Shown one piece after another: positions 1 through 43,710 of a stretch of DNA of 43,710 bases (positions within the stretch are counted from its first letter, which is position 1; every line of letters starts with the position of its first letter). Source of the DNA: a virus. The position numbers and the translations under genes are program-made. The DNA is taken from positions 1-43,710 of IMG/VR virus record IMGVR_UViG_3300017756_003604; one strand, written 5' to 3'. The notes beneath the pieces were generated by a model. That model was not told the origin of the DNA, made no database searches, and was given only the letters and a program-made list of their open reading frames with translations.

Positions 1-189
1 TCAGCGCAGTTTGTCGATCAACTCCCGGATGGAATCCAGCGCCTTCAGCAGTTCCTCCCGGCTATGGTCGGACACCAGATCCAGCACCACCTGGAGCACA
101 AGCACCAACCGGCGTGTATCCACTACCGCCACGTTCTCCACTTCAAAAATCAACATGTCCAGCACGGCTTTTGCGTTTTGCATATCCAT
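1..189 (-). CDS. Small helical protein of unknown function (62 aa)
   Basis: I do not recognise a family. The chosen ATG (complement of 187-189) is preceded by AGGAG about ten bases upstream; an in-frame ATG further upstream (219) has no such site. The protein is rich in leucine, valine and charged residues and looks fully alpha-helical, ending in a repeated L-x-x-x-L pattern near DSIRELIDKLR. It has no signal peptide and no cysteine. It points away from the DUF4124 gene across a 450-base gene-free stretch. It may be the outermost phage gene or a host gene flanking the prophage; the sequence does not decide this. Confidence 0.55.
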   Translation of the reverse strand: MDMQNAKAVLDMLIFEVENVAVVDTRRLVLVLQVVLDLVSDHSREELLKALDSIRELIDKLR

Positions 190-639
190 AGTTACAACAC
201 TCCTATATTTCATTGACAATCATCCCTACCGCCACTATTACGGCAGCCGGATATTTAGGAGCCCGGGCACCTAATCTCTCGAGAGTCCTCATAAAAGCAC
301 AGAAATCAGGACGCTAACCGGTAGGTTCGTGCGATATTTAACACAAACCTCTGTTTTAACGTTGTTTTGCACAAAAGCTCTTGAATTGCGTATTGGGCAT
401 GGCAGATGTCTCACACGGAAACCGTGCGATTTCTGCTTTTGGCTGGAAAATCAATTGGTAGGATATGCACCGGGTGAGTGAACACCCAGCGCCGGCAAGG
501 ATGCCAGGCAAACGCGACACCTGCCCAGTGGTGTGACTTCAGTGAGAGGGCTGCACCTGAGAACTTCAAGGGGCCAGCTGGCCCCTTTTTTTATTCACTA
601 TTCGGTAATAAGCTAAAGGTGTGCTTACCGGAGGTGACA
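190..639. other. Gene-free stretch with candidate small RNA
   Basis: No convincing coding sequence lies here. From about 414 to 592 on the plus strand there are successive hairpins: CACGG/CCGTG at 414-426, GGGTG/CACCC at 472-487, GGCA/TGCC with an AGGA loop at 494-505, ACACC/GGTGT at 517-534, then a strong terminator at 570-592. A possible promoter is TTGCAC at 367-372 and TATTGG at 391-396 with an 18-base spacer. A perfect 10-base palindrome CTCTCGAGAG sits at 276-285. The stretch could encode a small RNA of about 190 bases, or be the leader of the DUF4124 gene. No known RNA family was recognised. Confidence 0.4.
570..592 (+). terminator. Rho-independent terminator upstream of the DUF4124 gene
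   Basis: A perfect 16-base palindrome GGGGCCAGCTGGCCCC at 570-585 is followed directly by seven T residues. The T-run is only on the plus-strand side, so it ends rightward transcripts. No coding gene lies upstream on this strand, which implies a non-coding transcript or an attenuated leader. Confidence 0.85.
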
Positions 640-1155
640 ATGATAAAAAGGACTATTCTCACAGTTGCTATCGCAATGCCCCTGATGGCCCAGGCCACTG
701 TTTTTCAGTGCAAGGTTAATGGTCAAACGGTGTTTTCGGACCGACCGTGCGGCAGCGATGCTAAAGAAATCGAAGTGAAAGCTCCTGCACGAAGCGGTAC
801 GGGCCCCATGGTAAACAAGGGAGCCCAGGATTTCCTGGAAGGCAGGGAGACAAAGTCGAAGATCGAGCGTATTGACCGCCGAATATCCGACTTGCAGAAC
901 CAGAAGGACGATGCCAGGCGGGCCATGGATCAGGCATTGCTCAGATACCAGCGCCAGAAATCCTACGCTAATGACAACCTGGCTGGTGCAACCTGGGAGG
1001 GTGCGCTGGCGCAGGAAGCCAACGTGTTGCGTGAGCGCTTCCAGTCAGAAATTGATGGCATCGACCGGGAGATTGACCGCCTCCGCGAGGATAAAAGACG
1101 GATCCAGGACCAGGCGCGAGCGAGGGCCGAGACAGAGGCCGACACCGAAAGCTAA
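640..1155 (+). CDS. Secreted DUF4124-domain coiled-coil protein (probable moron)
   Basis: The 171-residue product starts with a signal peptide (MIKRT, then a hydrophobic stretch, cleavage probable after AQA at about residue 20). A short DUF4124 motif follows: VFQCKVNGQTVFSDRPCG with two cysteines that may pair in the periplasm. Residues about 70-165 are a charged coiled coil (RIDRRISDLQNQ, then EIDGIDREIDRLRED). The ATG at 640 is preceded by GGAGGTG; an in-frame upstream extension to 478 crosses the terminator and is rejected. DUF4124 proteins are common in gammaproteobacterial genomes and their exact role is not known. The stop codon overlaps the stop of the convergent tail gene, so it is physically part of the phage end and may alter the lysogen envelope (inference). 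Confidence 0.8.
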   Translation: MIKRTILTVAIAMPLMAQATVFQCKVNGQTVFSDRPCGSDAKEIEVKAPARSGTGPMVNKGAQDFLEGRETKSKIERIDRRISDLQNQKDDARRAMDQALLRYQRQKSYANDNLAGATWEGALAQEANVLRERFQSEIDGIDREIDRLREDKRRIQDQARARAETEADTES

Positions 1156-1373
1156 ACCGTCTGATCCACCCCACTCAAAGCCGGGGCCGGCCCCTCTATC
1201 TGCCGGCCCCGGATGAATACATGATCCCCCACCTGCGCAGCACCGCGGACCCGCACCCGGGCACCAGTTACCAGTTCCACGGTTACGCCGTCACTGTGCA
1301 CGGATATCACTTCTCCCTTGTCCCTGGGCTCTGACGGCAGCACTCCGAGCAGTCGTTTGTAGAGGTTACTCAT
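1152..1373 (-). CDS. Small beta-rich protein downstream of the tail hub
   Basis: A 73-residue protein, MSNLYKRLLGVLPSEP, then a compact beta pattern (GEVISVHSDGVTVELVTGARVRVRG, broken here only for description) typical of an SH3/OB-type barrel. The ATG at 1373 has GGAG eight bases upstream and overlaps the end of the hub gene by eight bases, so it is translationally coupled to it. Small barrel proteins of this kind follow the hub in several siphovirus tail clusters and may cap or stabilise the tail tip (inference). Its last codons contain an 11-bp inverted repeat (1181-1191 with 1202-1212). It is the last gene of the late operon and ends convergently with the DUF4124 gene. Confidence 0.7.
   Translation of the reverse strand: MSNLYKRLLGVLPSEPRDKGEVISVHSDGVTVELVTGARVRVRGAAQVGDHVFIRGRQIEGPAPALSGVDQTV
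1181..1212. repeat. Strong inverted repeat at the end of the late operon
   Basis: CCGGGGCCGGC (1181-1191) and GCCGGCCCCGG (1202-1212) are perfect complements around a ten-base loop. There is no T-run on either side, so it is not a standard terminator. Its place between two convergent stop codons suggests it protects or separates the two mRNA ends. Confidence 0.5.
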
Positions 1374-3360
1374 GGGTTTCAACTCCGATGGTTTGCCAGA
1401 GTTCTGGCCGGCTGTGGCTGATGCTCAGGCTGCGCACAAGGCCACGGCGGGTGGTGCCCTGCTCCAGGTATTCGACCAGTGTGCCAGGCCGGATCATGCC
1501 GGTTTCTGGCAGTACTGGCAGTCGCAGGCTTATCTGAGCTTGCTTGCCGGTGTCTCCCAGTAATGCAAGGCCGCGCTGGCGAGTCATGGCAGCGTCCGTT
1601 GCGAGGTCATCCACGATCGTTGGGGCGGGATTGGTACCACCGCTATTGCCACGGACGATCCGATCTGCCCGGCCTTGGTCGCCACCATGGACCCAGACGG
1701 CGTTATAGTCCGCCTTTTCCTGCCACTCGATGCCCTCAACTTCCACCACGTCTTCCGGCAGTTGGATATCCGGGGTGGCATCACCCCAGTTCCAGGGCGC
1801 GATCGGGTACCGGGGCAGGATCTGCAATACCTGATCGGTGTCATGGCTCTGGACATAAGCACCGCCGGCTTCGGCAATCCGTTTTGCGGCATCGATCCAG
1901 GTGCCGTTGTGCGACCAGATGCCAGCAGGTATCTGCCAGTCTTCAATCTGCCAGTCCAGCGTCCAGCCGATCGGCACGCCGTTGGTAGTCATGGTTTCGT
2001 TTAAGGCCTGCTGGGCTGTCATGGCTGTGTCGTTGGTGTACTGGGTGACCGGTGCCAGCGGCTCAGCCAAGAACGCAGCGCGTCCACGGCCGGAGACCCG
2101 CAGCCAGGATTCCCCAAACCGCCGTTCCCGCTGGATGGACTCGACGAGCACACGCAGGGGTTCACCATTGATGGTGGCCATCAGTTCCACTCTTGTGCTG
2201 CTATCGGGCCGCACCTGGTTGATTGCCGCCGCCGGTATGCGAGCATTCCAGCTCCATGTCCAGCTGTCGGCATCGATGCTGGCAGCAAAGGACTCTGCCG
2301 GTACCGGGGTGCCGTCCAGTTCGGTGAGCGTCAGGGTGTTGATCACGCGGTATACCTCCCTTACTGGGACTATGATGGTGGCCGGTGGTTCCGGGTCTGT
2401 CTCGCACGGCGGCTGTGGCTCATAGCCGGGACCAAGGATTACCGGGCAATGAATCGGGCGCGGGCTGTAATCAGGAACCAGCGGCAGGACGATTCGCAGG
2501 CCCGGGGGCTGATACTCCGGCCACCAGTAGCCAGGCGCTGGGTGCGCAGCTTTGGTCCAGCGGACTTGCAGCCGGGTGCCGGTAGGCCAGGCATTGTGGT
2601 TGCCGATGGCCAGACCCTTGTTTGCAGGCAACGCCTGTTGCTCCTGCATGCGCAGGGATTTCCGGCGCTTTATGGTTTCGGCATGGGGCACGCCGGTGTT
2701 GCCGTGGCGCTTCGGGCCGTGCTGGTGTTGTTCGCGGGTGCTGGAGCGGGTGCGGATGGCTTCGGCATGGGGGTAACGACCGGATGCGAGCACTGGCACG
2801 CCGTGCTGGTGCCCGGACTGCAGATGCCTGAGCAGTTTGATCATTGCAGCAGAGCGGGTGCCCAGCAGCTGGTCGGTGTGGACCATTTGCTGCTGAGCAA
2901 AAGCCCGAGGTACACGGATCTGGTCAGCCTGCTGTGATTGCATCAGGCGGCCAACTGACATAGCTGGCATGGTTGGATGGTGGCCCGCTTTGACTCCCGT
3001 GCCGTCTGCATCTGGGAGCTCCAGGTTTTGTTCCAGCGCTGCTTCTGCCTGCAGAACTGCTGTGACCGGAGGCATATCAACCGACAAGGCGCCGGACCAA
3101 GTCAGGTTGACGGTTGCCTCAAGGGCGAGAGCTGGAGCCGCAGCTGACACGTCTGCTGTGAGGTTGCCCCTGTAGGCCTGAGACAGTGCGGCATTGAAGT
3201 CTTGTGCTGCGAGGGCTGGCGGCACCAGATCCGCCAGCAGGGTGCCACCTGATTCATCCTCCGCGCACAGCACAACCGGTTGCGATAGCTCCGGCGGTGT
3301 ATAACCTGTCTGAACTACTATCGGGTTCCCGCTGTCTATTGATGGCGGTTGGTAGGTCAT
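1366..3360 (-). CDS. Phage tail hub / tip protein
   Basis: A 664-residue protein that I assign to the tail hub from position and architecture. The N-terminal 140 residues are beta-rich and alanine-rich. Residues about 140-268 are an unusual, basic, His/Gln-rich segment with degenerate repeats (GRYPHAEAIRTR, GVPHAETIKRRK). Residues about 330-664 resemble the conserved hub domain of siphoviruses with non-lambda tail tips (VYRVINTLTLTELDGTPVP, then GGAYVQSHDTDQVLQILPRYP and a C-terminal domain ending RSLSISHSRPELWQTIGVE). Such hubs form the central tail tip that contacts the tape measure and opens during infection. It lies directly downstream of the adhesin gene and upstream of a small barrel protein, in one minus-strand operon. 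The family name is uncertain. Confidence 0.7.
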   Translation of the reverse strand: MTYQPPSIDSGNPIVVQTGYTPPELSQPVVLCAEDESGGTLLADLVPPALAAQDFNAALSQAYRGNLTADVSAAAPALALEATVNLTWSGALSVDMPPVTAVLQAEAALEQNLELPDADGTGVKAGHHPTMPAMSVGRLMQSQQADQIRVPRAFAQQQMVHTDQLLGTRSAAMIKLLRHLQSGHQHGVPVLASGRYPHAEAIRTRSSTREQHQHGPKRHGNTGVPHAETIKRRKSLRMQEQQALPANKGLAIGNHNAWPTGTRLQVRWTKAAHPAPGYWWPEYQPPGLRIVLPLVPDYSPRPIHCPVILGPGYEPQPPCETDPEPPATIIVPVREVYRVINTLTLTELDGTPVPAESFAASIDADSWTWSWNARIPAAAINQVRPDSSTRVELMATINGEPLRVLVESIQRERRFGESWLRVSGRGRAAFLAEPLAPVTQYTNDTAMTAQQALNETMTTNGVPIGWTLDWQIEDWQIPAGIWSHNGTWIDAAKRIAEAGGAYVQSHDTDQVLQILPRYPIAPWNWGDATPDIQLPEDVVEVEGIEWQEKADYNAVWVHGGDQGRADRIVRGNSGGTNPAPTIVDDLATDAAMTRQRGLALLGDTGKQAQISLRLPVLPETGMIRPGTLVEYLEQGTTRRGLVRSLSISHSRPELWQTIGVETHE

Positions 3361-3378
3361 AGCTTTGGTTCACGACTT

Positions 3379-4359
3379 TTATATGGGCAACTTGATAACA
3401 ACAATACCAGACCCTCCATTTCCGCCGTTCCCATTGTAACCCCCGCCACCGCCGCCGCCACCGGTATTGGGCTGGGCACTCTGCCCGTTCCCACTCCCTG
3501 AACCATCACCACCCCCTCCAAGGCCGCCTTGTCCATATCTCTCCTGTGCTAAATAGGCACCACCGCCACCACCACCGGCATACCAACGGTCGTCCAGCCA
3601 CTGGAGACCTACACCACCGCCACCGGCTTGTTGAGAAGTGCCATCCTGACCGGCACCCCCTGCACCACCGCCACCGGCTGCGCCATAATTTGGTGCGCCA
3701 CCAGAGGCATCACCGCCGTCGTGCCCTTGCCCGGCCATACCAGTTCCACCGGTGCCCGGGTTCCATGCCCCCCCACCGGAGGCACCGTCACGTCCTGAGC
3801 TACTGCTCCGCGCTCCTGCACCACCCCCAAACGCCTCAGCTCCAAACGCTATGGTACTGCTTCCCTTATTGCCGCCGTTGCGACCAATTCCGCCAGCACC
3901 ACCAGCACCAACTGATATGGCGTAATCTCCCGCAGACAACAAGTGTCCATTAAGCGCCACAAAACCCCCTGCACCGCCACCACCGGAGCGGTCTCCGGCT
4001 CCACCGCCGCCACCGCCAACAAGCAAAATGTCCGCTGAAATCTCTTCGGAAACGGTAAAACTACCGGCAGAGTAAAATGCGTAGAAGGCGTAATTCTGGC
4101 CACCAACCTTTGCCACCCATGCATCGTCTGCACCATAGAGATCAGCAGCATCAAAGTGATAAGGCCCATGCGTTAGTGGCTGACAGCCATCAGCCAGATA
4201 CGTCACACCAAACTCTCCGGCTGAACGAGGAAAGAAGAACCAGTCACCGTTCTGAAGTGGTTGGACTAAAGCATGTAGCTCCCCATCAGGCCATTCAAAG
4301 ATCCTTATAAAATCTACTGCCTGACCATTTGCGGTAGTCGCGTTGCCTGCAATCGCCAT
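3379..4359 (-). CDS. Glycine-rich receptor-binding adhesin
   Basis: The 326-residue protein has an N-terminal domain (residues 1-110, EWPDGELHALVQPL, DGDW-like turns) and a C-terminal part of about 215 residues very rich in glycine runs (GGGGGGAGDRSGGGGAGG and similar) separated by short variable loops, ending SGIVVIKLPI. Glycine runs alternating with distal loops are the hallmark of polyglycine-II sandwich adhesins, such as the tip proteins of some T-even phages, where the loops set host range. Similar glycine-rich domains occur in siphovirus tail fibres. The gene sits between tail-tip structural genes, with 18 bases to the hub gene. Function as receptor-binding tip is inferred. Confidence 0.7.
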   Translation of the reverse strand: MAIAGNATTANGQAVDFIRIFEWPDGELHALVQPLQNGDWFFFPRSAGEFGVTYLADGCQPLTHGPYHFDAADLYGADDAWVAKVGGQNYAFYAFYSAGSFTVSEEISADILLVGGGGGGAGDRSGGGGAGGFVALNGHLLSAGDYAISVGAGGAGGIGRNGGNKGSSTIAFGAEAFGGGAGARSSSSGRDGASGGGAWNPGTGGTGMAGQGHDGGDASGGAPNYGAAGGGGAGGAGQDGTSQQAGGGGVGLQWLDDRWYAGGGGGGAYLAQERYGQGGLGGGGDGSGSGNGQSAQPNTGGGGGGGGYNGNGGNGGSGIVVIKLPI

Positions 4360-4362
4360 TCC

Positions 4363-4836
4363 TCACCCCCTAAAAACCGCAGACGACAACTGAGCCGAAG
4401 CCCCATTAAACAACCGCGCCACCGGATCCCCGTTTTCGGTACCCGTCTGCGGCATCTGGATCTCACCGCCGTCACCCTCTACCGTCACACTGGCATCAGA
4501 CCACCAGCCGCCGTCCGGGCTTTTGATGCGCGCCCAGACCGGGATAGTGCCATTACTCGGATCCGCTCCGGTAATCTGGCCCGATATCGGGGTGGTCAGC
4601 TGCAGCTCTACGTTTTCCTCGTCGACTACCCCTGCGCCGGCTGTGAGCTCCATAATCACAATGGGCGCATCTCCTGGCGGATCACCGGCAGCTGGCCTGG
4701 TGGTGCCGTAGAGTTCGATGGTGGCCACTGTGGTCGCCTGAGGGTCCGTCTGCTTCAGCAGGTCGAGGCTGGCGTACAAAGCGGGTACCCGGGCGGCCTC
4801 CTGACGAGCAGCTTCATGCGCTGGTGATAGGTCCAT
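4363..4836 (-). CDS. Tail-tip structural protein, beta-rich
   Basis: A 157-residue protein of the tail cluster. The N-terminus is helical (SPAHEAARQEAARVPALYASLDLL) and the rest is beta-rich with a pattern of an immunoglobulin-like or carbohydrate-binding fold (PIVIMELTAGAGVVDEENVELQL, then WARIKSPDGGWWSDASVTVEG). It lies between the large tail protein at 4846 and the adhesin gene, with gaps of ten and three bases. It may link adhesin to tip. No family was recognised with confidence. Confidence 0.6.
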   Translation of the reverse strand: MDLSPAHEAARQEAARVPALYASLDLLKQTDPQATTVATIELYGTTRPAAGDPPGDAPIVIMELTAGAGVVDEENVELQLTTPISGQITGADPSNGTIPVWARIKSPDGGWWSDASVTVEGDGGEIQMPQTGTENGDPVARLFNGASAQLSSAVFRG

Positions 4837-4845
4837 GCTGCCTCC

Positions 4846-6432
4846 TTACGGTCTGTCGATGTTGCCGAGGGCGTAGATTTCGCAGCCGTCTGCACCATCG
4901 TCCAGCGGCTCGTCGCTTTGTTGGATGGCACGGGCGATCCAGAAATCCGCGATCGCGCCCACGGTGTTGATGCGGATTATGTTGCCAGTGGCCCAGCCAC
5001 CGCCATTGGCATCTGCCGGGATGACCATGTACGGGGTTCCGCCCTGACCTTCCTCACCACGGGTGCGGGGGTTGATGGGCGCAATGTCGCTTCCGCCCTG
5101 GGCATAGGTGCCTGACCAAACCAGGCCGCGTTTTTCACTGATTAGCTCCCACGCATCCGTGCTGGCATTCACGCACCGCAGAACCCATCGGTCAGTATCA
5201 CAACCCTCATTGGTCACGGTGATCGGGTGGTCAATCAGGTTCAGGGTGGCGGTTGCTTCATTGCCCTGCAGGTTATCGCTCCAGGTATTGTCCCAGCTTT
5301 GCTGATCCCATGTGCCGGACACCCGCGCCCGGCGGTCACCATGGATCAGGCAACTGGCAACGATCGCCTCATCCGCCGGGTAGTCGTGCGTGATGGGCCG
5401 GGACAGCTGGATATCGCCGGTGATCTGCACATCGGTCACCAGTCGAAGATCACCCACGGTGTGGCGGATAGTGACCGGCATGGCCATGCCGGAAACATCA
5501 TCAAAGGTGACAACACCGGTAGCTCGGTCAAGGCTGTAGCCACCGGACACGGTATCGCCGTTGGCATCAATCACCCGCACCCACGCCATCCGTGGGCGGG
5601 TGCTCACGGTGTCGCCGTTGGCCACGGTCTGGGGCGCTGTGTCCTGCGGGTGCATGATCATCACCACATCACCGGGCCGGTAGATCGGTACACGGCCATC
5701 CGCCGGCAGGCGCACGGCATCGATACCCACAATGCTGGCATCCAGCGGGATATAGGAGAACGCCACGGCGTTATAGCGCAGGGTGCTGGTGATCATGGGG
5801 CGCGGCTTGTAAATGTTGCCGTCGCCATCCACGTCATTCGGGTCATACCACCACTCTTCTTTCTCATCCGCGCTCAGGCTGCTGTCTGGCACCAGCTTTC
5901 CGAACGAGACAGCGGCGGTACCGAAGGTGTAGTTCACGGTGCCTTGCAGCCACTCATGAACAAAGTTGCCGTCCTGATCGGCGGTGGCAATGATCTGTTC
6001 ACCGTCTTCCGTGGTCGCCACAATCTGCAGGGACTCCGGCTTCAGCGGAGCGCTGGGGGTGCGGAAAACCCCTTCGGTCGCTGTCCACTCGCCATAGACG
6101 GTCAGCAGGCTGGTCACGTCCAGTCCCACCGGTTGACCATCATCCCAGAAGGTCACATCAGCCCGGCGGCCATCGTAATCGATGGAGCCCGCATCGAGGC
6201 CGCTGCCGGTTTGCGGGTCGATATCCGTAACGACATCCCCTGTCCGATCGTCATAGCTCTTGCCACCGAGCAGGAACCGCACAGAATCCGGCACGATGAT
6301 GTCGGTTACACCCGGGGCCAGATCCACCTGCACGGCATCAATCGGCTTTACTGTGCTGCCGGCCTGGCTGTTTGTGGTTACGCCGTCCACCCGATAACTG
6401 GCCAGCGCGTCTTCAGTGATATCAATCTGCAT
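4846..6432 (-). CDS. Large tail-tip structural protein
   Basis: A 528-residue, beta-rich, acidic protein with many D-G turns and no signal peptide. Segments such as GGKSYDDRTGDVVTDIDPQTGSG and SLDRATGVVTFDDVSG repeat a turn-and-strand theme (D-x-x-T-G-x-V) that is also seen in the preceding gene product (IDYVTGNVSLTTG), suggesting related domains. The C-terminus (WIARAIQQSDEPLDDGADGCEIYALGNIDRP) is well ordered. It lies in the tail operon between the tail protein at 6442 and a small beta protein. Probable distal tail component; exact role unknown. Confidence 0.65.
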   Translation of the reverse strand: MQIDITEDALASYRVDGVTTNSQAGSTVKPIDAVQVDLAPGVTDIIVPDSVRFLLGGKSYDDRTGDVVTDIDPQTGSGLDAGSIDYDGRRADVTFWDDGQPVGLDVTSLLTVYGEWTATEGVFRTPSAPLKPESLQIVATTEDGEQIIATADQDGNFVHEWLQGTVNYTFGTAAVSFGKLVPDSSLSADEKEEWWYDPNDVDGDGNIYKPRPMITSTLRYNAVAFSYIPLDASIVGIDAVRLPADGRVPIYRPGDVVMIMHPQDTAPQTVANGDTVSTRPRMAWVRVIDANGDTVSGGYSLDRATGVVTFDDVSGMAMPVTIRHTVGDLRLVTDVQITGDIQLSRPITHDYPADEAIVASCLIHGDRRARVSGTWDQQSWDNTWSDNLQGNEATATLNLIDHPITVTNEGCDTDRWVLRCVNASTDAWELISEKRGLVWSGTYAQGGSDIAPINPRTRGEEGQGGTPYMVIPADANGGGWATGNIIRINTVGAIADFWIARAIQQSDEPLDDGADGCEIYALGNIDRP

Positions 6433-6441
6433 ACTTCCCCC

Positions 6442-8202
6442 TTATGCGCTGCCCGCTGCGAACACGGAACCAAGCCACACATTGCGCTTGAGCTCGATAT
6501 CCATAGTGGTGATGGTCACCGTGTCGCCACTGACTGACCCGATCACCTGCTCTGTATCTACTCGGTATGCGGAGGTATTCCGCGCCTCTTGCTCAGGCAC
6601 AACCAGATCACCGTTGCGGTCCCGGGCAACTACTTTCACGGTACCCCCCTTGCGGGGATCAGTGACCGTGAGCTCCAGCGCCAGGCTGCCGGCCACTGGC
6701 GTATCCGGCAGGGTGATAGTGCTACCGGTGGGCACGGGTTCATTTCTCTTGTAAACCGTGGCACCGGGATCGTCCGCCTCGTACCAGTTGTAATCGATGG
6801 TGAGATCGCTGCCCCGATTGGGCAGACGGGTGACGTGGATCTCACCCTCCCCACTGTTGGGATCAATGTGCCCCGTGGCATCGCCGGTGATATTGCCATC
6901 GGTATCACCCACGGCTGTCAGCGTATCGGCACCCGCAGCCCAACTCAGGGCTAGGCTGCCACCCAATACAGGGTTATGGTCCAGCTGGATCGGGATGGTT
7001 GCTTGGCTGACTGCCAGCGAGTCACTACCGCTGCGCACCTCATAGTGCACGCGGCTGCCATAGGTATAGATAATCTGACTGCCCGCATCCGGCAGGGCAC
7101 CAGTTGTCAGGCTCACGTTGCCAGTCACATAGTCGATGGTGCCGGTACCGAACCCGGGATCCGATCCGGATATCGCGCCCTCACCATCATCGGTCAGCGT
7201 GTACCAGTTGCCCTGGGCCATGTAGCTGATGGAAAAGGCATTGGGGGCAGGCACCGGGGAAAGGGTTTCTATCCAGTTGTAACGCCGGTTCTCCGCCGTC
7301 ACGTTCCGGGCCAGAGTGTGCGCCTGCTGGGCAACGTCGACATCCCGGGTACCGGCATCGATGGTTTGCACCAGCTCCGGGTTCAGGGTCTGGTTTGCCA
7401 GCGGTTCTTCGCTCTGGGCTGCTGGCACCAACTGGGTGAACATCGAGGCAGCCCGCAGGGTCTGGTCACCAATTTCGGCAGCGGCCACCAGTTTCTGCGC
7501 ACCGAAGTAACGCATGGCATCGGCCACGGTGGTATCACGGAGGCGGACACCGGTGTTGTAATCGTAATCGTCCTGCGGGCTCGGGGTGTGCCCATCGAAG
7601 TCAAAGCGCAGCGGATCAGACAGATCGAGCGACACAATCAGCCGCTGGAAGTCCTTGCCGTTTGCATCGGTAAACGTCTGCACCTCCGCGCTCACCTCAG
7701 TTACACGGACGTACTGTTCAATCTGGCTTGGTTCTTCCTCATGCTGCACCAGGCACAGAGTTTTGCCGCGCGGGGGTACCTCGGTGTTCTCTCGCTGGAT
7801 GATCCGAATCTGCCTCATCCCCTCGATGTGATTTTCATACAGCGCCCCGTGCCACATCGGCCCCTTGAACAGATAGGCTTCAACCCGGTTCGCGGCCTGC
7901 TCCCGAGTATCAAACGGGTCATCCGTGGTGAACAGGGTGTAGCCGATCGCCGGGTCTTCCGGCAGCGCCGTCACCACCGTTTTCGCACCACCGAACAGGT
8001 CCGTGCTCAGGGTCCGCACAGCCAAAAACAGCTTCCGGAGATTGAACCGGCCCATGGCGCGGTCCAGGTCGCTGATATCCTCGAACACGTTATTCATCAC
8101 GCCGTCCGGGATTTCGTTACCGGTGGCAGCGCCGCCACCCTCCGGCACGTCATCCATCACCTGACTGGCGAGGAACTTGATGTTGTCTTCTTGAATCGGC
8201 AT
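6442..8202 (-). CDS. Large tail structural protein
   Basis: A 586-residue protein downstream of the tape measure gene. The N-terminal 280 residues are mixed alpha/beta (DLDRAMGRFNLRKLFLAVRTL) and the rest is beta-rich with repeated G-x-I-D / G-x-V-S-L turns (GTIDYVTGNVSLTTGALPDAG, GHIDPNSGEGEIHV). This D/N-x-x-T-G-x-V motif recurs in the next gene and may mark repeated tail-tip domains. The length and place fit a distal tail or baseplate-like protein of siphoviruses whose tip differs from lambda. No enzymatic motif was seen. Confidence 0.65.
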   Translation of the reverse strand: MPIQEDNIKFLASQVMDDVPEGGGAATGNEIPDGVMNNVFEDISDLDRAMGRFNLRKLFLAVRTLSTDLFGGAKTVVTALPEDPAIGYTLFTTDDPFDTREQAANRVEAYLFKGPMWHGALYENHIEGMRQIRIIQRENTEVPPRGKTLCLVQHEEEPSQIEQYVRVTEVSAEVQTFTDANGKDFQRLIVSLDLSDPLRFDFDGHTPSPQDDYDYNTGVRLRDTTVADAMRYFGAQKLVAAAEIGDQTLRAASMFTQLVPAAQSEEPLANQTLNPELVQTIDAGTRDVDVAQQAHTLARNVTAENRRYNWIETLSPVPAPNAFSISYMAQGNWYTLTDDGEGAISGSDPGFGTGTIDYVTGNVSLTTGALPDAGSQIIYTYGSRVHYEVRSGSDSLAVSQATIPIQLDHNPVLGGSLALSWAAGADTLTAVGDTDGNITGDATGHIDPNSGEGEIHVTRLPNRGSDLTIDYNWYEADDPGATVYKRNEPVPTGSTITLPDTPVAGSLALELTVTDPRKGGTVKVVARDRNGDLVVPEQEARNTSAYRVDTEQVIGSVSGDTVTITTMDIELKRNVWLGSVFAAGSA

Positions 8203-8205
8203 GGA

Positions 8206-8604
8206 TTACGGCTCCACGGTGATGAATCGGAATGTGGGGATAACCCGGTGATCCGGCCCCGGGTTGATCTGATACCGAACGGGGGTGCTCTCATAGCCCG
8301 GACCGTCGTGGTGACGGAACTGCACCGTGTGGGTTTCGCCACGGTAGTCCAACGTCAGGGTCTGTCCCGGGGTGTTGTGCCAGGTCAGTATCTGGGGCTC
8401 TGCGGTGGCCAGCATCCAGCCACCCCGTTCCGGCGCTTCCAGCGTGATCGGGCGGCCATACTGGGCAGCATCCGCCATGATGATCGGTGCACCAGTCAGC
8501 CCCCGCGTGAAGCTCTGGGCAACCGGGGACCAGGTGCGGTCAGACCAGTTCAGGTCTTCCGGCAGCTCTACGGTGTTGCTGCCGTCTGAAAGAGTGATGC
8601 TCAC
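8206..8604 (-). CDS. Small distal-tail protein
   Basis: A 132-residue beta-rich protein that starts at a GTG with AGGAG nine bases upstream; the start overlaps the tape measure stop by four bases. It opens MSITLSDGSNTVELPEDLNWSD in style, then PVAQSFTRGLTGAPIIM and a hydrophobic strand pattern ending TFRFITVEP. The position immediately after the tape measure is where lambda has gpM and other siphoviruses have the distal tail protein, so a tail-tip connector role is likely by context. Confidence 0.65.
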   Translation of the reverse strand: MSITLSDGSNTVELPEDLNWSDRTWSPVAQSFTRGLTGAPIIMADAAQYGRPITLEAPERGGWMLATAEPQILTWHNTPGQTLTLDYRGETHTVQFRHHDGPGYESTPVRYQINPGPDHRVIPTFRFITVEP

Positions 8605-11600
8605 AGTGATGTACTCCTGGCATTCTCAAGGGCCCGCACAAACGCTTCCTCGTCATCCGCGAGCACCCGGAAGTTCTGGCCACCGAGATTCACGTTCACG
8701 GTTTTGACAGATTCCGTCCGGGCGGGACTGATGGACGATGCCTGCTCCCGCTCACGGGCGGCCCGCTGGCGTTCGATGTTCGCCATCTCCTGTTCACGCG
8801 CCCGATCGGCAGCCCGCTGTTCCCGCTCGTTTTCTTCCTCACGGCGGTTGCGCTGCTCGATCTGGTAGATTTGTTCCAGGGTGTCCAGGGATTTCTGGTA
8901 GTCAGCAGCGGCCTCATCCGCACCGGCCTGCTGTGCCAGCTTGAGCTGTTCCTGCAGCCGCTCCCGTTCGGCCTCATACTGCAGGCGCTGGGCTTCCTCG
9001 GTGTCGCCACGGATATCTGCCAACCGTTGGCGAAGGCTATCCAGGGTACTGTCAGCGGAGTCCGCCAGGCTTTTCATTTTCTGGCGGGCCGCATCGATGG
9101 CCTGCTGCAGTCCGTTCAGGCGCTGGTTGTCCAGCAGGTCAAACCGGTTGGCAGCGCTTGCGCTGATGCGGTCGAGTTGATCCATGGAGTAGCTGCCGGA
9201 CTGGATCTTCTCCTGCAGGTTCTCCATGGCCACGGCCTGGCCCCAGAACTTTTCTTCCACTTCGGCAGCGGCCAGGGCTGTGTCTGCAAACCAGGCAGCG
9301 AGGCTGCTGGACATTAACCGCCGGCGGGCAGTGGCCAGTTCATCGGTGCGTTGGCGGGCTTTTTCCAGGGCATCGGCAGCACTTTCGGTTTCATTCACCA
9401 GGGCGTTGCCACCGATCTTCATTTCGAACAAGTTGCGGGCCGCTTTGGAAAGCGCCGTTACCTGTTGCCGGGCGTTGGAGATGGCTTTACCGAAGGCCCC
9501 GCCCCAGGCATCGCGCCACTTTTCCTTGAACTCCTGGGCTTCCTGACTGGAATTACCCATGGCTTCTGCCAGGCTATTGACCTCACTGGACGCACCGCCG
9601 GCGGAATCACCCACCTCCTGAAGGCCCTGGCTGATGTTGTTCTCGTTTTGCTGGAGAGCCTGAATCTCCAGCAGCCTCTGACGAACCTGAGCCAGCTCAT
9701 TACTGACATCGTGCCCCGCGTTAGCGGCTTTCAGGAGATCCTGTTCAAGCGCCTTCAGACCCTCTTCATCGTTCAGTGTTTTGAACGTCTCATCAAATGA
9801 CTTGAGGATTTTGCCGGCGGATTCTTCGCCGGCTTCACCGGATTCCTTCAGGGATTTCGTTATCTCTTCCCCAACCTTGGGCACCTGCTTCAGGGTGCCG
9901 ATGCTCTCTTCGGTTTTTTCCTTCAGCTTGCCGGTGGACTCGGTAGCATTATCAAAGGCAGCCACCACACCCCGGCCAGCCTCAGCGGCTTGGCGGCCAT
10001 ATTCCGCAGTCTGTTTTGCGAGCTCTACCGTCGTATCCCGGGCAGCCTGAGCTTTGGCCTGGATTTTGGTGTAAGCCTCATCGCTTACCAGCCCGATCTG
10101 ATTCAGTGCCCACGTCACGCCTTGTGCAGCGCTCAGGAACGCTGCCATGTATCCGGACAAGACGGTTACGGTTGTGGAGACAGCAGCCTGCACCCCACGG
10201 AAGACAGCCAGCATTCCGCTGGAAACTGACTTCACCGTACTCCAAAGGGTGGAGAATCCTGACCGGATAGACTCGGTATTCTCAACCAGGTCCGTGGCCA
10301 GGTCTTCACCCCAGCCAATCAGATCCCGGAACATACCAATCAGCCGGTCACCGGCATCGGACTGGTTGAACAGGTCCAACACCTTCTCGGTGGCAGTGCT
10401 TACAGCCGGGGCCAGCTCAACAGCCAGGCGACGAGTCAAACCCTGAATCTTGAGATCAATGTCGTTATAGATCTCGTTCGCTTCCAGCAGCTTGTCCAGA
10501 TCGGCTTCTGAATAGATCGCACCGCTCTGTTCCGCCTCTGCACTGATACGGCGCAACGCTTCTGCGTTATTGTCCAGCAGGGGAAGCAGGCGGGACGCAT
10601 CACTGGCCAGAGATTCCAGGAAAAATACTTGCTCAGAACGGGAGTCCAGCTCAGTGATCGCATCGGCCAGCTTGAGCAATTGCTGGTCTGGGGTGAGATT
10701 ACGGAATTCCTCAATGCTGAGATTCAGCTGCTCGAATACATCAGCACCTTCACCAGCACCGGTTACGGAAAAGTCACCAATCTTGTCAGTGATATCCTGC
10801 AGGATATCACCCATCTTATCGCCCTCGATGTTGAACTCACGGCCAGCCGCGATGTACTTCTGCAGCACTTCGCGGTTAACGTTCAGGGCGTTGGATGTGT
10901 TGGTGATCTCCCGGGCTACATCGGCCTGCCCCTTGGAGAAAATAGAGAGGGTGGCGACAGAAGCACCGGCCGCAGCCGTAAAGCCGGCAAACAGTTTCGT
11001 GCCTGTCTTGAGCACGCCGCCAAGTTTGTTGACAAGCCCACCAGAGCGCTCTGCGGCATCACCCAGGTCACGGGTGCCCTTTGCGGCTTCCTTGGTGCCC
11101 TTGGCTGCGCCGGTGGCGCTATCCCGCATTTCGGTGAGTTCTGTTGCCAGCTCGGACGCTTCCGTATTAACACCGTCCAGTTCCTTCCGGATACGGACCT
11201 GTTCACCGGCCAGGTCTTTGGTACTAATGCCTGCACCTTCCAGCTCACCGCGCAGCCCGTTCAGGCTCTGCTGGTTATCGATGTATGCCTGGTCAGCGTT
11301 GTTGACAGCTTTGCGGGCCCGCTCGAATTCGCGGGTCTGGGCACGGGTGGGGTTTTCAAGCTGGGCATATTCACGCCCCAGCTTTGAGGCAGAATCCCGG
11401 GCCAGCTCCTGCTGCCTGGCCAGATCCCGGGATTCCTTCTTCAATTCGCTGAACTGGTTAACCAGCGCATCCTGACGCTTCAGTTCATTAAGGCGGGAAG
11501 CGAGGCCTTCCATGGCCTCTGAGGTTTCATCAAACCCCTTACGCAGTCCCTCTGTGTTGTCGGGCAGCTCAATACGGCCAGCACTTTCCAGATCCTCCAG

Positions 11601-11684
11601 CTCCGTGATCAGGCTCTGAACATTCTTCAGCCCATCAACGGCTGTGGAGATCAGGAGGTTAACGCGCTCGTCATTGCTGGCCAT
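8601..11684 (-). CDS. Tail tape measure protein
   Basis: At 1027 residues this is the longest protein of the window. It is mostly alpha-helical coiled coil (residues 1-210 and 590-1000), with a hydrophobic centre around residues 225-250 (GLVNKLGGVLKTGTKLFAG, then AAAGASVATLSIF) and 470-520 (SGYMAAFLSAAQG). This layout is typical of tape measure proteins, which set tail length, fill the tail tube and are ejected with the DNA. At about 1.5 angstrom per residue the tail would be near 150 nm (estimate from the general rule). It starts only 17 bases after the tail tube gene, so the usual frameshifted chaperone pair is absent between them. Confidence 0.9.
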   Translation of the reverse strand: MASNDERVNLLISTAVDGLKNVQSLITELEDLESAGRIELPDNTEGLRKGFDETSEAMEGLASRLNELKRQDALVNQFSELKKESRDLARQQELARDSASKLGREYAQLENPTRAQTREFERARKAVNNADQAYIDNQQSLNGLRGELEGAGISTKDLAGEQVRIRKELDGVNTEASELATELTEMRDSATGAAKGTKEAAKGTRDLGDAAERSGGLVNKLGGVLKTGTKLFAGFTAAAGASVATLSIFSKGQADVAREITNTSNALNVNREVLQKYIAAGREFNIEGDKMGDILQDITDKIGDFSVTGAGEGADVFEQLNLSIEEFRNLTPDQQLLKLADAITELDSRSEQVFFLESLASDASRLLPLLDNNAEALRRISAEAEQSGAIYSEADLDKLLEANEIYNDIDLKIQGLTRRLAVELAPAVSTATEKVLDLFNQSDAGDRLIGMFRDLIGWGEDLATDLVENTESIRSGFSTLWSTVKSVSSGMLAVFRGVQAAVSTTVTVLSGYMAAFLSAAQGVTWALNQIGLVSDEAYTKIQAKAQAARDTTVELAKQTAEYGRQAAEAGRGVVAAFDNATESTGKLKEKTEESIGTLKQVPKVGEEITKSLKESGEAGEESAGKILKSFDETFKTLNDEEGLKALEQDLLKAANAGHDVSNELAQVRQRLLEIQALQQNENNISQGLQEVGDSAGGASSEVNSLAEAMGNSSQEAQEFKEKWRDAWGGAFGKAISNARQQVTALSKAARNLFEMKIGGNALVNETESAADALEKARQRTDELATARRRLMSSSLAAWFADTALAAAEVEEKFWGQAVAMENLQEKIQSGSYSMDQLDRISASAANRFDLLDNQRLNGLQQAIDAARQKMKSLADSADSTLDSLRQRLADIRGDTEEAQRLQYEAERERLQEQLKLAQQAGADEAAADYQKSLDTLEQIYQIEQRNRREEENEREQRAADRAREQEMANIERQRAAREREQASSISPARTESVKTVNVNLGGQNFRVLADDEEAFVRALENARSTSL

Positions 11685-11700
11685 CTTGAGACTTTTCCTT

Positions 11701-12633
11701 TTAGATCATTGCCATTTCTTGGAACTTGCTGAGTCCGGCCCCGGTACGGCTCTCATCGGCCAGCACGGTGCCGGACAGGGTGAGCTCCGCAAAGTCATCG
11801 CCGCCGTGGCGCTGGAACCCAGAGGTGGGAGACAGCTTCACGCGGAAGTAAGTGGCCTGCAGAGGGTTACCGCCATCTACCGAATTCAGACCTTCCCAAC
11901 GCAGTTCAAACAACTGCTGAGAGGCTGACAGCGCCTGAATCAGGTACTGCGGGTTGCGCTCATAGCCAACGCTGAGCGGTACCATGGTTTCCAGATCGGG
12001 ATAGGTAATGTTGGCCGGCTCATCCTTGATGCGGATACCGTGGGGCGTGCGGTCATAGTCCTGCTCTGCAACCAGGGCCGACTTACCAATGTGCGTCCAC
12101 ACAACATCCCCGTCAGTCACGGTTCCGTTGCCGGTCGGCCAGGTAGGTTCAGTCGTGCCAGTGGTACCGCCGGTGGTCGCCAGATAGGCCTCTGTGGTGT
12201 CAACCAGCACTGCGCCTTCAGCCACTTCGGTTTCTGATGTCCAGGTAGTATCCCCGGCGACTTCTACGGTAACCGTCTGGTCCGGATCCGGCAGGTAGCG
12301 GAATCCGACACGGGTGCCTGACCAGGATTCGACGCTCTCCTCGCTCACAGACTGGGCACCAATCTGCTCCAGGTTCGCAAGAAAGCCAGCCGCAATGTTC
12401 CGCGGGGTGATGTCGTTGCACGTCGCTTCGAAAGTGAATGACGATACGTTCTCATCCACGTCCAACTCACCACCGGCGGCAGTGGTGTAGTCCTGACGGG
12501 CTTGCCGGTCTACCTCGATGGATTCCGAAAACGCGGTTACGTTACCCAGTTCAAACGGACGACCGCCGCCAATGGGCTTCAGGATGAAACGACCACGGCC
12601 CTTGTAGCCGCGAGTAGTGGAGCTCAGAGACAT
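11701..12633 (-). CDS. Major tail tube protein
   Basis: A 310-residue protein in the position of lambda gpV, between the tail terminator and the tape measure. It begins MSLSSTTRGYKGRGRFILKP and shows the beta pattern of tube subunits (FTFEATCNDITPRNIAAGFL). Residues about 125-200 (STVEVAGDTTW-like strands, TEPTWPTGNGTVTDGDVVWTHIG in essence) look like an inserted exposed domain with a short motif also seen in phage carbohydrate-binding repeats. The last part, TYFRVKLSPTSGFQRHGGDDF, matches the tube core. It polymerises into the tail tube around the tape measure. Tube identity is by context and fold pattern. Confidence 0.8.
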   Translation of the reverse strand: MSLSSTTRGYKGRGRFILKPIGGGRPFELGNVTAFSESIEVDRQARQDYTTAAGGELDVDENVSSFTFEATCNDITPRNIAAGFLANLEQIGAQSVSEESVESWSGTRVGFRYLPDPDQTVTVEVAGDTTWTSETEVAEGAVLVDTTEAYLATTGGTTGTTEPTWPTGNGTVTDGDVVWTHIGKSALVAEQDYDRTPHGIRIKDEPANITYPDLETMVPLSVGYERNPQYLIQALSASQQLFELRWEGLNSVDGGNPLQATYFRVKLSPTSGFQRHGGDDFAELTLSGTVLADESRTGAGLSKFQEMAMI

Positions 12634-12636
12634 AGC

Positions 12637-13092
12637 TTATCCCTCATGGTTGGTCAGCGCATAGCTGACGGTTACGGTGTAAATCACGTTGGCGGTGTTA
12701 CCGCCGCCTTCCGGGTGGGTGTACTCCCCTCCCTCAATGGCCACGTCCATTGCCCCCGGCAGAGCATCCATATCCGTCAGGGCAGACAACGCACGGGTGA
12801 TGTCCTCATCCAGATCATCCAGGGCGGGTTCGTAGTCGCTTTCACCAGCAGCCACAATGCCCACCACTTCAATCTGCCGGTCCTTGCGATTGGTGCGGGG
12901 TTTGATCGTTCGTGAGCCAGCGCTGGTGGTATTGACGGCGATCATCGGCAGTTGCTCGATATCGATCCTTAGCCGCTCCGGCCTGCCCCTGCGCACGTTC
13001 ATTCCTGCACTGGTAAAGAAGCCATCTTCACTGGCTATGGCTTCCAGGGCATCGATGACCTGATCGGTGTAATGGGTGCCTTTGCTGGTCAT
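12637..13092 (-). CDS. Tail terminator-like protein (gpU position)
   Basis: A 151-residue protein between the Z-like gene and the tail tube gene, the position of gpU in lambda. It starts with a helix (YTDQVIDALEAIASEDGFF), then a strand-rich middle (IAVNTTSAGSRTIKPRTNRKD, RQIEVVGIVAAGE) and a helix-strand end (DEDITRALSALTDM, then VIYTVTVSYAL). This helix and strand order is common to tail terminators and minor tail proteins that stop tube growth and bind the connector. Role assigned mainly from order. Confidence 0.75.
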   Translation of the reverse strand: MTSKGTHYTDQVIDALEAIASEDGFFTSAGMNVRRGRPERLRIDIEQLPMIAVNTTSAGSRTIKPRTNRKDRQIEVVGIVAAGESDYEPALDDLDEDITRALSALTDMDALPGAMDVAIEGGEYTHPEGGGNTANVIYTVTVSYALTNHEG

Positions 13093-13097
13093 TGGGG

Positions 13098-13700
13098 TTA
13101 CCTTCTTCCCATTGCGTAATTCAGCTGGGCACGGAATTCCTTACTCATATTCCGCTTGATGAACGGGTGCAGCTGATCACGGATGTTGGTAAACAGTTGG
13201 TCAACGGAGGGGCCATACAAATGGCGTATGTCATCAGGAGCGCGACCAGTTCGCTCGAACACACCCATCAGACCGTTGGTTCTCAGCGGAACCAGGAACG
13301 TCTTACGCATTCTCTTGCGCCCTGAATTGCGACCAACCGACACGGAAACACCTGCCTGTTTTCGTCCGGCGGATATACCCCTAAGCTCATCACCACGGGC
13401 TTTACGGGCTGCTTTCGTCAACTGCTTTGCTCCGTATCTTGCCAGTCGCGTTGGCCGCCTTCTGGCCGTGATAATGGCACTGGGGTCACCAGGCTTCGCC
13501 TTCTTGTAGAGCCACAGATGACGATTCACATAGGAGGCCTTCAGGCGAACTTCTGCCCGGATCTGTCGACTGGCTTCTGTGCGGGTCTTTTGGGAAACAC
13601 GGTTCACTGCTCGATATTCAGCTTTCTCGATCGCAGTTACCGTCCCCCGCAAATAGTCCTTTGCTTTGCGAAAATTCCGGCGGTCGATAATCATGCCCAT
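13098..13700 (-). CDS. Minor tail protein, gpZ-like
   Basis: A 200-residue, strongly basic protein (RNFRKAKDYLRGTVTAIEKAEYRAVNRVS) with the typical helix at the start, an extended middle with many arginines (TARRRPTRLARYGAK) and the end KTFLVPLRTNGLMGVFERTGR plus IRDQLHPFIKRNM. This matches the lambda gpZ family, which completes the tail end that joins the head. The ATG at 13700 overlaps the FII-like gene by ten bases and has AAGGTG upstream. Its neighbours are the lambda-order FII and U positions. Confidence 0.85.
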   Translation of the reverse strand: MGMIIDRRNFRKAKDYLRGTVTAIEKAEYRAVNRVSQKTRTEASRQIRAEVRLKASYVNRHLWLYKKAKPGDPSAIITARRRPTRLARYGAKQLTKAARKARGDELRGISAGRKQAGVSVSVGRNSGRKRMRKTFLVPLRTNGLMGVFERTGRAPDDIRHLYGPSVDQLFTNIRDQLHPFIKRNMSKEFRAQLNYAMGRR

Positions 13701-13987
13701 CGCAGCAACACCTTTGACGCTACCCCGAACTCCGAACCGTCCGTCATTGGGCGATCCACCTTGTAGCTCTTGCCTCGGATCTGAACGGGCATGTCGCCAC
13801 GGATCTGGCCAACGTCTGCCAGCTTTATTTCCAGAGTGGTTCTTTCCTCCACCATCCCGTCATAGCCGTCCAGGGTAACCAGCTCCCGGGAGGGAATGCC
13901 CTGCACTTCCCGGCCATTGAACACGACCGTTTCAGCGAACTGTTCAAACGCCACATCTGCTGTTATCTGATCAACATCAATCCCCAT
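13691..13987 (-). CDS. Head-tail joining protein, FII-like
   Basis: A 98-residue beta-rich protein starting MGIDVDQITADVAFEQFAETVVFNG, followed by a conserved-looking core (REVQGIPSRELVTL, then LEIKLADVGQIRGDMPV and GKSYKVDRPMTDGSEFGV). This resembles the FII/attachment protein family that closes the head and binds the tail. An upstream in-frame ATG at 14017 would overlap a terminator and is less likely. It lies between the small connector gene and the Z-like gene, as in lambda. Confidence 0.75.
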   Translation of the reverse strand: MGIDVDQITADVAFEQFAETVVFNGREVQGIPSRELVTLDGYDGMVEERTTLEIKLADVGQIRGDMPVQIRGKSYKVDRPMTDGSEFGVASKVLLRWA

Positions 13988-13998
13988 GGCACCTGACC

Positions 13999-14026
13999 CA
14001 AAAAAAGAGGCGGGCAACTGCCCGCC
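13999..14026 (-). terminator. Rho-independent terminator inside the late operon
   Basis: On the minus strand GGCGGGC and GCCCGCC (14009-14015 and 14020-14026) form a tight hairpin followed by TC and a run of seven T residues (plus-strand A-run 14000-14006). It sits between the small connector gene and the FII-like gene, so it would cut expression of tail genes unless read through or antiterminated. Confidence 0.75.
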
Positions 14027-14050
14027 TGATACTCGGAGGTTTAAAGGCGT

Positions 14051-14248
14051 TTACTCGCCATCCCCGCCGGAGGCCGGCTCCACTTCCTCCGGCTCTGCCT
14101 TCTCGACCTTCTGCACAGCAGCGCCGTACTTCTTGGCCTCTGCAGCGGTCAGATCAAGCTCGGTACCGGGCTTGATCACTTTCTTTTCCTTGCCGGTTTT
14201 ATCGCGGGTTTCGATGCGATGCACGGTGATGTATTTCGCCTTGCTCAT
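14051..14248 (-). CDS. Small acidic protein in the gpFI position
   Basis: A 65-residue protein (MSKAKYITVHRIETRDKTGKEKK, then VIKPGTELDLTAAEAKKYGAAV) with an acidic tail EPEEVEPASGGDGE. Its place directly after the major capsid gene matches gpFI of lambda, which helps DNA packaging, but the sequence itself looks more like the short strand-helix proteins found next to capsid genes in many siphoviruses. Function is not established. Confidence 0.65.
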   Translation of the reverse strand: MSKAKYITVHRIETRDKTGKEKKVIKPGTELDLTAAEAKKYGAAVQKVEKAEPEEVEPASGGDGE

Positions 14249-14328
14249 GGCTATCTACCTTTGTTCAAAAGAGAGTTCAGTTCCGGGGGCGGGGTCGCCC
14301 CCAGGGTCTGCGAGTCAGCCGGCTAGCG

Positions 14329-15339
14329 TTACTCGCTGTAGACGGTGGCAAACACGGTGCTGTCTGCCAGGCGCGGGACCGGCATGCCACGGCTCTGGGT
14401 CATCACAAATTCCGCAGCCGGGTCTTCGCTCTCCCAGTTTTTCGGGAAGTATTCCAGAGCGCGGAAGCCGGCCTTCTTGTCCAGAATCGCACCGTAAGCC
14501 CGAACACCAGGCGCACCCACAGATACCAGCGCCACGCCGTTGTCCGGGATGAACAGTTCCTTGTTGCCGTCCTCGTCCTTGAAGTAGCCGGTGTATGACC
14601 ACATCTCAGGACCGGCACCACCCAGGCGACCACGGTAGGAGGCCAGGTTCACAGAAGGCGCGATTTCAAACTCGGTGTCACTGCCCCGCTCGGTTTCCAC
14701 CAGGTCTTTGAACGCGGCATTCTTCAGCGCATTGCGGAAGGCACCGCGACCAAAAATGATGTGGGTGCACGGGGCCGCCATCAGGCTGAACCAGTCTTCC
14801 AGGTCGCCGTTAACATCCTCGGTACCGGAACCCCACTCGGCAGGACCGGTCAGGGTGATGGTGTTGTTCGGATCACGCCCGAAATCCACTTCCGAAGTCG
14901 GATAATCTTCCCCCTGTACCACGATCTTGCCGGTACGCAGGTACTGGGCAGCCATCCACTCCATCCGGCGCATGATCGTGCGGCGGTGTTCGTCCAGCAG
15001 CTCCACGCGGATGGCGTTCATGCGCTGTTCCGCCGTCATCTCACCGCTGGGGTTTTCACCGGGACGGCGCTTCAGGGCGCGGCCTGGCTTCACCACATCC
15101 TTCGGCTTAACAGTCGGGGGCACGAACTTGCGCAGTGCACCGCCCTTCTCACGGCGCGGCTTGCCGGCCACGTAGGGGCTGACAAACGGTGCCAGGGTTT
15201 CGTCCAGCTCCAGTTCATCGAACGCGATTTCTTCGGTGTCGAAGGTGACCGCTTCGTTAAACAGCAGGTTCAGCAAAAAGGGGCTGAACCGGTCCAGCTG
15301 ACCCATTGCGGTCAGCAGTGTGGTGGTTTCATACGCCAT
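14329..15339 (-). CDS. Major capsid protein, lambda gpE family
   Basis: A 336-residue protein, close to the 341 residues of lambda gpE. Family features are the start region LLTAMGQLDRFSPFLLNLLFNE, the segment DTLAPFVSPYVAGKP-like, the E-loop region, and the central helix RRTIMRRMEWMAAQYLRTGKIVV followed by VDFGRD. It has the HK97-type capsid fold by family knowledge and forms the icosahedral shell. The decoration protein gene lies just upstream, as in lambda. Confidence 0.93.
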   Translation of the reverse strand: MAYETTTLLTAMGQLDRFSPFLLNLLFNEAVTFDTEEIAFDELELDETLAPFVSPYVAGKPRREKGGALRKFVPPTVKPKDVVKPGRALKRRPGENPSGEMTAEQRMNAIRVELLDEHRRTIMRRMEWMAAQYLRTGKIVVQGEDYPTSEVDFGRDPNNTITLTGPAEWGSGTEDVNGDLEDWFSLMAAPCTHIIFGRGAFRNALKNAAFKDLVETERGSDTEFEIAPSVNLASYRGRLGGAGPEMWSYTGYFKDEDGNKELFIPDNGVALVSVGAPGVRAYGAILDKKAGFRALEYFPKNWESEDPAAEFVMTQSRGMPVPRLADSTVFATVYSE

Positions 15340-15403
15340 GGTTGTTTACCTCATCGGTTGGCAATTCGTTAATCCAGGCACGGCATGCCGCGCAGGGGGT
15401 TGA

Positions 15404-15772
15404 TCAGTACGGCTTCACGATGGTCAGCGGTGTGCCGTCCAGCGCAGCGTTGAGGGTGTCCACGGTCCAACTGTTATCGAAGTTGGCCAGGTGCTCGTTG
15501 ATCCAGCCGCCGCGGGCAAACTGGCAATCGGTATCGCCCCCGCTCGCGTCGGTGTCGTGGGCCAGGAAACCAACCGGCTTCTGGGATCCGTCAGTCGCTG
15601 TTTCAACACACAGCGTCAGTTTGTTGCTGGCAGTGATGCGGCCGATGGCGGCACCACGGGTCAGGTTCTGGCCAGACACCAGGGTGCCACGGCCAAAGTC
15701 CGGATTGCCGCCGATGATCAGGCTGTCCGCCTCGTAGGTCTCCGTGCTGGAGCGTGCAATTTGATCAGTCAT
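15404..15772 (-). CDS. Head decoration protein, gpD-like
   Basis: A 122-residue protein with the family pattern: SLIIGGNPDFGRGTLVSGQNLTRGAAIGRIT in the middle, then PVGFLAHDTDASGGDTDCQFARGGWINE. Decoration proteins bind as trimers to the expanded capsid and stabilise it during packaging. The size (lambda gpD is 110 residues) and its place between protease/scaffold and capsid genes agree. Confidence 0.9.
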   Translation of the reverse strand: MTDQIARSSTETYEADSLIIGGNPDFGRGTLVSGQNLTRGAAIGRITASNKLTLCVETATDGSQKPVGFLAHDTDASGGDTDCQFARGGWINEHLANFDNSWTVDTLNAALDGTPLTIVKPY

Positions 15773-15810
15773 CTGTAATGTCCTCTGGGGAATGGATTCT
15801 CAGCCCCGCC

Positions 15811-16248
15811 TTAGCGGGACTGGCTGATGCCTTTGGCCTGGCGGTAATCGGAGATCAGCGCCACGGACGGGTCTTTCTCCCCTTCCCCGGCCTCATCACC
15901 GGTGGTGTCCGCGCCAATCTTCGGCTGCTTGGTGTTACCCATGGCGGCATCCAGCAGGCTTTCGTTGGCCGCTTTCTGGCCGCCCTCTGCCGGAGAGGCG
16001 GCCAGCACAGACTTGGCCTCATCCACCGACATGCCGGTTTTGAATGCCAGGTGCTGGGCCAGCTGGCCGCGGCCTTCGGCTTCCTCACAGTTCAGGATGC
16101 CGGACACGCGGGCCTGCTCATCGGCGCGGGCCTGCTGGGCAATGTCCGCAGCGGTCATCTGGGTTTCCTGTTCACCGGTTTCCGGCACATTGGCCGCCGG
16201 TGCCGGAGCCTGCTTGTCAGCAGCCGGCTTAGTGCTCTTATCAGTCAT
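15811..16248 (-). CDS. Nested scaffold protein (Nu3-like internal start)
   Basis: An in-frame ATG at codon 300 of the protease gene (complement of 16246-16248) is preceded by GGGAG eight bases upstream. The 145-residue product begins MTDKSTKPAADKQAPAP, followed by a helical segment (TAADIAQQARADEQARVSGIL) and an acidic end. Lambda makes its scaffold Nu3 in just this way from the end of gene C. The strong ribosome site and clean domain border support the call. The product would fill the procapsid and be removed on maturation. Confidence 0.75.
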   Translation of the reverse strand: MTDKSTKPAADKQAPAPAANVPETGEQETQMTAADIAQQARADEQARVSGILNCEEAEGRGQLAQHLAFKTGMSVDEAKSVLAASPAEGGQKAANESLLDAAMGNTKQPKIGADTTGDEAGEGEKDPSVALISDYRQAKGISQSR

Positions 16249-17145
16249 GGTGCTCACTCCCGTGGTTTGGGTGGTTTTTACATAGTCGGAGAAGGCAGCC
16301 ACCATTTCGTGGCCGTTGACAAGCTCATCAGCAAAGCCTTGATCGATCGCATCAGAGCCGGTGTAGATGGCCGCCTCGGTGGCAAGCACATCCGATACAG
16401 AGAGCCCGATCTGGTCCGCTACCATCTCCGCAAACTCGTTGCGGATGCGGTCAGACTCGGACTGGAATTTCGCCATCACCCGATCGGGCAGGTTTTCGTA
16501 GGGGTTGCCGTCCACCTTGAAGGCACCGGAGTGAATCAGCGTCACTTCCATGCCCTCGTTGCGCAGCAGTTCTTCATAACTGACATGGGCCATCACCACA
16601 CCCACAGAGCCGGTGCGTGCGGTGGCGGTGGTGTATCGGTAATCCAGCCCGCTGAACAGCGCCATGCCAGCACTGCAGGCCATGTCATAGGAGATGCCAG
16701 CCATAGGCTTCACACCCCGCAACTGGTTCAGCCGGCGGGCGGTGTCAAAGCAGCCGGCCACTTCCCCGCCCGGGGTGTCAAAATCCAGCAGCAGCCCGCT
16801 CACGGTAGGATCCGCCAGGGCATCCTCCACCCGGGCGATGATGCCGTCATAGCCGGTCATGCCGCTGTATGGCTGCAGGTGCCCGAACTTGTGCACCAGG
16901 CTGCCAGACACCGGAATCACGGCAATGCCGTCCACCACCTCATAAGGCCGGTTCCGGGGCCGGTCCGGGTCAAACGAATCCGCCCGCATCCGCAGCTTGT
17001 CTTCAGACTCCACCAGCCCGAATTCATCCCGCAGGGACGCGATCCCCAGCCGGGGAGCCAGGGCACCGATGAATACCCGGGCATAGCCAGGCTCCAGCAG
17101 AAGCGGCTGGTTCAGCACTCGGGCTGCAATGTTCTGGTTTCGCAT
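15811..17145 (-). CDS. Head maturation protease, S49 family, with C-terminal scaffold
   Basis: A 444-residue protein like lambda gpC. The ClpP/S49 core spans about residues 65-290: GIAVIPVSGSLV, DFDTPGGEVAG, the nucleophile Ser158 in MACSAGM, TGSVGVVM, and the probable base Lys210 in GAFKVDGNPY. Residues 300-444 are a charged, low-complexity and helical scaffold region that can also be made separately from an internal start. It cleaves scaffold and itself during head assembly. The ATG at 17145 has GGAG upstream. A terminator hairpin lies between this gene and the portal gene. Confidence 0.92.
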   Translation of the reverse strand: MRNQNIAARVLNQPLLLEPGYARVFIGALAPRLGIASLRDEFGLVESEDKLRMRADSFDPDRPRNRPYEVVDGIAVIPVSGSLVHKFGHLQPYSGMTGYDGIIARVEDALADPTVSGLLLDFDTPGGEVAGCFDTARRLNQLRGVKPMAGISYDMACSAGMALFSGLDYRYTTATARTGSVGVVMAHVSYEELLRNEGMEVTLIHSGAFKVDGNPYENLPDRVMAKFQSESDRIRNEFAEMVADQIGLSVSDVLATEAAIYTGSDAIDQGFADELVNGHEMVAAFSDYVKTTQTTGVSTMTDKSTKPAADKQAPAPAANVPETGEQETQMTAADIAQQARADEQARVSGILNCEEAEGRGQLAQHLAFKTGMSVDEAKSVLAASPAEGGQKAANESLLDAAMGNTKQPKIGADTTGDEAGEGEKDPSVALISDYRQAKGISQSR

Positions 17146-17163
17146 GGTTTTACTCCGGGTATT

Positions 17164-17185
17164 AAAAAACCCCGCCGGGGCGGGG
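17164..17185 (-). terminator. Rho-independent terminator between portal and protease genes
   Basis: On the minus strand CCCCG and CGGGG (17181-17185 and 17170-17174) form a hairpin with a six-base loop, followed by six T residues (plus-strand A-run 17164-17169). It lies in the 41-base gap after the portal stop. Late transcription must pass it to reach the capsid genes. Confidence 0.75.
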
Positions 17186-17186
17186 C

Positions 17187-18803
17187 TTATGTATTGGGTG
17201 TTGCTTCCGGTTCTTCCTGCTGCTCAGGATCCAGCGCCAGCGCCTTCACCCAGCTGGGTGGTGGCAGGCCGGCTTCTTTACGCTCGGCCATTTCGCGGAC
17301 CTGCTGGGCAAATACTTCCTGGTAATCCTCGCCCATCTTCGCCAGCTCTTTTTCGTAGGTGGAAAGCCCGGACTCGATCAACAGGATGGCTTCTTTGACT
17401 TCCTTCAGGCCGTCGATCGCCATGCGGCCAGAGCCGATCCACTCCGCGTTGCACCAGGAAGCCTTAGCTTCATAGAAGCTGCGGGTGGCAGATCTCGGCA
17501 GCTTGAGGATGCCGCGGTCCAACGCTTCCTCGAGGAACAGCGCAAAGGCCATGCTGCCGAAGCGGGCCGGGATGATCTTCCGGCGGCCCATGTAATAGCG
17601 CCACCCTTCCAGCATGCTGGCCCGCGCCGTGCTGTAGCTCAGCTGCCGGTAGTCCTTGGAAAGCTGCTCACTTGGCAGGTTCAGGCCCGCCGCAATCCAC
17701 CGCATGATGGACGACTCCAGCTCTGCAAAGCCGTTGTCTGCGTTGTTGCTGGTCAGCAGCTCCAGCTTTTCGCCGGGCATCAGGTGCGGGATCTTCACCC
17801 CGTTCATCCGGATGTCCGCGCCGTCGTGCCAGTCCATCAAGTTGCCCATGTACTTCTGCAACTTTTCGATGGGGATATCGCCGCCGATGATCTCCATGGC
17901 CTGTTCGCTGCCCAGCTCGCTTTCGATCACCGCCGCATACATGGCGTTAACGATGGCGCTCTGCAGTTTGGTCTGCTGCAGTTTTGCCAGCTGGGGCAAC
18001 TGTTCCATCACGCTCAGGAACTGGTTGGCTCCTCGGGTCTGGCCGTCGCCACGCGGCTCGAACAGGTGCAGGAACTGCTGCCGGCCCCAGCTGGTTTCCC
18101 GGGGTACATAGGTCCACTCATAACCCATGCCGTTGCCACCCAGACCCGCACCGTGCACCTGGGTACTGCGCACCCAGTAACCGACAGCCGCGCCATAGCG
18201 GTCCAGCTGCACACCGGCCCGCAGGTTGGTGGAGTCCGGCCGGTTGTGCGGGTTGCATACGCGGTGCGTGTTCACCAGCTTGATGGCGGTGCGGAAGGGG
18301 CTGCCGGCCCGTTCGATCCACTCGCTGGAACCCATGGCCTCACCCACGGTGCTGTGCGTTGCCACGATCTCCCGGCACATCATCGTGAATGTGCGCTTGC
18401 GCTCGGCATCGATCCAGCAGTTGACGTCGTCTTCCGCGTACTCCAGCCAGGCCGCTTCCACGTCCTTGGCAAAGTCCCGCGCATCCGCCTCACTGATCCC
18501 CAGGTTACGCCAACGGGGCTTGTAACTCAGCCGGAACAGGTGGCCAACGATGTTGTCCACATGTAGCTGCACGCCGTTGGAGGCAATGCCGTGGTTGCGC
18601 ACCAGGTCTTCCGCCCGGGCATTGCCACTGGACAGGGACGGCAGCAGGGCCGCGTCCGCCGTGCGGGCTCCGGGATTCCACCGAGCCAGCTGGTTACCGA
18701 AGCCACCGCCGGCACCGGTGTAGCCGCTGGCGCTGGACATGGGCTTGCCTTCATGGTCCAGAATGCGAACTTTCGGCAGGTTGTCTTTGACAGCAGCACT
18801 CAT
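17187..18803 (-). CDS. Portal protein, lambda gpB family
   Basis: A 538-residue protein (lambda gpB is 533). Family features are SGYTGAGGGFGNQLARWNPGAR near the start, LVRNHGIASNGVQLHVDNIVG, the basic segment SSEWIERAGSPFRTAIKLV and the late helix LNLPSEQLSKDYRQLSYSTARASMLEGWR. Portal proteins form the dodecameric ring through which DNA enters and leaves. The start overlaps the gpW stop by four bases. The end is proline- and glutamate-rich (DPEQQEEPEATPNT). Confidence 0.93.
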   Translation of the reverse strand: MSAAVKDNLPKVRILDHEGKPMSSASGYTGAGGGFGNQLARWNPGARTADAALLPSLSSGNARAEDLVRNHGIASNGVQLHVDNIVGHLFRLSYKPRWRNLGISEADARDFAKDVEAAWLEYAEDDVNCWIDAERKRTFTMMCREIVATHSTVGEAMGSSEWIERAGSPFRTAIKLVNTHRVCNPHNRPDSTNLRAGVQLDRYGAAVGYWVRSTQVHGAGLGGNGMGYEWTYVPRETSWGRQQFLHLFEPRGDGQTRGANQFLSVMEQLPQLAKLQQTKLQSAIVNAMYAAVIESELGSEQAMEIIGGDIPIEKLQKYMGNLMDWHDGADIRMNGVKIPHLMPGEKLELLTSNNADNGFAELESSIMRWIAAGLNLPSEQLSKDYRQLSYSTARASMLEGWRYYMGRRKIIPARFGSMAFALFLEEALDRGILKLPRSATRSFYEAKASWCNAEWIGSGRMAIDGLKEVKEAILLIESGLSTYEKELAKMGEDYQEVFAQQVREMAERKEAGLPPPSWVKALALDPEQQEEPEATPNT

Positions 18804-19006
18804 CCAATCAACCTCGCAGGGCCACGCCGGCGACCAGACGCGCCGATCTGGCTTTCCAGTTCGGTGATATAGGAGCGCAATTGCGCCCGGTCAGCGGCCT
18901 TGAATTCCACGGTTTTGCCGTCCCGCTGGATCCGCACCACGGTCTGGCCGGTCATCAGCTTGTGGTACGCCTGCCGGGCTTCGGCAAGCTGGGCTTGAAT
19001 CGTCAT
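18800..19006 (-). CDS. Head-tail joining protein gpW
   Basis: A 68-residue protein, exactly the length of lambda gpW, with the pattern MTIQAQLAEARQAYHKLMTG, QTVVRIQRDGKTVEF and RAQLRSYITELESQIG. gpW binds the portal and prepares the head for tail joining. It overlaps the large terminase stop and the portal start by four bases each, so the three genes are translated in a coupled manner. Confidence 0.93.
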   Translation of the reverse strand: MTIQAQLAEARQAYHKLMTGQTVVRIQRDGKTVEFKAADRAQLRSYITELESQIGASGRRRGPARLIG

Positions 19007-21051
19007 CGTCTTCTCCGGGCAATGTCCGCGAAATTGGATGTTCGGGTTTCCGTCTTGGTCTGGATAACCCGGGCACCGGTCTGGCGTTCGGTACCGGAAT
19101 CTTCAGCCGCCCGTTCAACGGGTTCCGGCATGGCCGGTGCCAGCAGATCGCCCTGCTTCAGTTCGGCTTCCAGAGCATCCCACTGGTCCGGCTTTTTGAT
19201 GTGCACTTTCACCGTGCGGGCTGCGTGCAGGGCGTACACCTCACAGTCCAGCGCCTCGTTCCGCACGCCGGCCTTTTCCTGCCATACACGACGACCACCC
19301 CGCTGTCGGGACGGTGCCTTAACCTCGCTGGTGATCTGGTCGTAGTAGTCGGAGCGCACCCCGTTGTACCAGTGCATCCGGCCAGGCCCGTGGCCCTGCA
19401 GTTTCAGCCGGGCATCAATCAGGTCTTTTGCCTTGTGGGTACCGACCATGAACACCGGCAGGCCGTATTTGCTGGCCTTGGTAGTCTTGTTGTTCACGTC
19501 GATTTTCTTGGCCGGGGTGACAATCTCCCGGCTGATGTTGGTGCTTTCGCCCTTGATCGCCATGACCTTCACGCCACGACCACGGCGCGATCGCACGTAG
19601 CTGTACACCGCATCGTTGGTGCCACCGTCAGACGAGTCGACACTGGCCGCGGACACGTAGACCGGGAAGCCCCACTCATGCTGGTAACAACCAAAGATGA
19701 ACGCATCCAGTTCTTCCCAGACCGGATCCGCCTTGTCCATGCAGGTGTTCGCCGCAGCTATCTCGCCCCAGTACACCAGCCAGCTTTCTTCACCCCGGCC
19801 CCAGGCCCGGACAACCACCGCCAGGCGGTCATGCTGCACGTCGACACCCACGGTCAGCAGCAGGCCACCGGCTGGTACCGCCTTCTCCGCATACTCCAGC
19901 GCCCGCGCTTCCAGATCCTCGGTGCTCGGTGCGTCCGTGCGGTACTCATACGGCAGGCCCAGACAACTGTTTTCGAAAACGATCATGTCGCTTTCGTCGC
20001 CGGCCTCCAGCGCATGCCGCGCCTTCAGATATCGCTCCACCAGCATGGCCAGCTTTGAGCCGGGGAACGGGCTGTAAAGCTCGTTGATGTAGAACCCGGC
20101 CACGCCCCGGAAGGGCCGCTCTGCCTGCCATTCGCCTTTGCGCACGTTGCGGTTCTTGTCCACATCCCGCCAGGGCACACCGCAATGGGGGCACACATAA
20201 CGCGCCGTCTGTGGCTGGGCTTTCCCCAGCACCTCGTCGACGGTCTCCGCGCCCTCATCCCAGATCACGTTTTCCCAGGCCAGCACATGGCTGTCACCAC
20301 ACTCATGGCAGGGCACCATGAACTTCCGGCGGTCGCTTGCCAGGTAAGCCTTCTCTACCCGGCTGATCCCCTTCACCGTCGGGGTGCCACCGAAGATCAC
20401 TTTGCGGTATTCGTAGGTCTTCGCCCGTTCTTCCAGCAGCTTGACCGAGTCGCCCTGCCCTTTGACGTTGGTGTTACAGTCGTCCGGTTCCTCGACACAC
20501 ACCACCGGGGCGGACAGAGACTTGACGTTATCCGGTGCGTTCGATGCCACCAGCGCCAGGAACCCGCCCGGGAATTTCTTGAAGTCCGTCCGGTTGCCGG
20601 TGCTGCGGGATGTCGACACATCCACCAGCGGCCGCAGCACCTCGGTGGCCTGTACCATCGGCACAAACTTCTGATCCAGGTACTTCCGGATCGTCTTGTC
20701 CTTCGGGAACAGCAGTACGATCGGGCACGGATCGTTGTGGATCCGCCGGCCCAGGTAGTTGTTCCAAACCCCGTCTGTCCAGGCCACCTGGGCAGACTTC
20801 ATGCACACAACTTCCTTCGTGGCATTATCGTCCAGGGCATCGAGCATGCCGGGCACCCACGGGGTTAGGTCCGTGGAGTATTTGCCCGGCATCGGGCTGC
20901 TCTCCTGGGCTATGTACCGGTACCGGTTAGACCACTCAGTTGAGCTGATCTTTTCCGGCGGCTGGAACTTCTTCAATGACCGGGCTATCACCCGATCCAA
21001 GTTCCTCTCCAAGGCCTGCCAGTTGTCGGAGCTGATTGCGACTGTGCTCAT
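19003..21051 (-). CDS. Terminase large subunit, lambda gpA family
   Basis: A 682-residue packaging ATPase/nuclease (lambda gpA 641). Visible motifs: adenine/Walker A-like MKSAQVAWTDG (about residue 84), Walker B-like VVCVEEPDD (about 183), a zinc-binding pair CHEC and CPHC (about 245-290) and the nuclease segment VGVDVQHDRLAVVVRAWG (about 405). The C-terminus is basic (FADIARRRR). The gene overlaps the small subunit gene by 116 bases if the first ATG is used. A GTG at codon 21, with GGAGAGG upstream, would reduce the overlap. It cuts concatemers at cos and drives DNA into the head. Confidence 0.93.
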   Translation of the reverse strand: MSTVAISSDNWQALERNLDRVIARSLKKFQPPEKISSTEWSNRYRYIAQESSPMPGKYSTDLTPWVPGMLDALDDNATKEVVCMKSAQVAWTDGVWNNYLGRRIHNDPCPIVLLFPKDKTIRKYLDQKFVPMVQATEVLRPLVDVSTSRSTGNRTDFKKFPGGFLALVASNAPDNVKSLSAPVVCVEEPDDCNTNVKGQGDSVKLLEERAKTYEYRKVIFGGTPTVKGISRVEKAYLASDRRKFMVPCHECGDSHVLAWENVIWDEGAETVDEVLGKAQPQTARYVCPHCGVPWRDVDKNRNVRKGEWQAERPFRGVAGFYINELYSPFPGSKLAMLVERYLKARHALEAGDESDMIVFENSCLGLPYEYRTDAPSTEDLEARALEYAEKAVPAGGLLLTVGVDVQHDRLAVVVRAWGRGEESWLVYWGEIAAANTCMDKADPVWEELDAFIFGCYQHEWGFPVYVSAASVDSSDGGTNDAVYSYVRSRRGRGVKVMAIKGESTNISREIVTPAKKIDVNNKTTKASKYGLPVFMVGTHKAKDLIDARLKLQGHGPGRMHWYNGVRSDYYDQITSEVKAPSRQRGGRRVWQEKAGVRNEALDCEVYALHAARTVKVHIKKPDQWDALEAELKQGDLLAPAMPEPVERAAEDSGTERQTGARVIQTKTETRTSNFADIARRRR

Positions 21052-21454
21052 TCAGTAGCTCGATATCGAGATCGATGTCATACAACGTGTCGATCTCGGT
21101 TTTGAGTTTCGGGTTACCGGTCAGCACCGCAGTCCTGATCGCTAACACCACCTGCACCAATCGAGCCTCCACTGATACTGCCGGTACCAGTTCTTCCAAA
21201 TCTTTCGCCAGGGCCAGTTCTTCCCGGTCGCCCTTGATCCTGTCCAGCCGGTCGCGGGAACTCTCATGCCGCGCACCGTTCACCGCCCTGTCCATCAGCC
21301 ACTGGTGGACATCCTCGGTGTCATACGTGTTCGCCTTGCCCCGGGTACCGGACACAGCAACCGGAAAAGAAGGATCACGCTGGTAAGCCGTAAAGCTTCG
21401 CTCAGAAATCCCGAAGATCTCTGCCAGCTCACGCTTGTTAACCTGCTTACCCAT
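20936..21454 (-). CDS. Terminase small subunit, Nu1-like
   Basis: A 172-residue protein (lambda Nu1 181). The N-terminal winged helix-turn-helix is clear: QVNKRELAEIFGISERSFTAYQRD, then SFPVAVSGTRGKANTYDTEDVHQWL. A helical dimer region follows (DRLDRIKGDREELALAKDLEEL). Nu1 proteins bind the cos site and load the large subunit. In lambda cos lies just upstream, so the 95-base gap 21455-21549 is the expected place, though no cos consensus could be read there. Confidence 0.9.
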   Translation of the reverse strand: MGKQVNKRELAEIFGISERSFTAYQRDPSFPVAVSGTRGKANTYDTEDVHQWLMDRAVNGARHESSRDRLDRIKGDREELALAKDLEELVPAVSVEARLVQVVLAIRTAVLTGNPKLKTEIDTLYDIDLDIELLNEHSRNQLRQLAGLGEELGSGDSPVIEEVPAAGKDQLN

Positions 21455-21549
21455 CTCAACCCACTGATATCAACCGAGGAAGGAAGGCCATGGTTGGCCC
21501 AAGTCTGCAAAAATTCCGCGCTCTACGCGCCCGTGTGAATCGCACCCGC

Positions 21550-21873
21550 TCAGAAGGACCCGCACTCATCCGAGAGCCCGCGATCACGAAGGACGAGCCA
21601 CTCCGAAACCTCCGACTGAGCGCCGGAATACTCAGCCGTGATCGTCAGTTCGATCTCGGTGCCGTCCGGCAAATCAATCGGTGGAACCACTGCCAGGTAG
21701 TTGCCCGGGCTGTCCGGATACAGGGGGACAGGGTTCGTTACCCCAGGTACGTCAGAGCCATCGGCCATCAGCAGCACTGCTTCCACCGTCGCGCCGGATA
21801 CCACGTTACCCTCGTGGTCCGTCAGGCCCTCAACGGAGAGGGCCTTGCTGTTGTTCCGGTAGTAGATCCGCAC
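21550..21873 (-). CDS. Beta-rich structural protein of unknown role (107 aa)
   Basis: The product starts at GTG (MRIYYRNNSKALSVEGLTDHEG in essence) and has an immunoglobulin-like strand pattern: VVSGATVEAVLLMADG, SPGNYLAVVPPIDLPDGTEIELTITAEYSG. Proteins with this N-terminus occur beside tail-fibre-type genes in siphoviruses and may be decoration or fibre-associated proteins (inference). It lies between the 185-residue protein gene and the small terminase gene and is part of the late operon. Confidence 0.6.
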   Translation of the reverse strand: MRIYYRNNSKALSVEGLTDHEGNVVSGATVEAVLLMADGSDVPGVTNPVPLYPDSPGNYLAVVPPIDLPDGTEIELTITAEYSGAQSEVSEWLVLRDRGLSDECGSF

Positions 21874-21877
21874 CGGG

Positions 21878-22435
21878 TTACGCCGCCGCCTGCGTGAACT
21901 CAGCGGTCACGGTAATGGTGGATCCTGCAGACAGAGTGACATCACCAGACTCGAAGGCACCGGCCGCAAACAGCAGGCCAGTGGATCCGCCCTTGGTGTT
22001 GTTGTCCGTCAGGAATGCGCCACCCACCGTGGTGCTGTTGTTGGTGATGGTGAATACCGCCGCACTGGCGTTGTTGTTCACCGCCTTGCTGGCAACAGAT
22101 CCCGGAGTCCATGCCTGCCGGGCGGACTCGTCATAGCCCTGCACCTCTGTCCATCCAGCATGTGATGCCATGGTGTCGCCAGCGGCCACCGTGGGTGATC
22201 CATCAGTCAGTCCCAGGTACCAGGGGCCGGCGGATGCCAGGCCAGCGTCCAACAGCTGGTTCAGCCCGGTATCCACAATCAGGTTTTCCCAGGTGAGCAC
22301 ATCAATCAGCTTTCCTTCCGGATCGCGGATTTCCGCTTTCCACTGACCCTTTGCCATGGCGTTACCCAGGGGGAGGGAGACAGGGGCGGCCCCCGCTGCT
22401 TTCATGCGGTCTTGTGCAGTGGTCTTGTCTTTCAT
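21878..22435 (-). CDS. Phage structural protein with tail-fibre-like domain
   Basis: A 185-residue protein with a pattern seen in phage structural proteins encoded near fibres: VLTWENLIVDTGLNQLLDAGLA, WYLGLTDGSPTVAAGDTMASHAGW, SAAVFTITNNSTTVGGAFLTDN and a final strand STITVTAEFTQAAA. The GLTDG and T-M-A-S-H-x-G-W segments are typical of these proteins. No enzymatic residues were seen. It lies directly after the 515-residue repeat protein gene and is probably a virion surface component. Confidence 0.65.
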   Translation of the reverse strand: MKDKTTAQDRMKAAGAAPVSLPLGNAMAKGQWKAEIRDPEGKLIDVLTWENLIVDTGLNQLLDAGLASAGPWYLGLTDGSPTVAAGDTMASHAGWTEVQGYDESARQAWTPGSVASKAVNNNASAAVFTITNNSTTVGGAFLTDNNTKGGSTGLLFAAGAFESGDVTLSAGSTITVTAEFTQAAA

Positions 22436-22436
22436 G

Positions 22437-23984
22437 TCAGTTTCCCGGCTTGATGTTCGTGGTGTGGTTAAGAGCTGGGTTTACCCCTGTCTTGCCTGTC
22501 AGAGCCGTGCGGAGCGTGATGGCCCCCATCACCAGGTACTGGATACCGGCGTTGACGATTGCAAAACGGGAGGTGGCAATAGCGCCTGCGGTGACCCGGG
22601 CCCGAGTATCTACCAGGGCGGTCACCAGATCGGACGCTGTACATACCTCAGAGAGCGCAGCGGTCATGTTGACCATGAGCCCCCACACGTCCGCAGACAG
22701 TGCGCCGGACTGCAGCGCATTGCGGAATCCGAAGTTGACCCCGAACGTGTCTGCAGCCAGTGCACCGTCTGAAATGGTTTGAGTGAACCCGAAGCTGGTA
22801 CGGAACTGGTCACTTGCTATCGCCCCGGATGAGATACTGGCCAACTGGGCAACCACTGCCGTGAGCACATCCGACACCTGCGCAGTGCCGTGAAGCACTG
22901 CCAGGGCCTGAATCGCTGAAAGGAACTGATCGGATGCCTGGGATTGTTCCGCCATCGCGGCCTGCCGGGCATCTTCCGCAGCACGGCGGATAGTGTCGGA
23001 TGCCGCCGCCTGGTTGAGTAGATCGACCAGCACCTGAGCCTGCACTGTCCAGCGCTCACCAGCCGCAGCCCCGGCGGTCAGACTGGCTGCAGCGTCTGCC
23101 AGAGCGTCCGTCGTATCATTACCCGTGGCACCAGACTGAAGACTACCAACCGCCACCGGTGAATCCCCGGCCTGATCGGATGCCTGCGCTGACGCGACAA
23201 TGCCAGCGCTAACCGCCGCAATGGTGCTCAAAATATCTGATGCGATCGCACCGGCGGTCAGTGACGCGGGAGCCTGGCAATGTGCGGTCCAGCTGTCTGA
23301 CCCTGCTGCTGACTGGGAGAGGGTCTTTTCTTCACCGCCACCACTTACCGGCCCCGTGGGGGCTGGGTCGCCGTCTGTGCCGACCGCAATTGAGTATATT
23401 TGCAAAGCATCAGTGTCGCGCGACAGATGTGATATACCAAAAAAGCCGCCTACTGGCAGCGGGTCACCGTCCGTAACCGATACCTCGGCGGTGCCGGGGC
23501 GTGATCCACCGATATCCCAGCTACGAATTTCAAGCGTCGCCCCATCCCGGACAAGCTCCAGATACCGAGTAACAAAGGCGTTACTGACGGTCAGCGAGCT
23601 TGACCCTATCGCGCTATCAGAACCGGAATCATATTTTGATATGCGGTTGTTAGTGCCGTACCAATGAACGTAACCTGTGCGACTAGCGGAGTCTCCCGAG
23701 CCGCTAAGTATACCGCCAGGAATCGCCTGCACAGAACCGCTACTTTCCTCAAACCGTACAAGCAGCCGAATTACAGTACGCCCGGATGTGGTGCCCGCAA
23801 GCCACTGCAGTGCGCTCCGCTCAAAAGAGTCGTCAGACGGAGTTATCAGTAGGTGCCTGTCGCTATCAGTTAGCGGATTGCCTGACTTGATAGCGTATGC
23901 AAGGGGTCCGCCCCAGACAACGGAGAAATCAGCCGGAACCGAATCAACCGCCTGACCCCGGAAATCCTCAAAGTGCTGCGCCAT
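22437..23984 (-). CDS. Repeat-containing virion surface / fibre-like protein
   Basis: A 515-residue protein. Residues 1-205 have the pattern of a laminin-G/concanavalin-like jelly roll (LLVRFEESSGSVQAIPGG, VTRYLELVRDGATLEIRSWDIGG, GFFGISHLS). Residues about 215-500 are alanine- and serine-rich with repeated motifs of the type SSGAIASDQF, SDGALAADTF, QSGALSADVW, TAGAIATSRF spaced at roughly 22-25 residues. It has no signal peptide. The N-terminal fold suggests sugar binding, and the repeats may form a fibrous stalk or coiled assembly. It sits in the cluster of small structural genes between lysis genes and terminase, so a head fibre or adsorption role is inferred. Confidence 0.6.
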   Translation of the reverse strand: MAQHFEDFRGQAVDSVPADFSVVWGGPLAYAIKSGNPLTDSDRHLLITPSDDSFERSALQWLAGTTSGRTVIRLLVRFEESSGSVQAIPGGILSGSGDSASRTGYVHWYGTNNRISKYDSGSDSAIGSSSLTVSNAFVTRYLELVRDGATLEIRSWDIGGSRPGTAEVSVTDGDPLPVGGFFGISHLSRDTDALQIYSIAVGTDGDPAPTGPVSGGGEEKTLSQSAAGSDSWTAHCQAPASLTAGAIASDILSTIAAVSAGIVASAQASDQAGDSPVAVGSLQSGATGNDTTDALADAAASLTAGAAAGERWTVQAQVLVDLLNQAAASDTIRRAAEDARQAAMAEQSQASDQFLSAIQALAVLHGTAQVSDVLTAVVAQLASISSGAIASDQFRTSFGFTQTISDGALAADTFGVNFGFRNALQSGALSADVWGLMVNMTAALSEVCTASDLVTALVDTRARVTAGAIATSRFAIVNAGIQYLVMGAITLRTALTGKTGVNPALNHTTNIKPGN

Positions 23985-24256
23985 CAGCTACCCCCAACCC
24001 GTCCACGAGGCCGCTCAGAGTAACCAGCAGCAGCCAGCACAGACGCAACAGCAGCTGGAGCCGTGTTAACCCCGCTCACTGGCTCCGGAGTCCGCACCGC
24101 CGCATACGTCACGCCGTCGATATCGGCATACCATGCACACCATCCAGCGCCGGGGATCACGCCGGGGGTAAGTCCACCCATCTCAGGATCAGGCACAGCC
24201 TCAACGACATACCAATACCCGCCGTCAGCCTGCTCTGGCACAGCCGCCTCGATCAC
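23984..24256 (-). CDS. Small protein of unknown function (90 aa)
   Basis: I do not recognise the family. The product begins MIEAAVPEQADGGYWYVVEAVPD and has one aromatic strand-rich centre (GAGWCAWYADIDGVTYAAVRTPEPV), then an alanine-rich helix and a basic end RPRGRVGGS. It overlaps the next upstream gene by four bases and the repeat protein gene by one base, so it is part of the same structural set. Confidence 0.6.
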   Translation of the reverse strand: MIEAAVPEQADGGYWYVVEAVPDPEMGGLTPGVIPGAGWCAWYADIDGVTYAAVRTPEPVSGVNTAPAAVASVLAAAGYSERPRGRVGGS

Positions 24257-24657
24257 TCTGGTACCTCATCCCAGCCGTAAACACCGGGAGCCCAAGAATT
24301 GTTCGCGGTGTTGTTCTGCCAAACCTTACCGTCAGCCCGTACACGCGTCGTATCACCGTGTACGTCGGTCAGCGGGTATGCGTCCTGCGCACCGGTCGGC
24401 ATGATGTGATCCGGGATCTCATCATCCGGCACCATGGCACCGCTGCGGACAATCCCGAAGCGGTCAATGTGCCACCGCCGGACCGCTACCAGGGTGCCAT
24501 CCGGCTGCTCGTCATAGACACCGCCGTGACTTGTGCGCTCTCCTGGCTCACCAATCCGCGCCACGCTGGCGTTGGTAGCCACGGCCATGGCTTGGTCATA
24601 GACATGATCCGCGTCTGCCTGATTCGCAAACGTGGCATGGATCTGGACAACAAACAC
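24253..24657 (-). CDS. Protein with C-terminal chitin-binding-like (CBM5/12) module
   Basis: A 134-residue protein that starts at GTG with AAGGA nine bases upstream. The N-terminal half is a ferredoxin-like strand-helix pattern (FVVQIHATFANQADADHVYDQAM, VRRWHIDRFGIV). The last 40 residues (YPLTDVHGDTTRVRADGKVWQNN, NSWAPGVYGWDEV) match the short CBM5/12-like module found in chitinases and in many phage proteins, with the tryptophans of the binding face. It probably takes part in binding a cell-surface glycan. Neighbours are small virion genes. Confidence 0.65.
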   Translation of the reverse strand: MFVVQIHATFANQADADHVYDQAMAVATNASVARIGEPGERTSHGGVYDEQPDGTLVAVRRWHIDRFGIVRSGAMVPDDEIPDHIMPTGAQDAYPLTDVHGDTTRVRADGKVWQNNTANNSWAPGVYGWDEVPE

Positions 24658-24661
24658 GGGC

Positions 24662-25021
24662 TCAGTCCTTCAGGATGATCAGATTGGTAGGCGGCATCGG
24701 TGGCTGCTTCACCCACTCCACCGCAACCGAGTTGCTGGGCTCAGAAACCAGGCCATCGGTATCCACCGCAACAATGGTGCAATCAAACGTGCCGTAGTCC
24801 GGCAGCGCCTCATGCTTAGCCAGCTCATAAGCACCAGCCTCCGGCATTGTGGGGGCAATCGTGGTCACGGTATCGCCGCAGGTCAGCTGGTACTCCGCAA
24901 TCTCGGTAGCAGGATCCAGCGGTGTGCCGTCTTCACGGGTAGTCGGTGGCTCCCAGGTCAGGGTTTCCGCCAGGGCAGGAACTGCAAAGGCGGTCAGAAG
25001 AATCAACACAAAGAGTTTCAT
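24662..25021 (-). CDS. Secreted fibronectin-III-like protein
   Basis: A 119-residue protein with a clear signal peptide (MKLFVLILLTAFAVPALAE, cleavage after ALA at about residue 18). The rest is one fibronectin type III-like domain: LTWEPPTTREDGTPLD, EYQLTCGDTVTTI, TFDCTIVAVDTDGLVSEPSNSVAVEW, with two cysteines. The ATG has AGGA eight bases upstream. A secreted small domain in the lysis block could act in the periplasm or at the cell surface; similar proteins follow spanin genes in other marine phages (recollection, not checked). Confidence 0.7.
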   Translation of the reverse strand: MKLFVLILLTAFAVPALAETLTWEPPTTREDGTPLDPATEIAEYQLTCGDTVTTIAPTMPEAGAYELAKHEALPDYGTFDCTIVAVDTDGLVSEPSNSVAVEWVKQPPMPPTNLIILKD

Positions 25022-25029
25022 GGCATGTC

Positions 25030-25245
25030 CTATTCAGCGCTGTAACCGCGCTTGAGTTCGAGGATGTACTGCATCAGCAGGGCCGTGTCCTGCTTATTGA
25101 GGCTTACCCCGCCCTGAGCGCTCTGGGTCCAGCTGGGCAGGCTTGGCCGGATCGGCTCCGGTGGCATCTGGGGGCACTCTTGCGTCAGGGCCGGCACCAG
25201 GCTGCACGCCGTTAAAGAACTCATCACCAAAGCCAACAGGATCAT
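25030..25245 (-). CDS. Outer-membrane spanin lipoprotein, Rz1-like
   Basis: The 71-residue product begins with a lipoprotein signal peptide MILLALVMSSLTAC, lipobox L-T-A-C with the acylated cysteine at residue 14, followed by the proline-rich stretch PQMPPEPIRPSLPS that is typical of Rz1. The end is helical. It lies inside and beyond the reading frame of the upstream i-spanin-like gene in another frame, which is the classic Rz/Rz1 arrangement. Spanins fuse inner and outer membranes in the last step of lysis. Confidence 0.85.
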   Translation of the reverse strand: MILLALVMSSLTACSLVPALTQECPQMPPEPIRPSLPSWTQSAQGGVSLNKQDTALLMQYILELKRGYSAE

Positions 25246-25360
25246 CCTGCAGCTGCTGTTCTTCCTCACGGTATTGTTCACGGCGTTCACGCTTGCGGAT
25301 CCGGTCCCAGATGCGGGCCAGCAGCTCAACGAGCCGAACCAGCGGGCCGAGCCACTGCAC
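25094..25360 (-). CDS. Probable inner-membrane spanin partner (Rz-like)
   Basis: An 88-residue protein starting at GTG with AAGGA eight bases upstream; a TTG ten codons further upstream has no ribosome site. It starts MQWLGPLVRLVELLARIWDRI (weak membrane or amphipathic helix), then a highly charged helix (RKRERREQYREEEQQLQDD) and a disordered proline-rich end. The Rz1-like gene overlaps it in another frame. The order and overlap support an Rz role, but the membrane segment is weak and the charged helix is short for an i-spanin, so this is tentative. Confidence 0.55.
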   Translation of the reverse strand: MQWLGPLVRLVELLARIWDRIRKRERREQYREEEQQLQDDPVGFGDEFFNGVQPGAGPDARVPPDATGADPAKPAQLDPERSGRGKPQ

Positions 25361-25361
25361 C

Positions 25362-25544
25362 CTACCGGTCCTTGTTCTTCGCCCCGCCAACGTTCAGCGC
25401 CAGCACATCCAGAATCTTCCGGATCTTGCGCACCACGCCGTCGTCCTTTGGGGTCTTGGTCATAGAAGTGACCACGCCGGCAGCAAGTACCAGGTAAGCC
25501 AGCACCTGCAAAATGGCTTCTGCGTTCTCAATGATGAAATCCAT
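25362..25544 (-). CDS. Small membrane protein, probable holin
   Basis: A 60-residue protein with one predicted membrane helix (AILQVLAYLVLAAGVVTSM) flanked by an acidic N-terminus (MDFIIENAE) and a basic C-terminus (VRKIRKILDVLALNVGGAKNKDR). The ATG at 25544 has GGAGA upstream. Its size, single membrane helix, charged tail and place between endolysin and spanin genes fit a class III holin or pinholin, which would let endolysin reach the wall. The neighbouring 106-residue membrane protein is an alternative holin candidate. Confidence 0.6.
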   Translation of the reverse strand: MDFIIENAEAILQVLAYLVLAAGVVTSMTKTPKDDGVVRKIRKILDVLALNVGGAKNKDR

Positions 25545-25554
25545 GGGATGTCTC

Positions 25555-25875
25555 CTAGTCGATGCCGGGAATCTTCTTCTCCAGCGTGTCAATCCGCGAA
25601 TGAATCAACCGATCCCGCAGGGCCTGAGCCTCCACCTGGGACCGCGCTTCACTTTTCGTCTGGTACCGGTCAAACCGCTCATCCATCGCCGTGATCTGCC
25701 GTTCCAGCACCTCAAGACGGTTCAGCACCACGCCCATCGTCCCGCTCAGCTCCGTAATGGACTTACCCACCCACAAGATGGCCCCGAGGATCAGAGCGGC
25801 AATTACCGTCTGGCCGTGGCGCTCCCATGCGGAAAAACTGTCTTTACGGCTTTCAGAAGACATCCGTGGCTGCAT
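25555..25875 (-). CDS. Membrane protein with coiled coil, lysis cassette
   Basis: A 106-residue protein starting MQPRMSSESRK, with a membrane helix VIAALILGAILWVGKSITEL and then a long coiled coil (LNRLEVLERQITAMDERFDRY, DRLIHSRIDTLEKKI). An in-frame GTG two codons upstream is also possible. The N-in, C-out layout with a periplasmic coiled coil resembles i-spanins, so this protein rather than the next charged one might be the true inner-membrane spanin partner, or it may be a holin regulator. It follows the endolysin gene directly. Confidence 0.6.
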   Translation of the reverse strand: MQPRMSSESRKDSFSAWERHGQTVIAALILGAILWVGKSITELSGTMGVVLNRLEVLERQITAMDERFDRYQTKSEARSQVEAQALRDRLIHSRIDTLEKKIPGID

Positions 25876-25883
25876 CGTCACTC

Positions 25884-26375
25884 TCAGATCAGGGAAATGG
25901 CGAGGTCATAGCAGGCAATCAAACGGCGCATCCAGCCGCGCCCAAACCGCCCGAAAATCTTGTTCAGTTGTCCGTAGTGGTAAGCACGCTCCACCACCAC
26001 ACAGCGGGCCAGCTTGCCCGCGTCACAGTTATTGGCCGCTGCAATTGTCTTCGGGCCAATTAAACCATCCACCGTTACACCCAGGGCTTCCTGCAGGCAC
26101 TTCACCGCCCTGCTCTGCCCCTGGTTGATCGCGCCGTCAAACACCAGCACCGCAACAGCCGCTGGCAGGTCTGAGCAACGGCAACCCTGCCAGTAGTCCC
26201 GCAGGTAAATGGCCTTTGCCTGGTCCTGAGTCGGTCGCCCGTCCTGCCATGCTTCCGGATGATGCCGGCGAGAGATTCCGTAGATAGTCTCCCCGCCCGG
26301 ATCCTGCGGGTCGTTCACATAACCGCCCTCGAAGGCCAGCACATGATCCATGGCACGATCAAAAACGCCTTGCAT
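25884..26375 (-). CDS. Endolysin, glycoside hydrolase family 108
   Basis: A 163-residue muramidase. The GH108 signature is clear: DHVLAFEGGYVNDPQDPGGETIYGI with the catalytic glutamate in FEGGYV, followed by the helical domain QAKAIYLRDYWQGC, VLVFDGAINQG and a C-terminal peptidoglycan-binding repeat-like segment (LGVTVDGLIGPKTIAAA). The ATG at 26375 follows GGGGG. An in-frame extension upstream crosses two terminators and is rejected. It is the first gene after the Q-dependent late promoter. It has no signal peptide, so it needs a holin. Confidence 0.92.
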   Translation of the reverse strand: MQGVFDRAMDHVLAFEGGYVNDPQDPGGETIYGISRRHHPEAWQDGRPTQDQAKAIYLRDYWQGCRCSDLPAAVAVLVFDGAINQGQSRAVKCLQEALGVTVDGLIGPKTIAAANNCDAGKLARCVVVERAYHYGQLNKIFGRFGRGWMRRLIACYDLAISLI

Positions 26376-26393
26376 CGGACAGCCCCCGGAACG

Positions 26394-26416
26394 AAAAAAG
26401 CCCGCACAAGGCGGGC
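26394..26416 (-). terminator. Second tR'-type terminator before late genes
   Basis: On the minus strand GCCCGC-CTTGT-GCGGGC (26416 down to 26400) is followed by six T residues. It lies 19 bases before the endolysin start and about 115-140 bases from the late promoter. Such a terminator only makes sense if antitermination by Q allows late transcription. Confidence 0.88.
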
Positions 26417-26455
26417 AATCACAACGTGACAGACAGAAAACCAGAGCGAACTCAC

Positions 26456-26485
26456 AAAAAAACCCGGCCATCGCTGACCGGGTTT
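26456..26485 (-). terminator. First tR'-type terminator before late genes
   Basis: On the minus strand AAACCCGG and CCGGGTTT (26485-26478 and 26467-26460) form a hairpin with a ten-base loop, followed by a run of T residues (plus-strand A-run 26456-26462). It is about 50-75 bases downstream of the presumed late start and works in tandem with the hairpin at 26394-26416. Confidence 0.88.
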
Positions 26486-26537
26486 CTTCGGGCTCTTTTG
26501 GTGAACAGCCATACTTCTGCGACTGTACGGGATTTAG

Positions 26538-26564
26538 ACTATATCCGTGCATGCACGGAGTCAA
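26538..26564 (-). promoter_or_regulatory. Late promoter (pR'-like) with palindromic Q-binding candidate
   Basis: On the minus strand TTGACT (26564-26559) and TATAGT (26543-26538) form a sigma-70 promoter with a 15-base spacer. The spacer together with its flanks is a perfect 16-base palindrome, TCCGTGCATGCACGGA (26544-26559). In lambda, Q binds DNA between the -35 and -10 boxes of pR' and acts on a paused polymerase, then passes tR'. The same order is seen here: Q gene just upstream, promoter, two terminators, lysis genes. Q binding to the palindrome is inference. Confidence 0.75.
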
Positions 26565-26593
26565 TCCCATTTAGTATTTTTTAATTCGATTTA

Positions 26594-26914
26594 CTAAAAA
26601 GTCAGCCGCCCCGCTATCCAGGCCTCGGAACTGCGCAACATCACCCGCGCCTTCTCCCGGCTGATACCAAGCTCCGCCCCCATCATCGAGAAGTCCCAGC
26701 CCCGCACATAGTAATTCACCAGGGCCCGGCCCATGTCCGGTTCTGTCTGCTTCAGCTTGGCCACCGCCCGGTCCACCGCCAGGGCCTCATCATCCGGCAC
26801 CGTACAGCCACCACCCCCGGCCACCAGCTTCACCGCCGCATAGCCACTGGCAATGCCACCAGAGCGCACCCACTTGCCCCAGTCCTGCAATCTGATCTTT
26901 GTGTCTTCCAGCAT
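26594..26914 (-). CDS. Late-gene antitermination protein Q
   Basis: A 106-residue protein of the phage antitermination Q family: IRLQDWGKWVRSGGIASGY at the start, TVPDDEALAVDRAVAKLKQ, LVNYYVRGWDFSMMGAELG and ARVMLRSSEAWIAGRL. The last part resembles a sigma-like helix-turn-helix. The ATG at 26914 has GAGGGG upstream; a longer frame to 27040 lacks a good site and runs into the inverted repeat. Q binds at the late promoter and modifies RNA polymerase so that lysis and structural genes are transcribed. Confidence 0.85.
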   Translation of the reverse strand: MLEDTKIRLQDWGKWVRSGGIASGYAAVKLVAGGGGCTVPDDEALAVDRAVAKLKQTEPDMGRALVNYYVRGWDFSMMGAELGISREKARVMLRSSEAWIAGRLTF

Positions 26915-26996
26915 CGTGTTCCCCTCGGTTTTTGTAATGTTCAGCCCATGTACAGGGCAAAAGCCCAACGCAGAATAGAGCCAGCCCTTGCGGCAC

Positions 26997-27137
26997 AAGG
27001 GATGTACTAGGTCTACAGGGTGTGCGGGGTCATATCCCACACGCGAGAAAAAAATCTACTCTTTAAAAATTATTACGAAATAACGCGCACACGCGCGCGG
27101 CAAACCCTGCAGACCCTGTAGACCTAGTACATCCCTT
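26997..27137. repeat. 25-bp perfect inverted repeat flanking AT-rich DNA; candidate origin
   Basis: The arms at 26997-27021 and 27113-27137 are perfect complements over 25 bases (AAGGGATGTACTAGG... and ...CCTAGTACATCCCTT). The 91-base spacer holds an AT-rich run (about 27048-27083) and an alternating CG/CA tract (about 27083-27100). Overlapping the right arm are two tandem 9-mers, ACCCTGCAG and ACCCTGTAG (27104-27121). The 8-mer CTAGGTCT occurs a third time at 27161-27168, with GGTCTG/CAGACC as a further inverted pair (27164-27188). It lies beside the helicase genes in an otherwise empty 297-base gap (26915-27211). Repeats plus AT-rich DNA suggest an origin or a regulator-binding array. Confidence 0.6.
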
Positions 27138-27211
27138 CTCTCCCAAGGGCTCAGCGTATTCTAGGTCTGAGAAATGGGCCTGCAGACCCCGAACATTTCT
27201 GGCTGTCCTGG

Positions 27212-27664
27212 TCACGTGACGGCCTCCAGCTCTCGCAGAAACGCCGCTTCCTGCTCACCCAATTGGTCAGCCAAAGGACGGCCCTGTTCGTGGATCCACC
27301 CCGCCGGCTGAACCACCATCCTGGTTCGCTTATGTATTCCCAACCGGACCCACCGCCTGGACTTCTCCAGGTTATCGGGTAGCGATTTCAGCAGCATGGT
27401 TTCCGTCTGGATATACCCCTTTCGGCTTCTCGCCCACCACTCGTAAAGCCGATATAAGCTCATGGAGGTACAGGGCCGGACGGCTACCGGTAGCATCCCG
27501 CACGACCACTCCCTATAAAACAGATCGATGCCAGAAGGTTCAGCGACACCAACCGCCCTGATTGCATCCAGAAGATCCTCTTTACGGATGGCTAACCTGT
27601 CCGCCACGTCATCCGCACTCACACGCCGACCACCGTACTTAATCACCACATCTGTTCCGGCCAT
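27212..27664 (-). CDS. Stand-alone paralogue of the helicase C-terminal domain
   Basis: A 150-residue protein. Residues 49-110 (FYREW, then P-x-x-x-x-x-C-T-S-M-S-L-Y-R-L-Y-E-W-W, then T-E-T-M-L-L-K-S-L) align with the C-terminal domain of the neighbouring helicase at residues 436-495 (FYREW, P-C-L-T-R-D-L-Y-H-S-Y-Q-A-W, T-E-T-K-L). In such helicases this C-terminal region is a winged helix that binds DNA. Residues 10-40 look like a second small helix-turn-helix (VSADDVADRLAIRKEDLLDAI). The ATG has GGAGG upstream. It may bind the adjacent repeat region in replication (inference). No published family was recognised. Confidence 0.7.
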   Translation of the reverse strand: MAGTDVVIKYGGRRVSADDVADRLAIRKEDLLDAIRAVGVAEPSGIDLFYREWSCGMLPVAVRPCTSMSLYRLYEWWARSRKGYIQTETMLLKSLPDNLEKSRRWVRLGIHKRTRMVVQPAGWIHEQGRPLADQLGEQEAAFLRELEAVT

Positions 27665-27666
27665 AA

Positions 27667-29292
27667 TCAGTTATCCTCCGCTCTGGGGCCCGCCCGCATA
27701 CGGAATTCCGCCACGCAACGGCCAAGCCAATCCATTTCATTTTCGCCACTGGGAGCAGCACAGCCCTCCGGAATAAAGAAGGTACCCAGTTTCTGGCAAT
27801 GGCCTTCAATCCTGTAATGCTTGCGCACCTTGTACAAGCGGCTGGCGTAGATAGTGATGAGCTTGGTTTCCGTCAGCGCCCGGTTGCCGGTCTGCCGACA
27901 CCATGCCTGGTAGGAATGGTATAGATCGCGGGTCAGGCAGGGCGAGAAAGGCACGTCCGTTTCGTTGTGCATCCACTCCCGGTAAAACACCTCAAAGTTA
28001 GGCAACGAGAACTCCACCACCCGATCCCGGGCCCGGGTCTGCAATGGCTTGCTGTGGGGATTGAAATTGCCAAGGGGGTAATCCAGCAGGTACTGGTAGA
28101 AGGCCTCCGGCCCGCCGTTGTCCAGCTCCATGGACACCCGCATCTGCAGGTTCTCGTAAAGGGTATGCTTCGGCCACACCACCAGGAACCGCCGGTCAGA
28201 AGGCTCCAGGGGGAACGGCTGTATCTCGTTACTCAGAAACACCCCGTTCATGTGGTTGGCTTCCTCCCAGCCGGAAACGAACTTCCGCTCGATCCGCTGG
28301 GTAGGGCCGGTAATCATGTGCTTGATGGTGCCCATCTGGTTGTGCTTCTCAGTGCGGGACAGCACTTCCTCAAACACCGCATACAGCAGCCGGCTTCGCC
28401 AGTCCGTGTATTGTGACTCCAACTGGTGCTGCCCCAGCACACTGGCGTACTCACCATAAATGGCCGTCATCACCCGCCCGAAGAACAGGCTTTTACCACT
28501 GCCCTGAATATCCGAGTGGAACAGCAGCGCCGTGTCCAGCTTGGCCCCCACATGCTGCAGCGGGTAAGCCAGCCACCGCACCACCCAGTCATAGACTTCC
28601 TCGTCTTCATTGCACAAATGCCGCAGCAGGCTGATGATGCCCTCGCACTTGCCGTACCCGGTAGCCGTCGCGTCCGGGTCCGGCACCAGGGGAATGCCGG
28701 TAAAGGTGTTGATCTTCTGGCTGGGGTCCGCCTTCTGGGTAGGGTCAAACACAATGTCGTCCTGATGCCGCCACTCCCGGTTCGGGTGTTCCATCCAGCG
28801 GCTGAACTCATTGGGCTTCAGCGCCTTCAGCGCTTCCAGCGTCACGATATCCTGGTACTCACGATCCCACACGTTCTTGGTCGGGTAGATGTACACAAAC
28901 CGCTGCAGCATACCCACCAGCGGATCGCCCTTCTCCGGCTGTTTCTTCCAGCCGTTCACTTCCAGCCAGGTGACCGTACGCCGGTCTTCGTGGTTCAGCC
29001 ACTCATTGAACAGTTTGTTGCCCAGGGTGGCCTTCATGCCGGCCTGCTTGTGCACCTGGCGCTGGTGCCCGTCCCAGATCTTGGTTTCCCCATGGATCAG
29101 CGCATAGCGCTTGAGGGCCCCTTCCAGAGTCGGGACTTCCCCCGCACCCCCAGAATCAGAGGGGGCCGGGGGAGATTCCTCCTGTTCGTCGTCGTTACTC
29201 GCAGGCCCGGCCTCTATCGCTGCCATCACCTGCTTTCGCACCGCGTCTATGCCATGCGCCTTATGCAAATCGTTAAAATCAGTCAACGCCAT
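27667..29292 (-). CDS. Replicative SF3 helicase / primase-helicase, DUF5906 type
   Basis: A 541-residue protein. Residues about 225-375 are a superfamily 3 ATPase: Walker A SDIQGSGKSLFFG (residues 260-272), Walker B region RLLYAVFEEVL (about 302) and the motif C-like GVFLSNEIQPF (about 350). The C-terminal part from residue 430 is a winged-helix type domain. The first 120 residues are acidic and less conserved. The ATG at 29292 has GGAGGTGG upstream and overlaps the Toprim gene stop by 14 bases; a longer start at 29334 is rejected. It is expected to open the origin and act with the Toprim primase. Confidence 0.85.
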   Translation of the reverse strand: MALTDFNDLHKAHGIDAVRKQVMAAIEAGPASNDDEQEESPPAPSDSGGAGEVPTLEGALKRYALIHGETKIWDGHQRQVHKQAGMKATLGNKLFNEWLNHEDRRTVTWLEVNGWKKQPEKGDPLVGMLQRFVYIYPTKNVWDREYQDIVTLEALKALKPNEFSRWMEHPNREWRHQDDIVFDPTQKADPSQKINTFTGIPLVPDPDATATGYGKCEGIISLLRHLCNEDEEVYDWVVRWLAYPLQHVGAKLDTALLFHSDIQGSGKSLFFGRVMTAIYGEYASVLGQHQLESQYTDWRSRLLYAVFEEVLSRTEKHNQMGTIKHMITGPTQRIERKFVSGWEEANHMNGVFLSNEIQPFPLEPSDRRFLVVWPKHTLYENLQMRVSMELDNGGPEAFYQYLLDYPLGNFNPHSKPLQTRARDRVVEFSLPNFEVFYREWMHNETDVPFSPCLTRDLYHSYQAWCRQTGNRALTETKLITIYASRLYKVRKHYRIEGHCQKLGTFFIPEGCAAPSGENEMDWLGRCVAEFRMRAGPRAEDN

Positions 29293-30175
29293 CGGCCACC
29301 TCCGGAAACGTCGGAAGCACCCACACACCGCCAACGGCCTTCGCCGCCGCCTGGGCTTTTACCCGGCCCGGGTTGGTACCAATACGCTCTGCTGTCTCCG
29401 CATCATCATCACCGGCCACACAAATCAGCGCCTCCGGCATGAATGACCGCAGCACCCGGGCAACCGGCTCAAGGTTGCCGGAGTCAAACGCCACCGCCAC
29501 CGGCAGGCCCGTGGCCATGTGCACACTGGCACCGGTGGCGTAGCCTTCCACAACCACCACCGGGCACTCCTGTTCCGGTACCGCCGTCAGCCAGTGGAAA
29601 GACCCTTCCTTCGGGGTGCCGGTGAGAAACGTCTTTTCACCATCCGCCCGCACAAACTGCAGGCTCACCAGATCCAGCCCGAACAGCGCCGGGCCATCCA
29701 CAGCCACCGGCTTATACACCGGCACAACCACACTGCCCCGGCTGAACCGTAGGCCGAATGCACCAACACCCTTCTTGTCCAGGTACTCACTGGGGCCACT
29801 GTCCGGCAGGTTCGGCCAGATTCGCTGCGCCCTCTCCCGGCACTGGCGCGCCGCTGCCTCTGCTTCCTTGCGGGCCTTCTCCTGGGCTTCCTTGCGCTTG
29901 CGCTCATACTCCCGGCGGTCTTCCTCTGTGAGCGATCCCGCAGGCATACCAACCTTGCGCCGCTCGTCAGCCTTGTAGTTGCCAAAGGAACCAGCCAGCC
30001 CATACCCGCCTTTACTCAGACGGAATTCATGGACCACATACCAGCCGGATTTCTTCTTGCCCTTGTCGGGCCGGGGAAAGGTAACAGGCACCCGGACAAT
30101 CTTGCCGGATGTGTCGAGGTGGTCGACCAGTAGGCCGATCTCTCGCATCTGGGAAAGCACTGAATCAACGTCCAT
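29279..30175 (-). CDS. Toprim-domain primase-like protein
   Basis: A 298-residue protein. Residues about 1-150 hold a basic and helical region with a long charged helix (EEDRREYERKRKEAQEKARKEAEAA). Residues about 180-290 are a Toprim domain: CPVVVVEGYATGASVHMATG with the catalytic glutamate, VAFDSGNLEPVARVL and ICVAGDDDAETAERIG with the metal-binding D-x-D. This matches the phage and plasmid primase Toprim type seen beside DUF5906 helicases. The ATG at 30175 is preceded by a G-run; a TTG six codons upstream is rejected. It follows cro in the leftward operon. Confidence 0.85.
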   Translation of the reverse strand: MDVDSVLSQMREIGLLVDHLDTSGKIVRVPVTFPRPDKGKKKSGWYVVHEFRLSKGGYGLAGSFGNYKADERRKVGMPAGSLTEEDRREYERKRKEAQEKARKEAEAAARQCRERAQRIWPNLPDSGPSEYLDKKGVGAFGLRFSRGSVVVPVYKPVAVDGPALFGLDLVSLQFVRADGEKTFLTGTPKEGSFHWLTAVPEQECPVVVVEGYATGASVHMATGLPVAVAFDSGNLEPVARVLRSFMPEALICVAGDDDAETAERIGTNPGRVKAQAAAKAVGGVWVLPTFPEVADGVD

Positions 30176-30241
30176 AGCGCCCCCCGCAATCAAAAAACGG
30201 TGTCATGGAAAGAGCCCTCAATCCAGTAGGGAGGTGGTTAC

Positions 30242-30478
30242 TTATGCAACAGACTGCTCTGCCCCATCATCAGGGGCAGGACCGAACACATCAGGGCGCA
30301 TGTCATGGCGGGTAACAGCACCCTCAGAGGCACGTTCCAGCTCAATACAGTGTTCGGATGGAATTCGCTTCCAACAGTTCACAGCCGGGGGAGTAATGCC
30401 ACAGATCCGGGCGATTCCCCGCTTAGTCTTGATCTCGGGATGTGAAGTCAGCTTCTCGAAAATTTGGTCTAAGTGCAT
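30242..30478 (-). CDS. Cro-like regulator, YdaS-type HTH
   Basis: A 78-residue helix-turn-helix protein: HPEIKTKRGIARICGITPPAVNCWKR, then IPSEHCIELERASEGAVTRHDMRPDVFG. This is the YdaS/Cro pattern common in lambdoid phages, where the first leftward or rightward lytic gene makes Cro. It is divergent from the repressor gene with an 86-base operator region between. The start is about 30 bases after the presumed transcription start. It would repress repressor synthesis and favour lytic growth. Confidence 0.88.
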   Translation of the reverse strand: MHLDQIFEKLTSHPEIKTKRGIARICGITPPAVNCWKRIPSEHCIELERASEGAVTRHDMRPDVFGPAPDDGAEQSVA

Positions 30479-30494
30479 CGCTCAGGTCTCACGA

Positions 30495-30561
30495 ACTTAA
30501 TTTAATTAAGTCGAGCTTAACCCCGTTGCTGTGCATTGACAAGGTAAGAATTTAAGTTTGC
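30495..30561. promoter_or_regulatory. Operator region and leftward early promoter (OR-like)
   Basis: The minus strand has TTGTCA (30542-30537), a 17-base spacer and TAAGCT (30519-30514), a promoter for cro. Just downstream is a dyad ACTTAAT-TTA-ATTAAGT (30495-30511) and the -10 box itself sits in CGGGGTTAAGCT. A further half-site TTTAAGTTTGC is at 30551-30561. The same elements (CGGGGTTAAG, TTAAGTTTGC, CTTAAT/ATTAAG) recur at 31590-31643. Binding by the repressor and Cro is inferred. Confidence 0.72.
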
Positions 30562-30564
30562 ACC

Positions 30565-30981
30565 ATGGATAAACATGAAGCTTTTCTTAATCGCCTTAAC
30601 CAGGCCATCAAACACGGCGACGCAAAGCAGGTTCGCATAGCGGAATACTGTGATGTTTCCGAACAGGCCGTCGCCCGCTGGAAGAAAACCGGCCAGATCA
30701 CTGGACCCAACCTATTCAACCTGAGCGAAGTGACCGGTTACCGCTATGTCTGGCTAAAAACCGGTGACGGACCTGAACGATTTGTATCGCCGGCTGAGAA
30801 CCGCCGGGAATACATGGGTGAAGAAAAGACAAAGGTCTACTACGTTCGGGATGGCGATGTGGAATCCAACGAAGTCGAGCAACTGGTGGAAGCGATCCGC
30901 CGGGCCCATGCAAATAAAACACTCTCTGATCAATCGATATCCCATCTGACCAATTTCATCAGAACACTCAACAACCGATAG
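30565..30981 (+). CDS. Phage repressor, short HTH type (CI-like)
   Basis: A 138-residue protein. Residues about 5-60 form a helix-turn-helix: FLNRLNQAIKHGDAKQVRIAEYCDVSEQAVARWKKTGQI, followed by LFNLSEVTGYRYVWLKTGDGP, which is the conserved tail of CI-type HTH domains in phages. The C-terminal 65 residues (KVYYVRDGDVESNEVEQLVEAIRRA) are helical. There is no S24/LexA-type peptidase domain, so cleavage by the RecA pathway is not expected. No ribosome-binding site precedes the ATG, which may mean a leaderless message, as with lambda cI from PRM. It is followed 14 bases later by a WYL-domain gene. Confidence 0.82.
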   Translation: MDKHEAFLNRLNQAIKHGDAKQVRIAEYCDVSEQAVARWKKTGQITGPNLFNLSEVTGYRYVWLKTGDGPERFVSPAENRREYMGEEKTKVYYVRDGDVESNEVEQLVEAIRRAHANKTLSDQSISHLTNFIRTLNNR

Positions 30982-30995
30982 AACGGAGCATGCAC

Positions 30996-31565
30996 ATGGA
31001 TGTCGCAAACCGACTTAAACAAGCCATTGAAGACGGAGAGGTTCTCTCGATCAAGTACAATGGCGGATCGCAACCCGGCAGTGTCCGCCAGATTGCCCCC
31101 ATCCAGGTGAACGGCGACAAACTCCGGGCCAGGTGCTTTACCACAGGAAAGGCCAAACTTTTCAAAGTGGACAAAGTTGAACTGATGGACCATCAGGACG
31201 CTGGATCTTATGTGCCGCCCGAGCGGTTGGTGCAATACGAAACGCTTGAAGACTTTATCGCCCAGGAACTGGAGAAATTACACGAAGCTGGATGGAGCAG
31301 TGAGCACGAGCCTAACTCCCTTTCCATATTCAGACACTTCAAGAACGGCAAACGCCTGAAGACACCGTCCCTTTCCATTGAATACACAGAGGTAGATTAC
31401 CACCTCGTATACGGCGTTGATGGAGAATTCAAAAAAGAGTACTTCCATCGGGAAAGGCCATGGAGCGTTAGCAGTAATAAGGGAACGAAGACATACAAGC
31501 ATTTCGACAAGGCCGCCAATCAGTTCCTTTCCATAGTTAAAACCCTACCCAATCCCAAACCCTAA
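30996..31565 (+). CDS. WYL-domain-like protein next to the repressor
   Basis: A 189-residue protein. Residues about 5-70 match the WYL-type pattern: RLKQAIEDGEVLSIKYNGG, SVRQIAPIQVNGDKLRARC and KAKLFKVDKVELMDH (I-x-Y, R-x-I-x-P, L-x-A-x-C, F-x-V-D-x-V). WYL domains sense nucleic acids or nucleotides in many bacterial regulators. The rest (ETLEDFIAQELEKLHEAGW, FRHFKNGKRLKTPSLSIEYTEV) is unassigned. The ATG at 30996 has GGAG seven bases upstream and is preferred to one two codons earlier. It is probably co-expressed with the repressor and may control its activity. Confidence 0.7.
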   Translation: MDVANRLKQAIEDGEVLSIKYNGGSQPGSVRQIAPIQVNGDKLRARCFTTGKAKLFKVDKVELMDHQDAGSYVPPERLVQYETLEDFIAQELEKLHEAGWSSEHEPNSLSIFRHFKNGKRLKTPSLSIEYTEVDYHLVYGVDGEFKKEYFHRERPWSVSSNKGTKTYKHFDKAANQFLSIVKTLPNPKP

Positions 31566-31589
31566 TAAATTAAGTTTTTCTAAATCTCC

Positions 31590-31643
31590 TTGACTCGCGG
31601 CTGAAGCGGGGTTAAGTTTGCCTTAATCTCAATTAGATTAAGG
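31590..31643 (+). promoter_or_regulatory. Rightward early promoter and operators (OL-like)
   Basis: TTGACT (31590-31595), a 17-base spacer and TAAGTT (31613-31618) form a promoter for the plus-strand operon. The -10 box lies in GCGGGGTTAAGTTTGCC, which shares CGGGGTTAAG with the leftward promoter. Next comes a perfect dyad with 9-base arms CCTTAATCT and AGATTAAGG around CAATT (31621-31643). A further ATTAAGTTTT half-site lies at 31569-31578. The dyad overlaps the expected start, so it is a good repressor site. Confidence 0.75.
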
Positions 31644-31651
31644 TGGACTCA

Positions 31652-32083
31652 ATGGATACCTTCACCGCAACCGAATTCACAGCCCGCAACATCGGCAACA
31701 ACCTCACCCCGGCTGAGCTGGAAACGCTCGCCTGGATTGCCGAAGGCAAAGAAAACGCTGTCATCGGCCTGCTGCGCGGCCACGGTGAACCCGGCGCCAA
31801 AAAGCTGGTGTCCTCCATCCTCCACAAATTCGACTGCAACAGCCGCTGCCTGGCCATTGCCCGGGCATTCTCCCGCGGCTACCTGATTGCAGCCAAAGCC
31901 GGCAAGGCAGTTTGCGACAACCCCGGCAAAACACTTGCCGCCGCCCTGATCGTTTTCAGCGGCCTTACCGCCGGTACCGGCGATGGGCAGTCTTTCACCC
32001 GCACAGCCAGCAGCCGCAGCCAGAGCACCTACCGCGTGCGCTGGGAGCACGTACTGCCGGCCAACCACGGGAGTGCAGCCTGA
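31652..32083 (+). CDS. LuxR-like HTH protein with C-terminal membrane segment
   Basis: A 143-residue protein, first of the rightward operon. Residues about 18-80 follow the LuxR/GerE helix-turn-helix: NNLTPAELETLAWIAEGKENAVIGLL, KKLVSSILHKFDCNSRCLAIARAF. A hydrophobic stretch TLAAALIVFSGLTAGTG (about 100-118) suggests one membrane helix or a buried end. The last residues are rich in S and R. Regulators of this size without a sensor domain may act directly on phage or host promoters. The ATG has AAGGTGG upstream. Confidence 0.7.
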   Translation: MDTFTATEFTARNIGNNLTPAELETLAWIAEGKENAVIGLLRGHGEPGAKKLVSSILHKFDCNSRCLAIARAFSRGYLIAAKAGKAVCDNPGKTLAAALIVFSGLTAGTGDGQSFTRTASSRSQSTYRVRWEHVLPANHGSAA

Positions 32084-32301
32084 TGGACATGGACAACAAG
32101 CAACTGAGCGGAATCCTACGCCCCGTATGGGATCTGGAGCAGGCCATCTGCGAGTCAAGCCTGGAATGGCAAAAAGAACTTGCCCGGCTGATCCATAAAA
32201 CGGGGCTTCCGGCGGAGGAACTCACCGTCGCCAAGCTGATGCAACTAGCCAGCAAGGCAGACGAGCACTACGACCAACTGCTGCAACAGGGGGCGATATG
32301 A
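32083..32301 (+). CDS. Small helical protein of unknown function (72 aa)
   Basis: Start and stop overlap the neighbours (TGATG and ATGA type), so it is a coupled operon gene. It begins MDMDNKQLSGILRPVWDLEQAI and continues as a helix with SLEWQKELARLIHKTGLPAEELTVAKLMQLAS. It contains no known motif. The preceding GGGAG supports the start. It lies between the LuxR-like gene and the KilAC gene. Confidence 0.65.
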   Translation: MDMDNKQLSGILRPVWDLEQAICESSLEWQKELARLIHKTGLPAEELTVAKLMQLASKADEHYDQLLQQGAI

Positions 32302-32597
32302 GCAACCACGGAACCCCACTCAAAGACGTAGCCCGCATGCTCAACCAGGGCCCGCAGAAGTTCTACGAAGAACTCCGCGCCAAGAAGATCCTGGACAACC
32401 GCAACCTGCCCTACCGCAGGTACGTCACCCAGGGCCTGCTGGGCAGCGAACTCAAGAAGTACACCCACCCCACCATGGGCGATCAGCTGTACGCCACCCC
32501 CTATGCCACCACCAAGGGCATCCAGTGGCTGGCCGGGGAATTCGGGGTACCCATCACCAACGCAGACCAACAACCAAAAACAGGAACGGAAGCATGA
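32298..32597 (+). CDS. KilAC-domain antirepressor-like protein
   Basis: A 99-residue protein that matches the C-terminal KilAC domain of phage antirepressors: LKDVARMLNQGPQKFYEELRAKKILD, LPYRRYVTQGLLGSEL and YATPYATTKGIQWLAGEFG. Full antirepressors also have an N-terminal Bro or other domain, which is missing here, so this is a stand-alone KilAC protein. KilAC domains are thought to bind DNA or partner proteins. In this operon it could counter the repressor, or block a host regulator. Confidence 0.8.
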   Translation: MSNHGTPLKDVARMLNQGPQKFYEELRAKKILDNRNLPYRRYVTQGLLGSELKKYTHPTMGDQLYATPYATTKGIQWLAGEFGVPITNADQQPKTGTEA

Positions 32598-33184
32598 AGG
32601 TTTCAATGTCCAGTGAGAGATACGGCCTCACGGTCTCAGTTTCTGCTCAACTTCAACATGAAGGTTCTGAGCACGAATCCGTAATTCCTCGATTTGCGCT
32701 GAAAGGCGGACACCGGTCAGCCGAAGCTTTGGATGAGCTTCAGGAAATCGTGCAGAAATCGATGCCTGAAGCGCTTCTTCAAGCCGATCTGACACTTCAG
32801 ACAGCGATTGAAGAAGGGCTGCTTTCTCGTCTTCGTGAGTCATCTTCTGACCTCTCTGATAAATCGAACAGGGATTCCGAGGGCGGTCAGATTGTTCCCG
32901 CTGACACCCTCCGAAACGAAATTCTAGACGATGTTCTGGCCGCTGCCCGGCTGGTGATCGACAAGAAGGACGTGCTTCCCGACCCGCTCACATCTTCCCA
33001 TCTGCAAAGAAGGGGCTGGGAAGGGCTCAAAACCCGACAGGAATGCATCGATGCACTGGGGCTGCTGGTGCGCCTGAACCACATGTCTATGGAAGAAGTT
33101 GTATGTCGGGACGATCAGGCCGTGACAACCCGCTACTACTGGACAGCATCCCATTTACCAAAGCGCATGAAGGATAAGGCATGA
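32594..33184 (+). CDS. Protein of unknown function (196 aa)
   Basis: Starts in an ATGA overlap with the KilAC gene. The N-terminal strand-rich part (MKVSMSSERYGLTVSVSAQLQ) is followed by an acidic helical part (DELQEIVQKSMPEALLQADL) and a C-terminal region KTRQECIDALGLLVRLNHMSMEEVV with a helix-turn-helix look, then ending LPKRMKDKA. GC-content in the first 250 bases is lower than in flanking genes, which suggests a more recent arrival. No family was recognised. Confidence 0.6.
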   Translation: MKVSMSSERYGLTVSVSAQLQHEGSEHESVIPRFALKGGHRSAEALDELQEIVQKSMPEALLQADLTLQTAIEEGLLSRLRESSSDLSDKSNRDSEGGQIVPADTLRNEILDDVLAAARLVIDKKDVLPDPLTSSHLQRRGWEGLKTRQECIDALGLLVRLNHMSMEEVVCRDDQAVTTRYYWTASHLPKRMKDKA

Positions 33185-33429
33185 ACGCGGAAAGCAAACC
33201 CAACGCCCGGGAGCTGCTCAACAGCTGGCACACCCTCTGGACCAACCAGCTCAGCGGCAAGCCCGCCCAACAGAAGCAGGCCATGGAAGACCACAAGGCC
33301 CTGTTTCCGAACGGCCTTCAGTCCGATGCCGTCAGCCGCGCACAGAAGCTGCTGAAAGACGTGGCCAAGGATCCCGAAGCCGTCCGCGTACTGATCCGCC
33401 GCATCCGCGAAACCCTGCGCAAGGTATAG
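33181..33429 (+). CDS. Small basic helical protein (82 aa)
   Basis: An 82-residue protein in ATGA overlap with the previous gene: ARELLNSWHTLWTNQLSGKPAQQK, then RAQKLLKDVAKDPEAVRVLIRRIRETLRKV. It is helical and basic at the end, as in small nucleic-acid-binding proteins, but no family was recognised. It is one of a row of small early genes. Confidence 0.6.
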   Translation: MNAESKPNARELLNSWHTLWTNQLSGKPAQQKQAMEDHKALFPNGLQSDAVSRAQKLLKDVAKDPEAVRVLIRRIRETLRKV

Positions 33430-33440
33430 GAGCGAACACC

Positions 33441-33650
33441 ATGGCAACTCTCATCATCCCGGACGACATGCCGCTGGCACAGCTGGCCACCATCGCCAAC
33501 GCCATGGGCAAGCGGGTGCAGTACCGGCCTGAGCCTAATCAAAAACCAGCAGCAAAGGACATCCCCAATGGTAGCCACCGCTCTGTTACTGGCGGCCAGC
33601 CTGTTGTGCGTATGGCTGATCGCAAACGCAACCATCGAAAGGACGCATAA
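33441..33650 (+). CDS. Small protein of unknown function (69 aa)
   Basis: The first 40 residues (MATLIIPDDMPLAQLATIANAMGK, RVQYRPEPNQKPA) look like a real protein; the last 30 (NGSHRSVTGGQPVVRMADRKRNHRKDA) have an odd, shadow-like composition. A second frame that starts at 33568 with AAAGGA upstream would code for a membrane helix in the same DNA. So two genes may overlap here, or the longer frame is only partly used. The start is supported by GGAG upstream at 33429-33432. Confidence 0.5.
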   Translation: MATLIIPDDMPLAQLATIANAMGKRVQYRPEPNQKPAAKDIPNGSHRSVTGGQPVVRMADRKRNHRKDA

Positions 33651-33652
33651 CG

Positions 33653-34087
33653 ATGACCTGGAACACCCCAACAACAAAATCTGCACAACCCGGCTCGTCA
33701 TCCCTCTCCGCAGAGGGGCTTACCGAATTGTCCTGCGCAGGGAACGGACCTACCACCCAGCCGGACCAGGACAACCGCCTGCAATGGCTGCACCTGAGCA
33801 CCCGCACCCGCGACGTGCAGCGGGCACTCAACACCCTGTTCACCCAGGCCATGGGCGAAGGCAGCGACAGCCAACGGGCCGGCCTTTTCCTGCTCTCGCT
33901 ATGGAGCCCCAGCCGGTACCCCCTGGACCTGAGTGACCTGGGCTTTTTCAGCCGTGAGCTGAACTACGCCTGCCGGCACCTGTGCAATTTCATCATCGCC
34001 TGCCAGGTGAATTTCCGGACCATCGTCACCTACAGCCAGATTGCCCCGGTGATCGCCGCCTGGGGCGACCAGGAGGACGTGCAGTGA
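33653..34087 (+). CDS. Protein of unknown function, DUF7673-like
   Basis: A 144-residue protein. The C-terminal part, VQRALNTLFTQAMGEGSDSQRAGLFLLSL, then YPLDLSDLGFFSRELNYACRHLCNFI, resembles a small phage and plasmid family that I recall as DUF7673, known only as conserved near DNA metabolism genes. The N-terminal 40 residues are low-complexity. It has AAAGGA upstream of the ATG and a GTGA overlap with the next gene. Confidence 0.6.
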   Translation: MTWNTPTTKSAQPGSSSLSAEGLTELSCAGNGPTTQPDQDNRLQWLHLSTRTRDVQRALNTLFTQAMGEGSDSQRAGLFLLSLWSPSRYPLDLSDLGFFSRELNYACRHLCNFIIACQVNFRTIVTYSQIAPVIAAWGDQEDVQ

Positions 34088-34350
34088 TCACCGAAGCCAC
34101 CCGACTGCAGCAGGCGGAAACCGCCCTGGCCGAACTGACCGCCCATTACGACCGGGCCGTGCGGGAGCTGGAACAGAACATCCGGCTGCTGGGCCAGCAG
34201 GGGCGGGAATACGCACAAACGCTGGCCTGGCTGCAGGACATCCGCCGCGCAGCCGGTGCCACCGGGGCAGGCATCAGCCACCAGGAACTGTGCCTGATGA
34301 TTCAGGACATGCGCCGCAAAGCCATCACCCAAACACAGGAGCCCCACTAA
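34084..34350 (+). CDS. Coiled-coil protein with DIRxAAG motif (88 aa)
   Basis: It starts at GTG in a GTGA overlap, with GGAGG eight bases upstream. A coiled coil (LQQAETALAELTAHYDRAVRELEQNIRLL) is followed by LAWLQDIRRAAGATGAGI and HQELCLMIQDMRRKA. The stretch L-x-x-L-x-D-I-R-x-A-A-G with E-L and I and R-x-x-A further on recurs in the protein at 39598, so the two share a domain. Function unknown. Confidence 0.6.
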   Translation: MITEATRLQQAETALAELTAHYDRAVRELEQNIRLLGQQGREYAQTLAWLQDIRRAAGATGAGISHQELCLMIQDMRRKAITQTQEPH

Positions 34351-34595
34351 TGGCACGCGCCTGCACCGCAAAAACCCGGCAACTAGGCCCCCTGATGCAG
34401 CTCTCAGACCTGGAACTGAAGCTGGAGCTGAACGCCGTAACCGCGGCTGACCCCGTAGAGGCACTGCACCTGTGCCACGAACTGCTGTCCGCTCAGCGCT
34501 ACTACCCCCGCCGCACTGGCCTCTGCCGTGTGGTGGGCCGGGAGGTAAAGCGGATTGGCGGGATTTTGGAAAACCAACCGGAGATAGACCAGTGA
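34350..34595 (+). CDS. Small helical protein of unknown function (81 aa)
   Basis: It starts in a TAATG overlap with GGAG upstream. The product has a basic N-terminus and a helix-rich rest: MQLSDLELKLELNAVTAADPVEALHLCHELL, then YYPRRTGLCRVVGREVKRIGGIL, given here in pieces. It is a small operon gene between two other unknown genes. No family was recognised. Confidence 0.6.
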   Translation: MARACTAKTRQLGPLMQLSDLELKLELNAVTAADPVEALHLCHELLSAQRYYPRRTGLCRVVGREVKRIGGILENQPEIDQ

Positions 34596-34960
34596 GCGAA
34601 CAAAACAGAGGCACCGACCTGCCTCAATTCATCAATGACCTGGACGGCGGCGTGTTTGCCGAGAAGGTAGCCCGCGCACTCAGCGACGTAGCCGCCGGCG
34701 TGATCGACTTCAACGAGAAAGGCGAGTTGAACATCAAGCTCAAGATGGCCCGCATCGGCAACAGCTACCGCGTAGGTGTAAAGCATGAGCTCAACTACAA
34801 GGTGCCCGAATCCAACGGCAGCTACAGCCAGGTGAACACCACCGAAAGCGTGATGCACGTTAACGCCGGCGGCCGCATGAGCGTGTTCCCGGAAAACCAG
34901 AACCAGCTCTTTACCCGCAGTGGTGAGCCAGAAACCAACCCACATCGAGAGAAGGAATAA
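34592..34960 (+). CDS. Protein of unknown function upstream of DUF2303 gene (122 aa)
   Basis: Starts at GTG (GTGA overlap). It contains FINDLDGGVFAEKVARALSDVAAGVIDFNEKG and a strand-rich region LNIKLKMARIGNSYRVGVKHELNY. Similar small proteins often lie directly before YfdQ/DUF2303 genes in phages (recollection). It may be a partner of that protein. No catalytic motif. Confidence 0.6.
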   Translation: MSEQNRGTDLPQFINDLDGGVFAEKVARALSDVAAGVIDFNEKGELNIKLKMARIGNSYRVGVKHELNYKVPESNGSYSQVNTTESVMHVNAGGRMSVFPENQNQLFTRSGEPETNPHREKE

Positions 34961-34963
34961 CCA

Positions 34964-35824
34964 ATGCAATCCGAACTGACATCAGACCAGGGTGCCCTGC
35001 ACGAATACACCAAAACCGTGCAGGCCAAGGTGATTCAGGAATTCATCCAGGAGCAAACCGACGGCACCGCCGTAGCCCTCCCCGAAGGGGTACAGGTCGC
35101 CGATCTGGAACAATACCTGCAGCACCGCCGCCGGTACCGGGGCACCATGTCCACCAAGCTGATTGCCGAGTTTGTGGAATTCGTCAACACCACCGTGCCC
35201 GAATACCAGGGCACCATGGTGGACCACTTCCCCTGCTTCGTCAGCCCGGACCGCATGAGCGCCACCGCGTTCTTCAACCTGGGTGACTATGAAGAACCCG
35301 GCCATGGCGACCACCGCGCCGTCCTGCAGCTTTCCAAAACCGAATCCTTCAAAGCCCTGCTGAACGCAGATGGCACCCGGTTCGAGCAACGCGAACTGGC
35401 CGAATGGATGGAAGACTGGCGCGACCACCTGGAAGCCCTGGCAGAAGACGGCGCAATCCTGCCCCTGAGCAACGCCGTTGCCGCCATCCGCCGCATCACC
35501 ATCGGCACCACAGCGGAAACCACCAGCGAAGAACAAACCTTCAGCAACCGCCGCAGCGCCATGGCGGAAGTGGAAGCCAAGCACAAAGACACCCTGCCCG
35601 CCTTCCTGAAGTTCACCTGCGAACCGTACCAGGGCCTGAAAGAACGCACCTTCACCGTGCGCCTGAGCCTGATCACCGGGGAAAAACCCCGCATCAGCGC
35701 CCGCATCGTGCGCCTGGAAACCGCCGAGGAAGAAATGGCCAAGGAACTGGAAGACCAGCTGCGCACCGGCTTTGAAGACACCGAAGTCCGCACCTTTGTG
35801 GGTGACTTCTCACTCCGAACCTGA
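34964..35824 (+). CDS. DUF2303 / YfdQ-family protein
   Basis: A 286-residue protein of the DUF2303 family, like E. coli YfdQ of a cryptic prophage. It has ALPEGVQVADLEQYLQHRRRYRGTM, then TMVDHFPCFVSPDRMSATAFFNLGD, GDHRAVLQLSKTESFKALL and the C-terminal strand region LPAFLKFTCEPYQGL, FTVRLSLITGEKPRISARIVR. The family is common in early regions of temperate phages and its function is unknown. The gene starts three bases after the previous stop. Confidence 0.88.
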   Translation: MQSELTSDQGALHEYTKTVQAKVIQEFIQEQTDGTAVALPEGVQVADLEQYLQHRRRYRGTMSTKLIAEFVEFVNTTVPEYQGTMVDHFPCFVSPDRMSATAFFNLGDYEEPGHGDHRAVLQLSKTESFKALLNADGTRFEQRELAEWMEDWRDHLEALAEDGAILPLSNAVAAIRRITIGTTAETTSEEQTFSNRRSAMAEVEAKHKDTLPAFLKFTCEPYQGLKERTFTVRLSLITGEKPRISARIVRLETAEEEMAKELEDQLRTGFEDTEVRTFVGDFSLRT

Positions 35825-35831
35825 ACCCAAC

Positions 35832-35876
35832 GCGCCCCAAGGGGCGCACCTGCCAGGGCTTTGCCACAGAGCCCTG
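35832..35876 (+). repeat. Two hairpins in the gap before the exonuclease gene
   Basis: In this 84-base gap GCGCCCC-AA-GGGGCGC (35832-35847) is followed by CAGGGCT and AGCCCTG (35854-35860 and 35870-35876) around a nine-base loop. Neither is followed by a T-run, so they are not normal terminators. They may be processing or stability elements in the long operon message. Confidence 0.45.
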
Positions 35877-35908
35877 CCAAGTGCGCCACACAACAGAAGG
35901 ACAGACAG

Positions 35909-36484
35909 ATGGACCAGAAGAAACTATCCGCCGATATCGCCCGTTTCTGGATCAACGAAAACGCCGTGATCATCGACACCGAAACCACCGGCCTGGACGA
36001 CACAGCCGAGATTGTGGAAATCGCCATCATCGACTGCCAGGGCAAAACCCTGCTGGACAGCTTCGTGAAGCCCCGCAAGGCAGAGATCAGCCCGGAAGCC
36101 TACGCCGTCCACGGCATCAGCGAGAGCGCCGTCGAGAACGCTCCCAGCTTCCGCGATCTGAGCTTCCACATCGCCCGGGTGTGCGCTGAAACCCCGGTGG
36201 TCATGTACAACTCAGCATTCGACATGCGGCTGATGAACCAGTCCGCAGCCGCCCACGGCATTGTGCTGCCCACCCTCTCCACCGCTTGCGCCATGAAAGC
36301 CTATGCCCGCTTCTACGGTATGCACGACCCCAAGCGCAAAGGCTGGAAGTGGCAGTCACTCGAAAACGCCGCCGCACAGCAGGGCATCACCATCGAAGGC
36401 CGCGCCCACAGCGCCCTGACCGATTGCCGCACCACCCTGAAAGTCATCCAGGCCATGGCGGCTTACCAGCCGGAAGTGGCGTAA
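35909..36484 (+). CDS. 3'-5' exonuclease, DnaQ-like (DEDDh)
   Basis: A 191-residue nuclease with all DEDDh residues visible: Asp23 and Glu25 in VIIDTETTGLDD, Asp105 in YNSAFDMRL, His167 and Asp172 in AHSALTDCRTT. HGIS at residue 68 is the usual Exo II neighbour. The ATG at 35909 has AAGGA seven bases upstream. Similar stand-alone enzymes trim DNA ends or act in repair and recombination of phage DNA. It lies after the YfdQ-like gene. Confidence 0.9.
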   Translation: MDQKKLSADIARFWINENAVIIDTETTGLDDTAEIVEIAIIDCQGKTLLDSFVKPRKAEISPEAYAVHGISESAVENAPSFRDLSFHIARVCAETPVVMYNSAFDMRLMNQSAAAHGIVLPTLSTACAMKAYARFYGMHDPKRKGWKWQSLENAAAQQGITIEGRAHSALTDCRTTLKVIQAMAAYQPEVA

Positions 36485-36496
36485 GGGAGAATCACC

Positions 36497-36886
36497 ATGG
36501 CAACACTGACCAACCAACAGTTACAGCAGCAACTGATAGAACGCTGCAGCAAGATCTGTCAGCTATCCATGGAGGCATCCAGCCGGGAACTGGCCCACGC
36601 TTTCGCCTGGTATTGCGGCCACACCAATACCATGAACGCCTACGTGCACCCAGTAAGGTCTGTTTATGACGGAGTGGCCGACAACCCCAAGCTGGCCGAA
36701 ATAAACGCCCGGCTTTATGTCTATGAATTCCACAGCCAGGACGAACAGACAGCCAGCCTACTGACACAACTGGAGCGGGCAGACCAGTACATCGCCTACC
36801 TGGACCTGCTTCTGGCCCAGGACAAGCCGGTAACGCTGGAAGACGTGGAGGGGCATGACTACCGGCACGGGAGGGTTTGCGCGTGA
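36497..36886 (+). CDS. Protein of unknown function (129 aa)
   Basis: A 129-residue protein, LQQQLIERCSKICQLSMEASSRELAH, then AWYCGHTNTMNAYVHPVRSVYDG and an acidic C-terminal coil (ASLLTQLERADQYIAYLDLLLAQD). It is helical and has a histidine- and aromatic-rich centre, but no known motif. It precedes the methyltransferase gene with a GTGA overlap and may be a partner or a counter-defence protein (speculation). Confidence 0.6.
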   Translation: MATLTNQQLQQQLIERCSKICQLSMEASSRELAHAFAWYCGHTNTMNAYVHPVRSVYDGVADNPKLAEINARLYVYEFHSQDEQTASLLTQLERADQYIAYLDLLLAQDKPVTLEDVEGHDYRHGRVCA

Positions 36887-38481
36887 AACAGTCAGCTCTG
36901 GACCTAGGCCATGAACTGGTGGTGGACCTGTTCGCCGGCGGCGGCGGTGCATCATGCGGCATCGAGCAAGGCATCGGTCGCCCCGTGGATATCGCAGTCA
37001 ACCACGACGAAATGGCCGTGGCCATGCACGAAGCTAACCACCCGGCCACCGCACACTTCTGCGAAAGCGTGTTCAAGGTGAACCCGGTGAAGGTCACAGG
37101 CAACCAGCCGGTCGGCCTGCTCTGGGCCAGCCCGGATTGCACCCATCACAGCAAAGCCAAAGGCGGCAAGCCGGTCTCACAGAAACGCCGCGGCCTGGCC
37201 TGGGTAGTCATCCGCTGGGCCCGCAGGGTGCGCCCGCGCGTCATCATGCTGGAGAACGTGGAAGAATTTGAAGAGTGGGGCCCGCTCACACCCAAGAAAT
37301 CGGCCACCGGTGAGGTGCTGAGATTCCCGGACGGCAAGCCCATGCTGGTGCCCTGCCCCGACCGCAAGGGCCAGGAATTCCAGAAGTTCAAACAGCAACT
37401 GGAGCGACTGGGTTACCAGGTAGAACACCGGCAGTTGAGGGCGTGTGACTACGGCGCACCCACCATCCGGAAGCGCTTTTTCCTGATCGCCCGCCGCGAC
37501 GGCCGCAAGATCGTCTGGCCAAAGCCAACCCATGGCCCGGCAAATTCGCTGCCCGTCAGGCGGGGTCGGCTGAAGCCATACCGTTCCGCAGCAGAGTGCA
37601 TCGACTGGTCCATCCCCTGCCCGTCCATCTTCACCAGGAAGAAACCGCTGGCAGAGAACACAATGCGCCGGATCGCCCAAGGGCTGAAGCGGTTTGTGAT
37701 CGATGCCCAGGAACCGTTCATAGTAAAAACCAACCATACCGCCCCATGGTATGACCAGTTCCGGGGGCAAGGCCTCCGGGAGCCTCTGCAAACGGTCACA
37801 GCATCACACGGGTTTGCACTGGTGACACCCAGCGTAATCGCCATCGACCATGGCAGCGCCCGCAGCGGCTGCAACTGGAGCGCCGGCGAACCCCTGACCA
37901 CCATCACCACAGAGAACAGGCACGCCCTGGTAACCGCATTCCTGGCCAAGTATTACGGCGGTGTGGTCGGCATACCGGCAACGGATCCGGCCAGCACAGT
38001 CACCACCATCGACCATCACGCACTGGTTGCCGCACACATGATCAACATGAAAGGCACCCAGCGCAGCGCCAGGTCTCCGGAGGATCCGCTATCTACCGTC
38101 TGCGCCGGCGCTACCCATGCCGGCCTGGTGGCCGCCTTTATGGCTCCCTACTACGGCAGCGGATCCGGAGAAACAGGCCGCGACCTGCGCCAACCGGCAC
38201 CCACCGCCACCACAAAAGACCGCCTGCAGCTGATCACCGTCCAGATCGACGGGGCCACCTACGTCATCACCGATATCGGCATGCGGATGCTCAAGCCCCA
38301 CGAACTGTTCAAGGCCCAAGGATTTCCGGATGACTACGTGATAGCCCCGGAGTTCAACGGCAAGCCGATCCCCGGCTATGCACAGGTAAGGATGTGCGGC
38401 AACAGCGTCCCGCCCGTATGGCCGCGGGCACTGGTGGAGGCGAACTTTGCGCATGAACGGAATATGGAGGCATTGGCATGA
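36883..38481 (+). CDS. DNA cytosine-5 methyltransferase
   Basis: A 532-residue enzyme. Motif I is VVDLFAGGGGASCG (residues 13-26), motif IV is WASPDCTHHSKAKG with the catalytic Cys86 in a P-D-C context (most have P-C), motif VI MLENVEEF, and motif VIII CDYGAPTIRKRFFLIAR. Between motifs VIII and X lies a repeat region of about 170 residues with five copies of the pattern P-L-x-T-V-T-x-x-x-x-x-A-L-V. The end is RMLKPHELFKAQGFPDDYV and YAQVRMCGNSVPPVWPRALVE, motifs IX/X. The GTG start is in a GTGA overlap with GGGAGG upstream. It probably protects phage DNA from host restriction; no cognate nuclease is seen. Confidence 0.9.
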   Translation: MKQSALDLGHELVVDLFAGGGGASCGIEQGIGRPVDIAVNHDEMAVAMHEANHPATAHFCESVFKVNPVKVTGNQPVGLLWASPDCTHHSKAKGGKPVSQKRRGLAWVVIRWARRVRPRVIMLENVEEFEEWGPLTPKKSATGEVLRFPDGKPMLVPCPDRKGQEFQKFKQQLERLGYQVEHRQLRACDYGAPTIRKRFFLIARRDGRKIVWPKPTHGPANSLPVRRGRLKPYRSAAECIDWSIPCPSIFTRKKPLAENTMRRIAQGLKRFVIDAQEPFIVKTNHTAPWYDQFRGQGLREPLQTVTASHGFALVTPSVIAIDHGSARSGCNWSAGEPLTTITTENRHALVTAFLAKYYGGVVGIPATDPASTVTTIDHHALVAAHMINMKGTQRSARSPEDPLSTVCAGATHAGLVAAFMAPYYGSGSGETGRDLRQPAPTATTKDRLQLITVQIDGATYVITDIGMRMLKPHELFKAQGFPDDYVIAPEFNGKPIPGYAQVRMCGNSVPPVWPRALVEANFAHERNMEALA

Positions 38482-39149
38482 AACAGCGCCCGATCCTTTT
38501 CAAAGACGACATGATCCGCGCCATTCTTGAGGGCCGAAAGACTCAGACGCGCCGGGTGCTCGATATTCCGGCGGGCTGGAGTCCGGATTCTGTTAATGGT
38601 GAGTCGTTCATTCTCGGCAAGATTACCAGCCCGCACCCTAAGCGTGGCCGCTTTGGAGCGTTCATCCGAAAGGAAGTTCACCCTGGTAGCGGAGTGTTTC
38701 AGAGCGACATTGTGGCTTGCAGGTACGGCCAGCCCGGTGACCGGCTGTGGGTGCGGGAGACAACAAAGGAGGATGTGCCAGGCAGTGTGTCGCTTGCCAT
38801 ATATGACGCTGACTATGCGCATGTAATGGATAAGTCCGGTGGCCATGCCGAGTGGTGGTACTCAAAGCCTGTTTGCCCTTCCATCCACATGCCCCGCTGG
38901 GCCAGCCGGATCACGCTGGAGATCACCGGCGTTCGAGTGGAGCGGTTGCAGGATATCAGCGCAGAGGATGCACGGGCTGAAGGTTGCGAAAAGCCAGACC
39001 TGCCGCCGGAGGTTCGCGGTGTTGCCGGCGACTTCGTGGCCGATGAACGGACCACGTTCGCCATCCTGTGGAATCGCATCAACGGCCCCGACTCCTGGAA
39101 CGCCAACCCCTGGGTATGGGTAATCGAGTTCCGGAGGATCAAACCATGA
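38478..39149 (+). CDS. PUA/ASCH-fold phage protein
   Basis: A 223-residue protein: RPILFKDDMIRAILEGRKTQTRRV, then YGQPGDRLWVRETT, PSIHMPRWASRITLEITGVRVERLQDISAEDARAEG and WNRINGPDSWNANPWVWVIEFRRI. This is a well-known phage family, often called morphogenetic or hypothetical, with features of the PUA/ASCH fold (E-G-R-K-T-x-T-R, G-D-x-L-W-V-R-E, R-W-A-S-R). It probably binds RNA or modified DNA bases. Its ATG overlaps the methyltransferase stop by four bases, so it may act with the modified DNA. Confidence 0.8.
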   Translation: MKQRPILFKDDMIRAILEGRKTQTRRVLDIPAGWSPDSVNGESFILGKITSPHPKRGRFGAFIRKEVHPGSGVFQSDIVACRYGQPGDRLWVRETTKEDVPGSVSLAIYDADYAHVMDKSGGHAEWWYSKPVCPSIHMPRWASRITLEITGVRVERLQDISAEDARAEGCEKPDLPPEVRGVAGDFVADERTTFAILWNRINGPDSWNANPWVWVIEFRRIKP

Positions 39150-39601
39150 CCCCCGAACGCCAGCCCTACCGCCCCGCCCCGGAAGACTGGGAAGAATCCG
39201 TCACCATGCTCTGCATGCACTGCGGACGCTTCCCGGGCTGCAGCATCGTAGAGGGCATGATCGAAACAAAAGACGGCGGCCCATGGCCCCACGGCGGCTG
39301 GGTAACAGACCCCGGGGCTGGCATCACCTGCCTGAGCTACCAGCCCAGGCCAATGGCCCCGATATCCGTGGAAGAAATCCGCACCATCGCGTCCACCAAC
39401 CCGGCCACCTGCACCGGCTGCGCAGCCCGCAAAGGCAGCGAGGCATCCACCAGCCTGCACACCCGCCGCGACTTCACCGCCGCCGTGCGCACCCCGGCCC
39501 TGTTCGTCTGCCACGAAGACCCAGAACAAAACGCCCCCTGCGGAGGCTGGTGCCGGGCCGCACTGCAGCGCCATACCAACGACGGAGAACAACACCAATG
39601 A
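39146..39601 (+). CDS. Cysteine-rich protein of unknown function (151 aa)
   Basis: Starts in an ATGA overlap with GGAGG upstream. It holds three cysteine clusters: CMHCGRFPGC, CTGCAARKG and CHEDPEQNAPCGGWC, probably binding zinc. The middle has TDPGAGITCLSYQPRPMAPISVEEIR. I know no family for it. The clusters suggest nucleic-acid or protein binding. It is a good candidate for a host-takeover gene in this operon. Confidence 0.65.
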   Translation: MTPERQPYRPAPEDWEESVTMLCMHCGRFPGCSIVEGMIETKDGGPWPHGGWVTDPGAGITCLSYQPRPMAPISVEEIRTIASTNPATCTGCAARKGSEASTSLHTRRDFTAAVRTPALFVCHEDPEQNAPCGGWCRAALQRHTNDGEQHQ

Positions 39602-40404
39602 GCCAGCCAGAAGAATTCCGGGACTTCGTGCTGAACCACGAATTCGCCCAGCTCGCCAAGGGCCAGGATGGCCGCGCCATCATCTTCCTTGAGGAAGACG
39701 AATACCGGGGGATGCAATCCATCATGGCCGAAGCAGCCAGCCCCGGCAGCCTGAACGCCGCCCTCGAACTACTGGCCGACATCCGAGCCGCCGCCGGCGA
39801 TCCTGACGGCAAGATGATGCAGACCGAGCTGGTGCAGCATATTGCGGAGATCAGGGAGCAGGCCGCCCGGTGGGAAAGGCACACCCTAATCGAATCGAAG
39901 GAACGCGAGGCATCAGAGAGTAAAGAGCAAGTGCCAGGACTCAACGCTGCCTACGCAGCAGGATACTTTGATGGATCAGAGGGGATTGAGTTTCAGCCCA
40001 AGGCTGAGCCTGCAGGCTATTTGATTCCGGAAGGATGGGATATCTATATCGATGGAGACCTTTCTGTCCACGTTGAAGCCCCCGATATCGGCTACTACTC
40101 GGCCCTGAAAATACCCGAAAACAACACAGCAGCAGCTTTGCTTCACGGCCTTGCTTTCGATTTACAAGGATCAAGGAAAGAGTGGAGCGTATCCGCAGCT
40201 CTCCGAGAACTTGCCAACTGGATGGACACTGGCGGGCCGACTTACCACGAGGCAGAGATCATTTCCATGAGCCTGGCGGGACCTGTTTTCTGCCCCGATG
40301 CTACGGCCTGCAGAAAGGCTGCTAAAGCGACTTTTCTGGAAGCAGCGAAGCTCTGGGATCAGATTCAACCACAAACCTTGAGCGATGCGGAGGGTTCAGA
40401 GTGA
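39598..40404 (+). CDS. Two-part protein with DIRxAAG domain (268 aa)
   Basis: The N-terminal 100 residues (EEFRDFVLNHEFAQLAKGQDGRAIIFLEEDEYRGM, then LELLADIRAAAGDPDGKM, TELVQHIAEIREQAARWER) share the L-x-x-L-x-D-I-R-x-A-A-G motif with the protein at 34084. The C-terminal 165 residues (YLIPEGWDIYIDGDLSVHVEAPD, AAALLHGLAFDLQGS) are unrelated, and from about 39880 the DNA is less GC-biased. This suggests a fusion of a resident domain with a foreign one. Function unknown. Starts in an ATGA overlap. Confidence 0.6.
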   Translation: MSQPEEFRDFVLNHEFAQLAKGQDGRAIIFLEEDEYRGMQSIMAEAASPGSLNAALELLADIRAAAGDPDGKMMQTELVQHIAEIREQAARWERHTLIESKEREASESKEQVPGLNAAYAAGYFDGSEGIEFQPKAEPAGYLIPEGWDIYIDGDLSVHVEAPDIGYYSALKIPENNTAAALLHGLAFDLQGSRKEWSVSAALRELANWMDTGGPTYHEAEIISMSLAGPVFCPDATACRKAAKATFLEAAKLWDQIQPQTLSDAEGSE

Positions 40405-40913
40405 TGCGCATAGTCCAGCAACCCACGTTTCGAGTGCCTAACGAATCCCAGACGCACGCAGCCATCGCCAGGGACTGCGAAACCCGTGCACGGGTTCAGG
40501 AAGAGTGGGAACGGTTCTGCAAGAATCACGGCGGTGACCGGCTTCTTGCCGGTACCACTCTGTCAGGGATCACCTTCGATGGCGATAAGAAGCCGCCGGA
40601 AGGATGGGTGCAGTGCAAAGAAAACAGGATTGCATACAGGCCTTCACTAAAAGGCCCGCTTTCAGAAGCCGCCAAAGAATTCAAAGCGCTGCCGGCCAAA
40701 CCCAACAACGTTGATTACCTGCAGGCACTCGGGCTCGACATTCACCCTTTGGACGGTCGCTATCTGATACCTGGCTATGTCAAGAGAAACGGCACCTGGT
40801 ACATGGTGGCCGACCCAGGCTGTCCGATCCCGGATGATGTCGTTGAAGTGACAGGCGCTGAACGGGCCGCAGTGTTTGATGACAGGAATCAAGAGGGCAA
40901 AGGCGATGAGTGA
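40401..40913 (+). CDS. Protein of unknown function (170 aa)
   Basis: A 170-residue protein starting at GTG (40401) or the ATG one codon later, both in reach of GGAGGG. It has AAIARDCETRARVQEEWERFCKNHGG, a middle with P-P-E-G-W-V-Q-C-K-E-N, and LDIHPLDGRYLIPGYVKRNGTWYMVADPG. No motif known to me. Codon use is like that of the preceding C-terminal part and of the next gene, so these may have arrived together. Confidence 0.6.
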   Translation: MMRIVQQPTFRVPNESQTHAAIARDCETRARVQEEWERFCKNHGGDRLLAGTTLSGITFDGDKKPPEGWVQCKENRIAYRPSLKGPLSEAAKEFKALPAKPNNVDYLQALGLDIHPLDGRYLIPGYVKRNGTWYMVADPGCPIPDDVVEVTGAERAAVFDDRNQEGKGDE

Positions 40914-41376
40914 TCCGCATTGGAGCGAGATAATGCTGCCGAGAGAGCGAATCGAACAGCTGGAGTGTGTTAACAGCGAGCTTCGCCAAAAACTTCAGCA
41001 GGCGCAGGAGCAATCCGAGGCATTTCAGAAACGAATGCGTGAGCTACTTACTGTCTGTCAAGCCGTGCAGTGGGATCTGCTTCTGAGGGCTGAGCCCGAT
41101 TTTGACGGAAGTGGTGTGCAAGTAGTGAACCTCAGCGCTGGGTTTTGGGATGAACTGAACCGTGTTACCGGAAAGTACGACGACACGGCAGCGAAATCCT
41201 TTGATGCGTTGATCCTACGCAAACAGGCAGATGCCATTGACGCTGTTAAAGATCGCTGTGATGAGGAAGGAAGCGTTGTCTCTGGGGGAGATTTTTTGGA
41301 GGAAGCCCAGCGCCTCCGACAACAAGCCGACGAACTCGAGCGAGTGTTCCCAGAATGCCCATACGCCCTGAAATGA
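40906..41376 (+). CDS. Coiled-coil protein of unknown function (156 aa)
   Basis: Starts eight bases before the previous stop with GAGGG upstream. Residues 15-55 are a coiled coil (ERIEQLECVNSELRQKLQQAQEQSEAFQKRMREL), the middle has NLSAGFWDELNRVTGKYDDTAAKSFDALILRKQ and the end another helix (EEAQRLRQQADELERVF). Late-phase coiled-coil proteins of this kind are common in phage early operons without a known role. Confidence 0.6.
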   Translation: MSDPHWSEIMLPRERIEQLECVNSELRQKLQQAQEQSEAFQKRMRELLTVCQAVQWDLLLRAEPDFDGSGVQVVNLSAGFWDELNRVTGKYDDTAAKSFDALILRKQADAIDAVKDRCDEEGSVVSGGDFLEEAQRLRQQADELERVFPECPYALK

Positions 41377-41663
41377 AGGCCCGCTACCCGGCGGACTGGG
41401 CACTGCGCTCCCGGTTCGTTCGGTTCTATCGGGCCAAGAACCGCTGTGAATGGTGCGGAGCCAAGAACGGCAAGCCCCACCCCATCACAGGCAGCAAAGT
41501 GGTACTGACAGCCGCCCATATATTCGATCATCGGCCAGAAGCTGCAAGCCTTCTTAATCTCGCAGCACTGTGCCAACGCTGTCACAACCGCCATGACGCG
41601 AAAATGCGCCGACAGAATGCCGCAGCCCGCCGTCACGAAAGGCAACTGGAGATATCGCTATGA
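41373..41663 (+). CDS. HNH nuclease-like protein
   Basis: A 96-residue protein with an HNH zinc site: CEWCGAKNG, then SKVVLTAAHIFDHRPE, NLAALCQRCHNRHDAKM. The two CxxC pairs bind zinc, and AAH with N and H-N-R-H form the HNH motif. The start is taken at MKARYPADWALRSRF in an ATGA overlap, which matches related proteins as I recall them. A longer start at 41355 is possible. It is a small free-standing HNH protein; many phages carry one near integration or replication genes. Confidence 0.85.
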   Translation: MKARYPADWALRSRFVRFYRAKNRCEWCGAKNGKPHPITGSKVVLTAAHIFDHRPEAASLLNLAALCQRCHNRHDAKMRRQNAAARRHERQLEISL

Positions 41664-42085
41664 GCCACACACTTCGAACCCTATGGCGCAAAGCTAAAGC
41701 AGCCATAACCGGCCGCAAACCGTGCAGCTACACCAGCCAGCACCAGCACGTATTTGAATGGAAAGGCTCGATAGGCCGTGGAAAGCCCTGGCACACCGCC
41801 TTCTTCCAGTGCGAAAAGTGCGGGCTCGTTGCCACAAAAGACCAGTACACACCATGGTTGGAAGTTCAGGAAAGCAACTGGACCCCAGAGCAAAACCGGA
41901 AACCACATCCGGTACCGGATGATAAACAGCTCCACGCCACGGTAAAAGAGTTCGATGATTTTCTCTCTGGGTTGGAAGCCAAAAAGACAGAGTTTTGCAC
42001 CTATCCAGAGTGCCGCTGCCCCTTCGATATGGGTGCAGAGTTCATGTGCCTGAAAGGCCTGAAGAACCCGAAAGTAGCAAGGTGA
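41660..42085 (+). CDS. Cysteine-rich protein of unknown function (141 aa)
   Basis: A 141-residue protein starting in an ATGA overlap. The basic N-terminus (RTLWRKAKAAITGRKPCSY) is followed by HQHVFEWKGSIGRGKPWHTAFFQCEKCGLVATKDQ, with a CxxC pair, and a second cluster near the end (CTYPECRCPFDMGAEFMC). It may bind zinc. It lies between the HNH gene and excisionase. I do not recognise the family. Confidence 0.6.
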   Translation: MSHTLRTLWRKAKAAITGRKPCSYTSQHQHVFEWKGSIGRGKPWHTAFFQCEKCGLVATKDQYTPWLEVQESNWTPEQNRKPHPVPDDKQLHATVKEFDDFLSGLEAKKTEFCTYPECRCPFDMGAEFMCLKGLKNPKVAR

Positions 42086-42090
42086 CCACT

Positions 42091-42294
42091 ATGGCTAAAC
42101 TCATATCACTGGAAAAATGGAGAGACAAAACCTTCGAAGAACCCGGCCCGTCCATGCGTGTTGTGTACAAATGGGCCAATGAGGGTCATATTCCAGGTGC
42201 CCGGAAAATCGGCGGACTCTGGTTCGTGGATCCGGGAAAAGAGCAACAAACCACCGGCAACCCGCTGGTTGACAGAGTATTGCAGGCAGGCTGA
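42091..42294 (+). CDS. Excisionase (Xis-like)
   Basis: A 67-residue protein with a winged-helix excisionase pattern: MAKLISLEKWRDKTFEEPGPSMRVVYKWANEGHIPGARKIGGLWFVDPG. (Short pieces of this are the key parts: LEKWRDKTF, YKWANEGHIPGARKIG and WFVDPG.) The stop overlaps the integrase start (TGATG). The ATG has AAGGTGA upstream. Xis bends attachment-site DNA and directs the integrase to excision. Confidence 0.85.
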   Translation: MAKLISLEKWRDKTFEEPGPSMRVVYKWANEGHIPGARKIGGLWFVDPGKEQQTTGNPLVDRVLQAG

Positions 42295-43415
42295 TGGCAC
42301 CCAGAAAGCGGCTCAGAAAGAACAAAGACCTGGTAACAAACCTTTACGGCAGCACCCGCAACGGTGTCACCTACTACCAGTACCGGCATCCGCAAACCGG
42401 AAAGTACCACGCCATGGGTACCAACCGGCAGGAAGCCGTGGCCGCCGCTCGCCAGCTCAACAGCCTACTGATTAAAGAGTCCGACCTGGTAGGCACCGTA
42501 CTCGGAACCGCCGGCCAGAACATCAACCACCTGATCACCCGGTACCGAGAAGAATTGCTGCCCACCAAACGGCTGGCCAAAAGCACAGCCAGCACCGTGG
42601 AATACCGCCTGCAGCGCTTTGAACGTGAAATCGGCAACAAGCTGCTGGACGAAGTGGACGTGCAGTTTCTGGCCGAATACCTGGATGACAAGTTCGAGCG
42701 GGACTCCTACATCAAACACCGCGCCACGCTGATCGATCTGTTCCGGTTCGCCATTATGAAGGGCCTCTATCCAGCCGAAGCCGGCAACCCGGCAGAGATC
42801 ACCTACGCCAAATCAGAGTATGAGAAAGCCCGGCGCCGGATGACCCTGGAACAGTTCTGGGAGATCCACGAACAGGCGGAACCCTGGATGCAACTGGCCA
42901 TGGAGATTGCCCTGATCACCCTGCAGGGCCGCGCGGAAGTCATCAACATGAGGTATGCGGACTACCAGGACCAGATTCTGAAAGTCATCCGCCAGAAAAC
43001 CAGCAAGCACGAACACTCACACCTGATGATTCACTGCCCCCAGCTGGAAGACATCATCACCCGGGCCAGGCAATCAGGCATCGCCAGCCCCTACATCATC
43101 CACCGCCGGCCAGCCCGCAAAGTGGAAGCCGAAGGCCGGGACCACTGGACCAAACTGACCCCCAACCACTTCACCGCGGAATTCCGGAAGGTGCGGGATA
43201 AGTGCGAGAGCATGAAGAAGATACCCCGTGAGCAACGCCCCACTTTCCACGAAATCCGGGCGCTGGGGTCATGGCTTTACAAGAAGCAAGGGTTCGACAA
43301 CGAAACCTACATCCAGCCGCTCATGGCTCACGCTGATCAGAAGATGACTCAGCACTATCAGCAGGGGCATGAACGGCAGTGGGTTCGGGTTGAGGCTGGG
43401 CTGAAAATCAAATAG
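42294..43415 (+). CDS. int: Tyrosine integrase, lambda Int type
   Basis: A 373-residue site-specific recombinase. The N-terminal 65 residues form the arm-binding domain (NLYGSTRNGVTYYQYRHPQTGK, with the lambda-like R-x-P-x-T-G-K). The core domain follows, and the catalytic residues are Arg213 (QGRAEVINMR), Lys235, His319 and Arg322 (PTFHEIR), His346 (MAHADQKM) and Tyr355 (TQHYQQG). All are present, so the enzyme should be active. It lies at the distal end of the rightward operon, so it is made on induction as well as probably from its own promoter. The attachment site is expected nearby but could not be found. Confidence 0.95.
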   Translation: MAPRKRLRKNKDLVTNLYGSTRNGVTYYQYRHPQTGKYHAMGTNRQEAVAAARQLNSLLIKESDLVGTVLGTAGQNINHLITRYREELLPTKRLAKSTASTVEYRLQRFEREIGNKLLDEVDVQFLAEYLDDKFERDSYIKHRATLIDLFRFAIMKGLYPAEAGNPAEITYAKSEYEKARRRMTLEQFWEIHEQAEPWMQLAMEIALITLQGRAEVINMRYADYQDQILKVIRQKTSKHEHSHLMIHCPQLEDIITRARQSGIASPYIIHRRPARKVEAEGRDHWTKLTPNHFTAEFRKVRDKCESMKKIPREQRPTFHEIRALGSWLYKKQGFDNETYIQPLMAHADQKMTQHYQQGHERQWVRVEAGLKIK

Positions 43416-43416
43416 C

Positions 43417-43710
43417 TCAGGACGGCACCTGAAAGCGCCTTACACCATTCAACTCAGTCAAAGCGTGGATCTTGTCCACTGTCCCGGAAACACCGGCCAA
43501 CTTCCCTGAATTAGCATCATTCGCGGCAACAACGATTACCGGCATATCGTTGTCGAATACCAGTTTGATTTCCTTCTCATCGGGCACTGACCACCCCCAT
43601 TCCCGGAAGGCTCCCACCACTGCCAGCTCGAAACTTGCGGCATCTACCTCCGCAAACCGAAGCTCACCAGTATGAGCGACGTAATAGCTATTTGGCATCA
43701 CCTGAACCAT
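43417..43710 (-). CDS. Unknown protein flanking the integrase (97 aa)
   Basis: The gene begins at the very end of the window (ATG complement of 43708-43710), so a longer form is possible. The product (MVQVMPNSYYVAHTGELRFAEVDA, FELAVVGAFREWGWSVPDEKE, IKLVFDNDMPVIVVAANDANSGK) has no motif that I know. It is convergent with int, with one base between the two stops. It may be a phage gene like those between int and att, or the first host gene after the prophage. Confidence 0.6.
   Translation of the reverse strand: MVQVMPNSYYVAHTGELRFAEVDAASFELAVVGAFREWGWSVPDEKEIKLVFDNDMPVIVVAANDANSGKLAGVSGTVDKIHALTELNGVRRFQVPS

Follow-up and report, generated by a model that had tools for sequence, protein, structure and literature searches.

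Genes and inverted repeat at the locus

The window, by which we mean the whole 43,710-nt stretch of the viral IMG/VR record IMGVR_UViG_3300017756_003604, carries the following gene order on its minus strand: a TOPRIM primase (29279..30193), an SF3/D5-type helicase (DUF5906; 27667..29334, likely ATG at 29292), a 150-amino acid protein (27212..27664), a long inverted repeat and, as the next gene past the repeat, the antitermination protein Q (26594..26911). The helicase was assigned to the SF3/D5 type by both profile and fold, with matches to the NrS-1 CTR (6k9c), the SaPI5 primase-helicase (7ola) and vaccinia D5; it has a C-terminal winged helix and is the proposed initiator. The TOPRIM half is encoded separately, and the primase and helicase ORFs overlap at 29279-29334; the matching PHROG profile (phrog_2249) covers both.

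The longest perfect inverted repeat of the 43.7-kb window has 25-nt arms at 26997-27021 and 27113-27137, exactly where a preliminary description made from the sequence had placed them, and no other inverted repeat of the window is as strong; the next longest has 16 nt and is near-contiguous. When mismatches were allowed, the arms extended to 26972-27030 and 27104-27162 (59 nt, 81% complementary, 73-nt spacer). The inverted-repeat score was 30 (spacer: 60-140 nt), compared with 11 for the next best site in the window and a maximum of 11 in 60 shuffles, and single-strand DNA folding of the region gave z = -9. The repeat region had also been described as gene-free, which holds once Q is taken to begin at ATG 26911, the start used by Q relatives.

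Searches with the repeat region returned no match in Rfam and none at the DNA level in the phage collection, and origins were therefore compared through the neighboring helicase. An exact-pattern search of IMG/VR for TACTAGGTCTACAGGGT yielded one single-site stretch. No promoter-like site was found in the repeat region. GC-skew turn points had been put forward as a check on an origin at this site; the window has no skew turn at 27 kb, where the repeat lies, but in a prophage skew tracks the orientation of the genes, so this counts only weakly against an origin.

A long inverted repeat around a short spacer could also be a mobile-element remnant with MITE-like terminal inverted repeats, or an invertible switch. 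The repeat is present in a single copy in the record, no invertase lies beside it, and in diverse phages it keeps a constant place 3' of the helicase gene with a repeat sequence that differs per lineage. On these grounds MITE or IS remnants and invertible switches were ruled out, and we assign them next to no probability.

Iteron arrays and core

The candidate minimal origin (26997..27137) consists of two inverted arrays, each of three tandem 9-bp iterons, around an AT-rich core. Read from the helicase on the minus strand, the left arm is AAGGGA-TGTACTAGG-TCTACAGGG-TCTGCAGGG-T, and the right arm, taken as its reverse complement, is AAGGGA-TGTACTAGG-TCTACAGGG-TGTGCGGGG-T. The helicase-proximal inner array (27105..27131, minus strand) thus comprises TGTACTAGG at 27123-27131, TCTACAGGG at 27114-27122 and TCTGCAGGG at 27105-27113, and the inverted Q-proximal inner array (27003..27029, plus strand) comprises TGTACTAGG at 27003-27011, TCTACAGGG at 27012-27020 and TGTGCGGGG at 27021-27029. 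An AAGGGA box lies beside the first iteron (26997..27002, plus strand) with its mirror, TCCCTT, at 27132-27137; the box stands on both sides in the class of loci with TNTACAGGG iterons (the window and the relatives L005, L012 and L090). Because each arm is made of three tandem 9-bp units, the perfect 25 bp comprise the AAGGGA box, two complete iterons and the initial base of the next.

Further iterons lie outside the arms. Two degenerate copies are found on the helicase-proximal side (27157..27186; TATTCTAGG at 27157-27165 on the plus strand and TCTGCAGGC at 27178-27186 on the minus strand), with homologous outer direct or inverted iterons in relatives, and one on the Q-proximal side (26946..26957, plus strand; TGTACAGGG at 26949-26957). 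The tandem 9-mers ACCCTGCAG and ACCCTGTAG, the CTAGGTCT at 27161-27168 and the GGTCTG/CAGACC pair listed in the preliminary description are all there as fragments of the 9-bp iteron, and its third CTAGGTCT falls within the outer helicase-proximal iterons. The iteron consensus is TNTRC[AT][GA]GG; the window has 13 full matches, 6 of them inside the 410-bp origin stretch (expected: 0.12). Unusually, the window combines a perfect dyad with iterons that are degenerate when compared with nearly all relatives (3 copies of the top 8-mer); its origin may therefore have decayed in part or changed in specificity. A lambda-type origin, in which the iterons lie inside gene O, was ruled out, as the iterons here are intergenic and the helicase is of the SF3/D5 type.

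The core between the arms (27031..27103, 73 nt) has 58% A+T compared with 41% in the upstream gene, is AT-richest at about 27047-27083, and is proposed to be the duplex-unwinding element. It contains two conserved boxes, an alternating purine-pyrimidine CG box (27084..27101; GCCGCGCGCGTGTGCGCG on the minus strand) that adjoins one array and a T-tract with a CTC-CGCG motif (27038..27057; AGATTTTTTTCTCGCGTGTG on the minus strand) near the other, with the AT-rich stretch between them. The alternating run of the CG box is 17 nt long in the window, and the maximum across 200 shuffles was 12.

Conservation of the layout in relatives

Relatives were gathered by helicase search, which gave 80 viral loci and 66 loci in bacterial genomes, the latter mostly from Pseudomonas and also from Marinobacter, Hahella, Alcanivorax, Oceanobacter and others. 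All of the approximately 145 prophage loci with a readable 3' flank carry, just 3' of the SF3 primase-helicase gene, tandem repeats in inverted arrangement that flank a similarly sized core, so that the conservation in relatives asked about at the outset was found at the same position in every readable one. For layout statistics the relatives were dereplicated to 58 loci. Inverted tandem repeats were present shortly past the helicase stop in 58 of 58, with cores of 69-140 nt (median 88). The inverted-repeat score of these 58 origins had a median of 20 (range: 11-34) versus 7 in the helicase genes (maximum: 10), the most frequent 8-mer had a median of 7.5 copies versus 2 in controls, and the core beyond the CG box was AT-richer than the gene in 56 loci. 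Nearly all relatives have a CG-rich alternating run, and the T-tract/CTC-CGCG motif was matched in most of the 58 origins. The layout was also found in the plasmid pMP1 and in the phages S1, H4907, Mcat1/9, pAN, Turba and BPP-1; it is absent from the lytic phages RDJL1, phiVC8 and PW916, whose helicases are distant.

The iterons themselves are lineage-specific (TTTACAGGG, TGTGCAGGG, TTACCGGAC, CTAGGG, TGTGTTGGG and others), and within one origin the units on either side of the core are nearly alike. The inner array of the window aligns with three copies of TTTACAGGG in L004 and three of TGTGCAGGG in L006-L011. Such lineage-wise change on both sides of the core is concerted, which is what binding sites for a single protein would show. 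The CG box and the T-tract/CTC-CGCG near-palindrome stay conserved in the cores while the iterons change, and neither was seen in the P4 crr.

The position of the repeat just upstream of Q would also suit a role in regulating Q or the replication operon in place of an origin, either as an operator with the 150-aa protein as repressor or as an RNA leader with an attenuator hairpin; that protein, encoded next door, is a predicted DNA-binding winged-helix protein, and the CG box scores as terminator-like on the minus strand. Against this, Rfam matches and promoter-like sites are both absent, the iterons outside the arms in both orientations misfit an RNA hairpin, nearly all relatives keep the layout without the 150-aa protein, and the layout occurs in phages and a plasmid that have no annotated Q alongside. 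We consider a purely regulatory role very unlikely.

Arm pairing and the stem-loop alternative

A second alternative, which follows the model for pRN1 and BIP-1, is that the initiator recognizes a cruciform or stem-loop structure instead of a set of iterons. The 25-bp stem of the window has no mismatch and high stability; iteron units 1 and 2, unlike each other, recur identically in both arms; and a stem-loop is required in pRN1, with the same proposed for the phages BIP-1 and BPP-1 (PMC4234260). The pairing in relatives argues the other way: arms shifted by one repeat keep a median of 70% pairing, compared with 85% in register (a value slightly biased upward because the arms were located by best pairing) and 22% at random offsets, and pairing drops to 40% just outside the arrays. 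Moreover, the third unit on the right-hand side carries a mismatch common to several close relatives (TGTGCATGG in L008 and L011; TTTGCATGG in L004), and in BPP-1 the region 3' of the replication gene itself holds tandem 9-bp TTTGCCTCG iterons in inverted order. We therefore hold structural recognition to be improbable, if somewhat less so than the operator or leader.

A large regulatory cruciform, offered in the preliminary description as the alternative to an origin, is likewise disfavored as the principal role, given that the pairing of the arms comes mostly from their being copies of one common repeat unit. In general, the stem would be a by-product of inverted iterons. The exact mirroring of two differing units in the window could reflect gene conversion between the arms or selection for the dyad.

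Recombinant loci and the probable iteron reader

Among the nearest relatives, two winged-helix types pair with two iteron types: TNTACAGGG in the window, L004, L005, L012 and L090, and TGTGCAGGG in L006-L011 and L091. The ATPase parts and the Q genes group otherwise than these winged-helix/iteron types. Counted from the helicase stop, nucleotide identity between L090 and L008 or L009 is 94-100% across most of the DNA that precedes about -311, and likewise beyond +324, with Q at 100%; between these points it is 34-78%. The exchanged block consists of the winged helix (the last ~105 codons of the helicase, 51% identity) and the whole origin. The pair L005/L007 has the same block boundaries, and L004/L006 a similar block. 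L090 was binned in a 'Rhodopirellula' MAG yet is most similar to Marinobacter-type phages, and this is probably a binning error.

Because near-identical sequence lies on both sides, the exchange is not explained by linkage to either flank. The winged helix and the origin would travel together in any case because they are adjacent; the exchanged tract ends near both functional boundaries. These recombinants, which bear most strongly on mechanism, point to the C-terminal winged helix of the helicase as the iteron reader, as supporting evidence and not as proof. In a Mantel-type test across all locus pairs, iteron similarity had a partial rho of 0.29 with the winged helix and 0.26 with the ATPase part; because this correlation separates the two only slightly, the assignment of the reader rests on the recombinants together with the SaPI and P4 precedent.

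The 150-aa protein beside the inverted repeat

The 150-aa protein, encoded on the minus strand between helicase and origin, has a small N-terminal HTH-like domain and a winged helix. It is 31% identical to the C-terminus of its own helicase (E-value 2e-11) and 42% identical to the protein at the same position in L004, its one true relative; beyond L004, homology searches of viral contigs and 124 Marinobacter genomes returned helicase winged helices only. The AlphaFold model has a pLDDT of 92.8, and residues ~41-125 resemble RFX and ORC/Cdc6 winged helices in fold, at Z-scores (5.0-5.6) that unrelated structures can also reach. The P4 alpha origin-binding domain (OBD) is absent from the fold match lists, which has no bearing on kinship. 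In a Hahella-like phage (L013:8206-8829), a second winged-helix copy ends a weakly Rha-like regulatory ORF.

The preliminary description had the small winged-helix paralogue bind the origin. It is an unlikely primary reader: nearly all relatives lack it and keep the iteron layout, so that the primary reader is most likely the C-terminal domain of the helicase itself. For the same reason the 150-aa protein is more likely a modulator than an essential reader, and most likely it would play an accessory, modulating part at this origin, perhaps as a competitor, a copy-number regulator or a loading aid.

A more elaborate proposal joins two parts. The phages of the window and L004 would have a two-reader origin, where a winged-helix protein that arose by duplication from the initiator, and is encoded between it and the origin, also binds that origin and determines its specificity or copy number; in the window this would have allowed the iterons to drift under an unchanged, perfect dyad; the core boxes would be an undescribed element, such as a hexamer stop, a Z-DNA-prone boundary or a priming site. 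We put this forward tentatively, as a combination that is possible but on the whole unlikely to be right in full.

Proposed function as a replication origin

The inverted repeat is very probably a replication origin of the SaPI/PICI type, that is, a rep-ori module with a self-loading initiator, in a temperate phage. That the origin is opened by the SF3 helicase, as had been suggested, is strongly supported by the same layout at the same position in relatives and by the exchange of the origin with the helicase winged helix. By analogy with SaPI, PICI and P4, the SF3 primase-helicase would bind the 9-bp iterons through its C-terminal winged helix, two opposed hexamers would assemble, one per inverted array, and these would melt the AT-rich core between the arrays; two forks would then start bidirectionally, with primers from the adjacent TOPRIM protein. 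What the comparisons of sequences establish is the anatomy of the element, its universal position 3' of the helicase gene, a concerted change of all iterons from lineage to lineage and the natural exchange of winged helix and origin as a cassette.

On this reading as an origin, the satellite-type (SaPI/PICI) replicon would be a replication module widespread among ordinary temperate phages, with Pseudomonas, Marinobacter, Hahella and Alcanivorax among their hosts, and its origin could be spotted by eye on the 3' side of the helicase gene. Since winged helix and origin have been exchanged in nature, nearly isogenic pairs are available in which iteron specificity can be tested directly, and the exchanges suggest that phages may change replication compatibility by swapping a ~635-bp cassette. 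The BPP-1-like 'stem-loop' origin would be recast as inverted iterons. No paper describing these phage origins was found in open-access full texts.

Comparison with known replicons

In SaPIs the origin follows closely behind rep, whose C-terminal domain reads it (PMC7581432), and the pri-rep-ori of E. coli-type PICIs maintains a plasmid, with lower maintenance when ori is deleted (PMC6092414). Like SaPIbov1, SaPI5 and EcCICFT073 (PMC7581432, PMC6092414), the window has an SF3 helicase, the proposed initiator, with a predicted C-terminal DNA-binding domain, and two iteron sets around an AT-rich region, with an iteron sequence that varies between elements. The origin likewise follows the rep gene directly in these phages, save that the 150-aa gene lies in between in the window and in L004. 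In contrast to SaPIs and PICIs, the module here is carried by a complete temperate phage, primase and helicase are encoded by two ORFs that overlap, and a winged-helix paralogue is encoded between helicase and origin. This extra gene and the conserved core boxes (CG-alternating and T-tract/CGCG, known here from the window and its relatives alone) are what is novel relative to the known satellite rep-ori.

P4 alpha is similarly a TOPRIM-SF3-winged helix initiator, and the P4 crr lies directly 3' of alpha with iterons in ++ / -- order. The P4 crr differs in consisting of two 120-bp direct repeats with a distant ori, and P4 cores are short and without a CG box. A repeat search of the window showed no second cis site comparable to the pairing of P4 ori and crr.

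pRN1 and the Bordetella phages BIP-1 and BPP-1 (PMC4234260) also have an inverted repeat capable of forming a stem-loop 3' of an SF3/winged-helix replication gene; the primase is of the AEP type there, fused to the SF3 helicase in the pRN1 type, and TOPRIM here. BIP-1 was described as without an iteron origin, and stem-loop recognition was proposed (PMC4234260). Unlike in that account, the stems here and in BPP-1 are tandem 9-bp iterons. In BPP-1 (L156), two tandem TTTGCCTCG units face two inverted ones across a ~73-nt core, ~460-570 nt 3' of bbp29, and the published 'stem-loop' of this phage probably consists of iterons.

In the Vibrio plasmid pMP1 (L173), inverted TTTCCACGT-like repeats surround an AT-rich core 0-400 nt 3' of the primase-helicase gene. 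The order of primase-helicase gene, inverted repeats and AT-rich core is thus shared with the window; pMP1 is circular, its helicase is distant (23% identity) and, unlike the window, it is not an induced prophage.
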